Part shown: piece by piece, positions 1-64,000 of the stretch
Position numbering within the stretch: the stretch's first letter is position 1
Layout: the number at the start of each line of letters is the position of its first letter
DNA from: Acidobacterium sp. S8
Lineage (GTDB): Bacteria > Acidobacteriota > Terriglobia > Terriglobales > Acidobacteriaceae
NCBI RefSeq assembly: GCF_009765985.1
Contig: NZ_LMUM01000014.1
Coordinates: forward strand, 1 to 64,000
Reading direction: 5' to 3'
Length of the DNA stretch: 64,000 nucleotides
The notes under the pieces: model-generated
What the model saw: only the letters and a program-made list of their open reading frames with translations
What the model was told of the DNA's origin: nothing
Databases searched by the model: none
Position numbers and translations under genes: made by a program

Positions 1-44
1 ATATGCCGGAAGCGGCGAAGCTTGAAGGTAATTCCGCCAAGTAA
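1..44 (+). CDS. C-terminal end of an unidentified protein (cut by window start)
   Basis: An open frame entering from the left edge ends at the TAA at 42-44, with the last residues reading MPEAAKLEGNSAK. It lies 42 bases upstream of the HAD hydrolase on the same strand, so it may be the preceding gene of the same transcription unit. Thirteen residues are too few to name a family, and it could also be a chance frame. Confidence 0.4.
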   Translation, partial: MPEAAKLEGNSAK

Positions 45-86
45 ATCAACGAACATAACGAAGCACTGCAGGGCGCAAGGACGGCG

Positions 87-704
87 ATGACAACCATCAC
101 TACCATTTTGTGGGATGTTGGCGGAGTGTTGTTAACCAATGGCTGGGACCACAAGGAGCGCGCTGCGGTGCTTTCGCGTTTTGGGGTAGACCACGATGCA
201 TTTGAACAGCGGCATCCAGAGGCAAATGACAGCTGGGAAAAAGGTCTGCTGACGATAGAAGAGTACCTGGAAAAGACGGTCTTTTATAACCCGCGCAGTT
301 TTTCCGCCGGCGATTTTATCGAGGCAATGAAGGAAGAATCGAAGTTGCTGGACGACAGCGCGCTCGGAATCGTCGGCTCGCTTGCGCCATCTGACTCTTT
401 AGTGCTGGGAATGCTGAATAACGAAGCGCGCGAACTGAACGATTACCGGATTGCCCAGTTTAAGCTGCGGGATTATTTCAAGATTTTTCTGAGTTCCTGC
501 TATGTTGGGTTGCGCAAGCCGGATGAGTGCATTTTCGAACTGGCGCTGGATGTGCTGCAATGCGATGCGCAGGAGATTGCGTTTGTGGATGATCGCGCGG
601 GAAATGTAGAGGCTGCGAATGCGGTAGGTATGCGCGGGATTCAGTACATGGGTTCAGAGCAGTTAAAGGGTGAGCTGGAACGTTTGGGTGTGTCAGTTAG
701 ATAG
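87..704 (+). CDS. HAD-superfamily hydrolase (YihX-like)
   Basis: A 205-residue cytoplasmic hydrolase of the haloacid dehalogenase superfamily, most like sugar-phosphate phosphatases of the YihX type. Asp10 in the LWDVGGVL stretch is the expected nucleophile; Gly replaces the usual second Asp, as in several HAD phosphatases. A lysine-containing motif follows near residue 144 (GLRKPDE) and the acidic motif near residue 167 (FVDDRAGN), so all core motifs are present. It stands about 100 bases upstream of gnd on the same strand, which suggests a link to sugar-phosphate metabolism, but the substrate cannot be read from sequence. Confidence 0.85.
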   Translation: MTTITTILWDVGGVLLTNGWDHKERAAVLSRFGVDHDAFEQRHPEANDSWEKGLLTIEEYLEKTVFYNPRSFSAGDFIEAMKEESKLLDDSALGIVGSLAPSDSLVLGMLNNEARELNDYRIAQFKLRDYFKIFLSSCYVGLRKPDECIFELALDVLQCDAQEIAFVDDRAGNVEAANAVGMRGIQYMGSEQLKGELERLGVSVR

Positions 705-807
705 TTGAACGTGATACGTAAGATACCTATATTCAATTCGCGAAAGCAGGGCGCCCCTTAAGCCGGTACCCGACGATCAGGTTGTTTAAAAGATTCGGAG
801 GAAGCAC

Positions 808-1713
808 ATGGAACTTGGCATTATTGGACTGGGAAAAATGGGCGGCAACATGGCCGAGCGGCTGCGCGCGGCAGGCCACAAAGTGGTTGGCTTTGACTTT
901 AACGCAGAAGCGGTGAAGCGGCTTACAGATGTGGGTTCCGTGGGTGTCTCGTCGCTCGAAGACCTGGTGAAGAATCTTTCCGCTCCGCGCGCGATCTGGA
1001 TCATGGTACCCTCGGGCGATCCGGTGGACCAGACGATTGCCAAGTTGAAGCCGCTGATGCAGAAGGGCGATACTTTTATCGACGGCGGCAACTCGAACTA
1101 CAAGGATTCGCAACGACGCCATGCGGCATTGACTGCCGAGGGCTTTCATTTTGTCGATGTGGGGACGTCGGGTGGCGTGTGGGGCCTGAAAGAAGGCTAC
1201 AGCATGATGATCGGCGGCGATAAGGAGCCGGTTGAGCGGCTGACTCCGATTTTTGAAGCACTGGCTCCGGCGAAGGACAAAGGCTGGGGACATGTCGGGC
1301 CTGCGGGTGCAGGGCATTTCGTAAAGATGGTGCACAACGGTATCGAGTACGGCATGATGCAGGCATACGCGGAAGGCTTCTCGATCATGAAGGCAAAAGA
1401 GCCGTTGGATCTCGATCTGGCACAGATTTCTGAGATATGGCGGTACGGCAGCGTCGTGCGCTCCTGGCTTCTAGACCTGACGGCGGAAGCTCTGAAGAAA
1501 AATCCCACCCTTGATGGGCTGGAAGCGTATGTAGCGGATTCGGGCGAGGGGCGCTGGACGGTATTTGAGGCGATTGACCTGAATGTGTCGGCGCCAGTGA
1601 TTACAGAATCACTGATTCGCCGCATTCGTTCGCGCGAGCAGAATAACTTTACCGACCGCATGCTGGCGATCCAGCGTAATGCGTTCGGCGGCCACGCAGT
1701 CAAGAAAGATTAA
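808..1713 (+). CDS. gnd: 6-phosphogluconate dehydrogenase, decarboxylating, short form
   Basis: Oxidises and decarboxylates 6-phosphogluconate to ribulose 5-phosphate in the cytoplasm. The 301-residue length matches the short YqeC/GntZ-type enzymes rather than the ~470-residue form. The N-terminal dinucleotide fold has GLGKMG at residues 7-12, the substrate region contains DGGNSNYKDS, and the GPAGAGHFVKMVHNGIEYG stretch holds the catalytic lysine. A good ribosome site (GGAGGAAG) precedes the ATG. It is first of four tightly spaced pathway genes, with zwf starting 12 bases after its stop. Short forms often prefer NAD, but the cofactor here is inference. Confidence 0.95.
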   Translation: MELGIIGLGKMGGNMAERLRAAGHKVVGFDFNAEAVKRLTDVGSVGVSSLEDLVKNLSAPRAIWIMVPSGDPVDQTIAKLKPLMQKGDTFIDGGNSNYKDSQRRHAALTAEGFHFVDVGTSGGVWGLKEGYSMMIGGDKEPVERLTPIFEALAPAKDKGWGHVGPAGAGHFVKMVHNGIEYGMMQAYAEGFSIMKAKEPLDLDLAQISEIWRYGSVVRSWLLDLTAEALKKNPTLDGLEAYVADSGEGRWTVFEAIDLNVSAPVITESLIRRIRSREQNNFTDRMLAIQRNAFGGHAVKKD

Positions 1714-1725
1714 TCGGGAGGCGTT

Positions 1726-3270
1726 ATGGCGACGACAGAAGTAAGAATTGCTGCAGAGAGCGTGAAGGCGGCAACGCCACGGAGCGAACGTATCCCTGAG
1801 CCAGCCGTTGTGGTGATCTTTGGGGCGTCCGGCGACCTGACAAAACGTAAATTGCTGCCGGCGCTCTTTCATCTTGAGCAGCAGGGATTGCTGCCGGCGG
1901 AGTTTTCCATTGTCGGCGTAGCGCGACGTGATCTGAAGGGCGCTTTTGCCGCCGATATGAAGGACGGCATTCTAAAGTTCGGCGGCGGCAAGGAAGGTGA
2001 TAGCAGTATCGATTCATTCATCGATAAAGTTGAGTACCATGCGATGAACTTCGATGACGACGCCGGATATGCGGAGTTGAAGTCGCTGCTCGAAAAAATA
2101 GACAAGGAGCGCGGCACCGAGGGCAACAGGCTGTTTTACCTTGCGGTCGCGCCGGAGTATTTCGCCGACATTATCAACCGGCTGGGCGCGCATGGCATGG
2201 CGCATCCCGATAAAGGCTATGCCCGCGTCATTATCGAGAAGCCGTTCGGGCACGACCTGGAATCGGCGAAAAAGCTGAACGATGATGTGAACAAGGTCTT
2301 CGACGAAGAGCAGATCTTCCGCATCGATCACTATCTCGGTAAAGAGACAGTGCAGAATATCCTGGTCTTCCGCTTTGCCAACGGCATCTTCGAGCCAATC
2401 TGGAATCAGAATTACATTGATCACATTCAGATCACCGCGGCTGAGAGTATTGGCATTGAAGGCCGCGGGCCGTTCTATGAAAAGGCCGGAACGCTGCGCG
2501 ATGTGGTGCAGAACCATGTGATGGAGTTGCTCTCATTTGTAGCGATGGAGCCTCCCGTTTCATTTGAGGCAAACTCCATTCGCGGCGAGAAAGTAAAAGT
2601 GTGGCGCTCGATCAAGGCGATTCCGATCGAGAACACGGTGCGCGGCCAGTATGCGCTGGGCACTGTAGATGGCCAGCAGGTGCAGGGCTATCGCGAGGAA
2701 GATCGCGTTGATCCGAATTCAACGACAGAGACGTTTACGGCTTTGAAGCTCGAGATGGAAAACTGGCGCTGGGCCGGCGTTCCGATTTATCTGCGCGCGG
2801 GGAAGAGAATGGCGAAGCGGGTCACGGAAATCGTGATTCAGTTTAAACAACCGCCGTTGTTACTTTTTGACCGCTTAGGCGGGCCGTGCAATGAGATTCA
2901 GCCGAACCGGCTGATCATGCGCATACAACCGGATGAAGGTATCTCTCTGCGGTTCGGTGCGAAGGTGCCGGGACCGGAGACGAATGTCTGTCCGGTAGTC
3001 ATGGATTTCCAGTATGCAACTGCGTTCGGGGTGAACTCGGCCAACGGCTATGAGCGCCTGCTGCTTGATGCGATGCTAGGCGATCAAACCCTGTTTGCGC
3101 ACCGCGATGGTGTTGAGGCAACCTGGGCTTTGTATACTCCGGTTCTGGAAGCGTGGGCGAAGTCGAAGCCACGGGATTTCCCGAATTACACGAGCGGCTC
3201 GTGGGGACCGAAGGCTGCCGATGGGCTCATCGGACGCGACGGGCGGAAGTGGCATAACGGCGGGGCTTAG
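1726..3270 (+). CDS. zwf: Glucose-6-phosphate 1-dehydrogenase
   Basis: Catalyses the first step of the oxidative pentose phosphate route, glucose 6-phosphate to 6-phosphogluconolactone with reduction of NAD(P). The 514-residue length is normal. The coenzyme motif GASGDLTKRK is near residue 34, the substrate signature RIDHYLGKE lies near residue 200, and the C-terminal domain is complete. About 25 extra residues precede the coenzyme fold. The start follows a GGGAGG ribosome site. It sits between gnd and pgl with gaps of 12 and 14 bases, which indicates one operon. Confidence 0.97.
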   Translation: MATTEVRIAAESVKAATPRSERIPEPAVVVIFGASGDLTKRKLLPALFHLEQQGLLPAEFSIVGVARRDLKGAFAADMKDGILKFGGGKEGDSSIDSFIDKVEYHAMNFDDDAGYAELKSLLEKIDKERGTEGNRLFYLAVAPEYFADIINRLGAHGMAHPDKGYARVIIEKPFGHDLESAKKLNDDVNKVFDEEQIFRIDHYLGKETVQNILVFRFANGIFEPIWNQNYIDHIQITAAESIGIEGRGPFYEKAGTLRDVVQNHVMELLSFVAMEPPVSFEANSIRGEKVKVWRSIKAIPIENTVRGQYALGTVDGQQVQGYREEDRVDPNSTTETFTALKLEMENWRWAGVPIYLRAGKRMAKRVTEIVIQFKQPPLLLFDRLGGPCNEIQPNRLIMRIQPDEGISLRFGAKVPGPETNVCPVVMDFQYATAFGVNSANGYERLLLDAMLGDQTLFAHRDGVEATWALYTPVLEAWAKSKPRDFPNYTSGSWGPKAADGLIGRDGRKWHNGGA

Positions 3271-3284
3271 AAGCGGGCAAATCG

Positions 3285-4082
3285 ATGGGGAAGAACATAG
3301 CGGTTGAATATCGGGTATACGACGGGGCAGATGCGCTGGCTCATGCTGCGGCGGAGTATTTTCTGGAAACGGCGCAGAAGAGCGTCGCGGCGAAGAGTAT
3401 AGCGCGGATTGCCGTCTCAGGCGGCAGCACGCCAAAGCGTACTTTTGGGTTACTGGCGGACCCGCAACGGGAGTTTTTGAGTGCGATGCCTTGGCAGCAA
3501 CTGGAACTCTTCTTTGTGGACGAGCGCACGGTGCCTCCAACAGATAAAGACAGCAACTATCGCATGACTCGCGAGGCGATGCTAGAGAAAGTTCCGCTGA
3601 ATCCACAACAGGTAGTACGCATTGAAGGGGAGTTGCCTCCCGAAGAAGCGGCGGCTCGCTACGAGTCGGCCATTCGCAACCAGTTCAAGCTGGAAGGCGC
3701 AGAGGTTCCCCGCTTTGATGTGTTGCAGCTGGGCATGGGGGATGATGGGCACACGGCTTCGATCTTTCCGCATACCGATGCTATTCATGAACTTGGACGG
3801 ATCGTGTATGCCAACCATGTTCCGCAGAAAGACACATGGCGCATCACTCTCACGTGGCCGGTCATCAATGAGGCGAGCGAGGTATTTTTCCTGATCGGTG
3901 GCAAGGATAAAGCGGAACCACTGCGGCGTGTTTTGCAGGGGCCGTATGATCCGGAGACGTTGCCGTCGCAACTGATTCAGCCAAAAAATGGCAGGCTCTT
4001 ATTTTTACTCGATAAGGATGCGGCATCTTTGTTGCCTGCTCCGAATGCCGAGGGAGTTGGAAGACTGGAGATTGCGCGATGA
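3285..4082 (+). CDS. pgl: 6-phosphogluconolactonase
   Basis: Hydrolyses 6-phosphogluconolactone to 6-phosphogluconate, linking the zwf and gnd products. The 265-residue protein has the family motifs: SGGSTPK near residue 46, a DERTVPP loop near residue 84, and the GMGDDGHTASIFP signature around residue 155. It starts 14 bases after zwf, and its stop overlaps the glk start (ATGA), which indicates translational coupling. This is the DevB-type bacterial lactonase, not the beta-propeller type. Confidence 0.95.
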   Translation: MGKNIAVEYRVYDGADALAHAAAEYFLETAQKSVAAKSIARIAVSGGSTPKRTFGLLADPQREFLSAMPWQQLELFFVDERTVPPTDKDSNYRMTREAMLEKVPLNPQQVVRIEGELPPEEAAARYESAIRNQFKLEGAEVPRFDVLQLGMGDDGHTASIFPHTDAIHELGRIVYANHVPQKDTWRITLTWPVINEASEVFFLIGGKDKAEPLRRVLQGPYDPETLPSQLIQPKNGRLLFLLDKDAASLLPAPNAEGVGRLEIAR

Positions 4083-5110
4083 TTCTCGCCGGGGATGTGG
4101 GCGGAACGAAGGTCCACTTGGCGTTGTATGGATTTCAGAATGGCGAACTGACGCATGTTCGTGACGAAAAATTCCCCGCGCAAGAGTATTCGGGGCTCGA
4201 CGTTGTTACGAAGAAATTTCTCGATGAAAGCGGCAATCCGGAAGTGACGGCCGCCTGCTTCGGGGTGCCCGGTCCGGTGCGTCATGGACGGCTTAAGCTG
4301 ACTAATCTTCCATGGATTTTGGACTGCGCCGAATTATCGAAGGGCCTGCAGATTCGGCATCTCTTTCTTATCAACGATCTGGAGGCGAATGGGTACGGCA
4401 TCGCCGAATTGCATTCGGATCAAATCCACGTCCTGAGTGAAGGCGATCCGAGTGCGGTGGGGAATCGCGGGCTGGTTTCTGCGGGCACCGGGCTGGGTGA
4501 AGCAATCCTCGTCTGGAACGGCAAGATGCATGTGCCAATGGCTTCCGAAGGCGGCCATTGCGACTTTGCTCCGCGTAATGAGATGGAGATCGATCTGTTA
4601 CGTTATCTTCAGAAGCAGCTCAATGGCCGCGTGAGTTTTGAGCGCGTGGTTTCTGGCATAGGACTGAAGAATATCTATGCTTTCCTGCGCGATGACAAGG
4701 GAATGGAAGAACCATCGTGGCTGAAGGAACGGATGCTCAATGAAGATCCGAATGCCGTGATCGGCGAATTGGGTGAAAATGGATCCAATGAGCTGTGCGC
4801 CCGCACACTTGATATTTTTGTTTCCTCTTACGGTGCAGAGGCGGGCAATCTTGCGCTGAAGGTACTTTCCGTAGGCGGTCTCTATCTTGGCGGCGGTATT
4901 GCTCCTAAAATTTTGGGAAAGATGAAGGAAGGGGCTTTCATGAAGGCATTCACCGATAAGGGACGCTTGAGTGAATTGCTGGTTCATACGCCGGTACGCA
5001 TCATTCTGGAGAGCCGCGCGGCGTTGATGGGCGCCGCTGCTTATGCGGAAGCGCGCGCCGCTGAGATGAGTGGGCAGTCTGTTCGGGCAGCTTCGATGCA
5101 GTTTTCCTGA
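4079..5110 (+). CDS. glk: Glucokinase (Glk family)
   Basis: Phosphorylates glucose with ATP, supplying the substrate for zwf. The 343-residue protein belongs to the Glk (COG0837) group: N-terminal phosphate-binding GDVGGTK, LINDLEANGYGI near residue 98 with the catalytic Asp, a GTGLGEA loop, and EGGHCDFAPR near residue 160. The ATG overlaps the pgl stop by four bases. Its inclusion in the gnd-zwf-pgl unit suggests that this operon channels free glucose into the oxidative pentose phosphate pathway. Confidence 0.93.
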   Translation: MILAGDVGGTKVHLALYGFQNGELTHVRDEKFPAQEYSGLDVVTKKFLDESGNPEVTAACFGVPGPVRHGRLKLTNLPWILDCAELSKGLQIRHLFLINDLEANGYGIAELHSDQIHVLSEGDPSAVGNRGLVSAGTGLGEAILVWNGKMHVPMASEGGHCDFAPRNEMEIDLLRYLQKQLNGRVSFERVVSGIGLKNIYAFLRDDKGMEEPSWLKERMLNEDPNAVIGELGENGSNELCARTLDIFVSSYGAEAGNLALKVLSVGGLYLGGGIAPKILGKMKEGAFMKAFTDKGRLSELLVHTPVRIILESRAALMGAAAYAEARAAEMSGQSVRAASMQFS

Positions 5111-5151
5111 ATCGTCTTCCTTCCACAGGAGTCTTGTTAAGAGGAGAGTGA

Positions 5152-5523
5152 ATGAAAGCGGTTCGATTCCCGAGGCATTTGCTGTTGGCCATATTGCTTT
5201 CCGTCATCGTTCTTACGCCTAAACTGGCAATGGCGCACGCTGTTCTGGTTGCTTCCACCCCATCGGCGCATGCGTCCATTCGGGGACCCGAGATTACTGT
5301 CCAACTCAAATTCAATTCGCGTATTGATGGAGAGCACTCACGTCTGTATCTGGTGGATTCAACAGGAAAGTCTCAGACGCTGACGCTTACACCACAAAGT
5401 GCCCCGGATATACTTGCAGCCCAGAGCGTGAAGGTAAGCGCGGGCGGATACACGATCCGCTGGCAGGCTCTGGCAAGTGACGGGCACATAACTCGCGGGG
5501 AAATTCCGTTTGTCGTTCAATAA
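5152..5523 (+). CDS. copC: CopC-domain periplasmic copper-binding protein
   Basis: A 123-residue exported protein with an N-terminal signal sequence that ends at about MAHA, leaving a His near the mature N-terminus. The C-terminal SDGHITRG stretch supplies the conserved Asp-Gly-His copper ligand pattern of CopC. CopC proteins bind copper in the periplasm and usually work with the membrane protein CopD, whose gene follows after only a few bases. A strong ribosome site (AAGAGGAGAG) precedes the ATG. The pair follows glk by 41 bases but is functionally unrelated to it. Confidence 0.88.
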   Translation: MKAVRFPRHLLLAILLSVIVLTPKLAMAHAVLVASTPSAHASIRGPEITVQLKFNSRIDGEHSRLYLVDSTGKSQTLTLTPQSAPDILAAQSVKVSAGGYTIRWQALASDGHITRGEIPFVVQ

Positions 5524-5529
5524 TTTGCT

Positions 5530-7131
5530 TTGATCTGGCTACTCAAAGACTTCGACCTGCTTTCTGTTTTACTCCGCGCCATTACGCTGGCACTGGAGGC
5601 ATTTACGCTGGGCGGCGTGGCATTTCTGCTGCTGGCCGCAGTGCCTGCCCGTATCGGCGATGCGTCTCTGGCCAAGCTTCGGTCGGTGACTGGCTGGGCA
5701 GCGCTCGCGCTCGGACTTACCCAGATAGCCTCGATGGCGACCAGCGTTGCCATTCTCATCGGCGGCTCAGGATTTAGTCTTCGCGATATCGTTACGGCCG
5801 ATTTCTTTTTTATGGGCGCATTGCTGGCAGTAAGCGCGTTTGCCCTTTTTCTGTTGATGCGAAGCTCTTCCCGCGCAGCTCTTTCTGTTTCACTGCTGTT
5901 TGCGTTCCTGGTGATGATTGCCTCAGTCGGCATGAGCCACGCCGCGGCGCGGATGGATCATAGATTATTGTTGCTGACGCTGACCGCTCTGCATCACCTC
6001 GGCACTGCATCATGGATTGGTGCTATGCCGTTTCTGCTGATCGCTTTGCGGAATGAAACCGATCAGGCAAAAGGCGCAAACTATACGCGACGCTTTTCCC
6101 GCATGGCGATCGTGTCCGTGTCGCTGCTCGTACTGGGTGGCATAGGCATGGCTATCTTCTATGTCGGCTCATGGCAGGGCGTATATGGTACGACATACGG
6201 CGTGATGATACTGGCGAAGGTTTACCTGCTGCTAGTGATTCTTGGGATGGGCGCGGGTAATTTTTTTCTTGTCCGGCAGATGGGACGAGCACCGGTACCG
6301 TTGCTGGTGAGGCTGCGTCGCTTCAGCGAGGCTGAGATAGGGCTTGGCTTCACCGCGATTCTTGCTGCGGCTTCTCTTACCTCACAGCCACCGGCTGTGG
6401 ATTTGCAACAGGATCGTTTGACCAGCCACGAAATTATGCAACGTATGCGCTGGGAGCAGCCTCGACTCGAGAGCCCCCCGCTGAAGGCTCTTGTGCCACC
6501 CGGTTCAATTCAGGTGGCAGTGCAAGCCGCAGTTTTCGGCGCTGGTAGCGAAAACGATGCGAATGACCGCGCATGGAGCGAGTACAACCATCACTGGGCC
6601 GGATTGATTGTGCTCTGCGCAGGATTACTGGCGCTGCTGGCACGGTGGAGGCGATTTAAATGGGCACAGCATTGGCCCCTTTTGTTTATTGGCCTTGCCG
6701 TATTTATTGTCCTGCGGGCAGATCCTGAAAACTGGCCGCTTGGCCCGAGATCGTTCTGGGCTAGCTTCTCTGCCCCGGACGTTCTGCAGCACCGTCTTTA
6801 TGCTTTGCTGATCACAGGCTTTGCCATCTTTGAATGGGCAGTCGAAACCGGACGGCTCACCACGCGCCGGGCATCTTATGTATTTCCCTTGATGTGCGCC
6901 GCAGGAGCAGCGCTTTTGCTGACGCATCAACATTCGCTCGGCAATGTGAAGGAAGAGATGCTGGCGGAGATGAGCCACACGCCGATTGCGCTGCTGGGCG
7001 CCACTGCGGGCTGGAGTCGGTGGCTGGAGCTGCGACTTCCCGGAAAGCGCGACTCGAAAATCGCCTCATATATCTGGCCTGTATGCCTGATTTTAGTAGG
7101 AATTGTATTGCTGGACTACCGGGAGTCCTAG
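5530..7131 (+). CDS. copD: CopD-domain copper resistance membrane protein, long form
   Basis: A 533-residue polytopic inner-membrane protein read from a TTG start six bases after copC. Successive hydrophobic helices cover almost the whole length. The central part (about residues 140-290) carries the CopD-type helices with conserved His and aromatic residues (LTALHHLGTASWIGAMPF). About 200 further residues with several more helices follow the CopD part. CopD is thought to move copper across the membrane with CopC; the role of the extra C-terminal membrane segment is unknown. Confidence 0.85.
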   Translation: MIWLLKDFDLLSVLLRAITLALEAFTLGGVAFLLLAAVPARIGDASLAKLRSVTGWAALALGLTQIASMATSVAILIGGSGFSLRDIVTADFFFMGALLAVSAFALFLLMRSSSRAALSVSLLFAFLVMIASVGMSHAAARMDHRLLLLTLTALHHLGTASWIGAMPFLLIALRNETDQAKGANYTRRFSRMAIVSVSLLVLGGIGMAIFYVGSWQGVYGTTYGVMILAKVYLLLVILGMGAGNFFLVRQMGRAPVPLLVRLRRFSEAEIGLGFTAILAAASLTSQPPAVDLQQDRLTSHEIMQRMRWEQPRLESPPLKALVPPGSIQVAVQAAVFGAGSENDANDRAWSEYNHHWAGLIVLCAGLLALLARWRRFKWAQHWPLLFIGLAVFIVLRADPENWPLGPRSFWASFSAPDVLQHRLYALLITGFAIFEWAVETGRLTTRRASYVFPLMCAAGAALLLTHQHSLGNVKEEMLAEMSHTPIALLGATAGWSRWLELRLPGKRDSKIASYIWPVCLILVGIVLLDYRES

Positions 7132-7229
7132 GCTCCATAACACCCCGTTTCTGCGTTTGCGATATGTTAAAGACAGTGCTTTTAAGGGAATTCCTCTGAA
7201 AGCGCACCTTTTTCCAGTTAAGGAAGTCT

Positions 7230-9845
7230 ATGTCGCAATCTACTTGTATCACCCGAGGATTTGTGTGGTGTGCAGCTGCATGCCTCGCTCTCGGGACTTT
7301 TTTTGTTCAGAATAGCCATGCGCAGCGCCTGCCGGATACGGTACGCCCGGAACATTACATACTGGTGCTTACGCCCGATCTGAAGGCCGCAACTTTTACT
7401 GGCAGCGAGAAAATCGATGTGCAGATTCAGACACCCGCCGATTCCATTACATTGAATGCCGCTGAAATCAAGTTCCGGAGCGTAAAGGCTACGGTGAAGG
7501 GCAAGACGCTGGAAGCAGCTGTTACCGAAGATGCTGACAAACAGCAGGCGAGCTTCAACTTTCACCAGCAACTGCCTGCAGGCAAGCTGACGCTCGAGAT
7601 CGAGTACACCGGCATCCTGAACAACGAGTTGCGCGGGTTTTATCTATCGAAGACGGCAAAGCGCAATTATGCGGTGACGCAGTTTGAGCCGACCGATGCG
7701 CGCCGGGCCTTCCCATCATTTGATGAACCAGCATTCAAGGCAAGCTACGACGTGACGCTGGTTGTGGACAAGGGCGATACGGCCATCTCCAATACCAACA
7801 TTGTTTCCGATACAGCTGGGCCGGGAGCTGACAAGCATACGATTCACTTTGCTCCGACGCCGAAGATGTCCTCGTACCTTGTGGCTTTCCTGGTCGGCGA
7901 TTTCCAGTGCACTTCAGGCGAGAGTGATGGCGTGCCGATTCGTGGCTGCGCGACTCCCGACAAGGTTGAGCTTGCAAAGTACGCGGTAAAGGCAGCCGAG
8001 TTCGTGCTGCACTACTACGACACCTATTTCGGCATTAAGTATCCGATGCCCAAGCTGGACATGATTGCCATTCCCGACTTCGAAGCGGGCGCTATGGAGA
8101 ATTTCGGGGCAATCACCTACCGCGAGACTGACCTGTTGATCGACGAGAAGACTGGCTCGGTTGGCGGGAAGAAGAACGTCGCTGAAGTAGTTGCACATGA
8201 GATGGCGCACCAGTGGTTTGGCGACATGGTGACGATGCAGTGGTGGAACAACATCTGGCTCAACGAGGGCTTTGCCACCTGGATGGAGAATAAGCCGGTG
8301 GCGGCATGGCATCCGGAGTGGAATATTCCGCAGGATGTTGCACAGGGTCTGAACGGCACCCTGAACCTTGACGCGCAGCGTGTGACTCGCACCATTCGCG
8401 CTACGGCTGATACACCGGACCAGATCAATCAGATGTTCGATGGCATATCGTACGGCAAAGCCGGCGCGGTTCTGCTGATGGTTGAAAATTATCTGGGTGA
8501 AGAGACCTTCCGCAAAGGCGTGCACAACTATCTGGCAGCGCATATGTATGGCAATGCGACGGCGGAGGATTTCTGGGGAGCGCAAACAGCGACGAGCCAC
8601 AAACCTGTCGACAAGATCATGGAAAGCTTTGTGGCCCAGCCCGGTGTGCCGATCCTGACGTTCGGTAATCCGCAGGGCAGCAGCGTTTCCGTAAACCAGC
8701 AGCGTTTCTTTCTGAGCCCGAGTGCGAAGTCGCCGACTGCTCAGTCATGGACGCTGCCCGTGTGCATGAAGACCAGCGAAAGCAAAGGGGAGTGTGAAGT
8801 TATCTCCTCAGCACAGCAGTCGTTGAAGTATCCGCAGGCGCCATTTTTCTTCGCGAACGCCGAAGGGAAAGGCTACTACCGAAGCACATATCCGGCAGAC
8901 GTTTACGCAAAGATCGTGAACAAAGTAGAAACCGGACTGATAGCGGAAGAGCGCATCAGTCTGCTGGGCGATGTGTGGGCGCAAGTGCGCGCAGACAAGA
9001 TGGCAGTAGGCGACTATCTGAATCTTGTGACGGCGGTGAAGGATGATTCAAACTCGGCTGTCATTCGCACGGCGCTTGGCGCGGTTAGCACTGTAGATCG
9101 TCAGATCGCTGCAACCGACGATGAGCGTGAGGCGCTCGCAACATGGGTACGCAAGAACTTCAAGCCGGCGTATGAAAAATTAGGTGAGGCGTCAGATAGC
9201 GACACTCCGGAAAAGAAGGAGCTGCGGGCATCGCTATTTGGCTTCCTAGGCACAATCGGAAACGACGCTGACGTAATTGCACAGGCAAAGCAGATGGCAG
9301 ATAAATATCTCACCGATCCTTCATCGGTGGAAGCGACCATTGGCCAGACAGCTACGGGCGTCGCTGCCATCCATGGAGACGCAGCATTCTTTGATCGTTT
9401 GCAGAAAACGTTTGAGACGAGTGACAATCCACAACTTCAGGAGACGGCACTCCGTCTCTTGGCCCAGTTTAAGGATCAGTCGCTCGAACGCCGCGCGTTG
9501 GACTACACGGTTTCCGGCAAGGTGAGGAACCAAGATTCTGCCATCCAGTTGTTGATTATGCTGCAGGGTCGCGATACCAGCGATCAGGCGTGGCAGTATA
9601 TCCAGCAGAACTGGGATAAAGTGCAGGCTCAACTGACGACCTCTATGGGATCGTATCTCGTAGGGGGAACCGGAAGCTTCTGCAGTGCCGATGTACGCGA
9701 TCAGGTTCAGAGCTTCTTCTCGACGCACAAAGTGCCGGCGTCGGAGCGAGCGCTGGTTCGGGCCAAAGACCAGATCAACGATTGCATTGAATTGCGAAGC
9801 GATCAGGAGCCGAAGCTGAAGGAATGGATAGCTGCGCAGAAGTAA
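7230..9845 (+). CDS. M1-family metallo-aminopeptidase, exported
   Basis: An 871-residue zinc aminopeptidase that removes N-terminal residues from peptides. A signal peptide ends near the Ala-Gln at residue 31. The substrate N-terminus-recognition motif (GAMEN) is followed by HEMAH, giving zinc ligands His323, His327 and Glu346 with catalytic Glu324. A helical ERAP1-like C-terminal domain completes the protein. The signal peptide puts it in the periplasm or outside. A ribosome site (AAGGAAG) lies just before the ATG. It is followed by a strong terminator, so it ends its transcription unit. Confidence 0.94.
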   Translation: MSQSTCITRGFVWCAAACLALGTFFVQNSHAQRLPDTVRPEHYILVLTPDLKAATFTGSEKIDVQIQTPADSITLNAAEIKFRSVKATVKGKTLEAAVTEDADKQQASFNFHQQLPAGKLTLEIEYTGILNNELRGFYLSKTAKRNYAVTQFEPTDARRAFPSFDEPAFKASYDVTLVVDKGDTAISNTNIVSDTAGPGADKHTIHFAPTPKMSSYLVAFLVGDFQCTSGESDGVPIRGCATPDKVELAKYAVKAAEFVLHYYDTYFGIKYPMPKLDMIAIPDFEAGAMENFGAITYRETDLLIDEKTGSVGGKKNVAEVVAHEMAHQWFGDMVTMQWWNNIWLNEGFATWMENKPVAAWHPEWNIPQDVAQGLNGTLNLDAQRVTRTIRATADTPDQINQMFDGISYGKAGAVLLMVENYLGEETFRKGVHNYLAAHMYGNATAEDFWGAQTATSHKPVDKIMESFVAQPGVPILTFGNPQGSSVSVNQQRFFLSPSAKSPTAQSWTLPVCMKTSESKGECEVISSAQQSLKYPQAPFFFANAEGKGYYRSTYPADVYAKIVNKVETGLIAEERISLLGDVWAQVRADKMAVGDYLNLVTAVKDDSNSAVIRTALGAVSTVDRQIAATDDEREALATWVRKNFKPAYEKLGEASDSDTPEKKELRASLFGFLGTIGNDADVIAQAKQMADKYLTDPSSVEATIGQTATGVAAIHGDAAFFDRLQKTFETSDNPQLQETALRLLAQFKDQSLERRALDYTVSGKVRNQDSAIQLLIMLQGRDTSDQAWQYIQQNWDKVQAQLTTSMGSYLVGGTGSFCSADVRDQVQSFFSTHKVPASERALVRAKDQINDCIELRSDQEPKLKEWIAAQK

Positions 9846-9860
9846 TAGCCACTAAATGAA

Positions 9861-9890
9861 AAGGCCGGAGCTTGTCTCCGGCCTTTTTTT
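9861..9890 (+). terminator. Rho-independent terminator after the M1 aminopeptidase
   Basis: A perfect 10-bp stem (AAGGCCGGAG at 9861-9870 with its complement at 9876-9885), a 5-base loop, and a T-run through 9890. It sits 16 bases after the aminopeptidase stop and just before the end of the convergent UvrC-like gene. Confidence 0.93.
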
Positions 9891-9891
9891 A

Positions 9892-11127
9892 TTATGCAAG
9901 ATGGCTGGTGCTATACACGCGGGAGATAGCGCGCAGGATTTGCCGAGTCGGCAGCGAATCGGGATCAACGGCGAAAAACGCTTCTCCAATGCGCCGCGCC
10001 TGTGGCCGATAGAACCAGCGACTGAAGAGACAGAGATGGTCGGCGATGGTTTGCCCTGTTGGTTTTGATTTTGCTGCTGGCGTCATCAATGCAGTCAGTG
10101 CGTTTTGCAGACGCTCTTCAAGCACATTGCGCGACGCGACTTGTACCGCTACGCCCTCTGCCGAAAGCGGGACCGCTTCGACTGCCGTAGGCTGCACGTA
10201 TAGCGAAGTCGATCCCGATTGTTCGTTGTGAAGGCGCATGCCTTGTACAGAATAGTAGACCGGGCCGAGAATGACGCCTCGTGTCAGCAGGAAGCAGGCG
10301 ACGCCTTCTTCTTCAAAGGACGGTTGTATGATCAGGGCCGTCAGCTTCGATAGCTGGTGAACTGCGGCAGGTAGCAAGGCAATCACCGCTTGCACTTTCA
10401 GTAATCGCGCATGGGCCTGAGCTGCTTTTTCAAATTCCATTTCGGTCGAAGCGGTATCCCGCTCCGCCGTGATTTTTGCGATGAGGCTGGCTCCACGCGT
10501 TTCAAGAAACGCCCGCACGCTAGCGGCTTCTTCCTCATAGCGCTCGTCACTGCAGCCTTTGAAACAAGGCGCCAGGCACATCTTCATCTCAGAGTAGATG
10601 CAGCCGGGAAATGCGGGATTGGGATGCAGATCTTCGTGGCAACGGCGCAGCTCGAAGAGGTTGAGCATCTCGTCGCAGAATTTTTCTGCTGAAACGCGTG
10701 AGGGGAATGCTCCAAACAGATCATCGAGCGCCAATTTTGTAATTTTCCCGGTTGCATATACGCGGGGATAGGCGTTGTCGCTGCTCATCCGCAGCAGCGA
10801 CGGAGAATGTAGATGCATGCGCTTGCGCGTAGCGTCGCCGAAAATCTGCATGGACGCGGCGTAGAGCCGAAGTGCTGATTCAAAATCTGAACCTGTAGGC
10901 GTGTATTCTATGCGCGCAATCTTTTCCGTGAGGCGCAGGCGTTTTGACTGCGTCGGACGCGCGTCGAGAAAGCGCGCGAGGCGGCGCTTGAGATCTGGTG
11001 TTCGGCTCAGGTATGGTTCAGCGCGTTCGTCGGCGGCGAACAGGGCAAAGATACCCGATTGGGCTGGAATCTGCGCGAGGGCCGGCGCTGGATTGGCGGG
11101 ATCGAAGGCGATGGAGTGGGCGAGCAT
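9892..11127 (-). CDS. UvrC-like N-terminal half protein with degenerate GIY-YIG domain
   Basis: A 411-residue protein matching only the first part of excinuclease subunit UvrC. The GIY-YIG region (residues 24-50) is degenerate: GIF replaces GIY and YLS replaces YIG, while the arginine of the following helix is kept. Four cysteines spaced as in the UvrC iron-sulfur site lie around residues 162-190 (LRRC ... GC ... MC ... PC), and a UVR-type helix follows near residue 220. The RNase H-like nuclease and HhH domains of full UvrC (about 600 residues) are absent. It may be a DNA-repair accessory protein or may have lost catalysis; it resembles Cho in lacking the second half. Confidence 0.75.
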   Translation of the reverse strand: MLAHSIAFDPANPAPALAQIPAQSGIFALFAADERAEPYLSRTPDLKRRLARFLDARPTQSKRLRLTEKIARIEYTPTGSDFESALRLYAASMQIFGDATRKRMHLHSPSLLRMSSDNAYPRVYATGKITKLALDDLFGAFPSRVSAEKFCDEMLNLFELRRCHEDLHPNPAFPGCIYSEMKMCLAPCFKGCSDERYEEEAASVRAFLETRGASLIAKITAERDTASTEMEFEKAAQAHARLLKVQAVIALLPAAVHQLSKLTALIIQPSFEEEGVACFLLTRGVILGPVYYSVQGMRLHNEQSGSTSLYVQPTAVEAVPLSAEGVAVQVASRNVLEERLQNALTALMTPAAKSKPTGQTIADHLCLFSRWFYRPQARRIGEAFFAVDPDSLPTRQILRAISRVYSTSHLA

Positions 11128-11188
11128 CGAAGGTTATTGGTAAAGCGGGCTGATATGTCCCTATCGTATTTCCCCGCTCTTGAACCTA

Positions 11189-12562
11189 TTATTCTCCAGC
11201 GATGGTCATGCCGTCGATGCGCAGAGTGGGAGAAGCTACAGAGCCGCGAAAATCAAGATCGTTGCCGATAGCTGTGATGTTGCGGAACATGTCTTTGAGA
11301 TTACCGGCAACGGTCACTTCCTGTACTGGGTAGGTCAGCTCGCCGTTCTCGATCCATAGCCCGGAGGCGCCACGCGAGTAATCGCCTGTGACCATGTTGA
11401 CTCCCTGGCCGAGAAGCTCCGTGACGTAGAAGCCACTCTCGACTTCCCGCAAAATTTCTTCAGGCGACAGCTTGCCTGCTTCAAGATAGAGATTGCCACT
11501 ACTGATACCAGGATTACCTGCGAGTCCTCGAACAGCATTGCCGGTGCTTTGCATGTTGAGCTTGCGCGCGGTGTAGGTATTCAGCAGGTAGGTTTTGAGA
11601 ACGCCGTTTTCGACGATGACTTTACGGCGCGTTGGCAGGCCCTCGCCGTCGAATGGTGAGGAACCGTATCCACCGACAATCGTTCCGTCATCAATCACAT
11701 TGATCGATTCGGCCGCCACCTGCTCCCCAAGTTTTCCGGTAAAGAAAGATGCGCCGCGATAGATGCTGTCTCCGTTGGCTGCTTCGAAGATCGCTCCAAT
11801 GAGCGAGCGTGCAATTTCCGGTGCAAAAACAATTGGGGCTCGCTGCGTTGGAATGCGGCGTCCGTCAAGCCGTCTCAAAGTACGGCGCGCAGCTTCGGCC
11901 CCTACAGATTCCGGCGAGTCCAGTTTGCCGAGCATTCGTGCTGTGGAATACCAGTAATCGCGTTGCATTTCGCCATTCTTGCTCATGGCGATAGGGCTCG
12001 TCGAAACGGAGCAATAGGAAGAGAGGTATTCGCCAACGAAGCCGCGGGAATTAGCAAATACTTTGCGGCCAGTGGCTGCATCGAAGGTGCCCCCATCGCT
12101 ATTCTGGATGCGGGTATCGGCGGACATGGCCGCAGCTTCGCAGCGGCGGGCATATTCGATGCGCTCGGCGGTCGGAAGCGAGTAAACGTCGTCGTGATAA
12201 AGATTGAGATCGAAGTCGACCTGGCCGAATTCGGCGGCATCGGCTAGTCCTACGAAAGGATCTTCCGATGTAACACTGGCCAATCCGAGAGCGCCTGAGA
12301 TGAGGTGACGGATGCCGTCTTCTGTGAAGTCGCTGGAAGATGTGCTGGCGACGCGCTGACCGACGAAGACACGCAGGCCGATGCCGCGTGAGCCCGATTC
12401 TTTCAGCGTTTCCACCTCGCCAAGACGGACTGTAGTTGAGAACTCGTCGCCTTCGCGGATGACAACTTCTGCGTCGGTCGCTCCGGCTTTGCGTGCTTGT
12501 GTAACGATGTCGGTTGCTAGTTGCTGGAGGTCAGTGGTGGCTTCAGTTGTCAGACTGCTCAT
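11189..12562 (-). CDS. pmbA: PmbA/TldE-family metalloprotease subunit
   Basis: The 457-residue partner of TldD. The TldD-TldE heterodimer is a zinc protease that trims unfolded or small peptides such as modified microcin precursors. The sequence has the family fold and Gly-rich C-terminus (TGDYSRGASGLWIENGELTY) and lacks the HExxxH motif, as expected for the TldE/PmbA subunit. Its start overlaps the end of the 100-residue zinc-ribbon gene by 20 bases, and tldD lies just upstream, so all three are one minus-strand operon. Confidence 0.93.
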   Translation of the reverse strand: MSSLTTEATTDLQQLATDIVTQARKAGATDAEVVIREGDEFSTTVRLGEVETLKESGSRGIGLRVFVGQRVASTSSSDFTEDGIRHLISGALGLASVTSEDPFVGLADAAEFGQVDFDLNLYHDDVYSLPTAERIEYARRCEAAAMSADTRIQNSDGGTFDAATGRKVFANSRGFVGEYLSSYCSVSTSPIAMSKNGEMQRDYWYSTARMLGKLDSPESVGAEAARRTLRRLDGRRIPTQRAPIVFAPEIARSLIGAIFEAANGDSIYRGASFFTGKLGEQVAAESINVIDDGTIVGGYGSSPFDGEGLPTRRKVIVENGVLKTYLLNTYTARKLNMQSTGNAVRGLAGNPGISSGNLYLEAGKLSPEEILREVESGFYVTELLGQGVNMVTGDYSRGASGLWIENGELTYPVQEVTVAGNLKDMFRNITAIGNDLDFRGSVASPTLRIDGMTIAGE

Positions 12563-12845
12563 TTATGCTTTTCTCATCTGGTTCAATCGGGTTCGCAGCG
12601 AGACGCTTTACCCCGTCAAAATGGTTACCTAAAGAACAGCCAGGATTTTTCTTCTTATGCTCTGCTCTGTCAGGCATTGCTTCATCTGCCGATCGACGAA
12701 AGAGCCCAACGGCTCCCTTGCATTCAGGGCACCGCAGGCGTGGCTCAGCCAGCTTGAGTGCATCGGCTGCAAAGATGGTTTGCCAGGCGTAGCCGCGCTC
12801 TCCATTAGGAAGCATCACGAATTGTTTTACATCTACTGTTCTCAT
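12543..12845 (-). CDS. Small zinc-ribbon-like protein between tldD and pmbA
   Basis: A 100-residue protein with a CPEC knuckle near residue 39 and a second half rich in His and Cys (AEHKKKNPGCSLGNHFDG), resembling the zinc-binding region of CoiA-like and related small hypothetical proteins. Start and stop fit tightly: the ATG lies three bases after the tldD stop, and its end overlaps the pmbA start by 20 bases, which supports translation. Function is unknown; it may be a zinc-binding accessory factor or be co-transcribed by chance. Confidence 0.72.
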   Translation of the reverse strand: MRTVDVKQFVMLPNGERGYAWQTIFAADALKLAEPRLRCPECKGAVGLFRRSADEAMPDRAEHKKKNPGCSLGNHFDGVKRLAANPIEPDEKSINEQSDN

Positions 12846-12848
12846 CTA

Positions 12849-14288
12849 TTACTGTCCAGTACCACCGACCGTCATGCGGTCAAGTTTTATTGTAGGCATG
12901 CCAACGCCGACGGGAACACTCTGGCCGTCTTTGCCACAGGTGCCAACACCTTCATCGAGTTGGAGGTCATGGCCAATCATCGAGACGTATTTCAATGCTT
13001 CGGGGCCGTTACCGATAAGCGTAGCATCGCGCACTGGCGCCGTGATCTTGCCGTCTTCGATCAGATACGCCTCTGATGCGCTGAAGACAAACTTGCCGCT
13101 GGTAATATCGACCGAGCCTCCGCCAAAGTTCACCGCATAGAGTCCTCGTTTGACGCTGCGTAAAATATCTTCCGGAGCGTCATCGCCAGCGAGCATATAG
13201 GTATTGGTCATACGGGGCATCGGAATTTGCTGATAGCTTTCACGGCGTCCGTTGCCAGTGTGAGGCATGTTCATGAGGCGCGCGGAGAGCTTATCGCTTA
13301 AATAGCCTTTGAGGATGCCGTTTTCGATGAGCACAGTTTCCTGCGTGGGCGAGCCTTCATCGTCGACATTTAATGAACCGCGACGGGAAGGCATGGTGCC
13401 GTTGTCGACGACTGTGACCTTTGAGCTGGCGACCTGACGACCGATGAGTCCGGCGAATGCCGAGGTTTTTTTGCGGTTGAAATCAGCTTCGAGCCCGTGC
13501 CCCACAGCTTCATGCAACAGCACCCCAGGCCAGCCGGGTCCGAGCACAACTTCCATTTCTCCGGCAGGTGCGGCGACAGCGCCGAGTTGTAGAATGGCCG
13601 TACGTGCGGCTTCCGTGGCGAAGTGCTCCGGTGTTTTTTCGCTAAGGAAATAGCTGATATCAACGCGGCCGCCGCCGCCGCCAGTGCCGCGAGTCGTCTG
13701 CTGACCGTCGTTGGCGAGAACAAAGACATTCAAACGCGCGAGCGGCTGAGTGTCGCTCGCATAAGTGCCGTCAGAGGCAGCGATAAGAATGCGTTTCAGC
13801 TCATCCGAGTAACTGGCGCGTACCTGCTTGATGCGCGTGTCGTAGGCCCGAGCCGAGCGATCGGCACGCATGACGAGATTAAGCTTGGTGTTGAGATCGG
13901 AGTCAAGATCGGCTGCGGGGATCGGATAGAGATTCGGCGACTGCGTTTCGGTGAACCCGGCAACGGGTTGCCTGGCAGGACCGCTGGCGATAAGCGCGGC
14001 AGTACGCGCGGCGTGCAAAAGGCGGTCGGCCGAAAGATTATCGGTATAGGCATAGCCAGTCCGTTCACCGGAAACAACACGGATGCCGCAACCCGCGCTC
14101 ACGCCCTGGCTGGCCGATTTGACCAGCGATTCGTCGATTCCAATCGAGGTGGCGGAGACCGATTCGAAAAACAGGTCGGCGTAGTCACCTCCCGCGGAAA
14201 GCGCTTCGCCCAGGCAGCGCTCAAGCAGGCGTTCGGAAAGGCCGAATTTTTCAAAGAAATAGCGTTGGTGACCAGTAGATGTCGTCAT
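12849..14288 (-). CDS. tldD: TldD-family metalloprotease, catalytic subunit
   Basis: The 479-residue catalytic subunit of the TldD/TldE peptidase. The zinc-binding HEAVGH motif lies near residue 260 (LLHEAVGHGLEADF) and is followed by the family C-terminal region (NFGGGSVDITSGKFVF). It acts in the cytoplasm with PmbA. It is first in the minus-strand unit tldD, zinc-ribbon gene, pmbA. Upstream and divergent lies the tiny His-rich exported peptide gene. Confidence 0.95.
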   Translation of the reverse strand: MTTSTGHQRYFFEKFGLSERLLERCLGEALSAGGDYADLFFESVSATSIGIDESLVKSASQGVSAGCGIRVVSGERTGYAYTDNLSADRLLHAARTAALIASGPARQPVAGFTETQSPNLYPIPAADLDSDLNTKLNLVMRADRSARAYDTRIKQVRASYSDELKRILIAASDGTYASDTQPLARLNVFVLANDGQQTTRGTGGGGGRVDISYFLSEKTPEHFATEAARTAILQLGAVAAPAGEMEVVLGPGWPGVLLHEAVGHGLEADFNRKKTSAFAGLIGRQVASSKVTVVDNGTMPSRRGSLNVDDEGSPTQETVLIENGILKGYLSDKLSARLMNMPHTGNGRRESYQQIPMPRMTNTYMLAGDDAPEDILRSVKRGLYAVNFGGGSVDITSGKFVFSASEAYLIEDGKITAPVRDATLIGNGPEALKYVSMIGHDLQLDEGVGTCGKDGQSVPVGVGMPTIKLDRMTVGGTGQ

Positions 14289-14439
14289 GAAAAACCTGCT
14301 TATTAGATGAGACGAAGCGTTTCTCCGATTCTACGCTGGTTTTCTGCTCTACCCCTGCAATTAAGAAGGGGCTAACGGGAAAGGTTCCTGCTGCGATTTC
14401 AACAGCTGCACAGCGAATGAGTCTTGCTAGGATCACGGC

Positions 14440-14547
14440 ATGAAGAAACTGATTGTCCTGTCCTTGGTGCTGTTGTTCTCCGCCTCTGCGTTTGCGCAGC
14501 CGCATCATCATCACCACCATCATCGGCATCATCATCGCTCACGATAA
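14440..14547 (+). CDS. 35-residue exported histidine-rich peptide
   Basis: The ATG at 14440 opens a 35-codon frame ending TAA at 14545-14547. The first 20 residues form a textbook signal peptide (two Lys, a Leu/Val core, Ser-Ala-Phe-Ala then Gln). The rest is Pro followed by seven His, Arg, three His, and a basic tail. An AGGA ribosome site sits 7 bases before the ATG. If exported and cleaved, about 16 residues remain, ten of them His, which would bind Ni, Zn or Cu. It is divergent from tldD, whose protease family handles short peptides, and 49 bases upstream of the YfiT-like gene. Expression is unproven. Confidence 0.62.
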   Translation: MKKLIVLSLVLLFSASAFAQPHHHHHHHRHHHRSR

Positions 14548-14596
14548 CGCGGGCAGGCCGCGTGCCTGCCTGATGTTTCTGTGATATTTTTCGCCT

Positions 14597-15124
14597 ATGA
14601 ACGAAGACCTTCGTTATCCCGTTGGTGACTTTGCAGGCCCTGTCGAGCAGGACCCGCAGCAACGTCATTCCAACATCTCCATTCTTGCTGCCTTGCCCGA
14701 AAATCTCCGTTCCGCCGTCCTTGGGCTGACTGACCAGCAGCTCGATACGTCTTATCGCGAGGGTGGATGGACGGTTCGCCAGTTGGTGCACCACGTTGCC
14801 GACAGCCATATCAACGCATATGTGCGTACACGCCGTGCGCTAACCGAAGATTGGCCGCTGGTGAGCGCCTACGACGAAAAGCTGTGGGCTGAGCTACCGG
14901 ATGCGACTACGTTGCCGATTGAAGTTTCACTGCATCTGCTGGAGCCGCTGCACCGCCGCTGGGTGGCGCTGTTCGAGTCTTTGACTGAGGAGCAATGGCA
15001 GCGCGGCTATGTGCACTCTGAAAACGGACGCCAGAAGCTGGCCGAGGTCATTCAAGCCTATGCGTGGCACTGCCGGCACCATGTGGCGCATGTTACCGAA
15101 TTGCGGAAGCGCATGGGCTGGTAG
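14597..15124 (+). CDS. DinB/YfiT-family metal-dependent protein (putative thiol transferase)
   Basis: A 175-residue four-helix protein of the DinB/YfiT group. The YREGGWTVRQLVHHVADSH stretch and the later WHCRHHVAHV carry the three conserved His metal ligands. YfiT/BstA-type proteins are metal-dependent, glutathione-S-transferase-like enzymes linked to bacillithiol or, in earlier annotation, hydrolases. Length is normal. The thiol cofactor in this organism is unknown, so the substrate is left open. Confidence 0.85.
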   Translation: MNEDLRYPVGDFAGPVEQDPQQRHSNISILAALPENLRSAVLGLTDQQLDTSYREGGWTVRQLVHHVADSHINAYVRTRRALTEDWPLVSAYDEKLWAELPDATTLPIEVSLHLLEPLHRRWVALFESLTEEQWQRGYVHSENGRQKLAEVIQAYAWHCRHHVAHVTELRKRMGW

Positions 15125-15170
15125 GCGAAAATGCTTGCCTGTTCGTGAGTGAGCCAGCATAGTTTCCCTC

Positions 15171-16745
15171 ATGCCCCTTGCAAAGATCGAAACTCCTGCA
15201 ATCGAGCTCGCGTGCATGCTGGAGGCGTTTCTGGCCGAGCATCCGGGTGCTGCGGTGCTTGAAGACGGACGTGTCATCTTCGAGATGCAGGCTGCACATT
15301 ATTCGATCTCCTCTGAGCATGGCCGTTGCGTGATGCATATCTGGTCAGAAGACCGTAACATGGTGCGTACAGTCACAGATGTCAGCGCACGCAAGAATAC
15401 GATCCGCATCGAGACGCGGCGTTTTGGGCAAAGCAATCCGCAGTCGCTGCAGCTAGTTCCTGATCGTGATACACGAACCCCTACCACGCGAGAGGCTACG
15501 CGGAAAAAATATTTGCGCCTACTTGAGCGCGTGTTAACGCGTGCTTTTCCTGATCTCAGTCTCGATAGTCTAGGGAATGCGATCGACCTGGAACATAGCT
15601 TCGGACCTGCATATGCGCGCGGAACACTGGTTCGCGGACAGAAAGCCTGGGCAGTGATTGCGGTCAATGGCGAGGAGACACAGGCAACCGTCGATGGCGC
15701 GTTGACGCTGGGGATTCTGTGGCTGGCATACTGCCGCGAGCACAGTGGCGGAAGACGCGTTTTTGAAGGCCTGAAAGTGATCGTACCCGCCGGTGCAGCT
15801 GCGGTAACTCGCGGACGCATGGCATGGTTGAATCCGGCGCTCGCCAAGTGGGAATTGTATGAACTGGACGAGCGCTGCGAGACGCTGGACACTTCACAAG
15901 TAGGCGATGAGGGGAATCTCGATATCAGGTTGGTGCACAACTTCAGCCACGATCGTGGGATCGAACGATCGCAGCAGGCCATTGATCATTTGCTCGGCTT
16001 GTTGCCTGGTGGAATGAAATCACGGACGGAAGTCCGTGCGCTCAGCTCCACTGAGATCAGCTTCCGCCTGTATGGGCTGGAGTTTGCGCGCATCCGGCAT
16101 GGAGTGACGGCGGGATCGTTTTCACGGCAGGACGCGATCACCTTTGGCGCAGGTGTACACGAGACTCCGCTGACAGATGAGACGGAAGACTTATTCCGTG
16201 ATCTGATCCGGCGAGTGTGTGACGGGCGTGCTCCGGAAGGAAATGTACGTAACCCGCTGTATCGTTTGCAGCCGGAGCGCTGGTTAGAATCGGAATTGAA
16301 ACGCGGCCTTGCGGAGCTGGAGCCTACGATTCGAGAGGATTTTGTTTATACACAGGTGCCTGCATTTGCGGGTGGCGATCGCGGAATGATTGATCTGCTC
16401 AGCGTGACTCGTTCCGGACGGCTGATGGTTTTGGAGCTGAAAGCCGACGATGATTTGCATCTTCCTCTCCAAGGGCTGGATTATTGGCTGCGGGTCCGGC
16501 AGGTACATGCGGCGGGCGAGCTGCAGAAGCATGGCTATTTTGCTGGCGTTGAAGTGTCGAAGGCTCCGCCGCTGCTGCTGCTGGTTGCGCCTGCTCTGAG
16601 GATTCATCCGGCCAATGAGATGGTGCTGCGGTATTTGAAACTGGAAGTGGAGTGGATGCTGGTGGCTCTGGACGAGCACTGGCGGAAGCGGCGAAGGGTT
16701 ATTTTTCGTAAGAGGAATGCCAGCCTTGTGAGCTCCACACTTTGA
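15171..16745 (+). CDS. Uncharacterised protein with PD-(D/E)XK nuclease-like C-terminus
   Basis: A 524-residue cytoplasmic protein with no recognised N-terminal domain. The C-terminal third has the shape of a PD-(D/E)XK nuclease core: an acidic residue in GMIDLLSV, a beta-hairpin, then LMVLELKAD giving the E-x-K pair, then a helix with QGLDYW. Arginines preceding this core (residues 365-390) could bind nucleic acid. It follows the YfiT-like gene on the same strand after 46 bases. A DNA repair or restriction role is possible, but the real substrate is unknown. Confidence 0.7.
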   Translation: MPLAKIETPAIELACMLEAFLAEHPGAAVLEDGRVIFEMQAAHYSISSEHGRCVMHIWSEDRNMVRTVTDVSARKNTIRIETRRFGQSNPQSLQLVPDRDTRTPTTREATRKKYLRLLERVLTRAFPDLSLDSLGNAIDLEHSFGPAYARGTLVRGQKAWAVIAVNGEETQATVDGALTLGILWLAYCREHSGGRRVFEGLKVIVPAGAAAVTRGRMAWLNPALAKWELYELDERCETLDTSQVGDEGNLDIRLVHNFSHDRGIERSQQAIDHLLGLLPGGMKSRTEVRALSSTEISFRLYGLEFARIRHGVTAGSFSRQDAITFGAGVHETPLTDETEDLFRDLIRRVCDGRAPEGNVRNPLYRLQPERWLESELKRGLAELEPTIREDFVYTQVPAFAGGDRGMIDLLSVTRSGRLMVLELKADDDLHLPLQGLDYWLRVRQVHAAGELQKHGYFAGVEVSKAPPLLLLVAPALRIHPANEMVLRYLKLEVEWMLVALDEHWRKRRRVIFRKRNASLVSSTL

Positions 16746-16756
16746 AAAGACGTGCT

Positions 16757-17884
16757 TTAGTCCGCTGCGTACCCTGCGGTCGGCTCTTGCGGAACGGTCG
16801 GCTCGAAGAATCGCTCGACTGCGCCTAGAACGGCTTCGCCAGTCTTTGACTCATAGATCGATTTGCGAAGCGCGGCTCCGCCCGGCACGCCATGCGTAAA
16901 CCAGGAGGCAAACTGCTTCATCTTGCCCTGCGCTTCCGGATTACCTTCATCTAAAAGCATCTGGAAATAAGTGCGGATCATGCGGTAGCGGTCGAGGTCG
17001 GAGGGCTCGTCGTAGCGGCCTGTTGCTGTGTATTGCGCGATCTGGCGAAAAATCCAAGGATTTGCCGGGGCGGCTCGGCCAATCATCACTGCATCGCAGT
17101 TTGTTTTTGCTACTAAGGCGCAGGCGTCTTCCGGAGTGCGAACGTCACCGTTGCCGATGACGGGGATGCTGACGGCGTCCTTGACTTCAGCGATGTGTTC
17201 CCAGCGCGCCTGACCGGAGTATCCCTGCTCACGCGTCCTTGCGTGGAGCGCAACCGCCTGGAGACCGCTTTCCTGCGCCAGCTTTGCCAACTCGACACAG
17301 ATAATGTGATTGTCGTTCCATCCGAGACGGAACTTGACGGTAAAGGGAATCGTCACTGCAGCACGAACTGTTTTGAAAATCTCTGCAATCAGCGGGAGAT
17401 CGCGCAGCAAACCGCTGCCTCCATTGCACGCAACGACGCGCTTCGCCGGGCAGCCCAAGTTGAGATCGACCATGTCGAAGCCAGTCTGTTCGACGATACG
17501 GGCGGCGTCGGCCAGCGTGGCTGGATTCGAGCCGAAAAGTTGGGCCGAAATGGGGTGTTCGTCTTCGTAAAAGGTCAGGTAGCGCTTGCGCTTCGATTCG
17601 CGCATGCGCGAGAGGCCATCCGCCGAGGTGAATTCGGTCATGATGAGGCCGCAGCCTGACTGATGGTTGCTGATCGCCGTGTCAACGGACGAAGTTGCTG
17701 CAGCATCGGCTGAAAAGACGCTGGCATTGCGGATGAAGCGACGGAAGACGGTGTCGGTAACTCCCGCCATGGGCGCTAACACCGTCGCCGGGGCAACCGT
17801 AACATTGCCGATTTGGACAGACGCAGGGACGCGCACACCGTCGGGCATGGCGTGTTCCTGCGGATTGTCCCAATGCTTTTTCAT
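16757..17884 (-). CDS. dusB: tRNA-dihydrouridine synthase (DusB type)
   Basis: Reduces uridine to dihydrouridine in the tRNA D-loop using FMN and NADPH. The 375-residue protein starts its TIM barrel with LAPMAGVTD near residue 37. The catalytic cysteine lies in NLGCPAKRV near residue 144, followed by the flavin-phosphate region (GNGDVRTPED and MIGRAAPANPWIF). The RNA-binding helical domain is present at the C-terminus. It is transcribed after rpmE on the minus strand with a possible terminator between them. Confidence 0.95.
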   Translation of the reverse strand: MKKHWDNPQEHAMPDGVRVPASVQIGNVTVAPATVLAPMAGVTDTVFRRFIRNASVFSADAAATSSVDTAISNHQSGCGLIMTEFTSADGLSRMRESKRKRYLTFYEDEHPISAQLFGSNPATLADAARIVEQTGFDMVDLNLGCPAKRVVACNGGSGLLRDLPLIAEIFKTVRAAVTIPFTVKFRLGWNDNHIICVELAKLAQESGLQAVALHARTREQGYSGQARWEHIAEVKDAVSIPVIGNGDVRTPEDACALVAKTNCDAVMIGRAAPANPWIFRQIAQYTATGRYDEPSDLDRYRMIRTYFQMLLDEGNPEAQGKMKQFASWFTHGVPGGAALRKSIYESKTGEAVLGAVERFFEPTVPQEPTAGYAAD

Positions 17885-17901
17885 CCTTTGGCTAACACAG
17901 C

Positions 17902-17926
17902 AAAGCCTCCGGCTGGCGGAGGCTTT
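17902..17926 (-). terminator. Hairpin terminator after rpmE
   Basis: A perfect 10-bp inverted repeat (17902-17911 with 17917-17926) with a 5-base loop, located 27 bases after the rpmE stop on the minus strand. The T-run after the stem is short, so termination may be partial. Confidence 0.6.
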
Positions 17927-17952
17927 TGCTTAACACGAATCGAAGGCTCCGT

Positions 17953-18174
17953 TTACTTGGCAGCCGTCTCCGCTTTCGCGTACTTGCGACGGAAGCGCTC
18001 GATGCGGCCTGCCGTATCAACCAGCTTTTGCTTGCCAGTAAAGAACGGATGGCAGGCGGAGCAGATTTCTACGTGAATGTCGCCCTTGTGGGTGGAGCGG
18101 GTGGCAAAATTGTTGCCGCACGCGCACATAACCCGGATTTCGTTATAGCTTGGATGAATACCCTGCTTTGGCAT
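17953..18174 (-). CDS. rpmE: 50S ribosomal protein L31, zinc-binding form
   Basis: A 73-residue ribosomal protein of the large subunit. The start [13 protein letters not shown] is typical. The four cysteines in CAC and CSAC give the zinc-binding C+ version, so no zinc-independent paralogue is implied here. The end is rich in basic residues ([11 protein letters not shown]). A good sigma-70 type promoter lies just upstream, so it probably has its own transcript. Confidence 0.97.
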
Positions 18175-18206
18175 AGCTCTCTAAAACCTTTCCCTGCAAT
18201 CCTTCC

Positions 18207-18235
18207 ATTCTAATCCCATTTTGCGCTCTTGGCAA
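18207..18235 (-). promoter_or_regulatory. Predicted sigma-70 promoter for rpmE
   Basis: Read on the minus strand: TTGCCA at 18235-18230, a 17-base spacer, and TAGAAT at 18212-18207, 33 bases upstream of the rpmE ATG. Both boxes are close to consensus. Confidence 0.65.
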
Positions 18236-18297
18236 TGGCCGCATAAGTCATTCATATATCTTCAGTTAACCGGCAATCTTAGTCGTCTAAAATGCCA

Positions 18298-19359
18298 TTA
18301 TCCGGTTTGATTGTAGCGTGAGCCTGCCTTTAGTCCGATCTTGGATGCCGGCATCCACTCCTGGTCGCGGACTTCTGCTCCACGACGAAGGCCGGTACTC
18401 TGTGAAACGGACTGCGGCAAGAGTAAACGGTTCACTGAACTCATAGCCTGGGCTGCAAACTCGGGAGCCAGATTGGAGAGCCGTGCAGCGAGTATCGCCT
18501 GAGGCGTAATGGCAATCTCCGTCGTTTCTGAAATCACAGCGCGTGCGATTTTGCGCGCCGCGTGACTCGCACTCGTAGAAACGATCGGCAATGTGGCCGC
18601 CAGGCTAAACCACCGATACTCTCTAGGTGCGTCTCCGGAAAAGAGCGCGTTCAGATGGGATCCTGTCCGCATCAACCCTGGACATACGGTGAGGACATGA
18701 ATTCCCTTTGCGCGAAGCTCGGCATGCAGACCTTCTGAAAAACCGACGGCGGCAAATTTACTTGCCGTATAGGGAAGCATATGCGGTACGGCGACCTTCC
18801 CGCCAATGGAGGTTATATTTACGATGATTCCGCTTCGACGGCCCAACATCTGAGGAAGCGCTGCGAGGGAACAGTGGAGTCCGGAGAAAAAATTGGCATC
18901 CATGACATCGTGAAAGTTTTGGACGGTTTGGTTTTCCACCGGGCCAACGGTAATCACGCCTGCGTTATTGATGAGAATATCGATCTGGCCAAAATGCTCG
19001 GTCGCACGTTGGATGAGGTACTCGGCTTCTTCTGCTTTACGCAAATCGGCAGGCACCACGAGGACGTACGATGCGGGGATCACTCTTCTTTCGAGAAGAA
19101 GCTGGCGGGAACGCTCAAGTTCTTTTTCATCGCGGGCTGTCAGCACAAGCTTTGCGCCGCGGCGTCCGAACTCTTCGGCCATTGCGAGACCCAGTCCACG
19201 GGATGATCCTGTAATCAGCACTACTTTATCCAGTAAGCTCTTTGCTTTCCTTCGGCGCATCATGCGAGATAGCGTCACCATTGTTGTTCCTGCGCATAGG
19301 AGGCCGGCGCCGGCCAGAGTCGCTCCGCAAACGAATGCTGCTTTTCTGATATTCATCAA
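18298..19359 (-). CDS. SDR-family oxidoreductase with N-terminal membrane segment
   Basis: A 353-residue short-chain dehydrogenase. A hydrophobic N-terminal stretch (residues 7-30) followed by RRRKAK suggests membrane anchoring with the catalytic part in the cytoplasm. The Rossmann motif TGSSRGLG lies near residue 50, NNAG near residue 130, and the catalytic Ser and YTASK follow around residues 175-195. The C-terminus is about 60 residues longer than in classical SDRs. The substrate is not readable from sequence; lipid or quinone compounds are possible for membrane-attached members. Confidence 0.85.
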   Translation of the reverse strand: MMNIRKAAFVCGATLAGAGLLCAGTTMVTLSRMMRRRKAKSLLDKVVLITGSSRGLGLAMAEEFGRRGAKLVLTARDEKELERSRQLLLERRVIPASYVLVVPADLRKAEEAEYLIQRATEHFGQIDILINNAGVITVGPVENQTVQNFHDVMDANFFSGLHCSLAALPQMLGRRSGIIVNITSIGGKVAVPHMLPYTASKFAAVGFSEGLHAELRAKGIHVLTVCPGLMRTGSHLNALFSGDAPREYRWFSLAATLPIVSTSASHAARKIARAVISETTEIAITPQAILAARLSNLAPEFAAQAMSSVNRLLLPQSVSQSTGLRRGAEVRDQEWMPASKIGLKAGSRYNQTG

Positions 19360-19678
19360 AACCTCACAATAGGGTTCTGCTTATTGAGATGCGTGCAACC
19401 AGCTACTCCAGCGGTGAAGGCGTTCATCAAGGCCTATTTTGAAGGCTAGAAAGGTTGCCCTGGCTCGCAGCTGAGTATTGGTTCGGATTGTGTTGCACCT
19501 ATATGAAAACCCTTTTCATAGAAAACAACAACAAGCTTGGACTATCAGACGCAAATCGATTATCTTTTGTCCGACAAAGATAAGCCCGCCGAATCTCAGC
19601 CCGAGCTTCCTTCAGACTGATTGGCGAGCGTTTGAAGTTGGGCCACTGAATCCGCGTCCCGAAAGGGGGCGTTCGGCT

Positions 19679-22600
19679 ATGAAGCTTCCTCTTCGCGTTT
19701 GTCGGCTGGCAGTTGTCTCAGCTGTTTTTGTGTCTATGTATTTCTGTTCTTATGACACAGGCGCAGCACAAGACAATTCACCATCACCACGCCCTGATAT
19801 CCATTTCGCTGGCGACCAGCAGGTCGAGGGAGTGATTATTCCCGGTCCGTTGCGATCGTTTCTGCGCATGGGGGGCATCAGCCAGAAGATTGGTCCTGAA
19901 GACGTGTTGCCGTTGTTGGCACGAAATGTCTATCTCCACGGCTATGAAAGCGGGGTGGAAACGGAGTTTCTGCGGCTGCTGGATCGATACGTGCATCAGG
20001 CGCGAGAGCTTCAGGTACTTGCCAGCTCAAACGGGACAATTCACGTAGCAAATTGCACCGACGCGACTCAGTTGCTTCAAATTCTTGGCTATCAGTTTCG
20101 GCAGGGATGTGGGCAGAAAGGCTCATTTTTGAGTACGGCAAGTCCTGAAAGAGCTTTTCTGACTATCGACTCAGGATTTCCCCTCACCCTTCTTGAAGAA
20201 GACCTTCGGAAAGGTGTTCCGTTTTCCTATTCTTTTCCATCGACGCGGGTTCCTATTCTGTTTCATGAAAGCGACTGGATTGGAGTCAGCTCCTGGAAGA
20301 AGAAAAACGGAGGAGATGTAGTAGACGTGCTCATTCACGAGCCGTCGATAGCCCGCCTTTACTCAGCTATGGCAAGGATGGATATCGAAACAGGCGATGC
20401 ACTGCGGACATCCCCAGGGCTGAGAAAATTGCTTCCTTATGGGCCGGTACTGGATTTCTATGGAAGCCAGATAGCGATTCAGGCGGGGCATGTGATGGTG
20501 CCTGGCGGTTCTGACGCAGAACGAGGTTGGAAAGATCTCGTGGGCGTCAGCCTCGATTCGCCAGGAGATTTTGTCATGCACCTGGTGGCGAAAGACGGCG
20601 GTTGGATGGCGGTTTATTTCGACGCGCTGTCACGTGTCAACAAGACACAGCAAATACATCTCACCCAAGGCGCTCGCCTGAAGCGCCTTTACGAAGCTTT
20701 TCAATCGGATGGGCCCAATCCTGCTGCAACGAAAGGAGTATTTGCAAAGGGTTCAGAGCTGTTGATTCTGTATACCCGACTTGAATGGACGTCGACTGGC
20801 GGACCTTATGTGCCGGGAAATCTGGATGTGTGGAAGGAAATTTTTAATCGCAAGCCGGATTCCAAACTCGCTCGAGACTGGGCTAAGCGTTCCCGCGACT
20901 GGCGAAGCTCGGAGCAACTGCTTGAGGGTGTAGTCGCTCTTTGCCGTGAAGAGACAGACAGCGGGCCGCCGCAGATGTACTTGCTGCTGACAGAAATAGA
21001 CAGCAAGCGGCCTGCCGACAAGCGACTCGCTGACGGAACCGTACGCATGGTCGCAAATACATTCGCGCAATTTAATAGTTGGTACACCATATTCGCGGAA
21101 TTTCCAGAGCTGGATGATGCCTCCATCAGCAGCTTCGTGAACGTGGCGGAGGGGATCGACAAGATCTCAAACCAGCCTCTACGCAGCAATACGCTTGGAT
21201 CTTTTCAGGCTAACGTTGGAATCTGGCAGATTCTTGCGCGGCAGGGTGAAATTCCACCGGCTGAGATGAACGCGTCGTGGCAGAAAGTTGTTGAGCCGTT
21301 CGCGAAGATTTCATCTTCTCCTCAACTCTTTGACGCGGCCCGCAGTTCACTGGGGGCCGCGGTGCTTGGTGCGACAGGCAAGAAGGAATATTCACAATCG
21401 GATGTTGTTTCCCTGCTGACAGGACCCGCCCAGCAAGAGGCGGATGGCCGGCGTGTGCATCAAGAGATGGCTGCGAAAATTCTCAATGTTATGGATGACC
21501 AGCGGCTTGCTTCCCTCGACACGCTATTCGCTCTGAACGATGGCCTACACGAGTTGGCGCAGGGGAAGGGCGACAGCGATAGGATGCTTTCACTTGCCAG
21601 TCAGCTTCGCGACTTTGAGCTACCCCGCCCTATTTTTACCAAAAGTGAAAAAATTCAATGGTCACCAGCCGTATACAGCAGCCGTCATGCAGAACTGCAG
21701 GCAAAGACCGATTTAGCAAAATTGATTAAGGCGTCTGCTTCTCCATCGCAGTTGGAAACAGCCCGCGGTCAACTCGCGCCTTTCTTCCGCGATACGCTGG
21801 TGGGTTTCAACTATGCCTACTATGAACCTCCCGATGCACAGATCCTGCACAATAACCCGCTGTTCGTCCGCTCGCATGATTTCGCGGGTGTAACGATCAT
21901 CGGCGCAGCACAATTATGGGGACCGCCCGATTTAATCGGAGTGGGTACGCCTGCCGGAGGCGGTGCATATCTGATGGGATCCCTTGCCGATCTTCCTTAT
22001 GTATTGGCATCGACGGAGGAAGATTTTATCGCTCCCGAAAATGTGCAGGCTCTGGTTTGGAAAGAAATGGTGCCCGATCTCCTCGTCAGCGGAACGCTGC
22101 CGCGCTGGTGGAAGGTTAGCCCGAGTGAGCTTCACGCTGTCACCCTTTATCAGAAATCAGGGGAAGAGCTTTTATTGGCTTCTGTGAAAGACCCTGCGAT
22201 GCGAAAAAATATAATCAACATACTCGCGGATAGAATGACTCCCCGGCGTTTGGAGCAGGTTGATCGCGCCATTCAGCGTCGAGACGTATTGATGGTGATG
22301 CAACCTCCTCTGCTTCCCGCCGATACGTTTTACCTTGCGTCGGAATATCGCAGAAGATTTCCCGATGCGGCTGCTCTGGCAGGTCCGGCGAGTCAGGAAC
22401 TGAGTGATTTGTGCCGCAAAGATCCTGCGGATACAAATGCGGAAAACATATCGAAAGATTTCGGTGTGCCTCGCCCGACGCTGACACGAAGTTATTCTCG
22501 CGAGTTGCTTAACCTTAAACCGTTTCCTGTATTTGGCGGGTATTCCTATCGGCTCTTCGGTGAATCCTGGGATTCAAGCAATCTCTACTGGGCGCGGCTG

Positions 22601-22798
22601 GCAGATGAGATGGGCTATTCACCTGTGATGTTGAATCGTCTCGCTCCTGAGTTGACTGGCAGGATGGCAGCCAAGATTTTTGCAACAGATCTTGATGATT
22701 GGCCTGCAGTGTTGCAGGCCATGCGGGAGACGGGTGACGAATTTCGAAAAGGCAAGCTTAGCTCACAGCAGGTAGCGAATCTCGGCGTACCCAGATAA
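19679..22798 (+). CDS. Large exported protein of unknown function
   Basis: A 1039-residue protein. The ATG at 19679 is preferred over earlier in-frame codons (from 19478) because it begins a clean signal peptide (MKLPLRVCRLAVVSAVFV) after a purine-rich ribosome site. No known catalytic domain was recognised. The mature part is mixed helix and loop with few cysteines and no obvious repeats. It ends 10 bases before the VWA-domain gene, so the two are probably co-transcribed and may act together in the periplasm or cell envelope. Confidence 0.72.
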   Translation: MKLPLRVCRLAVVSAVFVSMYFCSYDTGAAQDNSPSPRPDIHFAGDQQVEGVIIPGPLRSFLRMGGISQKIGPEDVLPLLARNVYLHGYESGVETEFLRLLDRYVHQARELQVLASSNGTIHVANCTDATQLLQILGYQFRQGCGQKGSFLSTASPERAFLTIDSGFPLTLLEEDLRKGVPFSYSFPSTRVPILFHESDWIGVSSWKKKNGGDVVDVLIHEPSIARLYSAMARMDIETGDALRTSPGLRKLLPYGPVLDFYGSQIAIQAGHVMVPGGSDAERGWKDLVGVSLDSPGDFVMHLVAKDGGWMAVYFDALSRVNKTQQIHLTQGARLKRLYEAFQSDGPNPAATKGVFAKGSELLILYTRLEWTSTGGPYVPGNLDVWKEIFNRKPDSKLARDWAKRSRDWRSSEQLLEGVVALCREETDSGPPQMYLLLTEIDSKRPADKRLADGTVRMVANTFAQFNSWYTIFAEFPELDDASISSFVNVAEGIDKISNQPLRSNTLGSFQANVGIWQILARQGEIPPAEMNASWQKVVEPFAKISSSPQLFDAARSSLGAAVLGATGKKEYSQSDVVSLLTGPAQQEADGRRVHQEMAAKILNVMDDQRLASLDTLFALNDGLHELAQGKGDSDRMLSLASQLRDFELPRPIFTKSEKIQWSPAVYSSRHAELQAKTDLAKLIKASASPSQLETARGQLAPFFRDTLVGFNYAYYEPPDAQILHNNPLFVRSHDFAGVTIIGAAQLWGPPDLIGVGTPAGGGAYLMGSLADLPYVLASTEEDFIAPENVQALVWKEMVPDLLVSGTLPRWWKVSPSELHAVTLYQKSGEELLLASVKDPAMRKNIINILADRMTPRRLEQVDRAIQRRDVLMVMQPPLLPADTFYLASEYRRRFPDAAALAGPASQELSDLCRKDPADTNAENISKDFGVPRPTLTRSYSRELLNLKPFPVFGGYSYRLFGESWDSSNLYWARLADEMGYSPVMLNRLAPELTGRMAAKIFATDLDDWPAVLQAMRETGDEFRKGKLSSQQVANLGVPR

Positions 22799-22808
22799 CA
22801 GGAGCACT

Positions 22809-23855
22809 ATGGCAAGAAAATATCTCCTATTCTGCAGTTTATTGTTGATTCTTTTCTTCTGTAATGACGCAGGCGGCCGATTGGGACTTGCCCAAGATGA
22901 AACATCACGGATCCGCGTGGACGTTGTATTAGTGCAATTGAATGTTGCCGTGACTGATCACAAAGGCCATTACATCACCGGTCTTCGTCCTGAAGATTTT
23001 GTTATCACCGAAGATAAGCTTCCGGAAAAAATTGCTACCTTCGAAGAAGGCAGTGAGCCTATTCGTAAACTGATCGATGTACCTCCTTCTGCAAGCAGTG
23101 GGCCCTCTCAGTCAAGGCTAAGCTCGACACCACAACCAGAGCAGCCTTCATCTACGGGAGATGCAGCAAAGCCGGCGTCTCCTCTTGCCGGAGCCAATGT
23201 CTTCATTCTCTTCGATACAAGCAACTACATGTACCGGGGATTTGTGTTCGCGCAGGATTCGATTGCGGACTTTATCCGGTCGCTGGATGGCGTGAATAAG
23301 ATTGCCTTTTACTCATATAGCCGCAATCTGTCGCGCGCTACTCCGCTCACCTCGGACTGGGATCAGGTTTTAGGCGGAGTCCGCAGCACTGTCGCAGGAG
23401 ACGACGCAGCTCTTTATAACGGCCTGTTATTAACGGTAAAAGATGCAGCTCAGCTTAGAGGGCGGAAGGCCATCGTTGTGTTTTCTAACGGTCCGGATAA
23501 CGCAAGTTCCGTTCCACCGGAAGATGTTGCTGAGCTGGCACAATCCACCGGAACGATTATCTATATGGTAAGCACGCAGCTGGCGCAATCTGATCCAATT
23601 TCTACTGCAGTATTCGACCGTATGAGCAAGGCGACGGGCGGTAAGGCATACTTTTCCAGAAACTGGGGAGATGAGAAGAAAGCTTTCGCCGCAATTCGTG
23701 ATGATCTCGCGCATCTGTATTCTCTCAGCTACTATCCGCAGTTAAATTCGAATCGCGGGTGGCGTGCTATCACGGTGAAACTGGTGGGGAAAGATTTACA
23801 GAAGTACCACGTGCGTACTCGGGATGGCTATCGTTTAAGGCAGACAGCTCAGTGA
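22809..23855 (+). CDS. Exported VWA-domain protein (acidobacterial VWFA type)
   Basis: A 348-residue protein with a signal peptide, then a short VVLVQLNVAVTDHKG domain near residue 40 typical of acidobacterial VWFA-related proteins, a Pro/Ser-rich linker (residues 97-130), and a von Willebrand factor A domain. The metal-site motif is DTSNY at about residue 138, so the second Ser of DxSxS is Tyr and metal binding may be weakened. Later motifs (DDAALYNG and VVFSNGPDN) fit the fold. It follows the large exported protein by 10 bases and ends at a probable bidirectional terminator. Confidence 0.85.
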   Translation: MARKYLLFCSLLLILFFCNDAGGRLGLAQDETSRIRVDVVLVQLNVAVTDHKGHYITGLRPEDFVITEDKLPEKIATFEEGSEPIRKLIDVPPSASSGPSQSRLSSTPQPEQPSSTGDAAKPASPLAGANVFILFDTSNYMYRGFVFAQDSIADFIRSLDGVNKIAFYSYSRNLSRATPLTSDWDQVLGGVRSTVAGDDAALYNGLLLTVKDAAQLRGRKAIVVFSNGPDNASSVPPEDVAELAQSTGTIIYMVSTQLAQSDPISTAVFDRMSKATGGKAYFSRNWGDEKKAFAAIRDDLAHLYSLSYYPQLNSNRGWRAITVKLVGKDLQKYHVRTRDGYRLRQTAQ

Positions 23856-23896
23856 AGAAAGCCCTTTCGAGATATGTTGTCACAAGACAGAGCAAG

Positions 23897-23930
23897 CAGG
23901 CTTCCGCAAAATCACAGAAGCCTGTTCTCT
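23897..23930. terminator. Probable bidirectional terminator between the VWA gene and GH109 gene
   Basis: An 8-bp inverted repeat (CAGGCTTC at 23897-23904, GAAGCCTG at 23917-23924), a 12-base loop, and a T-rich run on the plus strand. It lies between two convergent genes. Confidence 0.5.
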
Positions 23931-23932
23931 TA

Positions 23933-25312
23933 TCAAGCCTGGGTAGCGATGGAAGATGCTTGACGTTGCTGCCAGTTGCCTCGAGTGAAATCGGGGAACT
24001 TCACCGGTGCGCTTCCTTGTTCAACTGACAATCGGCTTAAGGGACCTGGCGCCGACCACGCGGCCGCATCGTAAACATCCATGTCTGGCGCGATACCCTC
24101 GCGCATACACTGTAACAAGCGATATAGCATGATGTAATCCATTCCGCCGTGGCCACCTAACTTCTGCGCTATCTCGCCTTCTTCCCTCCAAAGAGGATGT
24201 TGGTACTGCTTATAGGGATCGATGCTGCCCCATGCCTCGCCTCCCGGCTGGCCGTCAAAATAAATACGCGGCGGATAATCGGCGAAGACGCCTTTCGTAC
24301 CAGCGATGGTGTTAATGCGATCGTACGGATGCGGATTCGAAACGTCGTGCTTAACGGTAATCGTCAAACCTTTGGAGGTCTTGATAAGCGACGTATTCAT
24401 ATCGCCGGTAACGTAGTGCTCTGCCCATTTGGGGTCTGACTGCGATACGTGCGCTTTACGATAAGCCTCGAGCCCTCGCTGAGGTGTGCTCATCGAGACG
24501 ATGTAGTCGAATCTGTCGCCTCGTTGAATGCTCAGATAATTTGCGACAGGACCCAGCCCGTGTGTGGGATACAGATTGCCATCGCGTTCGGTATGTATTG
24601 CGCGGCGCCAAAGGCCTTCACCCTGATTGGAAAAAAGTTCTTCGCGCAGATCGTGGATGTATGCGCCTTCTCCATAGAGCAAATCGCCGAACATTCCAGC
24701 ATGAACCATACGCAAAATCAGGGTTTCGTTGTAACCGTAGCAGCAGTTCTCAAGCATCATGCAGTGCCGGCGTGTCTGCTCCGAAGTATTCACGAGCTTC
24801 CAACAGTCGTCGATCGTCGTCGCTGCGGGTACCTCCACGGCTGCGTGTTTGCCGTGTTTCATTGTGGCAACTGCCATCTCCACGTGCCATTTCCAGGGAG
24901 TGGCAATAATCACAAGGTTGAGATCGTCGCGTGCCACCAGAGATTCAAAGGCGTGGTCGCCGCTCGTATAGAGCGTCGGTGTCTTTTGTCCCGCTTTTTC
25001 TACGAGCGACTGCGCATGAGCGGCCTTCTCCTGCACAACATCGCAGATTGCGATGATCTGGGCATCTGCAGCTAATAAATTGTGAAGAAGGCTTGTGCCT
25101 CGGCCTCCCACGCCAATGATGCCAATCTTCGGATTAACACGCTCAAACGGCACATCGATCATCGTTGTTTTCAGATCTTTCTTCTCGGGTTCGCTTTTGT
25201 TTTCCGCCTTGGCCGAGTAAGAAAGTCCCAGTCCTGCTGCACCCATGGTACCCAGGCGAATAAAACCGCGTCGCGAAACATCGCCCAGCATGTCCTTCAT
25301 TTCATCTGTCAT
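23933..25312 (-). CDS. GH109-type Gfo/Idh/MocA protein (alpha-N-acetylgalactosaminidase-like), Tat-exported
   Basis: A 459-residue NAD-dependent oxidoreductase-fold protein of glycoside hydrolase family 109. These enzymes cleave alpha-linked N-acetylgalactosamine through a redox mechanism using bound NAD. A twin-arginine signal (SRRGFIRLG) is at residues 14-22, the dinucleotide motif GVGGRGTS near residue 67, and the family hallmarks THGLGPVANY, GDMNTSLIKT and LGGHGGMDY are all present. It starts 30 bases after the TonB receptor stop on the same strand, so receptor and enzyme form an operon for uptake and cleavage of amino-sugar glycans. Exact specificity needs assay. Confidence 0.85.
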   Translation of the reverse strand: MTDEMKDMLGDVSRRGFIRLGTMGAAGLGLSYSAKAENKSEPEKKDLKTTMIDVPFERVNPKIGIIGVGGRGTSLLHNLLAADAQIIAICDVVQEKAAHAQSLVEKAGQKTPTLYTSGDHAFESLVARDDLNLVIIATPWKWHVEMAVATMKHGKHAAVEVPAATTIDDCWKLVNTSEQTRRHCMMLENCCYGYNETLILRMVHAGMFGDLLYGEGAYIHDLREELFSNQGEGLWRRAIHTERDGNLYPTHGLGPVANYLSIQRGDRFDYIVSMSTPQRGLEAYRKAHVSQSDPKWAEHYVTGDMNTSLIKTSKGLTITVKHDVSNPHPYDRINTIAGTKGVFADYPPRIYFDGQPGGEAWGSIDPYKQYQHPLWREEGEIAQKLGGHGGMDYIMLYRLLQCMREGIAPDMDVYDAAAWSAPGPLSRLSVEQGSAPVKFPDFTRGNWQQRQASSIATQA

Positions 25313-25341
25313 CGCACATCCTGCATTTTTGAATTGGTGTT

Positions 25342-28300
25342 TCAGTAATAGAACTTTAATCCAAATTGAATCTGGCGCGGTGCGCGCGCCGCGGTTACAT
25401 ATCCAAAGGTGGTTGAGCCAAGTACCGTCGCATTATTGCTGTTCTGTGGCCCCGGAGCTGCGAAGAGAAAATTCGCATGGTTGAGCATGTTATAAAATTC
25501 TGCGCGGAATTCGAAGTGGCGATCTTCGCTGATCGGGAAATCTTTCAGAATTGAAGCGTCCCAATTTTCGACCCCTGGACCACGTAACGTGTTCAATCCA
25601 ACATTGCCGAATGACCCTTGCTGTGGATCTTGAAATGCACACGTGTTGAAGAACGTTCCTGTCATGCAGGGCTTTCCATTGGCCTTTTGCCCGGGTACAA
25701 CATCCGGTCGTTGCTGACCGTCGGAGTTCGCAAAATTTGCATTCGCATCGGTCACCGTGAACCATGTTCCGGAAGATAGAGTGACGATGCCTGAGGTTTG
25801 CCAGTCGCCGATGATCAGATTGGTGAACGTGTTTACATCCGAAGCGAAGTGCTGTTTGTGTCCGAAAGGTAGATCCCAGGTATAGCTGGAGACAAAGCGA
25901 TGCCGTACATCGAAGTCGAGATTGCCATATTCCCACTCCGGATGTTTGCTCCAGCGGAAGCTATCATTGTTTTGTGCTCCGAGATTTGCATTCGATGAAT
26001 CACCTAGCGCATGGCTATAGGTGTAATTGACCAACGCCGTAACCCCACCGCGGAATCGGTGCTGCAGCTTCGTTTGCAGTGCGTCGTAGACTGAAAAGCC
26101 TTCCGAGTTGAGATAGCTGATAGCGGCATCTATATACGAAAACGGGCGACGTGGAGCGTAAGGAGCGGAAGCATCGGCACTGGGGGCGGCTTGGTTTATG
26201 TTCGTAAAGGTATAAAGCTTCGTTGCTTTGGATCCTACGTATGCCACTTCAAACAAAGTGTCTTGTCCCAGTTGGTATTGAACGGTTCCATGCCACTGCA
26301 TAGAGTAGGGCGTGCGCAGGTTCAATTGCAGTGAAAACAGGTTCGGTGTATTCGGATCGCTGAGAGAGGTAGAAGGGAAGCCATCCGACAACTTCAGCAG
26401 TCCGGGCACGGAGCAATCCAGAGCGCTGCCTGCATAAGCAGATTGGCTGCAGGGTGCCGTAAAACTTTGACTGGAAAAATAGGGAGGATTAAATCCAGGA
26501 CTGGGATTGCTGTACGGCCCGTTTTCATCGCCGTTGAAGAAGACGCCATAGGCTCCGCGAAAGACCAGCTTTGGAGTGATCTGATAAGCGAGTCCCAGAC
26601 GTGGAGCAAGATTGTTGAAGTCCGTATTGATCAACTTGTCTGACGCCGCATGATTCACGGGCAGGATCTGAGCGAGAGTGGGTGTCAGGCTCACATCGCT
26701 GTTATGTGGAATATCGAGGTAGCCCGTAACTGGATTGAAATTCGCCTGCGCGTTGTGCCGCTCCGTAATTGGAGAAAAGAACTCATAGCGGATACCGGCA
26801 TTGATAGAAAGTTTCGGCGTCACGCGCCAATCGTCCTGGAGAAAGAGCGAGTACACCTTGCGGAAATAATCAACATTGTTCAGGTTGTTGATGTTTCCCC
26901 CGTCAGCCTGTCCAGTCAGCATGGAGGCAAAACCGCTGCCGCCCGTGCCCTGTGCCGCGGGGTTGTCAAGATACTGTGTGCCAAAGCTGAGCGAGCCACG
27001 CGGCGAGGCGGGCTGATAGATAGTGAATTCTTCCGGCCTGTATTCTCCGCCAAATTTCCAGTTGTGATTTCCAAGGATCAACGTGAAGGTATCGGACACG
27101 CTGTAGGTATTCTGGATTTCATTTGATGGAAGATAGGTGGGGCTGCCCAGCGTTGACATGTCGTTAAAACTCAATTGCGGCAATCCGCCGTTATCCGTGC
27201 CTGCCTCATAAGGCACGCCTGGAAAACCCACTGATCCCGATACATCCTGGTCGTAATTGAACTGGAAGCGACTCGAATGGAGACGGTTATAGCCGAGGCG
27301 TAATTCATTTACCTTCTTGGGCGAGAAAATATGCGTCTCACTTGCAGCAATACTATAGCCGTTATTTTCTTCGATGCCGGAGAAGAAGCCGCCACCATCT
27401 GCTATGCCGGGGAAAGGCCCGGGAATCGTAGCCGGCTGCCGGCTCATACTGAAGCGATAGAAGGCATTGTCATTAGGCGTGATGACCTGATCGACCCGCA
27501 CATCGCCTTGATTTCGGTCACGGCTGAGAACAGGGTTCGAAACGTAGTTGTAGCCTGCGGCATTTGCGTTTGGCGCTGGGTATAACGCTGCGAGCGCCAG
27601 TCCGAGGGAATCGATCTTGTTGGAAGGAAGTACATTCGATGGTGTCCCGTCAGCGTTATATGAGAAGGGAAAACCGCAGTAGCCGGTAGAGCTGGAAGCG
27701 CTGGCCTGTGTCCGCGTCGTATCAAACAATTCGCCTGAATAAGTGGGCCTACCGTTGCAATCGTTAGCGCCGGTCGGAGAAGTCAGATCGAGTTGGTTGC
27801 TGAAGTCACCCATCCGTTGCGCATCTGTTGGTACAAGCGAAGTAAATGTCTGTCCCTGGCTCACTCGCAACCCCTCATAGTCCACAAAAAAGAAGAGCCG
27901 GTTGCGCAGGATCGGGCCACCGAGGGTAGCTCCAAACTGGTTCTGATGATACGGCGGCAGCGTCGTATCGTAATAATTGCGTGCGTCGAACATCTGGTTA
28001 CGCACGAACTCATATAAAACGCCGTGAAACTTGTTCGTACCGCTCTTAATTGTGGCATTAACGACGGCGCCCGTCGCACGCCCAAACTCCGCAGCATAGG
28101 AGTTCGTCTCGACACGAAATTCCTGCAGTGCATCTACTGAAGGCATCACGACATAGTTGGCTTCATTCAAGAGATCGGGCAGATTGGAGTTGTTGTCGAT
28201 GCCATCAAGTAGGAAATTATTTTGCAGTGAGCGCGCGCCGTTTGCGCTGAATCCGTATCCATTTTCGTCGCGTGCGCCTGGCTCACTCACTGTGACTCCT

Positions 28301-28782
28301 GCCGTCAACTGTGCCAGCTGCACCGGATTTCTTCCGTTGAGTGCAAGCGTCACCATGGTAGTGCTATCGACAAGCTGGCTGCGTTCCGATGTGTCGGATT
28401 CAAGTAATGGAGTCGATTCGGTCACTTGAACAGTTTGCGTGACCTGGCCAGGTTGGAGGGAAACGTCGAGTCTTTGTCGCTGCTGTACATCGAGCGTAAA
28501 GGGCGCAATCTCTGAGGTCTTAAAGCCGGTTGCAGTAACTGACACACGATAAGTTCCGATACGCACCGGACTAATGGTCCAGTCGCCAGTTTGATTGCTC
28601 GTCGCGTGATAGATGTAATTTGTGTCGATATTTACAGCTTCAACGCGCGCGCCTGCAACAATCGCGCCAGAGCTGTCCGTGACTTGCCCTGTGATGGAAG
28701 CCGTATCTTTCTGGGCTAAAACAACAGGAGCCAGGAAAAGGGGAAGGAGAGATGCAATCGCACTTCGACATAGGCGGATCAT
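25342..28782 (-). CDS. TonB-dependent receptor, Oar type (first of three)
   Basis: A 1146-residue outer-membrane beta-barrel for energised import of oligosaccharides or other large ligands. The chosen ATG at 28782 has AAAGGAAAG upstream; a GTG at 28803 is the alternative. Order: signal peptide, carboxypeptidase-regulatory-like repeat (about residues 25-110), TonB box region, plug domain (about 125-240), then a barrel ending in an aromatic residue (LKFYY). No SusD gene is nearby, which is normal for acidobacteria. It is co-transcribed with the GH109 gene and has a good promoter. Confidence 0.92.
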   Translation of the reverse strand: MIRLCRSAIASLLPLFLAPVVLAQKDTASITGQVTDSSGAIVAGARVEAVNIDTNYIYHATSNQTGDWTISPVRIGTYRVSVTATGFKTSEIAPFTLDVQQRQRLDVSLQPGQVTQTVQVTESTPLLESDTSERSQLVDSTTMVTLALNGRNPVQLAQLTAGVTVSEPGARDENGYGFSANGARSLQNNFLLDGIDNNSNLPDLLNEANYVVMPSVDALQEFRVETNSYAAEFGRATGAVVNATIKSGTNKFHGVLYEFVRNQMFDARNYYDTTLPPYHQNQFGATLGGPILRNRLFFFVDYEGLRVSQGQTFTSLVPTDAQRMGDFSNQLDLTSPTGANDCNGRPTYSGELFDTTRTQASASSSTGYCGFPFSYNADGTPSNVLPSNKIDSLGLALAALYPAPNANAAGYNYVSNPVLSRDRNQGDVRVDQVITPNDNAFYRFSMSRQPATIPGPFPGIADGGGFFSGIEENNGYSIAASETHIFSPKKVNELRLGYNRLHSSRFQFNYDQDVSGSVGFPGVPYEAGTDNGGLPQLSFNDMSTLGSPTYLPSNEIQNTYSVSDTFTLILGNHNWKFGGEYRPEEFTIYQPASPRGSLSFGTQYLDNPAAQGTGGSGFASMLTGQADGGNINNLNNVDYFRKVYSLFLQDDWRVTPKLSINAGIRYEFFSPITERHNAQANFNPVTGYLDIPHNSDVSLTPTLAQILPVNHAASDKLINTDFNNLAPRLGLAYQITPKLVFRGAYGVFFNGDENGPYSNPSPGFNPPYFSSQSFTAPCSQSAYAGSALDCSVPGLLKLSDGFPSTSLSDPNTPNLFSLQLNLRTPYSMQWHGTVQYQLGQDTLFEVAYVGSKATKLYTFTNINQAAPSADASAPYAPRRPFSYIDAAISYLNSEGFSVYDALQTKLQHRFRGGVTALVNYTYSHALGDSSNANLGAQNNDSFRWSKHPEWEYGNLDFDVRHRFVSSYTWDLPFGHKQHFASDVNTFTNLIIGDWQTSGIVTLSSGTWFTVTDANANFANSDGQQRPDVVPGQKANGKPCMTGTFFNTCAFQDPQQGSFGNVGLNTLRGPGVENWDASILKDFPISEDRHFEFRAEFYNMLNHANFLFAAPGPQNSNNATVLGSTTFGYVTAARAPRQIQFGLKFYY

Positions 28783-28860
28783 CGGAATAATCTTTCCTTT
28801 CACGCTGAATCACGACGATTGGCATTACGAATAGTGGCGAATTATTTCGTGTAGTACCGG

Positions 28861-28890
28861 AGTGTAGGGGGTATATCTTTCGGCTGTCAA
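28861..28890 (-). promoter_or_regulatory. Predicted promoter for the TonB receptor-GH109 operon
   Basis: Read on the minus strand: TTGACA (consensus -35) at 28890-28885, an 18-base spacer, and TACACT at 28866-28861, about 80 bases upstream of the receptor ATG. It lies in the divergent gap shared with the COG4299 gene; no other gene is seen in this gap. Confidence 0.7.
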
Positions 28891-29092
28891 CAAAAACCGC
28901 ACATCAATGCGTTCATTTATGGCTCATATTCGCAGGATTAATAGTTCATCGCTGTAGACTTGTGTGAATCAGGATTTTGCTTGTAGAAAATTCAGGATTT
29001 CAGTACGATCGTTCGAAATTCAAAATGGCGGTGTTCGTAATAAAGCGAAATGCCTATTTGAGTTTCGTGAGCATTTGCTCATGGAGGTGAAG

Positions 29093-30331
29093 ATGTCGTC
29101 CGCGATCCAGGCAGAGTATTCTCAGGCCAGTTTTGTTCCGGCTCCGGCAGCGTCCGCAGTGCAGGCTCCGAAGCGCAATGTCGCGGTGGATGCCTATCGC
29201 GGGCTGGTAATGCTGCTCATGATGGGTGAGGTGATGAACTTCGCCAAAGTCGCACAAGCCTATCCGGGAAGTTTGTTCTGGAGGATACTCGCCTACAACC
29301 AGACGCACGTGCAGTGGGCAGGGCTGGGTCTGCACGACATGATTCAGCCGTCATTCACGTTCCTGGTAGGAGTGGCTCTCCCGTATTCCACTTATAGTCG
29401 TATGCGCAAAGGGCAGACATTTGGCCGTTTGCTTTTGCACACGATATGGCGAAGCCTGCTTCTGATTGCGCTCGGGATTTTCCTCCGCTCCATAGACAGC
29501 ACCCAAACTTATTTCACTTTTGAGGACACCCTGACGCAGATTGGCCTGGGCTACACATTTGCCTTCCTGCTGGCATTCTGCCGTCCCAAATGGCAGTGGG
29601 CTGCATTCGCCGCCATTCTTTTCTGTTACTGGCTGGCATGGGCTCTCTATCCTGCACCGGGTCCGCACTTTGATTACGCCGCAGTAGGTGTTCCCGCCGA
29701 CTGGCATCATAATTTCACCGGCTTTGCGTCACATTGGAACAAAAACAGCAATCTCGGACAGGCCTTTGATCTCTGGTTTCTGAACCTTTTTCCGCGCATC
29801 TCGCCATTTGCTTTTAATGATGGCGGCTACCTTACTTTGAGCTTCATCCCGACTTTGGGGACGATGTTGCTGGGCCTGTTTGCCGGGCAGTGGTTTCGAG
29901 CTTCCGCTCCAAAGATCCCGCTGCGGCGGTTTCTTATTGCGGGATTAATTTTGTTTTGCGCGGGTTTGCTGCTGCACTTTACGGGCGTTTGCCCCATCGT
30001 AAAGCGTGTATGGACACCAAGTTGGACCCTTTTCAGTGGCGGGATATGCTTCTTCTTTCTGGTGGCATTTTCCTGGATTATTGACGTAAAAGATCACCCA
30101 AAATGGGCATTTCCGCTGGTAGTTGTTGGCATGAACTCCATTGCTGCGTACCTGATTGCGCATCTTTGGGAGAACTTTATTATCAGTAGTCTTCACATCA
30201 ATCTGGGCTATCGAGTTTTTCAGGTCTTCGGTTCAGGGCTGGAGCCGCTGATGCTCGGCATCACCGTGATGATTCTCTACTGGCTTGTCCTGTTCTGGAT
30301 GTATCGGAACAAGATCTTCCTTCGGATCTAG
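29093..30331 (+). CDS. COG4299 membrane acyltransferase (heparan-alpha-glucosaminide N-acetyltransferase-like)
   Basis: A 412-residue protein with about ten membrane helices, related to the lysosomal enzyme that acetylates glucosamine on the far side of the membrane. The ATG at 29093 follows a strong GGAGG site 5 bases upstream; earlier in-frame codons back to 28964 lack one. Helices run through most of the length. A short motif (GLHDMIQPSFTFLVG) contains the conserved His of this family, and the C-terminal part carries paired helices (residues 320-400). Divergent from the TonB receptor-GH109 operon, it may act on released amino sugars. Confidence 0.8.
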   Translation: MSSAIQAEYSQASFVPAPAASAVQAPKRNVAVDAYRGLVMLLMMGEVMNFAKVAQAYPGSLFWRILAYNQTHVQWAGLGLHDMIQPSFTFLVGVALPYSTYSRMRKGQTFGRLLLHTIWRSLLLIALGIFLRSIDSTQTYFTFEDTLTQIGLGYTFAFLLAFCRPKWQWAAFAAILFCYWLAWALYPAPGPHFDYAAVGVPADWHHNFTGFASHWNKNSNLGQAFDLWFLNLFPRISPFAFNDGGYLTLSFIPTLGTMLLGLFAGQWFRASAPKIPLRRFLIAGLILFCAGLLLHFTGVCPIVKRVWTPSWTLFSGGICFFFLVAFSWIIDVKDHPKWAFPLVVVGMNSIAAYLIAHLWENFIISSLHINLGYRVFQVFGSGLEPLMLGITVMILYWLVLFWMYRNKIFLRI

Positions 30332-30501
30332 CTGGCATACTCAAGGGTAATTTCACGAGCTTTTAAGGCCAGTCCCTGTCTATGAGATCTACTAAGGGTA
30401 GCTATTTTTCCATGCTGAACGATAAGCCCTTCGTTTCGAAGAGAATGGCACCATTTTCGAGAGAAACGCAACTAAATCGAAAGAGATAGTAATAAAACGC
30501 T

Positions 30502-30531
30502 TGCTAAAAGAAAAATAATGTGACTATACTT
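30502..30531 (+). promoter_or_regulatory. Predicted promoter for the second TonB receptor
   Basis: TTGCTA at 30502-30507, an 18-base spacer, and TATACT at 30526-30531, 68 bases before the receptor ATG. The 268-base gap upstream holds no gene. Confidence 0.65.
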
Positions 30532-30598
30532 CGTCAACTCGACCCCGCTGTTCAAGGGAAAATCTGGCTTCGATCTACATCTTTTTCGGAGGCTCCAC

Positions 30599-33500
30599 AT
30601 GTTGTCGTTATTCCATAGCAGGCTATGTCGTTCTGGCCGCGTCCCTGCTTTCATTGTCGTTTTCCTATTCGCGCTCATTTCCTTTCCGGCATTGCGAGCT
30701 CAGACGCTCAATGCAACTTTGCGGGGAACTATAACCGATAATTCAGGCGCCGTGGTTGCCGGAGCTCAGATCACGCTTCTCGAGCCGGCCACGGGACAGA
30801 CTATCCGCCAGGCCAGTTCTCTTTCGAGCGGCGATTTTGAGTTCGATGAAATCAAGCCGGGCACCTATGAACTACGCTGTAACGCCACTGGATTCAAGGT
30901 CTTTGTGGCGCAAAACATCGTTCTCGACAGCGGACAGGTGCGGCGCCTGGATGCGCAGCTTGCTCTCGGGCAAGCGGTAGAACAAGTGACAGTTTCCGCA
31001 GGCGCTTCTGTCATATCCACGGAATCGCCGACAATTTCGGACATGTTCACGGCCAAGCAGCATGACCAATCGCCGCAGGTTACGATTTACCCGAGTACCT
31101 GGTATCAGTTGACGACGCTAGCCGGCGTGCAGGGCGGTACCTATCCTCCGGTAGCAGATGGAGAGGTGCAGTCGCAGCAGACCCAAACTTTTGACGGCAT
31201 TGCGAATGACCTGCAAGGCATACAGAACAATAACGCCAACTTTTTCGAGCAGGTTTCAGCCACAGTGTTCAATGCTCCAGCGGAAAGCCCGGTTCCTGTT
31301 CAGATCAGCCAGGTGACGAAACGCGGACAGAACGCGTTTCATGGAAAAGCCACGTATCGCATCTATGATTCGGTCTTCAATGCCGCTGGCTATTTTGACA
31401 CAGGCAAGACTCCTTATCTCCAGCACGAATGGGATCTGGAAGCGTCCGGGCCTATATGGAAAGACCACACTTTCTTTTACGGAGCGTGGTTTGCACAGCG
31501 TATTCCGCTGGGAACGTTTGTGACCGCGAATGTCCCGACGACCCCCTGGCGTAATGGCGTATTTTCGAGCACTATCATCGACCCGTCTACCGGTTTACCT
31601 TTTGCAAACAATACGATTCCTGCAAATCGCATTAGCTCGGTTTCGGCGGCAGTTCAAAGTCAATACTTGCCGGCCCCCAACGTAGATACGAATACGCCCG
31701 TTAATAACTATGCATTTACCTTCCCCTTCAATAGCGATCTTTATCGCGGCGATTGGCCGATCGTGCGCATCGATCACAACCTGACGAAGAGCAATTCATT
31801 ATTCGTGCGCTGGCTAATGCGGCAGACGCCCTATGTGCTGAATAACGGGCTCCCAGGTCTCATCTGGACACGCGCAAGAAAGCACCAGCAATGGGCGGCA
31901 GGCGATACCCAGATCTTTTCTCCTACGCTCGTGAACAACTTCCGGTTTGGATATTCGACGGATTACATCATCGATGGCCAAAATGAGGCGGGGCAGACTC
32001 CACCTGACGGCAGCAAAGTCCTTTCTTCCATAGGGCTGGAGGGTTCGAATCCAAGCCAACTCACTGGTCAGGGTTTTCCGGAAATGGACATTGCCGGTCT
32101 CACCTCTCTGAGCGATGTTTCTGGTGGCGTGAAAGCCGATAACCACATACTTACGTTCAACGACAGTATTGACTGGCAACTCGGGCAGCACTCAGTGAAG
32201 TTCGGCGGCAGCATTCAACATTACAGTAATTTCTATGGCGTTGTGCCAAACTACGGGACCTTTACATTTGACGGATCGATTACCGGCAATTCCTACGCCG
32301 ACTTTCTGCTTGGGCTGCCGCAGGAAAGCCAACGCGTAAACCCGCTCGGTAACCAGTCACAGACGCTGAATGAGTATGGTCTTTATGCCGAAGACTCATT
32401 CAAGGTTTCACGCAAGCTAACACTGACCTATGGAATGCGGTGGGACCTATATGGGACACCAAGCTCCGACAGCCACCTGATGTATAACTGGGATCCGACT
32501 AGCGGGAATGTTATCGTCGATCCCAAAGCCATAGCCTCGGTTAGCCCACTGTATCCCTCCGCCATTACTGTTGTGCCTGGAAATGTTCAGGCGATTGCGG
32601 ACAAGAGCAATTTTGTTCCTCGCATTGGTGTGGCATACGCGCTTACCGATCACTCTGTTATTCGCGGCGGCTATGGCATCTTCACGTCGCGCTTCGACAG
32701 TGCTGGAGCCTTCAACAATTTCCTGCCGATCAATCCGCAACTTGGGTCTACCGGACCATTTTCGATTAGCGAGATTTATCAGAATGTGGTCAGTCCCGGA
32801 ACGACTCCATTGCTTTCCTTCCCGAATCCCTATCCATCCAGCACGGCCAGCGCGAGTGTGCCGAGCCAAAGTGTCAACGGGTATCCTCGCGATCTGAGTC
32901 ACGGGCATATCCATCAATACAGCCTTAGCTATGAGGAAGAGATCGCCCATATTGGGCTCCGTGCCTCCTACCTTGGCTCTGTGGGCACCGGGTTGAACTA
33001 TTTAGTGAACGTTAATGTTCCGCATCCAAGCACAACCCCGTTTACCGCTGGTAGCAGGCCGTATCCGCAGTTTTTCTCTACTAACCTGCTTCGATTTGAC
33101 GGCGGAACGAGGTTTAACTCGCTTCAGCTCGAGGCGAAACGAAGAGTAGGAAGCCTAACTTTCAACGGAAGCTACTCTTACACGGAAAGCCTCGCTAACT
33201 ATCTCGATACAGAAAATCCGTATGACGTGCTGAGCCATTGGGCAAACGATGGCCAAACGCGTCGGAACTATGCGTCAGCGAACATGGTCTGGGCACTGCC
33301 GTTCGGAAAAGGGCAGCGTTATCTCTCAGACAGCGGTAATACGATGGACCGCATTGTTGGAGGATGGTCGACGAGCGTCGCGACGTTCCTTGCTTCTGGT
33401 CTAGGCTTCTCGCCGGCATTCACTGGAACTGACCCATCGAATACTGGAACATTCGGTGGATTGCCCGATCTGGTTGGAAACCCAAACAGCGTTCCTGGTG

Positions 33501-33829
33501 GAAAAAACTACAACAACTGGTTCAACACATCCGCGTTTGCGGTTCCACAGGATGGTCACTTCGGCGATGCCCGTCCGAATAGCCTGGAAGGCCAGCACCT
33601 TTATCAAACTCACCTTTCTTTGACCAAGTCAGTCGCTATCACGGATCGCATTCACTTCAACTTCATGACGCAGATGTCGAACCTCTTCAATCATCCGCAG
33701 TTTTTAAACCCGAGCGGAAATATCTCCGTACCAGGCGGAAATCAATTTACAAGCCAATACGGAACTTTCGACTCACTTGAAAGTGGACAGGTTCGACAAA
33801 TCACATTCCTTGGAGGGTTCACTTTCTAG
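30599..33829 (+). CDS. TonB-dependent receptor, Oar type (second of three)
   Basis: A 1076-residue outer-membrane receptor. A signal peptide ends near residue 34 and a carboxypeptidase-regulatory-like repeat spans about 38-120. The plug (130-240) has a diverged DGI region, and the barrel reaches a terminal Phe (FLGGFTF). The ATG follows TCGGAGG with good spacing. Ligand unknown. It has its own promoter and terminator and is not preceded by a SusD-like gene. The divergent esterase and GH31 genes downstream suggest a carbohydrate substrate. Confidence 0.92.
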   Translation: MLSLFHSRLCRSGRVPAFIVVFLFALISFPALRAQTLNATLRGTITDNSGAVVAGAQITLLEPATGQTIRQASSLSSGDFEFDEIKPGTYELRCNATGFKVFVAQNIVLDSGQVRRLDAQLALGQAVEQVTVSAGASVISTESPTISDMFTAKQHDQSPQVTIYPSTWYQLTTLAGVQGGTYPPVADGEVQSQQTQTFDGIANDLQGIQNNNANFFEQVSATVFNAPAESPVPVQISQVTKRGQNAFHGKATYRIYDSVFNAAGYFDTGKTPYLQHEWDLEASGPIWKDHTFFYGAWFAQRIPLGTFVTANVPTTPWRNGVFSSTIIDPSTGLPFANNTIPANRISSVSAAVQSQYLPAPNVDTNTPVNNYAFTFPFNSDLYRGDWPIVRIDHNLTKSNSLFVRWLMRQTPYVLNNGLPGLIWTRARKHQQWAAGDTQIFSPTLVNNFRFGYSTDYIIDGQNEAGQTPPDGSKVLSSIGLEGSNPSQLTGQGFPEMDIAGLTSLSDVSGGVKADNHILTFNDSIDWQLGQHSVKFGGSIQHYSNFYGVVPNYGTFTFDGSITGNSYADFLLGLPQESQRVNPLGNQSQTLNEYGLYAEDSFKVSRKLTLTYGMRWDLYGTPSSDSHLMYNWDPTSGNVIVDPKAIASVSPLYPSAITVVPGNVQAIADKSNFVPRIGVAYALTDHSVIRGGYGIFTSRFDSAGAFNNFLPINPQLGSTGPFSISEIYQNVVSPGTTPLLSFPNPYPSSTASASVPSQSVNGYPRDLSHGHIHQYSLSYEEEIAHIGLRASYLGSVGTGLNYLVNVNVPHPSTTPFTAGSRPYPQFFSTNLLRFDGGTRFNSLQLEAKRRVGSLTFNGSYSYTESLANYLDTENPYDVLSHWANDGQTRRNYASANMVWALPFGKGQRYLSDSGNTMDRIVGGWSTSVATFLASGLGFSPAFTGTDPSNTGTFGGLPDLVGNPNSVPGGKNYNNWFNTSAFAVPQDGHFGDARPNSLEGQHLYQTHLSLTKSVAITDRIHFNFMTQMSNLFNHPQFLNPSGNISVPGGNQFTSQYGTFDSLESGQVRQITFLGGFTF

Positions 33830-33866
33830 CTTGATTGGAAGTGAATCGATCCAATCTTTCGCAATG

Positions 33867-33896
33867 GGCCCGTTACTTCCGGGCCTCATTTTCTTT
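33867..33896 (+). terminator. Hairpin terminator after the second TonB receptor
   Basis: A 6-bp GC-only stem (GGCCCG at 33867-33872, CGGGCC at 33880-33885), a 7-base loop, and a T-rich tail to 33896, located 38 bases after the stop codon. Confidence 0.7.
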
Positions 33897-33917
33897 GTGA
33901 AGAACAGGATGCGTTCC

Positions 33918-34982
33918 TTACTTTCCTAAATGTGTATCGAAGAAATGCGCCATGATCTCATCGGCCTCGTGCGATTCGGGCAGATCGACGTCGTTCCAGA
34001 AAGCGTGGGGCAATGCTTCGAAAACCACCAGTTGCGCATCGGCACCGGCACGCAGGAAGGCACGATGCAGGATTGTGGTTCCGCTCAATAAAAGATCGCG
34101 GCCACTGGTGATAAAGAGCGTTGGAGGCATGCCCTTCAGGTCGGCGTACAAGGGCGATAGAACCGGATCTTTGGGATTCGTTGTGCCGACGTATTCGGGG
34201 TCGTGCGCGCCTTCAAGGACTGGAGGAGATAGATAACCTGACAAACCACGAAGGGCGTACATGGATTGCGAATCACCCGCGAGACTGAAGTCTCCCAGCC
34301 CGGAGAAGATACCGAGCGCTCCGGGAAGCGGCAATCCCAGTTGCTTTAGTTTGACTGCGGTTTCTGCGGTCAGGATCGCGCCTGCTGAGGTTCCATAAAG
34401 CGCAATATTCTGCGGCTTATAGGTCTTGAGCAGTTCTTTGTAGACTGCGACCGTATCCTCGACGGAGGCCGGAAACGGGTGCTCGGGAGCGAGCCGATAG
34501 AGGACGGCAATGACCTTTGTCTGCGTGAGATTGGCGATGGGAATGGTCTCGGTCAGCGAGCCTGAATCGGAATTGAAGCCGCCACCGTGCACATTGATGA
34601 GCACGCGACTGTTCTTGCCGTTGCCGGTGACCGGAGGTGTGATGATTCTCACCGGCACTCCTCCGATTACGCCGGACGCGATAGTTGCGGGATAGGCTTG
34701 CCGGTATGCTTCGCCCGCCTTTGCCTGCCAGGTATCGGTTTTGGCGCGCCGGTCGGCGAGAGACTCAGCTGTTGGTCCGTCGGAGACAGGCTGCGCGAGA
34801 CTCTTCTGTGCCTCCGGACTGATGGTTTTTGGTACGGGCACGATGCGCGAGACATGCGCTGTTCCCTGTGCGTCTATGAAGCTGGCATTTGACTGCGGGG
34901 CATTCGCGGACGTGGTCTGAGCCAGCGATGTTCCGGCCAAAGCTGCAGCAGATAAAACAACAATCATGTTGAAGTTCTTCAT
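33918..34982 (-). CDS. Exported alpha/beta-hydrolase, hormone-sensitive-lipase type
   Basis: A 354-residue esterase with a Sec signal peptide (cleavage near residue 21). The oxyanion-hole motif HGGGF lies near residue 131, the nucleophile elbow GTSAG near residue 197, the catalytic Asp in SGRDLLLSG near residue 292, and His in LPHAFW near residue 324. The family cleaves short acyl esters or acetyl groups from sugars and other small molecules. It is divergent from the GH31 gene with a short intergenic region holding a palindrome, so the two may be co-regulated. Confidence 0.9.
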   Translation of the reverse strand: MKNFNMIVVLSAAALAGTSLAQTTSANAPQSNASFIDAQGTAHVSRIVPVPKTISPEAQKSLAQPVSDGPTAESLADRRAKTDTWQAKAGEAYRQAYPATIASGVIGGVPVRIITPPVTGNGKNSRVLINVHGGGFNSDSGSLTETIPIANLTQTKVIAVLYRLAPEHPFPASVEDTVAVYKELLKTYKPQNIALYGTSAGAILTAETAVKLKQLGLPLPGALGIFSGLGDFSLAGDSQSMYALRGLSGYLSPPVLEGAHDPEYVGTTNPKDPVLSPLYADLKGMPPTLFITSGRDLLLSGTTILHRAFLRAGADAQLVVFEALPHAFWNDVDLPESHEADEIMAHFFDTHLGK

Positions 34983-35066
34983 GCAGGCAATAGAACACAG
35001 GTGGGCGCAGGAAGTCGAGTGAGTCTATGCGAACCTATGGCAAGAAAGGTATGGTCTATTCTGATA

Positions 35067-35082
35067 CGTCATTCGAATGACG
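35067..35082. promoter_or_regulatory. 16-bp perfect palindrome upstream of the GH31 gene
   Basis: CGTCATTCGAATGACG is its own reverse complement. It sits 41 bases before the GH31 ATG in the 140-base gap shared with the divergent esterase, a typical position for a repressor operator. No regulator gene is adjacent, so the cognate protein is unknown. Confidence 0.5.
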
Positions 35083-35122
35083 GGAGATCTGAATCTGACC
35101 TGTGTGAGGAGCGCGTTACTGC

Positions 35123-37264
35123 ATGTCGAAAATAAATCGGCGAGATCTTGCTAAAGGACTGACTGCGGCAGGCATTACGGCTGCGAACCTTGGAAGAGGA
35201 ACGATGGCTTCTTCTCAAATCCTGAAGGCATCAAGTGAGCAGACTCTAAGTTGGAATGAAGTTTTTCCTGGCATATGGAAGACGACACTTGGAACTCCGG
35301 AAGTCCATACTGCCGTAAGTATGCGTTCGGTTCGTCCCGCCGCGGAGGCAATGCGCGCGCTGCCGAGTGTTTCCAATCCTCCTCTTTCAAATTTGCGCGG
35401 CAGGATAACGGCGCGGGGTTGTCAAATTTCCATTCCATTAGCCTCGGACGAATTAATGTATGGTTTCGGGTTGCAGCTGCTTTCCTTTCAGCAGCGAGGA
35501 AAGAAGAGAATTGTACGGGTGAATGCGGACCCAAAAGGAGATTCCGGAGATTCACACGCGCCGGTGCCGTTCTATGTCACGACTCACGGATACGGTGTTC
35601 TGATCGATACGCTGCGCCATGCCCAGTTCTACTGCGGCGAAGCACATCCGAAGCCAGTTGAGCCGACGACGAATCAACATTCAGTTGTGAATACTCCACA
35701 GGATGCTGGAGGAAAAGGTATTGCGACTTCAAGTGAAGTGTTGGTAGAAGTGCCTCGAACCGCGGGAGTGGATGCGTATCTCTTCGCCGGGCCAACGATG
35801 CAGCAGGCTGTGCAGCGCTATATTTTGTTTTCTGGTGGCGGCGTCGTTCCGCCGGAGTGGGGGCTGGGCTTTTGGTATCGAGCCGAGTTGCATGCCGATC
35901 AGGCAGCCGTGCTTGCCCTTGCCCGGGAATTCCGTGAAAGCAAGATGCCTTGCGATGTGATCGGTCTGGAGCCCGGCTGGCAGACTCACGCTTATTCCTG
36001 CAGTTTCGCGTGGGATCAGAATCGGTTTCCTGATCCAAAGCAATTTGTGAAGGAGGCCGAGCAACTAGGCTATCGAGTGAACCTGTGGGAACATGCATTC
36101 ACGCATCCGTCATCGCCGGTATTTTCTCAGCTCGTGCCATATGCAGGCGATTTTGCGGTGTGGGAAGGACTAGTGCCTGATTTCGCTGGCGAACAGGCGA
36201 GAGAGATTTTCGGAAGCTATCATGGCGAGCACCTGATAGATATCGGGATTTCCGGATTCAAGCTGGACGAGTGCGACAATTCAGATTTCACCGACGGTTG
36301 GTCTTTCCCCGACATGAGCAGCTTTCCCTCCGGTCTGGATGGAGAGCAGATGCATGCGATTTTCGGCCTCAAATACCAGCAGACAATCTGGCGGCAATTT
36401 CAGCAGAGACAGCGTCCGACCTATAACCTCGTCCGGTCGAGTGGAGCGTTGGCAGCGCCTTATCCGTTTGTCTTGTATAGCGACCTTTACGATCACCGGC
36501 AGTTTGTTCGCGGCGTGGTGAATTGCGGATTTTCCGGACTGCTTTGGTGCCCCGAAGTTCGCGATGCGGCGAGCGAAGAAGATTTGATTCGACGCCTGCA
36601 GAGTGTCGTGTTTTCTCCGCTCGCCATGGTGAACGCGTGGTACATCAAGAATCCGCCATGGAAGCAACTCAACAGAGAGCTGAATAACTCAGGGCAGCTG
36701 GCGGAGAACTGGAAGGAACTCGAGGCCCGCTGCCGTGAGATTATCGGGTGGCGCATGCAGCTTGTGCCTTATCTTCTTGGCGCTTTCCGGCGATATGCCG
36801 AGAATGGAACGCCTCCGTTTCGAGCGCTTGTTCTTGATTATCCGGATGATAAGAACCTTCAGACGATTGACGACGCATACATGATGGGAGATCGTATGTT
36901 GGTCGCCCCTCTATTTGCGGGTGAGGCGGCTCGGAAAATTGTTCTGCCGCAGGGCAAGTGGCATGATTTCTGGACGGGAGAGCTTGTGCTGTCGGATTCC
37001 ACATTCGAGGTGCCCGCCTCGGCCGACAAAATACCGGTGTTTGTGAAATCTGGATCTGTGATTCCTATTGCAGGTGTAGGCGCCTCAACGGGCGATCCGG
37101 GCAGCCACGAACTGACGGTGCAGATTTACGGCGACGGTCATATTTCATGGCGTGCGCAGGAAGAGGCCAGTGAGATAGAGCTTTCATGGGACGCGACACG
37201 GGCTGTGGGGAACATTCGCGGCAACGGAAGGTATCGTGTGAAGCAGTGGAAGCCTATGGGCTAG
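35123..37264 (+). CDS. GH31 family alpha-glycosidase, exported by Tat
   Basis: A 713-residue retaining alpha-glycosidase (GH31 includes alpha-glucosidases, alpha-xylosidases and related enzymes). Residues 1-30 carry NRRDLAKGLTAAG, a twin-arginine type export signal. The N-terminal beta-sandwich (to about 230) precedes the TIM barrel. The nucleophile is Asp382 in FKLDECDNSD, and the acid/base region YSDLYDHRQ lies near 455. A C-terminal beta-sandwich ends the protein. A TTCGAA palindrome 41 bases upstream may control it. The sugar specificity is not certain from sequence alone. Confidence 0.9.
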   Translation: MSKINRRDLAKGLTAAGITAANLGRGTMASSQILKASSEQTLSWNEVFPGIWKTTLGTPEVHTAVSMRSVRPAAEAMRALPSVSNPPLSNLRGRITARGCQISIPLASDELMYGFGLQLLSFQQRGKKRIVRVNADPKGDSGDSHAPVPFYVTTHGYGVLIDTLRHAQFYCGEAHPKPVEPTTNQHSVVNTPQDAGGKGIATSSEVLVEVPRTAGVDAYLFAGPTMQQAVQRYILFSGGGVVPPEWGLGFWYRAELHADQAAVLALAREFRESKMPCDVIGLEPGWQTHAYSCSFAWDQNRFPDPKQFVKEAEQLGYRVNLWEHAFTHPSSPVFSQLVPYAGDFAVWEGLVPDFAGEQAREIFGSYHGEHLIDIGISGFKLDECDNSDFTDGWSFPDMSSFPSGLDGEQMHAIFGLKYQQTIWRQFQQRQRPTYNLVRSSGALAAPYPFVLYSDLYDHRQFVRGVVNCGFSGLLWCPEVRDAASEEDLIRRLQSVVFSPLAMVNAWYIKNPPWKQLNRELNNSGQLAENWKELEARCREIIGWRMQLVPYLLGAFRRYAENGTPPFRALVLDYPDDKNLQTIDDAYMMGDRMLVAPLFAGEAARKIVLPQGKWHDFWTGELVLSDSTFEVPASADKIPVFVKSGSVIPIAGVGASTGDPGSHELTVQIYGDGHISWRAQEEASEIELSWDATRAVGNIRGNGRYRVKQWKPMG

Positions 37265-37507
37265 AAGCTGCTCTGGATTGGGTTCCATAAGCCCAATAGG
37301 AGTCTGATAATCCTTCGTTAAGAATATCGAGCATGTATTTCGAATTCTTTGCTCGGGAACATTCGATGTCTAAAACTCTAAGTTAGCTGACGAGAATGCG
37401 AAGGAAGTGCCCGTGTCCAACCGGACACTCCCTTCAAAGTTGGCATGTCATACGTCCAAGCCTAATTTCTTATATTTCTTCAAGTTCCAAGTTGTCATCA
37501 CTCATGC

Positions 37508-40500
37508 CTAGCGAGCGGCTTCCATGGTTTGTGGAGGTTCTGTGCGGCCAAGTGTGTCGTAAAGTGGAGCCGCTGGCTTGATCGCAGGAACGTCCTCGGC
37601 AACTGACACAGCCAGGATGCGGATTTTATCGTCATTCGGAAGTGTCAGATTTCGCGCGCCTGCGGGAAGATCGATGGAATACGCGAAGAGATAAGAGTAC
37701 TGATAAGGCTCATTGAGTCCATCGGGGGTGTGGTGGTGTGAGACATACCATGCAAGGCTCGCGGGTTTGACGTAGCCTGCCATGAGACCGACGTAGTCCT
37801 CAGGATAGCGCGGTGATGGGACGCGTGCTTCCCGCTCCTGTTCGTCAGGCGGCGGCCAGGGTGCATGATTTGCTGAGATCGCCCAGTTGCGTTCCTGTTG
37901 ATTTTTCCAGATCCGGGTATCCCATTGCCCGATGAATCCGTTCCACGCCTGGATATTTAGATCAGCCGTCCTGCTGTCAGCTCGGAATGTAGCATTTCGA
38001 TCGCCGTCAGCAGAGGTCGCCAGAATGAAAATCCGATTGTAGTTGCCGGCTGGTAGCGCAAGATTTTGTCCTTTGGCAATGACGGCGTTTGCCTTGCCAG
38101 TTCCGGCTGTAGCAAGTTGGAACTGTACGCCGTTGTAGTCGATATGTGAGGGAAGCATCTCGGCGGGCAGAGCATCGCCTTTACCGTCGATACCGCTGCT
38201 CGCCGTTTTCGTGTCGTCGTTGCTGGCGACGGCGAGATCGTAGTCTAACCGCACAGGCTGAGATTGCAAGGCAGCCAGATGCATGGGGGATTTACCAAGC
38301 TGCAATGCAAATGTTCGGGGCTGATATGCACTGAACGATGTGACCAGATCCCCCCCGCTCACATTGGCCTTTCCTACCGGTTGTTCCTGCGCGTTGACTT
38401 CGCGCGCAGAAGTGACGGGACCGGCGAAGGAAACGCGCACATCGGGCGCGGCTTTGCCGTCGAGTTCGACCATGCGAAGAATGATTTCATCGCTGCCCTC
38501 GGATTTCTTGAGCGCTAAGACGCGGACACGTGAATTATTCAGATGGAAAAGGGAAAAGCTCTTGCCAAGTGAGCCCGGGTGAGGCGTAGTTTCGAACGCA
38601 ATGAGGGGATCGTTCAGGCGATATCCTTGCCAATCGGTCTGGGCCTCCCGCCAATCTCCGGAGTGGCCCGCCAATGCAAAGACGAATTCATGATGGCCCC
38701 AATCCTGATTGGACTGATCCGTGTATCCCTGGGGTCTGCCATTTGCCGGGGGCATGCCAGGAGAACGGAGAAGAGTCAGGCGAATTGTATTGTCATTCGG
38801 TTTGTCGGAGCCATTCTTACAGTCAGTGAGAATCGTTGTACCAAAGCTACCGCTCTTGTCCGTGATATCAATCCAGCGATGTGAAGCGACTTCAAACTGA
38901 CGTTCATGTGCGTTTTGTCGCCGAATTGTGCCCACATCCCAGTTGTAAGTGGCTTCAGAATTTGAGGCTGCGAGAGGAATGGTTGCCTTCAGATTTGCGG
39001 AGAGTGTGCGCCAATCGATCGCATTGGCAAACTCTACACGGTTGCCTGCATCGCCAGCTGAAAGGCTGATCGTCTGCACAAATTTTGAGTGCTCTCCTTC
39101 ACGCGTTACTTCAATTGAGACCCGTACCGGTCCTTTCTCTTTTATGCGAATCTGCGCGGGGCCACCAATATAGGCACGTGGGGGTGCCTGCTCCTGATCG
39201 AAATCCATATTCCACGCTGGATACATTGCAGGTGCGTCGTTGGAGATCGCAAGTCTAATCGGTGCTGACAATAACTCTTTGTTGAGGCTCTTATCAAAAA
39301 TACTGGAGACGTCGCCATCTGGGTCGATCTGAACCCGATAGCGGGCATTTTCCAAGGTGGAATTTGTTACTTTTAACTCGCGACTCGCATTGTATTTTTC
39401 TGCTGGCAACACATGGTAGACGCTGTATCCCACGGAGGGGGTTTTTGCGAGGAAGAGCACGTTGTCGTCTTCTAACTGCGCTGGTATCTCTTTTCCTTCC
39501 GGATCGATCACCCGCGCTGCTTTAGGTGTGCCGCCAGAAAAGCTCACGCTTGCTTCGACCAGATCTTCTCGCGCGATGCTGAGTGGGTTGTAAACAATGA
39601 TGGGCGTGCCTTTGCCTTCGCTATCGAGCTGCGACGCGATGGCGGCGCTGGCACTGGTCAAGACCGTTGCGAATTGATTTGCGGCGATGATGTCATCGTT
39701 CCAAGCAAACTCGTAGGCTCGCGGTGTTGCCGTCCCGGCGGCAGTGTCATGAAAGTGCCCTCCAAGTTCGAGCATCCAGGCATCATTTAACCGCTTCTGC
39801 GGATAGGCAGGTCCGCCCATCCATTGCGCTGCAACGGAGGCTTTTTCAGCAGCGTCTGCCAGGTTTTCGTTCTGGATGATCCAGCGCTTGTGGTAGGCCT
39901 GCGATGTCAATGACCCGGCTGAATGGTTTATAAGCTCAAGATCCCCCTTGTATTGCGGCATGCGGGAGGACATGTCCGGCGTAATGGTGTTGAACATCTG
40001 ATCGGCGGTAGACTCGATCACGTGCACCGGTCCGTCGCCGACTTGTACTTCGGATCCAGAGGGCGTCGAGGCCGATTCGATGTTCCTCAAAAAGTTGGGC
40101 TGCGGCGGAGGAGGCAATATGGTTTTGCTTTTTGTAACGATGGCTTCGAGCAGCTTGACTGTCGATTCCTGGGTTGCTCCTCCGATATCACCGGTGCCTA
40201 CATAATGATAGTCGGCATAGATGCCGGTTACTTTGCCATTCAGATCAATTCGTTTTACCCAATCCTGTTCCCAGGGTCTGGGGCGTTCGAGAAAGCGCAG
40301 TTGCTGCGCTGTGAGTTTCGCTTTTTCCTCGGCTGTTAATTGTGGCATCGGTGGAGGCGGCCCCGGGTCTTTGCTGAGATCGGTGAAAACGTTACTGCCA
40401 TAGCCGCCGGGATTGAGAGCTGCAAGTACCGTTTCGCCGTCGGGGCCGACCCATAGTCCTACATTGAACGGAATACCTTCGGGCGTTTGTTCGGGTGAGT

Positions 40501-41122
40501 CAGGCCCACCTACTTTCGGGGAAGGTTGCCACGCAGCGCTGAGTTTTTGGGTTGAAAAGCCCTTTACTCCGGCATGTGTGAGGATACTTGGCAATGATGC
40601 GGGGAAGCCGAAGCAATCGGGCAGCATGTATTCGTTGCTAGCCTTGCCGAATTCGTCGCGGAAGAACGTATTGCCGTAAAGTATCTGGCGAAAGATCCCT
40701 TCGGCGCTGGGTAGATTGACGTCGCCTTCTTCCACTGACGAGCCAGCTGGAAACCAGCGGCCTGCAGCGACGTATTTCTTGATACGCGCATAGTCGTCAG
40801 GGAAGTATTCCTTCATCAGGCGATAACGGTTCGCACCAGTCCAATTGAACACATAGTGAGGGTACTTATCCATGTAATCAAAGTTGACGCGCATTGTCTT
40901 GAGCAGATATTCGCTGATAGTTTGTGGAAACTCCCAGCGCCATTGCGTGTCCAAGTGCGCATATGGAACGACATATAAGGTGGGATCCCTGGAGATGTCC
41001 GGCGACTGCATAGTCTGCCCTTGAGCGCCGGTTAGTAACAGCAACGTGATTGGCAATGCCAGAAAACGGCCAGACTGCATACGCTTCAATATGGCATGAA
41101 CGGAGGTACGATACTTTGTCAT
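37508..41122 (-). CDS. GH38 family alpha-mannosidase, exported
   Basis: A 1204-residue retaining alpha-mannosidase. The ATG at 41122 is chosen because it precedes a signal-like segment (LPITLLLLTGAQGQ), whereas the longer frame from 41224 adds a non-signal extension. The zinc-site motif AHLDTQWRWEF lies near residue 42, the nucleophile Asp in LPDCFGF near residue 142, and the family region GGHFHDTAAG near residue 455. The C-terminal half forms the beta domains. It would trim mannose from glycans taken apart by neighbouring enzymes. The gene ends convergent to GH31 with a 243-base gap holding no gene. Confidence 0.9.
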   Translation of the reverse strand: MTKYRTSVHAILKRMQSGRFLALPITLLLLTGAQGQTMQSPDISRDPTLYVVPYAHLDTQWRWEFPQTISEYLLKTMRVNFDYMDKYPHYVFNWTGANRYRLMKEYFPDDYARIKKYVAAGRWFPAGSSVEEGDVNLPSAEGIFRQILYGNTFFRDEFGKASNEYMLPDCFGFPASLPSILTHAGVKGFSTQKLSAAWQPSPKVGGPDSPEQTPEGIPFNVGLWVGPDGETVLAALNPGGYGSNVFTDLSKDPGPPPPMPQLTAEEKAKLTAQQLRFLERPRPWEQDWVKRIDLNGKVTGIYADYHYVGTGDIGGATQESTVKLLEAIVTKSKTILPPPPQPNFLRNIESASTPSGSEVQVGDGPVHVIESTADQMFNTITPDMSSRMPQYKGDLELINHSAGSLTSQAYHKRWIIQNENLADAAEKASVAAQWMGGPAYPQKRLNDAWMLELGGHFHDTAAGTATPRAYEFAWNDDIIAANQFATVLTSASAAIASQLDSEGKGTPIIVYNPLSIAREDLVEASVSFSGGTPKAARVIDPEGKEIPAQLEDDNVLFLAKTPSVGYSVYHVLPAEKYNASRELKVTNSTLENARYRVQIDPDGDVSSIFDKSLNKELLSAPIRLAISNDAPAMYPAWNMDFDQEQAPPRAYIGGPAQIRIKEKGPVRVSIEVTREGEHSKFVQTISLSAGDAGNRVEFANAIDWRTLSANLKATIPLAASNSEATYNWDVGTIRRQNAHERQFEVASHRWIDITDKSGSFGTTILTDCKNGSDKPNDNTIRLTLLRSPGMPPANGRPQGYTDQSNQDWGHHEFVFALAGHSGDWREAQTDWQGYRLNDPLIAFETTPHPGSLGKSFSLFHLNNSRVRVLALKKSEGSDEIILRMVELDGKAAPDVRVSFAGPVTSAREVNAQEQPVGKANVSGGDLVTSFSAYQPRTFALQLGKSPMHLAALQSQPVRLDYDLAVASNDDTKTASSGIDGKGDALPAEMLPSHIDYNGVQFQLATAGTGKANAVIAKGQNLALPAGNYNRIFILATSADGDRNATFRADSRTADLNIQAWNGFIGQWDTRIWKNQQERNWAISANHAPWPPPDEQEREARVPSPRYPEDYVGLMAGYVKPASLAWYVSHHHTPDGLNEPYQYSYLFAYSIDLPAGARNLTLPNDDKIRILAVSVAEDVPAIKPAAPLYDTLGRTEPPQTMEAAR

Positions 41123-41211
41123 TCGCCTCTCTCGACCTAAGGGCAGCGGCCTAATCTTGTTAGAAGCGGCCCTTTCAAAATTTTGCGCGCTTTGAAGGCG
41201 CGGTGTTCCGC

Positions 41212-41223
41212 TGGTTCGAACCA
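41212..41223. promoter_or_regulatory. 12-bp TTCGAA-centred palindrome upstream of GH38
   Basis: TGGTTCGAACCA is a perfect palindrome 90 bases before the GH38 ATG. It shares the TTCGAA centre with the palindrome before GH31 but has different flanks, so a common regulator is only a guess. The rest of the roughly 490-base divergent gap (41123-41612) holds no recognised gene or RNA. Confidence 0.35.
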
Positions 41224-41612
41224 ACTGCTTGGCAGGACAGGAGGGATTCCCGCGCGATGCTTAAGCTGCCCGGGTAGCCGCCGACTTCCGGGAGTTTGCA
41301 AAGGCGACGGCGCGCTCCTACTTGAATGGTGTTTGTTGATGGTGGGCTTTCCGGTAACTTTATCAAGATGCGATGAAGTTGGAGTAAACAGCGAGGCACA
41401 TTATCTCTCGATTGGTATCGTTTCCACCGCGTGAAAATCCTAAGAGTGAGACGTTCGAGTTGTCAAGATAATTTTCGTGCTGTAGATGCCGAGGTAGACT
41501 TCTATGAGCATTAGATGTCGAGGCGTACTCGAGAATTTCGAAGGTGATCCATAAGCGCAATGTCTGGGGTCGTGACCGAAAATATAACAGGAAGATGAAG
41601 GATTTCGTGTCC

Positions 41613-42488
41613 ATGACTGATAGAGAACGAATGGAAGTTTTCGACGATGACCTTAAAAAGTTTGAAGTTTTCGGAGCTACCCCGCTACCGAATCCCGATA
41701 CGCAAGGTTATGCCGAAAACAATGGAGCGCGGATCTGGTATGCCGGCTATGGCTCAGGCTTTCCGGTGATTTTGCTGCATGGGGGGCTGGGTCACAGCGG
41801 CAACTGGGGCTACCAGCTTCCGGAGCTGACAGGAGCGGGTTATCGCGGCATTTTAGTGGATAGCCGTGGCCATGGGCGGAGCTCGCGTGATGGGCAACCA
41901 TATTCTTATGAACTGATGGCATCCGATGTCCTTGCGGTGATGGACGTATTACATATCGATAAGGCTGCTCTGATCGGCTGGAGTGATGGTGCATGTACAA
42001 GTTTGGTCGTTGCTGGAAAAGCTCCCGCGCGAATTGCTGGTGTACTTTTCTTTGCCTGCAATATGGATCCGAGCGGTGTAAAAGAGATTATTTTCGAAGC
42101 CGATTCAGCGCTTGGTCGTTGCTTTGCCCGGCATACGAACGATTACGCCCAGCTTTCAGCCACGCCAGACCAATTCAAGGCATTCGTTGACGCAGTGAGC
42201 CTGATGCAGAAAACGCAACCAAATTATTCCGTAGATGATTTGGCTGAGATTAGTGTCCCTGTGACTGTGGTGCAAAGCGAGAATGATGAATTCATCAAGG
42301 GAGAACATGCCGCCTATCTCGCAAGAACTATTCCTCATGCGGAGCTTGTGATGCTGGACGGCGTCAGTCATTTCGCTCCTCTGCAGAGACCGCAGAAGTT
42401 TAATGCTGCAATGCTTGCATTTTTGCGCAAACTTCGGTTGTCTTCCCTTCCCAGAGTACCGACAACTCAGAGAATGAATACGCCGTAA
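41613..42488 (+). CDS. Alpha/beta-fold hydrolase
   Basis: A 291-residue hydrolase. The oxyanion motif HGG lies near residue 51, the nucleophile elbow is GWSDGA near residue 123, the acid is in SENDEF near residue 220, and the catalytic His is in GVSHF near residue 250. All triad elements are present. The start at 41613 is favoured over a GTG at 41544 because a GAAGGA site precedes it at usable spacing, but the start is uncertain. It lies just before the two-component regulator; the substrate is unknown. Confidence 0.85.
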   Translation: MTDRERMEVFDDDLKKFEVFGATPLPNPDTQGYAENNGARIWYAGYGSGFPVILLHGGLGHSGNWGYQLPELTGAGYRGILVDSRGHGRSSRDGQPYSYELMASDVLAVMDVLHIDKAALIGWSDGACTSLVVAGKAPARIAGVLFFACNMDPSGVKEIIFEADSALGRCFARHTNDYAQLSATPDQFKAFVDAVSLMQKTQPNYSVDDLAEISVPVTVVQSENDEFIKGEHAAYLARTIPHAELVMLDGVSHFAPLQRPQKFNAAMLAFLRKLRLSSLPRVPTTQRMNTP

Positions 42489-42543
42489 GGTAATTCAGGC
42501 AGACTTAAGAAAGGCTTGAGACAATATCTTCAAGGTGCTAGAT

Positions 42544-43227
42544 ATGCGCGTACTTCTGATCGAAGATGAGCAGCGGCTCGCTGAGAACATTGTTGCTGCT
42601 TTGCGCGAAACCGGATTGGCGGTGGACTACGCACTTGACGGAGAAGCAGGCTCGCACCTCGCGGAGCAAGGTGTTTATGACGCTATCGTGCTCGATCTGA
42701 TGCTTCCCGGTAAGAGTGGTCAGCGTGTTCTCCGAGACCTGCGTCGAGAAAAGATTCACACTCCTGTTCTGATTCTCACAGCACAGGAAGGTAAGGAATC
42801 CATAGTAAGTTTGCTGAATGCGGGAGCGGATGACTATCTCAGCAAACCTTTCGATCTTGGGGAGCTTCTTGCGCGGATCAAAGCTCTCATACGTCGTGCA
42901 AAGGGTGTCTCCAATCCGATCCTGATGGTATCGGATGTGGAGCTGAACACTGTTCAGCAGACGGTTCGGAGGCGCGGGCAACTCCTCGATCTGTCACCAA
43001 CGGAGTACCGTATTCTCGAATATCTTATCCATCGACCCCGCGCCATTGTTTCCAAGCAGGAGTTGCTGGAACATCTCTATGACTTCGATTGGGAGCATCA
43101 TTCCAACGTGATCGAAGCACACGTTTCAAACCTTCGCAGGAAGCTGAACATCGCGGGCACTGAGCCGTTGATCGAGACGCTGCGCCATCGCGGATACCGT
43201 CTCCGCGATGAGATCGCTGTGCTATGA
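42544..43227 (+). CDS. OmpR/PhoB-family response regulator
   Basis: A 227-residue DNA-binding response regulator. The receiver domain has phosphoacceptor Asp51 (IVLDLMLPG) and a conserved Lys near residue 100 (YLSKPF). A winged-helix domain (residues 130-225) ends with RGYRL. ATG at 42544 is preferred over GTG at 42535 because it has AAGG 8 bases upstream and starts the family pattern MRVLLIEDE. Its stop overlaps the kinase start (ATGA), so the pair is translationally coupled. Confidence 0.95.
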   Translation: MRVLLIEDEQRLAENIVAALRETGLAVDYALDGEAGSHLAEQGVYDAIVLDLMLPGKSGQRVLRDLRREKIHTPVLILTAQEGKESIVSLLNAGADDYLSKPFDLGELLARIKALIRRAKGVSNPILMVSDVELNTVQQTVRRRGQLLDLSPTEYRILEYLIHRPRAIVSKQELLEHLYDFDWEHHSNVIEAHVSNLRRKLNIAGTEPLIETLRHRGYRLRDEIAVL

Positions 43228-44675
43228 GAAAATCCCTGTCCATCACTCGAAGGCTTACCGTTACGGTACTCGCTTTAGAGTTTTTATCTGCGATGGCTTT
43301 GATTGGCGCGATCACGATACACGAATGGCATGTGCAGTTGAAAGCCTTCGATTCGTCTCTCGAAGCAAGTGCTGAGTCACTCATGGGCGCGGTTCAGGAT
43401 GCAGAAGATGAAGGCGATAATGTGATGCTCGATATGCGCGGAGTGCATCTCGGGAAAAATGCCATCTTTCGCGTTAAAGACGAGCGAGGCAGAGTGCTTG
43501 GCTCCGCGGGTGAGCCCCCATCCCTGGAGTTGCCTTCGTCGTCCGAGCATGTTTTTCACAACATGGATATAAGCGGCCGAAGTTATCGGTTCTTCGTCCT
43601 TCACGGCCTTCGGATCGTAGACCCGGGTGAGCCGAATGGTGGAACTCCCCACAGCATCACGATCATTTATGGAACTCCGATCGGACATGTTTGGCACGAA
43701 GTAATTGAGTCGATTCGTTTCTTTGCAATCGCGACAGCTGTGTTGCTGGGTGTAACCGCCCTCATCATGGCGTGGTCGGTAAGGGCCGTGTTGTCACCCG
43801 TTAACGAGCTTGCTCGTGAAGCGGAACGCATAACTGCACGCGATTGGCATTTTGATGCTCCCAGGAGCGCGAAGGAAACGGTCGAGTTACGACCACTTGC
43901 AGCGGCTCTCGAAGCAGCGCTCGCACGTTTGCAGGGCTCATTTGATCAGCAGAGGCGATTCACGAATGATGCTGCTCACGAACTAAAGACGGACGTTGCA
44001 ATCGTCAAGTCGTCTCTACAACTGTTATCCATGCGCAAGCGCACAGTCGAAGAATACGGTCAGGGACTGGCGCTGAGTCTGGATGACTTCACGCGTCTGG
44101 AGATGACGGTACAGAAGATGCTCACTCTAGCGCGACTGGAGCAACAGCCCATAGAGAACAGCCGTTCAGGCACTGAATTTCAGTACTGTTCTTTGCGGGA
44201 TGTAATTGAGGATGCGATCCATCAAAGCAAGCCCTTGGCTGAGTTGAAGGCGATTTCCGTGGTTTTCGAGTGCGTCGCTGATGCCAAAGTGCCAATCGAT
44301 AACCGCGACGCGCTTCTCCTGTGCTCGAACATTCTGCTGAATGCGCTACAGCATAGCCCTAATGGGACTACCGTACGAATTGCTATGACTGTCAATGAGG
44401 AAGCATGGCTAACTGTCGAGGACCAGGGGGAAGGCGTTTCGGATGAGGATCGTGCTCATGTCTTCGAGCCTTTCTACCGGGGCGATCCCTCGCGAAGCAG
44501 AAGAAGTGGGGGAACCGGGCTGGGGCTTTCCATCTGCAAGGCCATCTGTGAACGAGCGGGCGGTTCGATCGAAATCGAAAACCGAGTAGTGGGCGGAGCA
44601 TTAGTTACGGTGAAATTGCCAGTGAAGCCTTCAGTATCTATTCGTAGCTCTTCAGCGCTGCTTAAGGCACAATAG
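43224..44675 (+). CDS. Sensor histidine kinase with HAMP domain
   Basis: A 483-residue membrane kinase. The first membrane segment covers residues 10-33, a periplasmic sensor loop runs to about 165, the second segment spans 165-188, then comes HAMP, a dimerisation domain with phosphoacceptor His252 (AHELKTD), and a catalytic ATPase domain (NILLNALQHS, DQGEGV, GGTGLGLS). All N, G1 and G2 boxes are present. It partners the preceding regulator. The signal is unknown; proximity to the RND efflux operon is suggestive only. Confidence 0.95.
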   Translation: MRKSLSITRRLTVTVLALEFLSAMALIGAITIHEWHVQLKAFDSSLEASAESLMGAVQDAEDEGDNVMLDMRGVHLGKNAIFRVKDERGRVLGSAGEPPSLELPSSSEHVFHNMDISGRSYRFFVLHGLRIVDPGEPNGGTPHSITIIYGTPIGHVWHEVIESIRFFAIATAVLLGVTALIMAWSVRAVLSPVNELAREAERITARDWHFDAPRSAKETVELRPLAAALEAALARLQGSFDQQRRFTNDAAHELKTDVAIVKSSLQLLSMRKRTVEEYGQGLALSLDDFTRLEMTVQKMLTLARLEQQPIENSRSGTEFQYCSLRDVIEDAIHQSKPLAELKAISVVFECVADAKVPIDNRDALLLCSNILLNALQHSPNGTTVRIAMTVNEEAWLTVEDQGEGVSDEDRAHVFEPFYRGDPSRSRRSGGTGLGLSICKAICERAGGSIEIENRVVGGALVTVKLPVKPSVSIRSSSALLKAQ

Positions 44676-44724
44676 CCACACTGAAGAGACCGGCGGTCAT
44701 GCCGAGTTCATGCAGGAGTTCATC

Positions 44725-45750
44725 ATGTGTTCTCACCTACGCCCGTACCAAGGAGCAGTAGCCGCGATTCTTCTTTCTATTGCAGCGGCATCCGCTGCGC
44801 AGACTTACCATATTGCCGATCGATGGAAGCTTGGCGGTCAGGGCGGCTGGGACTACCTGCTAAGCGACGACGCAACACAACGTCTTTATATTACGCACAA
44901 CTCGCGAGTCGAGGTCGTGGATACGGCCACCGGTAAGCCCATTGGCGCAATTACAGGACTTCAGAGCACGCATGGCGTGGCGCTCAACCCTGATGGAAAA
45001 ACTGGTTACATCAGTGATGGCGCTGGGAATGCGATCGTCGTCTTCAATCGCACAGATCTCAGCGTCCAAGGCAAAATTCCGGCCGGCACGAACCCCGACG
45101 GCATCACATTCGAGCCGATGACGAAAACGGTCTGGGCGTTCAATGGGCGGAGCAAAAATGTCTCGGTACTGGATACTGCCTCCAATACAGTAGTTGCCAC
45201 TGTACCGTTGCCTGGGAAGCCGGAGTTTCCTCAGGCAGACGGGCAAGGAGCAGTTTTCGACAATATCGAGGACAAGAATGAAATCGTAAAGCTGGATGCT
45301 GCTAGTCACACGATCGTCGCGACATGGCCGTTACAAGACTGTGAGTATCCCTCAGGTATGGCGATCGATCGCACTCGACATCGGCTTTTTTCCGTATGTG
45401 ACGGCGGTAAAATGGCCATTATCGACTACACCACGGGAAAACAGTTGGGATTGGCTACGATTGGTGATTCACCTGATGCCGCAGGCTTCGACGCAAAGCA
45501 TGATTTAGCGTTTTCTTCCAATGGCGATGGCACACTCACAGTTGTCAATACAGCAAAGTCAGGCTTCCCGGTTCAGCAGACATTGAACACAGCCAAAGGT
45601 GCACGAACGATGGCGTTCGACACTTCTACCGGACGCATTTACCTGGTAACTGCGCAGTTTGGAGCGGCACCCCCAGCAACCGCAGCCTCGCCACATCCCC
45701 GCCCGAGCGTCGTGCCGGATAGCTTCGAGATTATCGTTGTGGAGCAATAA
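44725..45750 (+). CDS. Exported YncE-like beta-propeller protein
   Basis: A 341-residue protein with a signal peptide and repeated blades of the YVTN/YncE type (for example DGKTGYISDGAGNAIVVFN and KTVWAFNGRSKNVSVLDT). Start 44725 has AGGAG 6 bases upstream; 44710 is an alternative. Such propellers bind ligands in the periplasm or outside, with few assigned functions. The gene follows the histidine kinase by 49 bases, so it may be in the same unit. It ends at a strong bidirectional terminator. Confidence 0.85.
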   Translation: MCSHLRPYQGAVAAILLSIAAASAAQTYHIADRWKLGGQGGWDYLLSDDATQRLYITHNSRVEVVDTATGKPIGAITGLQSTHGVALNPDGKTGYISDGAGNAIVVFNRTDLSVQGKIPAGTNPDGITFEPMTKTVWAFNGRSKNVSVLDTASNTVVATVPLPGKPEFPQADGQGAVFDNIEDKNEIVKLDAASHTIVATWPLQDCEYPSGMAIDRTRHRLFSVCDGGKMAIIDYTTGKQLGLATIGDSPDAAGFDAKHDLAFSSNGDGTLTVVNTAKSGFPVQQTLNTAKGARTMAFDTSTGRIYLVTAQFGAAPPATAASPHPRPSVVPDSFEIIVVEQ

Positions 45751-45770
45751 TTATTGAAGAGCCGTGCTAA

Positions 45771-45805
45771 AAGAAGGCCTGCAATCGTAGATCGCGGGCC
45801 TTCTT
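45771..45805. terminator. Strong bidirectional terminator between propeller and RND genes
   Basis: A 12-bp stem with one G-T pair (45771-45782 with 45794-45805), an 11-base loop, and T-runs on both strands (TTCTTT on plus, CTTTT on minus). It closes two convergent units and ends one base before the permease stop. Confidence 0.85.
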
Positions 45806-48800
45806 TCATGTTGCCTGAAATTTAGATCGAGTAAGTAGGTAGTACACCACCGGCGTGACTAGGAGGCTCAGCGCCATTGAGATGACGAGGCCGCCTATTA
45901 CAGCGATGGCTAGCGGCTGAAGCATCTGCGATCCAGAGCCGAGCGCGAACGCGAGTGGCAGCATGCCACAGATTGCCGCGGATGCGGTCATAACAATAGG
46001 GCGCAGTCGTCGTTGTGCGGCATGCATCATCGCTTCGCTTGCTGAGGCGCCTTCATGGCGGTATCGCTCATCGGCGTCGAGAAGCAGTATGCCGTTCTTT
46101 GCCACAATGCCGATGACCATAATGAGCCCCATAAATGACGCGACGTTAAATGTCGTTCCGGTAACGAGCAGGGCAAAGACTACGCCTGCGATAGAAAGTA
46201 CGGACGAGGTGAGAATGGCAAGTGGTGCAGACAAATTGCGGAACTCGACTAATAGCACGCCGAAGACGAGCGCAAGAGAAAGAACGAGAACCCTCAGTAA
46301 TTCTTGAAAAGATTGCTGCTGCTCCTGGTACGTACCGCCATATTCGATCCTCATTGTGGGCGGAAGATGCATTGCGCTGACGGTTTTCTTCACTTTTGCA
46401 ATCGCGGTTCCAAGATCAGAACCCTCAAGCCTTGCCGTAACCGTAATGAGTTGCTGCAGGTTCTCGCGTTTGATTTCATTCTGTGGAGGAAGTTGCGTCA
46501 CCTGTGCCAGAGCTCCCAGCGTTGCCAGCCGTCCGGTAGAGCTGTTGAAGACCGTATTCTGAATCGTATCCAGAGATTGGCGTGTCTCATCTCCGAGGCG
46601 GACGCGAATTGTGTAAGGCCTTCCATTTGCAATCAGCGGGTCGGTGGTCGTCACACCGTCCAGGATCGATGTTGCGTCTTCAGCGATCTCTGAGGGAGTG
46701 AAGCCCATTCGCCCAGCTACAACGGGATCGATCTGAAAGTTCGTGGCTGGGCCGCTGATTGTATTGGCGATTCCATTCTCAACATCGACGACGCCGTTAA
46801 TCTTGCTGATGGCATCACCGATACGGGGACCGAGATTCGCCAGCAGGGCAGGATCGTTGGCGAACACCTTGATCTGAATTGGTTCAGGTGCATTCGAGAG
46901 ATCTCCAATCATGTCCTGAAGGACTTGTGTGAACTCGACATCAAGCTGCGGCTCAGTTTTTTTGATCTGGGCGCGGGCATCGGCAATGACTTCGTCGATG
47001 CCTCGATCGCGCTCACCCTTCAACTTTACCGTCATGTCTCCGGTATTGGCTTCAGTGACCGCTGCCAATCCCATCTGCAAGCCGGTTCGCCGCGAAGTGC
47101 TTTCGACCTCGGGCATATTGTGAAGGATTCGCTCCACATGATCCAGCGTACGGTTTGTCTCGGAAAGTGAGCTGCCAGCAGGCATAATGTAGTCGAGAAT
47201 GAACCCACCCTCGTCCATCTCTGGAAGAAGATCTGATCCAAGCGTCCGGTAGGAAAACCAGCTTCCGAGAATCAAAAGCACGCAGAGGCCCAGCAACATG
47301 AACGGCCGATGCAGCGACCAGCCGAGAGCGCGTTCATGCCAATGCAGCACTTTAGACATGACGCGTCCGTGATGCTCATGAGATTTGCCGATTGTATCTC
47401 TGCGATCGCGCAGGAAAACAAGGCTGAGCGCCGGGGTCCAAGTGACGGCGAGAAGCAGTGAGATGAGCAGCGCGATTGTCATCGTGATGGCAAGAGCGCG
47501 GAAGAAGCTTCCTGTGACGCCGGTGACTGAGATCAGCGGAAGAAAGACAACGACAGGCGTGACGGTCGATCCGATGAGCGGCACGGCGATCTCACGGAGG
47601 GCTAAGCGAGCCGCGTTGGCGCGAGTCTCTCCGCTGTCTCGGTGCAGGACAATATTTTCTACAACAACGATCGCATCATCGATTACAAGGCCGATAGCGG
47701 CGGCGAGTCCGCCGAGCGTCATGAGATTGAAGCTCTCTCCAATGGCCCACAGAAAGAGAATAGTGATAGCAACTGTTACAGGAATGACCAGGCCGGCGAC
47801 AACCGAGGAAGTCCAGTCGCCCAGGAATAGAAATAAAATAATGCACGCTAAGAGAAGTCCGATGAGGATGGCATCGCGGACGCTGCGAATACTTTCGCGC
47901 ACAAGCTCTGACTGATCATAGTAGGGTTCGAGTCGAACACCTGCAGGAAGGGTCTTTTTGAGCTGCTGAACTTGTGTTGTAACGGAATCAGCGACGGCCA
48001 CCGTGTTGCTGGAAGGCTGCCGGGTTACGTTCAGAAGAACGGACGCACGGCCGTCCGCGGTGACTGCGGTATATGTCGGCAGCACGCCTGGTAGGACGGT
48101 GGCTACGTCTGAGACACGGACGGCCGCTCCGCTTGTTGCCGTCTTCACAACCAGATGACCCAGCTGGTCGGAATCATGCGCCTGAGCTCCTACAAGCCCG
48201 AGGATCAACTGATGATTTGCTTCATAGAGTCCTGGCGAATCGATGATGTTCGACGCCTGCACCGAGTTTACGAGATCGAGAATTGTAACGCCCGCAGTCT
48301 GCATCCGCGCCATGTTCGGCACGATGTGGAACTCCGGTACCTTGCCACCTTGCACAGTGATAGTGCTCACACCAGGTACCCGGTTCAGCGGGGGCTTGAG
48401 TTGATAGGTAGCCAGCTCCCAAAGCTGCGTTTGCGAAAGCCGGTCAGAGGTAAGGCTATAACCAAGAATCGGAAAGGTGGCGAAAGTGAGTCGGTTGGTG
48501 GTGATAGTCGCGGTATTAGGAAGGGTCTGACGTACCTTGCTTATGGCTGCATCTACCAACTGAAGCGTTCGGTACATATCGACGCTCCAATCGAAGAAGA
48601 GACTGATTTCGGCCGAGCCTCGGCTCGTTGTAGACCGCACGGTGACCAGGCCAGGAACCGAGTTGATTGCATCTTCAATCGGTTTAGTGATCGTCACCTG
48701 CATCTGCTCGACGGGCATTACACCGTTGTCGACACCGATCACGACGCGTGGGAAGTTCGTTTCGGGAAAAACTGAAATTGGGACCTGCCTCGCCGCATAA

Positions 48801-48904
48801 ATACCAGCGAGCGAGAGCACGATGAGGAAGAAAAAGATCGGACCTCGATAGCGGACTAGCCAGAAGGCGCGCTCAACGCGCAGCGGGGGAGTCTGCTCCA
48901 TCAC
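45806..48904 (-). CDS. RND efflux permease (HAE1/AcrB-like)
   Basis: A 1032-residue inner-membrane proton-driven pump. Twelve membrane helices are split by two large periplasmic loops (about residues 35-340 and 560-860). The proton-relay pair DD lies in GLVIDDAIVVVENI near residue 405, as in multidrug HAE1 pumps rather than the metal HME type. It ends a three-gene minus-strand operon with the adaptor and outer-membrane channel, overlapping the adaptor by four bases. The substrate cannot be told from sequence. Confidence 0.94.
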   Translation of the reverse strand: MMEQTPPLRVERAFWLVRYRGPIFFFLIVLSLAGIYAARQVPISVFPETNFPRVVIGVDNGVMPVEQMQVTITKPIEDAINSVPGLVTVRSTTSRGSAEISLFFDWSVDMYRTLQLVDAAISKVRQTLPNTATITTNRLTFATFPILGYSLTSDRLSQTQLWELATYQLKPPLNRVPGVSTITVQGGKVPEFHIVPNMARMQTAGVTILDLVNSVQASNIIDSPGLYEANHQLILGLVGAQAHDSDQLGHLVVKTATSGAAVRVSDVATVLPGVLPTYTAVTADGRASVLLNVTRQPSSNTVAVADSVTTQVQQLKKTLPAGVRLEPYYDQSELVRESIRSVRDAILIGLLLACIILFLFLGDWTSSVVAGLVIPVTVAITILFLWAIGESFNLMTLGGLAAAIGLVIDDAIVVVENIVLHRDSGETRANAARLALREIAVPLIGSTVTPVVVFLPLISVTGVTGSFFRALAITMTIALLISLLLAVTWTPALSLVFLRDRRDTIGKSHEHHGRVMSKVLHWHERALGWSLHRPFMLLGLCVLLILGSWFSYRTLGSDLLPEMDEGGFILDYIMPAGSSLSETNRTLDHVERILHNMPEVESTSRRTGLQMGLAAVTEANTGDMTVKLKGERDRGIDEVIADARAQIKKTEPQLDVEFTQVLQDMIGDLSNAPEPIQIKVFANDPALLANLGPRIGDAISKINGVVDVENGIANTISGPATNFQIDPVVAGRMGFTPSEIAEDATSILDGVTTTDPLIANGRPYTIRVRLGDETRQSLDTIQNTVFNSSTGRLATLGALAQVTQLPPQNEIKRENLQQLITVTARLEGSDLGTAIAKVKKTVSAMHLPPTMRIEYGGTYQEQQQSFQELLRVLVLSLALVFGVLLVEFRNLSAPLAILTSSVLSIAGVVFALLVTGTTFNVASFMGLIMVIGIVAKNGILLLDADERYRHEGASASEAMMHAAQRRLRPIVMTASAAICGMLPLAFALGSGSQMLQPLAIAVIGGLVISMALSLLVTPVVYYLLTRSKFQAT

Positions 48905-50193
48905 TTCGTCTCTCCCCCTGCCTTATCGTTGTCGTCCTCAGCCTTGCCGACCTTCACCTTTGTTCCGTCATCAAGACCGTACGCACCTGTTGTGATGACA
49001 GTTTCCGCTCCGCTCAATCCTTGTGTGATCTGAGCGTCTTGGCCGTCATTGATTCCCAGCTGCACATCTTTCTTGTGAGCGGTACCATCCGCACCCACCA
49101 CCATCACGAATTTCGACCCATCCTGTAGCGTAAGCACCGCGGACAATGGCACTTTAATAGCGTCGGTGACCGCTCTCCCTTTAATTGAGGCTCTGACCGG
49201 AGTGCCGGCCTTGTACCTTCCAGCGTTATTGTCGATATGGAGCCACACTTCCACCGTTGTGCTTCCTGGATCAAGAGCTGGGCTGACAAGGGAAATCTTT
49301 GCCGGGACAGCCTCGTCCACTCCTGGAACCAATATGGAAGCATCGTCTCCCACGCTCAATCGTTGCGCGACGGTTTGCGATAAATGGACCTTTGCGAGCA
49401 GCGCAGAGGTATCCATTACTGTGATTAGAGAACTGCCTGAGTTGGCTGTTTCACCGGCAAAGAGAGGCCGGTCTGTAACGACCCCTGTGATTGGACTCCG
49501 GATCTCGGAATATGAGACCTGAGTCTCTGAGGCAACGTATTTGCCTTTGGCAGAAGTAAGTTGGCCCTGCGCCTGCCGAAGCGTAGCGGCCCGGCTTACC
49601 ACCTTTAAAGAATCCAAATGATTTTGCGCCACGTCATATGCGGCCTGTGTTTGCACCAAGGCTGCCACGGCCGTATCGTAGTCCCTTCCAGCGATCGCGC
49701 CTTCGGCAAGTAACTTCTGCCGCGCAGTCACAATTTGATGCTGCAGGTCAAGCTGGGCCTTCGCCTGCGCTACATCCAACTCTGCCTTGCGATAATCTTC
49801 CAACACCTGCACTTTCGTCTGCATGTCGAAAGACGCCTGTGCGGCTACGTATTGCCCCTGGTTGTCAAGCGCTTGAGCAGCGAGATCACGGTTCTCAAGC
49901 ACCGCGAGCAGTTGTCCTTTCTTCACCCTGGAGCCACGCTGTACATAGAAGGCACGGACTGGAGCTGTAATTTTAGGAGAAATCGCAGCCTGTGCCAGCG
50001 GAGATAAAACCGCATCGGCCATAATGTGTTCGGATATCTCTCCGATCTCCGGACGTTCCGCCTGCACCGTCACAAGAGTTGTCGCCTCGGCATCGTTCGG
50101 TTTCCTGCATGCCTGAGTAAACAACGCGCAAAGAAATACGGCCGTAAGCTTAATTTCACGTCGATGGATTATTGATTGCCGAAAAAAAGTCAC
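48901..50193 (-). CDS. RND efflux periplasmic adaptor (membrane fusion protein)
   Basis: A 430-residue adaptor linking permease and TolC channel. A membrane-insertion segment lies at residues 14-28, with a possible lipid-attachment Cys in TQAC that lacks the usual -3 Leu. Lipoyl halves flank a long alpha-helical hairpin (residues 100-220), and the beta-barrel and membrane-proximal domains follow. Its stop overlaps the permease start, and it begins 7 bases after the TolC gene. Confidence 0.94.
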   Translation of the reverse strand: MTFFRQSIIHRREIKLTAVFLCALFTQACRKPNDAEATTLVTVQAERPEIGEISEHIMADAVLSPLAQAAISPKITAPVRAFYVQRGSRVKKGQLLAVLENRDLAAQALDNQGQYVAAQASFDMQTKVQVLEDYRKAELDVAQAKAQLDLQHQIVTARQKLLAEGAIAGRDYDTAVAALVQTQAAYDVAQNHLDSLKVVSRAATLRQAQGQLTSAKGKYVASETQVSYSEIRSPITGVVTDRPLFAGETANSGSSLITVMDTSALLAKVHLSQTVAQRLSVGDDASILVPGVDEAVPAKISLVSPALDPGSTTVEVWLHIDNNAGRYKAGTPVRASIKGRAVTDAIKVPLSAVLTLQDGSKFVMVVGADGTAHKKDVQLGINDGQDAQITQGLSGAETVITTGAYGLDDGTKVKVGKAEDDNDKAGGETK

Positions 50194-50200
50194 CTTGCGC

Positions 50201-51544
50201 TCACATTGTTCCCGTCAGTATTTGCAATCCCGCTAAAGCTGTCTCGTAGCGAACTACACCATCTGCCTGTGCAGTTTCAGAGGAGAGGTAGGCGTTTTGC
50301 GCGTCTACAACTTCAAGTGCTGTTGATTCGCCGGCCACATAACGGAGCTTAGTCAGTCGCAGGCTCTCTGCCGCTGTGTGGACGCTCTCATCGAGGAGGC
50401 CTAACTGATCTCGCGACGCCGACGCCTCAGCATAAGCTTCTTCGAGCGTTGCGATGAGTCTCTTCTGCGTTGCTGTCAGCGTGACCTTTGCGACATCGCG
50501 GCGAATCTCGCTTTGCTTCACGCGCTTCTCGGTTGAGAACCAATCCCATACCGGAATGTCGAGCGTTCCGCTGATCGAGTATCCCAGGTTGCGTACATCG
50601 TCAGGCCCGCGCTTTGCGAACTGCGGCGCATCAATACCGTAGTTGAAGTTCAAAGAAAGATCGGGCAGATAGGCCGCCTTAGACGATGTGACCTGCGCAT
50701 TGCTGGCCTGTACATCCGCCAGTGCGCTTCGTATCTCAGGATTATTGTTAGAAGCAAGGGTCGTCACCTCATTCTTCGTTGGAAGGATCGGCGGCGCTTC
50801 CGCTGCTTCAGTAGAATAGGGAGTTCGCGGATCGGGAAAGAGAAGTACAGCAAGCTCCAGCCTCGCCTTGTCCGCCGCCAACGTTGCGTCACTGAGATCG
50901 CGTTGTCGTTGTTGTTGCTGCAACTGGGACTTGACCACGTCAGCATGGGCAACTTCCCGTGCAGTTTCGCGTTTCTGCGTCAGCTCAGTAAATGTTTGCG
51001 CTTCGTGAAAGGCTTGTGTAAGAAGACGCTGTTTTATTTCAAAAGCTGATACCGAGTAGTACAGGCTGACAACCGTCGACACCAGTCCTCGTCGTGCCAC
51101 TTCCATCTCCGCAGAAGCGCGCGCGGCATTCGCAGACGCCACCTGCGCTTCTGCGAATTGCTTCAAGCCCACCGTTTCAGTGATCGACGCCTGACTGGTG
51201 TACTCATGAACCGCGTTATTTGCAATAAAAACCGGAGACGATTGCGTTCCAACCTGACCACCTTGATTCGTCTGCCCGTTAGGCTGCGTATAGAGAACCT
51301 GGTTGTGATAGGTAACAGTAGGCAACATTGCCGCTTTCGCGAGATAGCGATCGGTTGCTGCCAGCTTCTGTGCCGCAAGAGCATTCGCAAAGACCGGCTC
51401 GTTCTGTTGCGCCCGGCGGATGGCTTCGGACAAGGAGACTACTGCTGCACGATCGGGAGGCGATCCTACCTGAGCTCCTGCTGTACTCAGGAGGATAGCA
51501 ACTGCTGCAGCGAGATTATGCCAACTCCGATCCGTCCAGTGCAT
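50201..51544 (-). CDS. TolC-family outer-membrane efflux channel protein
   Basis: A 447-residue outer-membrane factor with a signal peptide (cleavage near residue 25) and two internal repeats of long coiled helices (about residues 130-240 and 345-435), as expected for TolC. It is the first gene of the operon and probably carries its promoter. The downstream adaptor and permease complete an envelope-spanning pump. Confidence 0.93.
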   Translation of the reverse strand: MHWTDRSWHNLAAAVAILLSTAGAQVGSPPDRAAVVSLSEAIRRAQQNEPVFANALAAQKLAATDRYLAKAAMLPTVTYHNQVLYTQPNGQTNQGGQVGTQSSPVFIANNAVHEYTSQASITETVGLKQFAEAQVASANAARASAEMEVARRGLVSTVVSLYYSVSAFEIKQRLLTQAFHEAQTFTELTQKRETAREVAHADVVKSQLQQQQRQRDLSDATLAADKARLELAVLLFPDPRTPYSTEAAEAPPILPTKNEVTTLASNNNPEIRSALADVQASNAQVTSSKAAYLPDLSLNFNYGIDAPQFAKRGPDDVRNLGYSISGTLDIPVWDWFSTEKRVKQSEIRRDVAKVTLTATQKRLIATLEEAYAEASASRDQLGLLDESVHTAAESLRLTKLRYVAGESTALEVVDAQNAYLSSETAQADGVVRYETALAGLQILTGTM

Positions 51545-51668
51545 GTATTGCAGACTAGATATCGAACCTTAAGGTTTACTGAAGTGCAAGGCGACGATAC
51601 ATTGTAAAACGCGGTAGACAGAGTCGGACGGGCGAGTTCTTCTTTAGCGTTCACGGTGAGTCAAGCTT

Positions 51669-51981
51669 TCACAGTGACTGCTCGCTCAGCTTTCCTGACC
51701 GCAAAATCTGCGGCAAATCGCGATTGGCCACCAGCGGCCGCGCGATGGAAACAGCATTCTGTGTAATTCTCCTCGATGACTTTTCGGATTACACGGGCAT
51801 CCTGGTATCCGCCTGTGTTGATAGTCGGCACATTCACGTTCTGGTTCACCGCTTTGTGATGATATTTTTTGGTGCGCTCCCAGAGCGCTGAAAAGATGGG
51901 ACGGAGAAAGCGAGCGAAAGAGACGGTTCTTTACCGTAGGTCGCGAAACTGAAGCGGTTCGAAGATAACACCAACTTCCAT
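51669..51981 (-). pseudogene. Internally deleted NADH:flavin oxidoreductase (old yellow enzyme family)
   Basis: A start-like N-terminus (MEVGVIFEPLQFRDL, then TVKNRLFRS in a shifted frame) is joined directly to the family's C-terminal part: FLRPIF with WERTKKY, VPTINTGGYQDARVIRKVIEE, then AVSIARPLVANRDLPQILRSG in another frame. The whole is 313 bases where the full gene is about 1.3 kb, so roughly three quarters are deleted and at least two frameshifts are present. It lies upstream of and divergent to uxuA. The remaining 51545-52384 stretch holds no other recognised gene. Confidence 0.75.
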
Positions 51982-52384
51982 CAATCAGACCGTCCTCTTG
52001 TCGGTCCGCTTTTCGGGCCACAGTATCGTTGAACTGATTTGGGCCGTGGAATAGCGATTGCTTAACGGCAAACTGAACTGCTTTCGACGGTGAAAAGGCA
52101 TGTGCGCTTAATGTTTGGGGCAGCGAGTTTCGTGCGTTGTCCGGGCAATGCCGACCGTGAGGTATAAACGGAGCCAGTAAGAGCCGCTAGAATTCCCATG
52201 TCAGTAAAATTCTGCGGGATTCGTGCTCTCAACGCTGGTTTGGAACGACTGGGATCATCAAGTTGTTTGTGGCAGAAATGCCAACGATTTCAGAATACCC
52301 TGCAGAAGCAAACCAAGCATGGCTTTTCTCAACGGCCGCGGCTGAATCGTATCAGATGCGGCCGAGTAGAGGATGGGATTGATT

Positions 52385-53623
52385 ATGGAACAGACCTGGC
52401 GCTGGTTCGGGCCAAATGACCGAGTCACACTGCGAGACGCGCGCGAGGCAGGCGCGGAGGCCGTCGTTACGGCTTTACACGAAGTTCCGGCTGGCCAGGT
52501 GTGGCCTGTCGAGCTTATTAGACGGCGGCAGGCGGAGATTGAAGCGGCAGGGTTTCGCTGGAGCGTCGTTGAAAGCCTCGATGTGACCGAGGCGATCAAG
52601 ATGCGTGCGCCCGGATGGCAGAGCGATACAGAGAATTTCAAGCAGTCATTGCGAAACCTGGCTACATGTGGCATCCGCACTGTGGCTTACAACTGGATGC
52701 CTCTCTTCAGCTGGATGCGAACACATCTTCACGCGCCAGCGCCGGGCGGTGGCCTTACGACACGCTTCGATGCAATGGCATTTGCAGCGTTCGATATCTA
52801 TATGCTGAAACGTAAAGGTGCGGAAGATGAGTGGGGCGAAGAGCTGAGTCGTACCGCCAATTCTTATCTGCAGGCAATCACGGCGAGGGAGCGGGAAGCA
52901 CTGCAGGAAACAATTCTGCACGGGCTGCCAGGTGGCAATGGAAGCTACACGTTGCAGCAAGTCCGCGAACTGCTGGCCCGATATGCGGACATGCGCAGAA
53001 CAAGCTTCCGCGAAAATGCCGGCGAGTTTTTGCGATCCGTATGCCCCGTGGCCGCTGAACTCAGTGTGAAGTTGTGCATACATCCAGACGATCCACCGCG
53101 ATCGCTGCTTGGCCTGCCGCGAATTGTAAGCACGGCCGACGATTTGGAGTGGCTTATGGGTCAGTCGGAAGTAGATGCGAATGCGATTACCTTCTGCACA
53201 GGAGCGCTGGGCGTCAGGGATGACAACGATCTGCTTGCGATGGTGCGCTGTTTCGCTCCGCGAATTGCATTCTTTCACCTGAGATCTACGCAACGAGAGA
53301 ATATGCTGAAAAACGCAAAAGGCCAATCGATGGAGAGCTTTTTTGAAGCAGCACACCTTGAGGGCGATGCGGATCTTATCGGAATAGTCGCAGAGATCGT
53401 GAAAGAGGAACGCAGGCGTATCGCAGTAGGAGAAGATGCCCGGATCCCTTTTCGCGCCGACCATGGTCAGGAACTTCTGAATGACCGGGAGCGAAGGGCG
53501 GCTCCAGCTTATCCAGCGGTTGGAAGGCTACGCGGACTCGCCGAACTTCGTGGCGCCATGCGCATGGCGGAACATCTGATGAGGGAAGTTGGCCAAAACC
53601 GTCGTAACGACGCCGATCGATAG
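52385..53623 (+). CDS. uxuA: Mannonate dehydratase
   Basis: Converts D-mannonate to 2-keto-3-deoxygluconate in glucuronate breakdown, in the cytoplasm with Fe or Mn. The start at 52385 (MEQTWRWFGPND) is favoured over 52373 because UxuA proteins begin this way. Metal and substrate motifs are CIHPDDPP near residue 236, FCTGALG near 272, FFHLRS near 302, and FRADHG near 356. Length, 412 residues, is normal. The stop at 53621 lies in the same frame as the downstream SDR remnant. The gene stands among decayed genes but appears intact. Confidence 0.92.
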   Translation: MEQTWRWFGPNDRVTLRDAREAGAEAVVTALHEVPAGQVWPVELIRRRQAEIEAAGFRWSVVESLDVTEAIKMRAPGWQSDTENFKQSLRNLATCGIRTVAYNWMPLFSWMRTHLHAPAPGGGLTTRFDAMAFAAFDIYMLKRKGAEDEWGEELSRTANSYLQAITAREREALQETILHGLPGGNGSYTLQQVRELLARYADMRRTSFRENAGEFLRSVCPVAAELSVKLCIHPDDPPRSLLGLPRIVSTADDLEWLMGQSEVDANAITFCTGALGVRDDNDLLAMVRCFAPRIAFFHLRSTQRENMLKNAKGQSMESFFEAAHLEGDADLIGIVAEIVKEERRRIAVGEDARIPFRADHGQELLNDRERRAAPAYPAVGRLRGLAELRGAMRMAEHLMREVGQNRRNDADR

Positions 53624-54103
53624 TATGACCTTGTGCAGGCACTGAACGCTCGTGGTGCCTTCCTCGCGGCGAGCGCGGCCATTCCGCAGATGAAACATGG
53701 AGGTTCCATCGTATTGGTGTCGTCCGTTCAGGCGATTGCCTGCCAGAATAGCGTCGCGGCCTATGCAGCGAGCAAAGGCATATTGGAAGCCCTCACACGC
53801 GCCATGGCAGTGGATCACGCAAAAGACAATATTCGCGTGAACTCTGTGATGCCAGGTACCGTCGATACACCGATGGTGCGTACCTCTGCCGATTTACTCC
53901 GCGGTGACGCGCCCCTGGAAGAGCTGCTGCAGGAATGGGGCAGCTATCACCCGATGCAACGGGTAGCGCAGCCGGAGGAGGTAGCACAAGTCATTTCTTT
54001 CTTGTTAAGCGATGAGGCGTCTTTCCTGACGGGATCTTCCTATCGTGTAGACGGAGGATTGCTGGCGCAATTGCCTGTGCGGTTAAAGCCGAAACCGATT
54101 TGA
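53601..54103 (+). pseudogene. SDR oxidoreductase missing its N-terminus, joined to the end of uxuA
   Basis: The C-terminal two thirds of a short-chain dehydrogenase, from VVTTPIDS through LNARGAFLA, the catalytic-Ser region (SIVLVSSVQ), YAASKG, MPGTVDTPMV, and GSSYRVDGG. The Rossmann GxxxGxG and NNAG motifs are absent, and the first residues need a one-base shift to continue (ATCGATAGTATGACC, one T missing). It may once have been a fructuronate/mannonate oxidoreductase paired with uxuA. A GTG at 53633 gives a 156-residue frame that lacks a cofactor fold. Confidence 0.75.
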
Positions 54104-54255
54104 GGGAAAGCCAGCGACACCCACCTGCATGCTGAATAGGGCGCCCCCGATTTCGCCCTCGTGCTCATCGTGTGCAATTGCAGAGGTGATATAGAGAATT
54201 TTGAGATCGGGACGGCCAAAGGCGAAGGCATCTGCGTGTCGCTCCCTATGAACAC
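54083..54255 (-). pseudogene. C-terminal scrap of an SMP-30/gluconolactonase gene
   Basis: On the minus strand a frame reads FAFGRPDLKILYITSA, HEGEIGGALF and QVGVAGFPSNRF, the usual end of SMP-30/gluconolactonase/LRE proteins, ending TAA at 54083-54085. About 55 residues remain; the rest is missing and a stop lies just upstream. It overlaps the last 21 bases of the SDR remnant on the other strand. Confidence 0.72.
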
Positions 54256-54302
54256 CTCAAACCGATGAAATAACGTATCCTGAAAAACTGGCCAGATTGA
54301 GA

Positions 54303-57300
54303 TCAAAAAGACAGTTTGAGCGCCAATTGCACGAGGCGAGGATTGTTCACTGTGGAATTTACTGAACCGAATCCGAGAGCGCTCACGTCGTTCACGGGCA
54401 GACCGAACTGTGCGTGATTGAAGAGATTGAAGAACTCGGCGCGGAAATTCAAACCCATTTCCTTCTCTTTGTAGCTCAGCGCGAACTGCTTGATAACGGA
54501 GAAGTCCGTGTTGACGAAATCAGGCCCAATGGCCGGGACACGCGACGCATTTCCCAATTGGCCGACGGGGGGCGCAACATAGCAGGATGCATTGATCCAC
54601 TGCAGCTTGCTGTGGCTCGCGTTGCTTTGGTCGCAACCAGCAACCCAGCTAGGCCGGTTCCAATTGTTTCCATTGCCGCCGTTCTGGAAGAAGGAGCCGG
54701 ACTGGTTACTACTGTCGATTAGTGGAACAGGAAATCCGGAAGAGATCCGTTGGATAAGAGTGACCTGGAAGCCGCCAAGAAGGGTATTGGTCATTGGATT
54801 CCAATCACTCCCAAACTGCTTGCCTCGGCCGAAGGGCAGATCGTAAATGATGCTGCCCGTGAAGCTGTTATTGAGATTAATCTGCGACAAACCCCAATCA
54901 AGGTTTTGCCAGTTTGGAAGAGGGAAATATGGCGCGCTCAGCAGAGAACCCAGGCCGTCGGATAACCCGTTGTCAAACGTATGAGACCAGGTGTAAGCCA
55001 ACAGAGCGTAGAGGCCGTACTTCGATGTCTTAGTTTCTGCCTTGACTTGGAGTGAGTCATAGTTTGTCTTGCCCACATCGCCGAAGAGTGAGATGGTGTC
55101 GCCGGTGCCATAGGGTGGCACGTAAGGATCGCCACTGGGAAGGCAGCCGAGCGTGTAGGAGGATACTGTGCCGCAGGCAGACGGACTTCTAGTGTTGAGG
55201 TTATTGCCGGCTACCAGGATGTGCGTGCCGCGGGAACCGGCATAGCCAGCGGTGAGTACAAGATTGCCGACCGTCTGGCGCTCAATGTTGAGGTTGAATT
55301 GCTGAACACGACCCATCTTGAAATCCGTGGGCTGGGTATAGAACGAGCCAGTAAAACTGCCAGCAGTGGGGGGCGAGGTGATCGCCTGAAATCCGCTGGA
55401 GAGACTGATGCCGGAGGGCGTTTGTCCGAGTACGGTAGCACAGTACGAGGTGGCAAAAGCGCAGCCAGCGGAAGCGAAGGCGTCGGATTCGCCGAGGAAG
55501 GGCGGGTTCTGCCACAGACCCTGAGCGCCCTGGCTCCAAGCCGAGTCGTGGTAGAAGGCGTAGCCGGCACGGAGTACCGTCTTGTCACTGCCGAAGACCT
55601 TCCAGGTGGCGCCAATGCGAGGTTCGAGGGCTGTCCAATCCATATTGACGCCTGCCGACCCACTCACGCCATTTTGATTTGCCACGAGAAGCTGTCCGGT
55701 TGCGGGAACGTAGTTAGCCAAGCGTCCATGGGCTTCGGTGATCGGAGTGGTCATGTCCCAGGCCAGGCCAAGGTTGAGGGTAAGACCGGATGTGACCCTC
55801 CAATTGTCCTCGAAAAAAGGCCGGTAGATGGACCAGCGTCGCCCAGTGACAGGACCATTGAAAGTCTGGTCATGAATGGCCAGCCCCGTAATACCGAGCA
55901 AAAAATCAGCCTGCGGATTGCCGCCGATATTTGCGCTGTTAAGGCCAGTAAAATTACCGCCATTGCCGATAATCCAAAAGCCATCCTGGAAAGCCTCTGT
56001 TCCCACGTTCATTTGATTGCGGCGAAAGTCGAGTCCCATCCTGAAGTCATGCCTATTATGGATGAGATCGAGTGAGTTTCTGAACGAGAAGATGTTCGTG
56101 CCCCCTTGGAACGGTGAGTAGCCGCGATCGCCGATCGCCCAATAGCCGCCCGCGACGATGGTCGACACCAGTCCGCAGCTGTATGCGCCGGGAAGGCAAG
56201 TAGTGCCGTCGGGACATCCGAGGTTGGCATTGGGAATGCCGCCAGGCACGATGGTCGCGGAGGCGCAGGTCCCCGTACCGTACGAAGTAATGTAGTCAAA
56301 GATGCGGTTGTAGCCGAAACTGGCCTGGTTGACCATCGATGAAGAAAACACGTGGGTCTCGCCGATGGCGACGTTGCGCGCATGGTTGATAATGCGCTGG
56401 TTACTGCCGAAGGCGTTCGCTTCGGCGAATCCCGGTGAGCCGCCCGGCACAAATGAGTATGCCTGGTCGTAGCTGAAACGGCCGAAGGCGGTGTCCTTAC
56501 CGGAAAACGTTTGATCCATGCGAGTATCGAACTTCGTTTCGTCCAGCTCGCGCACCGGCTCATTGATGTAGTTGTAGCCGGAGTTGGAGTTGTTGGCGTT
56601 CGGCGCGGGATACAGGTTCATCATGGCCTGTCCTATGTTGTTGATCAGGCCGGATGGAATCTTGTTACACGGAGTGCCCCGAGTCTGGCTTCCATCGGGG
56701 TTGGAAGGCAGAGGATTTCCCGCGCCATCGCATTGAAAATACACATTTGGAAAGGTGGTGGGACTGGTGGATGCGCCAATCATATTCGGGTTGACGATTG
56801 CGAGACCGGAAACAGGATTGCCGAAGGCGTCGGCGGAGAAATCGCCGGTACGCATGGCCAGTGAAGGTACCAGACCTGTAAAGGCGATGCCGTGACGCTG
56901 ATATTTCTGTTCGCCATCGACGAAGAAAAAGGTCTTGTTCTTACGAATGGGTCCGCCGACGGCTCCTCCAAACTGGTTCAGATTGAACTTTTCCGCGGAG
57001 GTGGCAAAGTAGCTCTTTGCATCGAGATCGGTATTGCGCACAAATTCGAAGAGAGACCCGTGAATGTTGTTGGATCCTGATTTTGTGGTGACCAGCACGG
57101 TGGGTCCGGCCCGGGTGCCAAATTCAGCAGAGTAGGTGTAGGTCAAAACCTTGAATTCCTGGATGTCATCGATCGAGGAGAAGATGGCGATACCACCTGC
57201 GGTCAACTCGTTATTGTCGACGCCATCCAGCAGCCAGTCCGTGCTGTTGGGACGGGAACCGCCGACCGATAGCGAAAAGGGCCCGCGTGCGGCCACCTCA

Positions 57301-57821
57301 CTACTGGCCGCGGAGGTGGAGAAGCTGTTGGGGTTGGTTTCTGCCGTAGCGCCGGCAGTGAGCGTGGCGAGTTGAACGAAATCGCGACCATTCAAGGGGA
57401 GCTGCGACACCTCCTGCGAAGTGATGACCTGGCCGAGAGATGAATTGGCAGTCTCGACCGCTACCGCGTCACCAGAAACTGCCACCGTAGTGACTACTGT
57501 AGCTGGTACAAGCGAGAAATTGAGTTCGCGAACTTCATCGATCTGGAGTCGCAGATCTTTGGACTCAGCACTTTGAAAGCCCGTTGCATCGACGCGCAAC
57601 GTGAAGATCCCGATAGGTAGTAAAGGAATCAGATAGTGTCCCGCACTATCCGTCTTCCCGTCTCGCGCCAAGCCGGTTTCCTGAGAAGTGGCGGTGACGG
57701 TTACTCCAGGAACACCCGATCCGGATTTATCAAGGACATTTCCAGAAAAACTTCCAGTAGCTTGGCCATGCATGGCCGGAGAGATCAATATCGCGAGTAT
57801 GCAGAAAGTCGCGAGAACCAA
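54303..57821 (-). CDS. TonB-dependent receptor, Oar type (third of three), 5' end probably frameshifted
   Basis: A 1172-residue receptor frame with carboxypeptidase-regulatory-like repeat (residues 25-105), plug (115-250) and a barrel ending in LALKLSF. The only start in frame is a TTG at 57821 without a ribosome site. A plausible ATG with AAAGGGG before it (57895) and a promoter both lie upstream, but that frame stops after 13 codons. In the receptor frame the upstream codons give a basic n-region (KSHK) before the hydrophobic signal core. The start has probably been broken by a small indel, or TTG is used weakly. Ligand unknown. Confidence 0.82.
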   Translation of the reverse strand: MVLATFCILAILISPAMHGQATGSFSGNVLDKSGSGVPGVTVTATSQETGLARDGKTDSAGHYLIPLLPIGIFTLRVDATGFQSAESKDLRLQIDEVRELNFSLVPATVVTTVAVSGDAVAVETANSSLGQVITSQEVSQLPLNGRDFVQLATLTAGATAETNPNSFSTSAASSEVAARGPFSLSVGGSRPNSTDWLLDGVDNNELTAGGIAIFSSIDDIQEFKVLTYTYSAEFGTRAGPTVLVTTKSGSNNIHGSLFEFVRNTDLDAKSYFATSAEKFNLNQFGGAVGGPIRKNKTFFFVDGEQKYQRHGIAFTGLVPSLAMRTGDFSADAFGNPVSGLAIVNPNMIGASTSPTTFPNVYFQCDGAGNPLPSNPDGSQTRGTPCNKIPSGLINNIGQAMMNLYPAPNANNSNSGYNYINEPVRELDETKFDTRMDQTFSGKDTAFGRFSYDQAYSFVPGGSPGFAEANAFGSNQRIINHARNVAIGETHVFSSSMVNQASFGYNRIFDYITSYGTGTCASATIVPGGIPNANLGCPDGTTCLPGAYSCGLVSTIVAGGYWAIGDRGYSPFQGGTNIFSFRNSLDLIHNRHDFRMGLDFRRNQMNVGTEAFQDGFWIIGNGGNFTGLNSANIGGNPQADFLLGITGLAIHDQTFNGPVTGRRWSIYRPFFEDNWRVTSGLTLNLGLAWDMTTPITEAHGRLANYVPATGQLLVANQNGVSGSAGVNMDWTALEPRIGATWKVFGSDKTVLRAGYAFYHDSAWSQGAQGLWQNPPFLGESDAFASAGCAFATSYCATVLGQTPSGISLSSGFQAITSPPTAGSFTGSFYTQPTDFKMGRVQQFNLNIERQTVGNLVLTAGYAGSRGTHILVAGNNLNTRSPSACGTVSSYTLGCLPSGDPYVPPYGTGDTISLFGDVGKTNYDSLQVKAETKTSKYGLYALLAYTWSHTFDNGLSDGLGSLLSAPYFPLPNWQNLDWGLSQINLNNSFTGSIIYDLPFGRGKQFGSDWNPMTNTLLGGFQVTLIQRISSGFPVPLIDSSNQSGSFFQNGGNGNNWNRPSWVAGCDQSNASHSKLQWINASCYVAPPVGQLGNASRVPAIGPDFVNTDFSVIKQFALSYKEKEMGLNFRAEFFNLFNHAQFGLPVNDVSALGFGSVNSTVNNPRLVQLALKLSF

Positions 57822-57962
57822 TATCTTGTGGGATTTTGTATCGACTGCGCCTTCTAACGATTTCGCACACTTCGTGCCAACATCGTGCGGTTCATGTCAA
57901 ACCCCTTTCGACCAATAGGCTAAGGTGGTTCTTGCATCGACTGCGCTGCGCTGAGTTACTAG

Positions 57963-57991
57963 ACTTTAAGAATTAGCCAGTCGAAAGTCAA
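57963..57991 (-). promoter_or_regulatory. Predicted promoter for the third TonB receptor
   Basis: Read on the minus strand: TTGACT at 57991-57986, a 17-base spacer, and TAAAGT at 57968-57963. It precedes the out-of-frame ATG at 57895 by 68 bases. The -10 box is weaker than consensus. Confidence 0.5.
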
Positions 57992-58327
57992 CGCAAGTTT
58001 TGGCTGACCATCAAGACATGGTGGCATTCATAGGACTGTTACCGTAAACACAACCCATCGTGAGTCGAAAGCCTTGGCTGGGGAAGGCAATCGTCCCACT
58101 ATCGATATCGATTAGTCGCCCTTTATGGAACGGTGAATTGTCTGATGGGCAGGCGGAAGTATTTCTGAGCAGGCGATAACCTAACTCGTGCTTTTACGAC
58201 AGCTCCTATATAGGGCGACGCCGACTTAGCTTTCCCGACACAACGCCGCTTGAACGATATTTTCGCTTAGTGTTGGAATGGGCGAGATTATGCAGCCTGA
58301 GAAAACCATAACAACTTTAGATTGTTT

Positions 58328-58369
58328 TGGTTGCGGGGAGGATTTGAACCCACGACTTTGGGTTACGAG
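58328..58369 (-). pseudogene. 3' fragment of a tRNA gene (Thr, anticodon CGT), possible att scar
   Basis: The minus strand reads CTCGTAA (anticodon loop), CCCAA (3' anticodon stem), a T-loop TTCAAAT, and an end GCAACCA. The T and acceptor arms are about two bases short, so it is degenerate. The 5' half (D-arm and acceptor 5' strand) is absent from the neighbouring bases. About 42 bases from anticodon loop to 3' end is the size often left by integrase attachment sites in tRNA genes. The neighbouring 57900-58327 stretch contains no recognised gene. Confidence 0.6.
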
Positions 58370-58401
58370 TGTACAGATGAGCTGTAACTAATTGAAACTA
58401 G

Positions 58402-58515
58402 AGGCACAAGGGCGCACCAGATACTCGCGGTAAGGAGCTCCGGCGGCGCCGGCGCACTCTGCGCTACCGGAAGCTGCTGGTCCGGCAGAATGTTCAGTTG
58501 AAGAACAAGATTGCA
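58402..58515 (+). pseudogene. Scrap of an IS110-family transposase
   Basis: A short frame after a TAG at 58399 reads KELRRRRRTLRYRKLLVRQ then NVQLKNKIA, matching the Arg-rich linker region of IS110-type (DEDD) transposases. The match stops near 58515 and the frame then continues into unrelated sequence. Only about 38 codons survive, with no terminal repeats visible. Confidence 0.55.
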
Positions 58516-58736
58516 AAAATATGCATCATCCCGCACCCTCCGAGCGCGGCACGAAGATTTCTCGCTTTTCCCTTGACCTTACTTATCATGGATGGCCAAG
58601 ATACCGGTTTTATGACCAAGCGACGAGAAGCGCGCTTCACAGGACTCGTCACTTTCCATCTTGAGCGAAGCACAAAGCTCAACTTGCGCCTTCGCCAAGT
58701 TGAGGCTATGACACACCTGATACGCACCAAATCGGG

Positions 58737-61142
58737 CTACTTGGGGCTTAGGCCGATGGTTCGCGTTCCGAGTATTTTGGGAGAGCTTGAGACGGTGCCC
58801 GATACGGCCGCATGTTGCAGATTGGAACCGTGCTCACGCTCGGGTGAAAGTTGATAGGAATGCCCCGCTTGCAATTTGCACACTAAAATTCCGTCAGCAT
58901 TCGGAGTAACTAAGGTTGTTGTGCCGTCGTTGGAAGCCATGACTACGGCTTGACCGGGCCACGGATTACGTATCTTCATATCTGCCGCTTTTACGGCTTC
59001 AACTCCGAATGTAATGATCTTTCCCTGGCGTATCTGTAAATGGATTCGTTGGCCGTGGCGCACGACTACCGTACCATCAGCATCCCAGTCTCTTGGCCAC
59101 GCCGGGAGAATGCGGACAAGCCCGTCATAATCCTGTACCAGGCCATTTTGCAGCGCATCTGCAACCACTCCAACCTGTTCTACATAAAATTCGGGAGGAC
59201 CGTAAAGTTGGGCAAGACCTGATGGATAAAGCTGATAGCGTTCTGTTATTGCCTCAAGCGCCGATTTCATTTCATACCCCAACCCGAGGCGCGCCGCCTG
59301 CACAGGGTCGGCGCTCCAATCGGCTGCCGATTTGTTTGGCCGGTGCATATAGGTGTTCACCCCGATGGAATGAAGAGGGCCATCATCTCCGATGAGTGAA
59401 TATGGCCATACTGGTTCCAGTCCAATGTTTTCCTCATTGTGAGCGATGGCATCTGGATAATAGGAATTCGCGATCACTGCTCCGGAACGATTGTGCTCCG
59501 ACTTTGAGAGCAGTTTATTTTCACCAGACATGACGAGAGGAAAATCCGGTAAATAGGACAATGCTTTCTTAACGGCTTCAACGGTCTCATCTTCTCTACC
59601 CAGAGTAGCCGCGGCTTGAATCAGCACCGGGAACAGAGCATGCATTGCTGCTACGTCCGTAGTGGGGTTGCGAACATCCCAGTTTGATTCGTGTGCATTA
59701 GAAGGATACGTGTAGAGCCTTCCATCGCTGTCTCGATGTGCGTATGCCAGCAGGAACTGCGCTGCATTCCGCATTAAAGGATAATGCGATTCGAGAAAGC
59801 TCAAATCATCCGTATAAAGATATTGCTGCCATACCCAGAAGGCGATTTCAGCGCCCGTCGAAATAGTACGAGCGTTGTAATAAGGCTGGCCATAGGCGGT
59901 GCAATTGATACCCTCAGCCTTCAGCCAGGCTTCAGTTTCATATCCGGCACCGTTGAAGCGCATCGTCTCAGGAACGCATATCCCAGGAAGTCCGTTCATG
60001 TGCTCGCGTGTCCAATGTGCAATCGCATCCATGTTGTCGTTGTACAGATTGAAATATGGCTCATTAAACTGTGCCAGCCCTGCGCCGAGATTCGCCGAAA
60101 CTTGCATGCGCAAATTCCAATGCCAGTATGCGGACGGTCCCCAGTGGTGATTGTCGCCAAAGGAGGAAAACAAATCTCCAACCCCCGCCTGCGAACCGGG
60201 AAAGCGGTCGCGGCTTTCAGCAGCAGTGGTGAAAAGATCAATCATGCGAAGATTTTCGAAATATTCCGCATGGTGATCAGGTGAAGACAATTTGAGAAGC
60301 GCCGCCGAAGCCCAGAAAGAATGCCACCACTCGCGATGATCCTCAGGGGTGAGCAAGAGTGCCTTGTTCAGAATTGCAGAAGCGGTACCCAGGGCATCGC
60401 CTCCGCGCCACTCCGGAGCAGCAACCAGAACGCGAAAGGTGCCGTCGCTCTTTGGCCGAAATGTGATCTTCACTGCCAGAGAGCCATCAAGTGACGCGTG
60501 GACTTCACGCCCATCGACTCGCATTGCGCTCAAAGAACCAAACGTAAGTCCGCTGGCACCCATCTCGTTTGTATCCCGCCATGTTTCTGCGATTACGCCC
60601 AACTGATCTGAGGCGGTCACAGTCGGACTTCTTCCCGCCCACAGTTTGAGCTCAGCTGTCTGCGGTTGGTTTGCGTCTGCGCCTTTCACCTCAACCACCA
60701 TGACATCTTCTGCCTCATCGACATATGTAGTGGCTGTAATTCCCGCACCATGCTCCTCAAACTCGCCGTTATACAAATTAAGCCGCCCGGAATAGTCGGT
60801 CGCCTCAATAAGTTTTTTGAGTCCAGGAATGGATACTTGCCCCGGGGACAAGCGAAGAGGCCATGTGTCTTCGCGGTTCACCTGTGCTGTATAACCATCC
60901 TGCGACCAGACACCAAGACCAAGACGTCCATTTCCCAGAGGCATCGCTTCTTTTGGATCGGAATTGGGGCGTTGCAGAACAATGTCGGACCGGCCAACTA
61001 CGCTCGGCACATCCACCTGAAAACGGCCGTTGCTCCATGCTGATGTTGTAGTTTCTGAGGCTAGGGGTTGTCTTTCCTGGCAGAATCCGTACAACGAAAT
61101 GACAGTGACGGCAATTGTCCCGAGAGTTTTTCTTTTGATCAT
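58737..61142 (-). CDS. DUF5703/GH95-like exported glycosidase
   Basis: An 801-residue protein. The ATG at 61142 begins a signal-like stretch (MIKRKTLGTIAVTVISLYGF). The N-terminal DUF5703-type domain has DIVLQRPNSDPKEAMPLGNG near residue 60. The following alpha/alpha toroid resembles GH95 alpha-fucosidases and related enzymes (WHWNLRMQ near residue 325, AYGQPYYN near 400, then the LYTYPSNAHESNW region). A C-terminal beta domain follows. Substrate is not certain: fucose or galactose caps on plant or host glycans are possible. Confidence 0.78.
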   Translation of the reverse strand: MIKRKTLGTIAVTVISLYGFCQERQPLASETTTSAWSNGRFQVDVPSVVGRSDIVLQRPNSDPKEAMPLGNGRLGLGVWSQDGYTAQVNREDTWPLRLSPGQVSIPGLKKLIEATDYSGRLNLYNGEFEEHGAGITATTYVDEAEDVMVVEVKGADANQPQTAELKLWAGRSPTVTASDQLGVIAETWRDTNEMGASGLTFGSLSAMRVDGREVHASLDGSLAVKITFRPKSDGTFRVLVAAPEWRGGDALGTASAILNKALLLTPEDHREWWHSFWASAALLKLSSPDHHAEYFENLRMIDLFTTAAESRDRFPGSQAGVGDLFSSFGDNHHWGPSAYWHWNLRMQVSANLGAGLAQFNEPYFNLYNDNMDAIAHWTREHMNGLPGICVPETMRFNGAGYETEAWLKAEGINCTAYGQPYYNARTISTGAEIAFWVWQQYLYTDDLSFLESHYPLMRNAAQFLLAYAHRDSDGRLYTYPSNAHESNWDVRNPTTDVAAMHALFPVLIQAAATLGREDETVEAVKKALSYLPDFPLVMSGENKLLSKSEHNRSGAVIANSYYPDAIAHNEENIGLEPVWPYSLIGDDGPLHSIGVNTYMHRPNKSAADWSADPVQAARLGLGYEMKSALEAITERYQLYPSGLAQLYGPPEFYVEQVGVVADALQNGLVQDYDGLVRILPAWPRDWDADGTVVVRHGQRIHLQIRQGKIITFGVEAVKAADMKIRNPWPGQAVVMASNDGTTTLVTPNADGILVCKLQAGHSYQLSPEREHGSNLQHAAVSGTVSSSPKILGTRTIGLSPK

Positions 61143-61485
61143 CTCAGCTACTATACAAAGTCGATATTTTGAAACTCCACATCCTATCTCAAATGGTTCG
61201 CCTTCTCTCGATTCAACAAGCAGCCGTTTCAGATACAAATCAGGTCAGGACTTGAGAAAAGAGTCATTCGAAGAATTCACTATGATTTGATTCTCGAAGC
61301 GGATGTTTCGAGGAAGGTGAAATCGGGAACTTTAAGTCGGCGGTAGTCATATCGCCTTCCCATTATCACGACCATTCCCGTGGAAGCGGCGAACCCCTTG
61401 CGACTTGCCAAACTCCGCAAATAGAATGCGGTCACCGCTGGGATTCCCGGAAGGATGGTACTCATCGGCCTGAAGGGAATAACCA
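61143..61485. other. Divergent intergenic region, no recognised gene
   Basis: This 343-base gap separates the DUF5703/GH95-like gene (minus) and the SMP-30 gene (plus). The only feature noticed is GTCATTCGAA at 61263-61272, the same ten bases that form part of the palindrome before GH31. Short minus-strand frames cross the region, but none matches a known family. Confidence 0.4.
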
Positions 61486-62598
61486 ATGAGAGGGACAAAA
61501 CGGCTTGGCGTGCTTCTTGTAGTGGTCAGTGGGATGGCAATCGCGTATGTCTTCGGTATCAGGAATGCCTCCGCGGGATCGTCGTCCATCATTGGCGAGC
61601 AGTCTGAAGTTCTCAGTTCGATCCCGATCAAGTTCGACCGACTGGATGCATCCATCGACCGAATCATTCCCGCGGATGCGAGGCTGGAAAAGATTGCCGA
61701 TGGCTTCACCTGGGTAGAGGGTCCGGTATGGGTGAAGGACAGTCTCTTCTTCGCAGAGATTCCCAGCGATAGCATCCGCAAGTGGACTCCCGGCACCGGC
61801 GTGAGCACATTTCTTAAGCCGAGCGGGTACCAGGGCACTGCGCCCTACGGCGGTCCGGAACCGGGCTCCAACGGCATGACGCTGGATCATCGCGGCCGCC
61901 TCACGGTCGCCGGACATGCGCAGCGCAATGTCTACAGGTTCGAGTCACTGGATCCGAAGGGGCCCATCACCGTTCTTGCGGACTCCTACCAGGGAAAGAA
62001 ACTCAACAGCCCGAATGATCTCGTTTACAAGTCGGACGGTTCGCTGTATTTCACCGATCCCCCTTACGGTCTGCGCACGCAGAAGGACAGCGATCTCGAG
62101 AAACAGCTGAAGGTGAACGGAGTCTATCGCATCCCGCACGCATTGGAGCAGCATCCCGGTGCGCCGCCCGCGCGCGCCGAACTGCAGCTTCTGATTAGCG
62201 ACCTGACCCGCCCAAACGGGATCGCATTCTCGCCTGACGAGAAGTATTTGTATGTGAACAACTCCGAACCGAAGAAGATTTGGATGCGTTATCGTGTGCA
62301 GCCGGATGGAACGCTCACTGAGCCCAGGCTGCTCTACGATGCAACGGCGGACGCGCGCCCCGGCGCACCGGATGGCATGAAGGTGGACCAAGAGGGCAAC
62401 ATCTACAGCGCTGGGCCGGGTGGGGTTTGGATTCTATCGCCTGAAGGTAAGCCGCTGGCAACGATCCTCATCCCGGAAAAGACGGCTAACGTCGCATGGG
62501 CAGGCCCGGATCGCCGGACCCTTTACATCGCTGCGAGCAGCAGCCTCTATCGCGTGCATCTCAACATTTCGGGAGCGCCATTAATCCAGGCCCGCTGA
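61486..62598 (+). CDS. SMP-30/gluconolactonase-family protein, exported or membrane-anchored
   Basis: A 370-residue six-bladed beta-propeller lactonase. Residues 8-27 form a hydrophobic segment, giving export or anchoring. Metal ligands are predicted from EGPVW near residue 77, NSPND near residue 174, and DGMKVD near residue 300. These enzymes hydrolyse sugar lactones such as gluconolactone to the acid. It precedes an MFS carrier of a family that takes up sugar acids, so the pair could make and import aldonates. Confidence 0.88.
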   Translation: MRGTKRLGVLLVVVSGMAIAYVFGIRNASAGSSSIIGEQSEVLSSIPIKFDRLDASIDRIIPADARLEKIADGFTWVEGPVWVKDSLFFAEIPSDSIRKWTPGTGVSTFLKPSGYQGTAPYGGPEPGSNGMTLDHRGRLTVAGHAQRNVYRFESLDPKGPITVLADSYQGKKLNSPNDLVYKSDGSLYFTDPPYGLRTQKDSDLEKQLKVNGVYRIPHALEQHPGAPPARAELQLLISDLTRPNGIAFSPDEKYLYVNNSEPKKIWMRYRVQPDGTLTEPRLLYDATADARPGAPDGMKVDQEGNIYSAGPGGVWILSPEGKPLATILIPEKTANVAWAGPDRRTLYIAASSSLYRVHLNISGAPLIQAR

Positions 62599-62780
62599 GA
62601 GCGTCGCCGATGTGCGAGCCGCAACTTGAGCGGAATTCGCTCCTATCGCTTATGGTGACCGCTGCCTGATTCGCCGACGATACCCCAGAGAGGCTAACAC
62701 TGCACAAAGCTGATTCGATCCGAACCGAAACCGCAGAAACGGATCACCTTCAAAATGAAGGTGAGTCCTTTCGTTCCGGC

Positions 62781-64000
62781 ATGCTCTCCTCGGAGAGTCC
62801 ACTGAACCGGGCGATTGCGCGCGCTCTGAGAAGATTGGGCCCCGTCCTGATCTTGATGTACGTGGTCTCTTTCCTAGATCGGGCAAACGTCGGATTTGCA
62901 AAGCAGGCATTGGCGGCGTCGGCTGGAATTTCGGAAAGAGCATATGCGCTGGGCGCCGGGTTATTCTTCATCAGCTATTCGTTGTGCGGATTCCCGAGTA
63001 ACCTGATCCTCCACAGGATCGGTGCCAAGCTCTGGATGGCATTGCTCATGGTCTGCTGGGGCACTGTGTCGATGGCCACCATGTTTGTGAATGGCGCCAC
63101 GTCCTTTTACCTGCTGCGCACGTTGCTGGGCGTCATGGAAGCAGGATTTTTTCCAGGTGTCATCCTTTACCTGACTTACTGGTTCCCCGGTCGCGCGCGC
63201 GGACAGATTCTCGGTCTCTTCTATTTGGGTGTTCCTCTCGCGTTGATCGTTGGAGGTCCAGTTTCGGGGATGTTGCTCACTCTGCCTGCAAAGAGCGGGC
63301 TTCAGGGGTGGCAGTGGATGTTTCTCGTGGAGGGATTCATCGCGGTGGGCCTGGGAGCGGTGGCGTTTTGTTACCTGGAGAATCGGCCTGTCGACGCTCG
63401 GTGGCTCCCCGACGACGAGAAACGCGCGCTCAATGAAGAATTGAGACGCGAGGAGCAGCATCGGCGATCGACTGGACCTGCGGATATCCTTCCCATGCTG
63501 CGCGATGGACGCGTGCTCCGATTCCTGCTGATCTATGGGCTCATTCAGATGAGTACTTATGGAGCGGTTTTCTATCTTCCGGCCGAGGTCTCGGCGTTAC
63601 TGCACAGACCTGCCGGCCCCGTAGTCGGATGGGTATCGGCAATCCCCTGGATATGCGCGCTCGTCGCTGTCTATTTTCTACCCCGCGCCGCCGATCAATT
63701 GAGGAAACATCGCCAACTGGCAGCTTTGGCGATGCTAGTTGCCGGCTGTGCAAGCCTGGTGTTTCCCACGGCCGGACCTGGCGCGGCTTTGGTTGCACTT
63801 TCGATCGCCGTTTCCGGGTTCATTGCGGTGCAGCCGCTCTTCTGGACGTTCCCCACGGGCTATCTCTCCGACCGCGCTGCGGCTGGGGGCATTGCCCTTA
63901 TCGGAATGGGGAACCTGGGCGGATTTATCGCCCCCAATGTGAAAGTCTGGGCCGATGAGTATTTCGCGTCTCCGAGCGCCGGGTTATACCTCTTGGCTGG
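62781..64000 (+). CDS. MFS transporter, anion:cation symporter type (cut by window end)
   Basis: An open frame from about 62781 to the window edge, at least 406 residues, with repeated membrane helices. The first helix pair region is VVSFLDRANVGFAKQAL, a known signature of the ACS family (hexuronate, galactonate or phthalate carriers). The central GFFPGVILYLTYWFP motif and the later helices fit. The start is uncertain: the only ribosome-like site (AAGGTGAG, 62758-62765) is 15 bases away, and a CTG or earlier codon is possible. Following the SMP-30 lactonase, it probably imports sugar acids. Confidence 0.85.
   Translation, partial: MLSSESPLNRAIARALRRLGPVLILMYVVSFLDRANVGFAKQALAASAGISERAYALGAGLFFISYSLCGFPSNLILHRIGAKLWMALLMVCWGTVSMATMFVNGATSFYLLRTLLGVMEAGFFPGVILYLTYWFPGRARGQILGLFYLGVPLALIVGGPVSGMLLTLPAKSGLQGWQWMFLVEGFIAVGLGAVAFCYLENRPVDARWLPDDEKRALNEELRREEQHRRSTGPADILPMLRDGRVLRFLLIYGLIQMSTYGAVFYLPAEVSALLHRPAGPVVGWVSAIPWICALVAVYFLPRAADQLRKHRQLAALAMLVAGCASLVFPTAGPGAALVALSIAVSGFIAVQPLFWTFPTGYLSDRAAAGGIALIGMGNLGGFIAPNVKVWADEYFASPSAGLYLLA

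Follow-up and report, generated by a model that had tools for sequence, protein, structure and literature searches.

A tiny conserved gene for an exported histidine-rich peptide, probably leaderless and divergent from tldD, in Acidobacteriaceae

The window analysed here, a stretch of 64,000 nt from Acidobacterium sp. S8 (contig NZ_LMUM01000014.1), carries on its forward strand, at 14440-14547, a 35-codon frame whose translation is MKKLIVLSLVLLFSASAFAQPHHHHHHHRHHHRSR followed by a stop codon. The product opens with an n-h-c pattern ending in AFA, recognised by eye and predicted to be a signal peptide, and ten of the 16 residues after it are histidines. Frame, signal peptide and histidine content had been proposed in the original prediction, as had the divergent orientation relative to tldD, and all four were borne out by the translation, the residue pattern and the minus-strand position of tldD. 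The features of the locus, with the evidence for each in brackets, are as follows.

14440-14547, forward strand: gene for the exported His-rich peptide precursor, 35 codons with the stop included (translation; in-frame conservation in relatives)
14440-14496, forward strand: predicted signal peptide, codons 1-19, MKK...SASAFA (n-h-c pattern; residues identical in the genus trio)
14497-14544, forward strand: predicted mature tail QPHHHHHHHRHHHRSR, with 10 His, 3 Arg and 0 acidic residues (translation; tail composition across 64 genes; calculated charge)
14425-14433, forward strand: extended -10 element TGCTAGGAT, which holds the AGGA at 14429-14432; the ATG is the predicted transcription start of a leaderless mRNA (53 of 64 genes)
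14382-14399, forward strand: candidate activator site AGGTTCCTGCTGCGATTT, beginning 58 nt 5' of the ATG (EM motif score 7.3, posterior 0.97, obtained without a shuffled control)
14550-14572, forward strand: terminator-like hairpin directly 3' of the stop codon (pairing still possible in the relatives G001 and G003)
14597-15124, forward strand: dinB/yfiT, bacillithiol-transferase-like, with its own extended -10 and a leaderless-looking start; a neighbour that the peptide can do without
12849-14288, minus strand: tldD, the divergent neighbour, which the peptide can also do without (Pfam PmbA_TldD)

To the left of the peptide gene, beyond tldD, lie a 100-aa open reading frame (12543-12845, minus strand) and then a second gene of the TldD/PmbA type, tldE (11189-12562). 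The 100-aa frame between tldD and tldE contains a CPEC motif, gave no Pfam or NCBIfam match and may encode a small zinc-ribbon protein. To the right, in the same direction as the peptide gene, the product of the DinB/YfiT gene matched the NCBIfam YfiT bacillithiol transferase at 242.6 bits (cut-off 160). It is followed by a gene for a 524-aa protein (15171-16745, forward strand), which had no Pfam or NCBIfam match and adjoins dinB in most of the loci examined.

The search of the genus covered four genomes. The frame was found at the same place in the two relatives G001 and G003, with the first 21 residues identical and with His/Arg tails, and the fourth genome (G002, 59% complete) gave only a distant DinB. 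Across the first 21 codons, the three genus genomes carrying the frame showed 7, 8 and 10 nucleotide differences, all of them synonymous; over codons 2-20 there were no amino-acid differences and 6-10 synonymous ones. When 10 close pairs from several lineages were compared, pN/pS over codons 2-20 was 0.16, a sign of purifying selection on the frame; the remaining forward frames gave 1.02 and 3.54. The histidines of the tails are encoded by CAC (361) and CAT (277) in a set of 63 genes (L176 left out), with the longest run of one identical His codon at most 5, and because the codons are mixed in this way the tract is read as coding and not as a DNA repeat. A chance or DNA-repeat origin of the His tract was ruled out by the pN/pS values and the mixed His codons. 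A comparison with acidobacterial relatives had been proposed as a check, and stop codons breaking the frame in close relatives would have told against it; both the frame and its place beside tldD turned out to be conserved, and in G001 and G003, the genus relatives that have the locus, the frame was intact. Judged from this conservation, the tiny His-rich frame with its predicted export signal is a genuine gene, conserved within part of a single family.

Promoter and tail counts were made on 64 distinct genes, a few of which have no tldD match in the flank (for example L017, L018, L024, L052, L057 and L103). Left out of this set were duplicate loci under two identifiers, the second L143 copy, L153 and L096, as well as the peptides lying outside the tldD slot (L030, L032-L034, L036, L038, L066 and L088-L095) and those with long tails (L116, L120, L134, L140 and L178). 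The element TGnTAnnnT ended 6-7 nt 5' of the ATG in 53 of the 64 genes, compared with 4 of 6400 control positions further upstream, and in eight of the 11 genes lacking the strict form a one-base departure was seen by eye at the same distance from the ATG. The extended -10 was also present in L153, in the second L143 copy and in the long-tail loci L134, L140 and L178, and absent from L116 and L120. Within the window, the same rule fitted 2 of 2082 ATGs, namely those of the peptide gene and of dinB, whose extended -10 TGATATTTT ends 6 nt 5' of its ATG (14582-14599).

With a -10 box 6-7 nt 5' of the ATG, transcription would begin on the start codon or beside it, giving a leaderless mRNA. The peptide mRNA is probably leaderless, and since the extended -10 of dinB ends 6 nt before its ATG, the dinB start looks leaderless too. 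The arrangement that marks leaderless genes, a -10 box abutting the start codon and no ribosome site, was found in 53 of the 64 genes, the start itself being predicted. For three of three acidobacterial genomes, leaderless genes have been described in which a TANNNT element lies some 12 bp before the start (PMC3160421). The AGGA, 7 nt 5' of the ATG, had been taken in the original prediction for a ribosome site. The four letters are indeed there, but they lie inside the TAGGAT of the -10 hexamer, and it is the -10 box, not the AGGA, that relatives keep: a GGAG, GAGG or AGGA core 7-8 nt 5' of the ATG occurred in only 8 of 49 rows, and within the -10 box in the rows printed. The ribosome-site assignment was rejected. 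The peptide gene offers a clean model of a small gene that conserves a -10 box, not a ribosome site, at its start codon. At the other end of the gene, stems of at least 8 pairs were found 3' of the stop in 29 of the 64 genes, where 10.75 were expected, with a mean folding z of -1.67; in G001 and G003 the arms of the hairpin have changed and are, by eye, still capable of pairing.

Further upstream, a motif resembling GTTnCTnnnTTGATTC was found by EM at a posterior of at least 0.9 in 45 of 58 loci, a count made without a shuffled control. It begins 68-73 nt before the ATG in 32 loci, 57-59 nt in six and 81-84 nt in five, with one locus each at 93 and 114 nt; because these offsets step by about one helix turn, the motif is regarded as a candidate activator site. 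When CTTGATTC, combined with the extended -10 and the ATG, was used as a pattern on 16 genomes, 8 hits were obtained, 7 of which were the peptide gene, and the reversed-pattern control gave 0. There was no exact hit in 9 of the 16 genomes, G000 and G001 among them. As the 16 genomes held one hit outside the peptide gene (L203 in G268), no co-regulated genes emerged, and the idea of a shared regulon was dropped.

With the window peptide as the query, 103 of 150 genomes of the family gave some match at E<=10, mostly weak. A 22-row profile (A3) was run on 249 genomes of the order and, by hand count, matched 36 of them at E<=1e-7. One of these, G202, holds a different small peptide (L095), which leaves 35 genomes, spread over 11 of the 62 sampled genera. 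Genes of 35 codons readily escape gene callers, and this one has no match at cut-off in Pfam or NCBIfam, yet among the 62 genera of the order that were sampled it is present in 11 or more. Among 247 genomes of the phylum, matches at E<=1e-11 were confined to three genomes of the same family, and no full-length profile match was found outside it; the best match beyond the family (G500, E 1e-6) covers profile positions 1-22, which are the signal peptide. Short His-rich exported frames (<=75 residues) were absent from the 26 phylum-search loci scanned (L060-L065 and L067-L086). When the best 80 named tldD loci were taken, a choice by which the result applies to close relatives, the peptide was divergent from tldD in 38 of 79 usable loci, and in 0 of 80 in the opposite-strand control; L173, with 36 nt upstream only, was unusable. 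The carriers include Acidipila rosea DSM 103428 (L114) and Acidipila sp. EB88 (L179), together with metagenome-assembled genomes labelled Silvibacterium (L108, L109), Terracidiphilus (L127) and Acidobacterium (L111, L112, L167). In five more loci (L116, L120, L134, L140 and L178) the same tldD slot is occupied by a longer basic exported peptide, and the place beside tldD was without a peptide in loci from named Edaphobacter and Granulicella genomes (for example L122, L123, L125, L160, L165 and L170). One genome, G214, has a slot copy (L097) and, on a short contig where neither tldD nor dinB was matched, a second copy of the peptide (L096).

The neighbours of the peptide are not constant. Two genomes, G020 (one contig) and G090 (about 70 contigs), each estimated to be 100% complete, keep the peptide before dinB and had no TldD/TldE match at E<=1e-3; they were the two among 15 genomes tested in which it was absent. 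Both belong to genus g18 (loci L018 and L017, respectively), where the gene order is otherwise kept, and the absence in the tested g18 genomes is apparently a lineage loss of a widespread protease pair. In L021, L051 and L059 the peptide adjoins tldD and there is no DinB match in the fetched flank, and the order tldD-dinB also occurs without the peptide, for example in L117 and L174. Because peptide, tldD and dinB occur without each other, the neighbourhood is best read as inherited gene order.

These loci bear directly on the working relation to TldD/TldE that had been suggested for the peptide, in which the pair would trim or degrade it as a substrate or partner. Although tldD is the divergent neighbour in most peptide-carrying loci, the two g18 genomes carry the peptide without a TldD/E match, on which ground a dependence on TldD/E was rejected, and many tldD loci, including named ones of Edaphobacter and Granulicella, have no adjacent peptide. 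Moreover, the carA-type peptides described below sit elsewhere, and the mature peptide should be outside the cytoplasm, away from TldD/E, which is a cytoplasmic pair. Such a partnership is scarcely credible. TldD/E is reported to take and degrade unfolded peptides whatever their sequence (PMC5810440), so the pair may act on stray precursor, though such an effect is not needed.

The position of dinB raises another explanation, a regulatory leader or arrest peptide, in which translation of the signal peptide and the His tract would sense secretion or histidine supply and control the downstream gene. The leader of the his operon carries a His tract, to which that of the peptide bears a resemblance; in addition, a hairpin follows the stop and dinB lies downstream in the same direction. 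However, dinB in the window is preceded by an extended -10 of its own and looks leaderless, the dinB match begins anywhere from about 150 to 706 nt beyond the ATG of the peptide, L021, L051 and L059 have no DinB match in the fetched flank, and His has been lost from the tails in some loci. A his-operon-style leader or arrest peptide was rejected on the variable distance, the window promoter of dinB and the loci without a nearby dinB match, and we consider such a role very improbable.

The composition of the tails is unusual in several respects. Among the 64 genes, there were no acidic residues in 57 tails, one in six and five in one; all tails together hold a single Cys, and the His share has a median of 0.46 (range 0.21-0.69), with Arg or Lys beside His in most, although these figures include some signal-peptide residues because the rule for the cleavage point is crude. 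HHH and HHR runs occur in the tails of many relatives. Longer tails with HPK-like repeats were also found (for example in L121, L128, L148, L150, L151 and L154), and those of L116 and L120 are rich in Lys and Arg, with 7-8 His in about 66 residues. The tails vary quickly across lineages and the signal peptide changes less. Since some tails in the same slot are Lys/Arg-rich, a positive charge free of acidic residues is the more constant feature and the density of His the less constant one. Calculated with standard pKa values, the window tail carries a net charge of +3.2 at pH 7.5, +11.3 at pH 5.5 and +12.9 at pH 4.5, and the all-His tail of L012 (11 His, no Lys or Arg) has almost zero charge at neutral pH. 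In L143, tandem copies with a poly-His and an HPK tail (174 and 463 in the tldD-upstream orientation) each have their own extended -10; they are likely a bridge between the two tail types.

Known families gave little by way of a match. The window peptide matched 0 Pfam-A families at E<=0.001, and among 10 long relatives searched against Pfam-A at E<=10 there were sub-threshold matches for 2. No NCBIfam match at cut-off was obtained for three genus members or for the 10 long relatives, L178 being scanned against both collections from an internal Met. The best NCBIfam match of the three genus members was the VPA0510 family (NF052668; E 0.00056 to 0.0047, 17.5-20.5 bits), with the window peptide at E 0.0012 and 19.3 bits, but this is a 110-residue, unrelated-looking family whose cut-off of 95 bits lies far above. 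The acid-shock family Asr (NF033636) gave no match in the three genus members, and it was the best NCBIfam match of one of the 10 long relatives, L121 (E 0.0045, 17.8 bits vs a cut-off of 50). The best match of another long relative, L140, was to HdeA, an acid-activated chaperone, and was likewise far under the cut-off (E 0.0041). The family BRANT (NF047414), which is likewise small, His-rich and of unassigned function, was matched by the second L143 copy (E 0.0017, 19.4 bits) and by the window peptide (E 0.15, 13.1 bits), both below its cut-off of 44, and the phrase "His-rich protein BRANT" gave no match in the literature searched. Sub-threshold matches of this sort owe most of their score to the signal peptide. 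While other small exported peptides, His-rich or basic, have been described, this family with its probably leaderless setting is new as far as the literature searched shows; among the matches listed, with titles and the starts of abstracts as the source, there was no such peptide in Acidobacteria.

Among functionally known proteins, Hpn and Hpn-like, the small cytosolic His-rich nickel proteins of Helicobacter, resemble the window peptide in being small and extremely rich in His, and differ from it in their cytosolic location, given its predicted signal peptide, and in the Arg and Lys of its tail. A related function would be that of a periplasmic metal buffer, in which Cu(II), Zn(II) or Ni(II) would be bound by the poly-His tail after export and be stored, detoxified or passed on to transporters or metalloenzymes. 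A metal chaperone or a metal-scavenging peptide had been suggested in the original prediction; the pattern of charges in the tails suits an acid-protectant polycation no less well. By established chemistry, poly-His binds all three ions, and ten His in 16 residues, with HHH and HHR runs in many relatives, would suit such a task; the neighbours TldD and DinB/YfiT also belong to metal-dependent families, the DinB family using metal. On the other hand, no obvious metal transporter, regulator or handling gene was seen by eye in the listed flanking frames of the tldD-type and carA-type genes, and the tails are almost without the Asp, Glu and Cys that many known metal-binding His loops carry. In addition, some peptides in the same slot are rich in Lys and Arg with little His, and at acid pH a protonated His is a poor ligand for Zn and Ni. 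We hold the metal buffer to be a serious contender, at somewhat worse than even odds; if correct, it would make the peptide one of the smallest dedicated exported metal buffers.

The histatins, short His-rich cationic peptides of animals with a pH-dependent charge, suggest a third possibility, namely that the peptide leaves the cell and inhibits competitors at acid pH. It shares with them the short length, the richness in His, Arg and Lys and the pH-dependent charge; it would be cationic at acid pH, with few hydrophobic and almost no acidic residues, and the quick divergence of the tails between lineages, greater than that of the signal peptide, would suit such a role. However, no immunity, transporter or modification gene was recognised by eye beside the peptide in the listed loci, the tail has no amphipathic character, and the gene occupies a single inherited slot instead of showing a patchy spread. 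A secreted inhibitor is accordingly placed among the improbable explanations.

The reading that we favour, at a probability of roughly 40%, is that the peptide is an envelope polycation charged at acid pH, which would work by analogy with the acid-shock protein Asr. It builds on what was observed of the gene, its conservation, the selection on its frame, its promoter pattern and the composition of its tail. In the proposed sequence of events, the dedicated extended -10 promoter, probably activator-driven, would give a leaderless monocistronic mRNA, and the 35-residue precursor would be exported by the Sec pathway. Cleavage by signal peptidase I after AFA would then free some 16 residues, almost exclusively His and Arg, as a disordered peptide. 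Once it is beyond the inner membrane, a falling pH would protonate the imidazoles (pKa near 6), and the net charge would climb from roughly +3 (pH 7.5) to roughly +11 (pH 5.5), turning the peptide into a dense polycation. This polycation may shield soluble proteins or parts of the envelope and may make a minor contribution to proton buffering, its action resembling that of the basic, disordered Asr of enterics without any relatedness to Asr.

The polycation reading is favoured because an acid periplasm protonates His, because no metal genes were recognised by eye in the listed neighbourhoods, because acidic residues are avoided and because some homologues swap His for Lys and Arg, and it is placed narrowly ahead of the metal buffer. 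Cultured relatives of these bacteria include acid-soil species. Asr itself is of low complexity, with His and Lys and with Lys-Ala-Gln repeats. An Asr-type layout, a signal peptide followed by a basic low-complexity tail, was found in the window peptide, with the signal peptide recognised by pattern. Both are small, exported, strongly basic and of relevance in acid surroundings; Asr is reported to be a disordered periplasmic chaperone, induced about 1000-fold at pH 4.4 (PMC10746267). Growth at pH 3.7-6.0 is given for one cultured species of Terriglobales (PMC12935467). The differences are that Asr is enterobacterial, from another phylum, and that the window peptide has a His-Arg tail in place of the Lys-Ala-Gln repeats and is probably leaderless. 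Its mature form is also far shorter than Asr, which counts against the polycation reading, and a metal ligand might just as well have such a composition. Further points against it are that the all-His tail of L012 is nearly uncharged at neutral pH and that proton buffering by so small a peptide would need great abundance. The sub-threshold matches of L121 to Asr and of L140 to HdeA would agree with the polycation reading and prove nothing. If the reading is true, the peptide would stand for a minimal kind of acid protection, used by bacteria that are noted for tolerating acid.

A different exported His/Arg peptide, of about 39-42 residues (profile A4, the first row of which is without its first residue), was found in two other genera of the family, g35 and g65. 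Of 10 loci of this type tested, 8 had carA within the fetched flank, and several show, by eye, a Shine-Dalgarno-like purine stretch before the start and a T-run hairpin after the stop. The carA-linked peptide thus resembles that of the tldD slot in having a signal peptide, a His/Arg-rich tail and, in several, a hairpin after the stop, and differs from it in the signal peptide itself, in the carA neighbour and in the Shine-Dalgarno-like stretch. Profile A4 matched 43 of 249 genomes at E<=1e-7, from g35, g65 and, in one case, g32 (hand count). The strong hits (E<=1e-7) of the two kinds have no genome in common (43 vs 36) and the weaker hits overlap; since this partition follows genera, it is not independent evidence. 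A broader proposal, which we regard as speculative and rather unlikely, is that the Acidobacteriaceae have their own class of minimal envelope protectants, poly-His peptides about neutral to weakly basic at pH 7 and dense polycations in acid. These would have arisen at at least two separate loci, the tldD-dinB slot and carA, the first expressed from a dedicated leaderless, activator-controlled promoter, and one kind would occur as if replacing the other. The His/Arg peptide loci near carA are L066, L088, L089, L090, L092, L093, L094 and L038, with a tandem pair in L038. Short exported His-rich peptides were also seen at other loci in genera g41 and g47 (L030, L032, L033 and L034), with hairpin-like sequence after the stop and with neighbours that we take to be MFS transporter-like genes or pyrE-like together with methylthioribose-1-phosphate isomerase-like genes.
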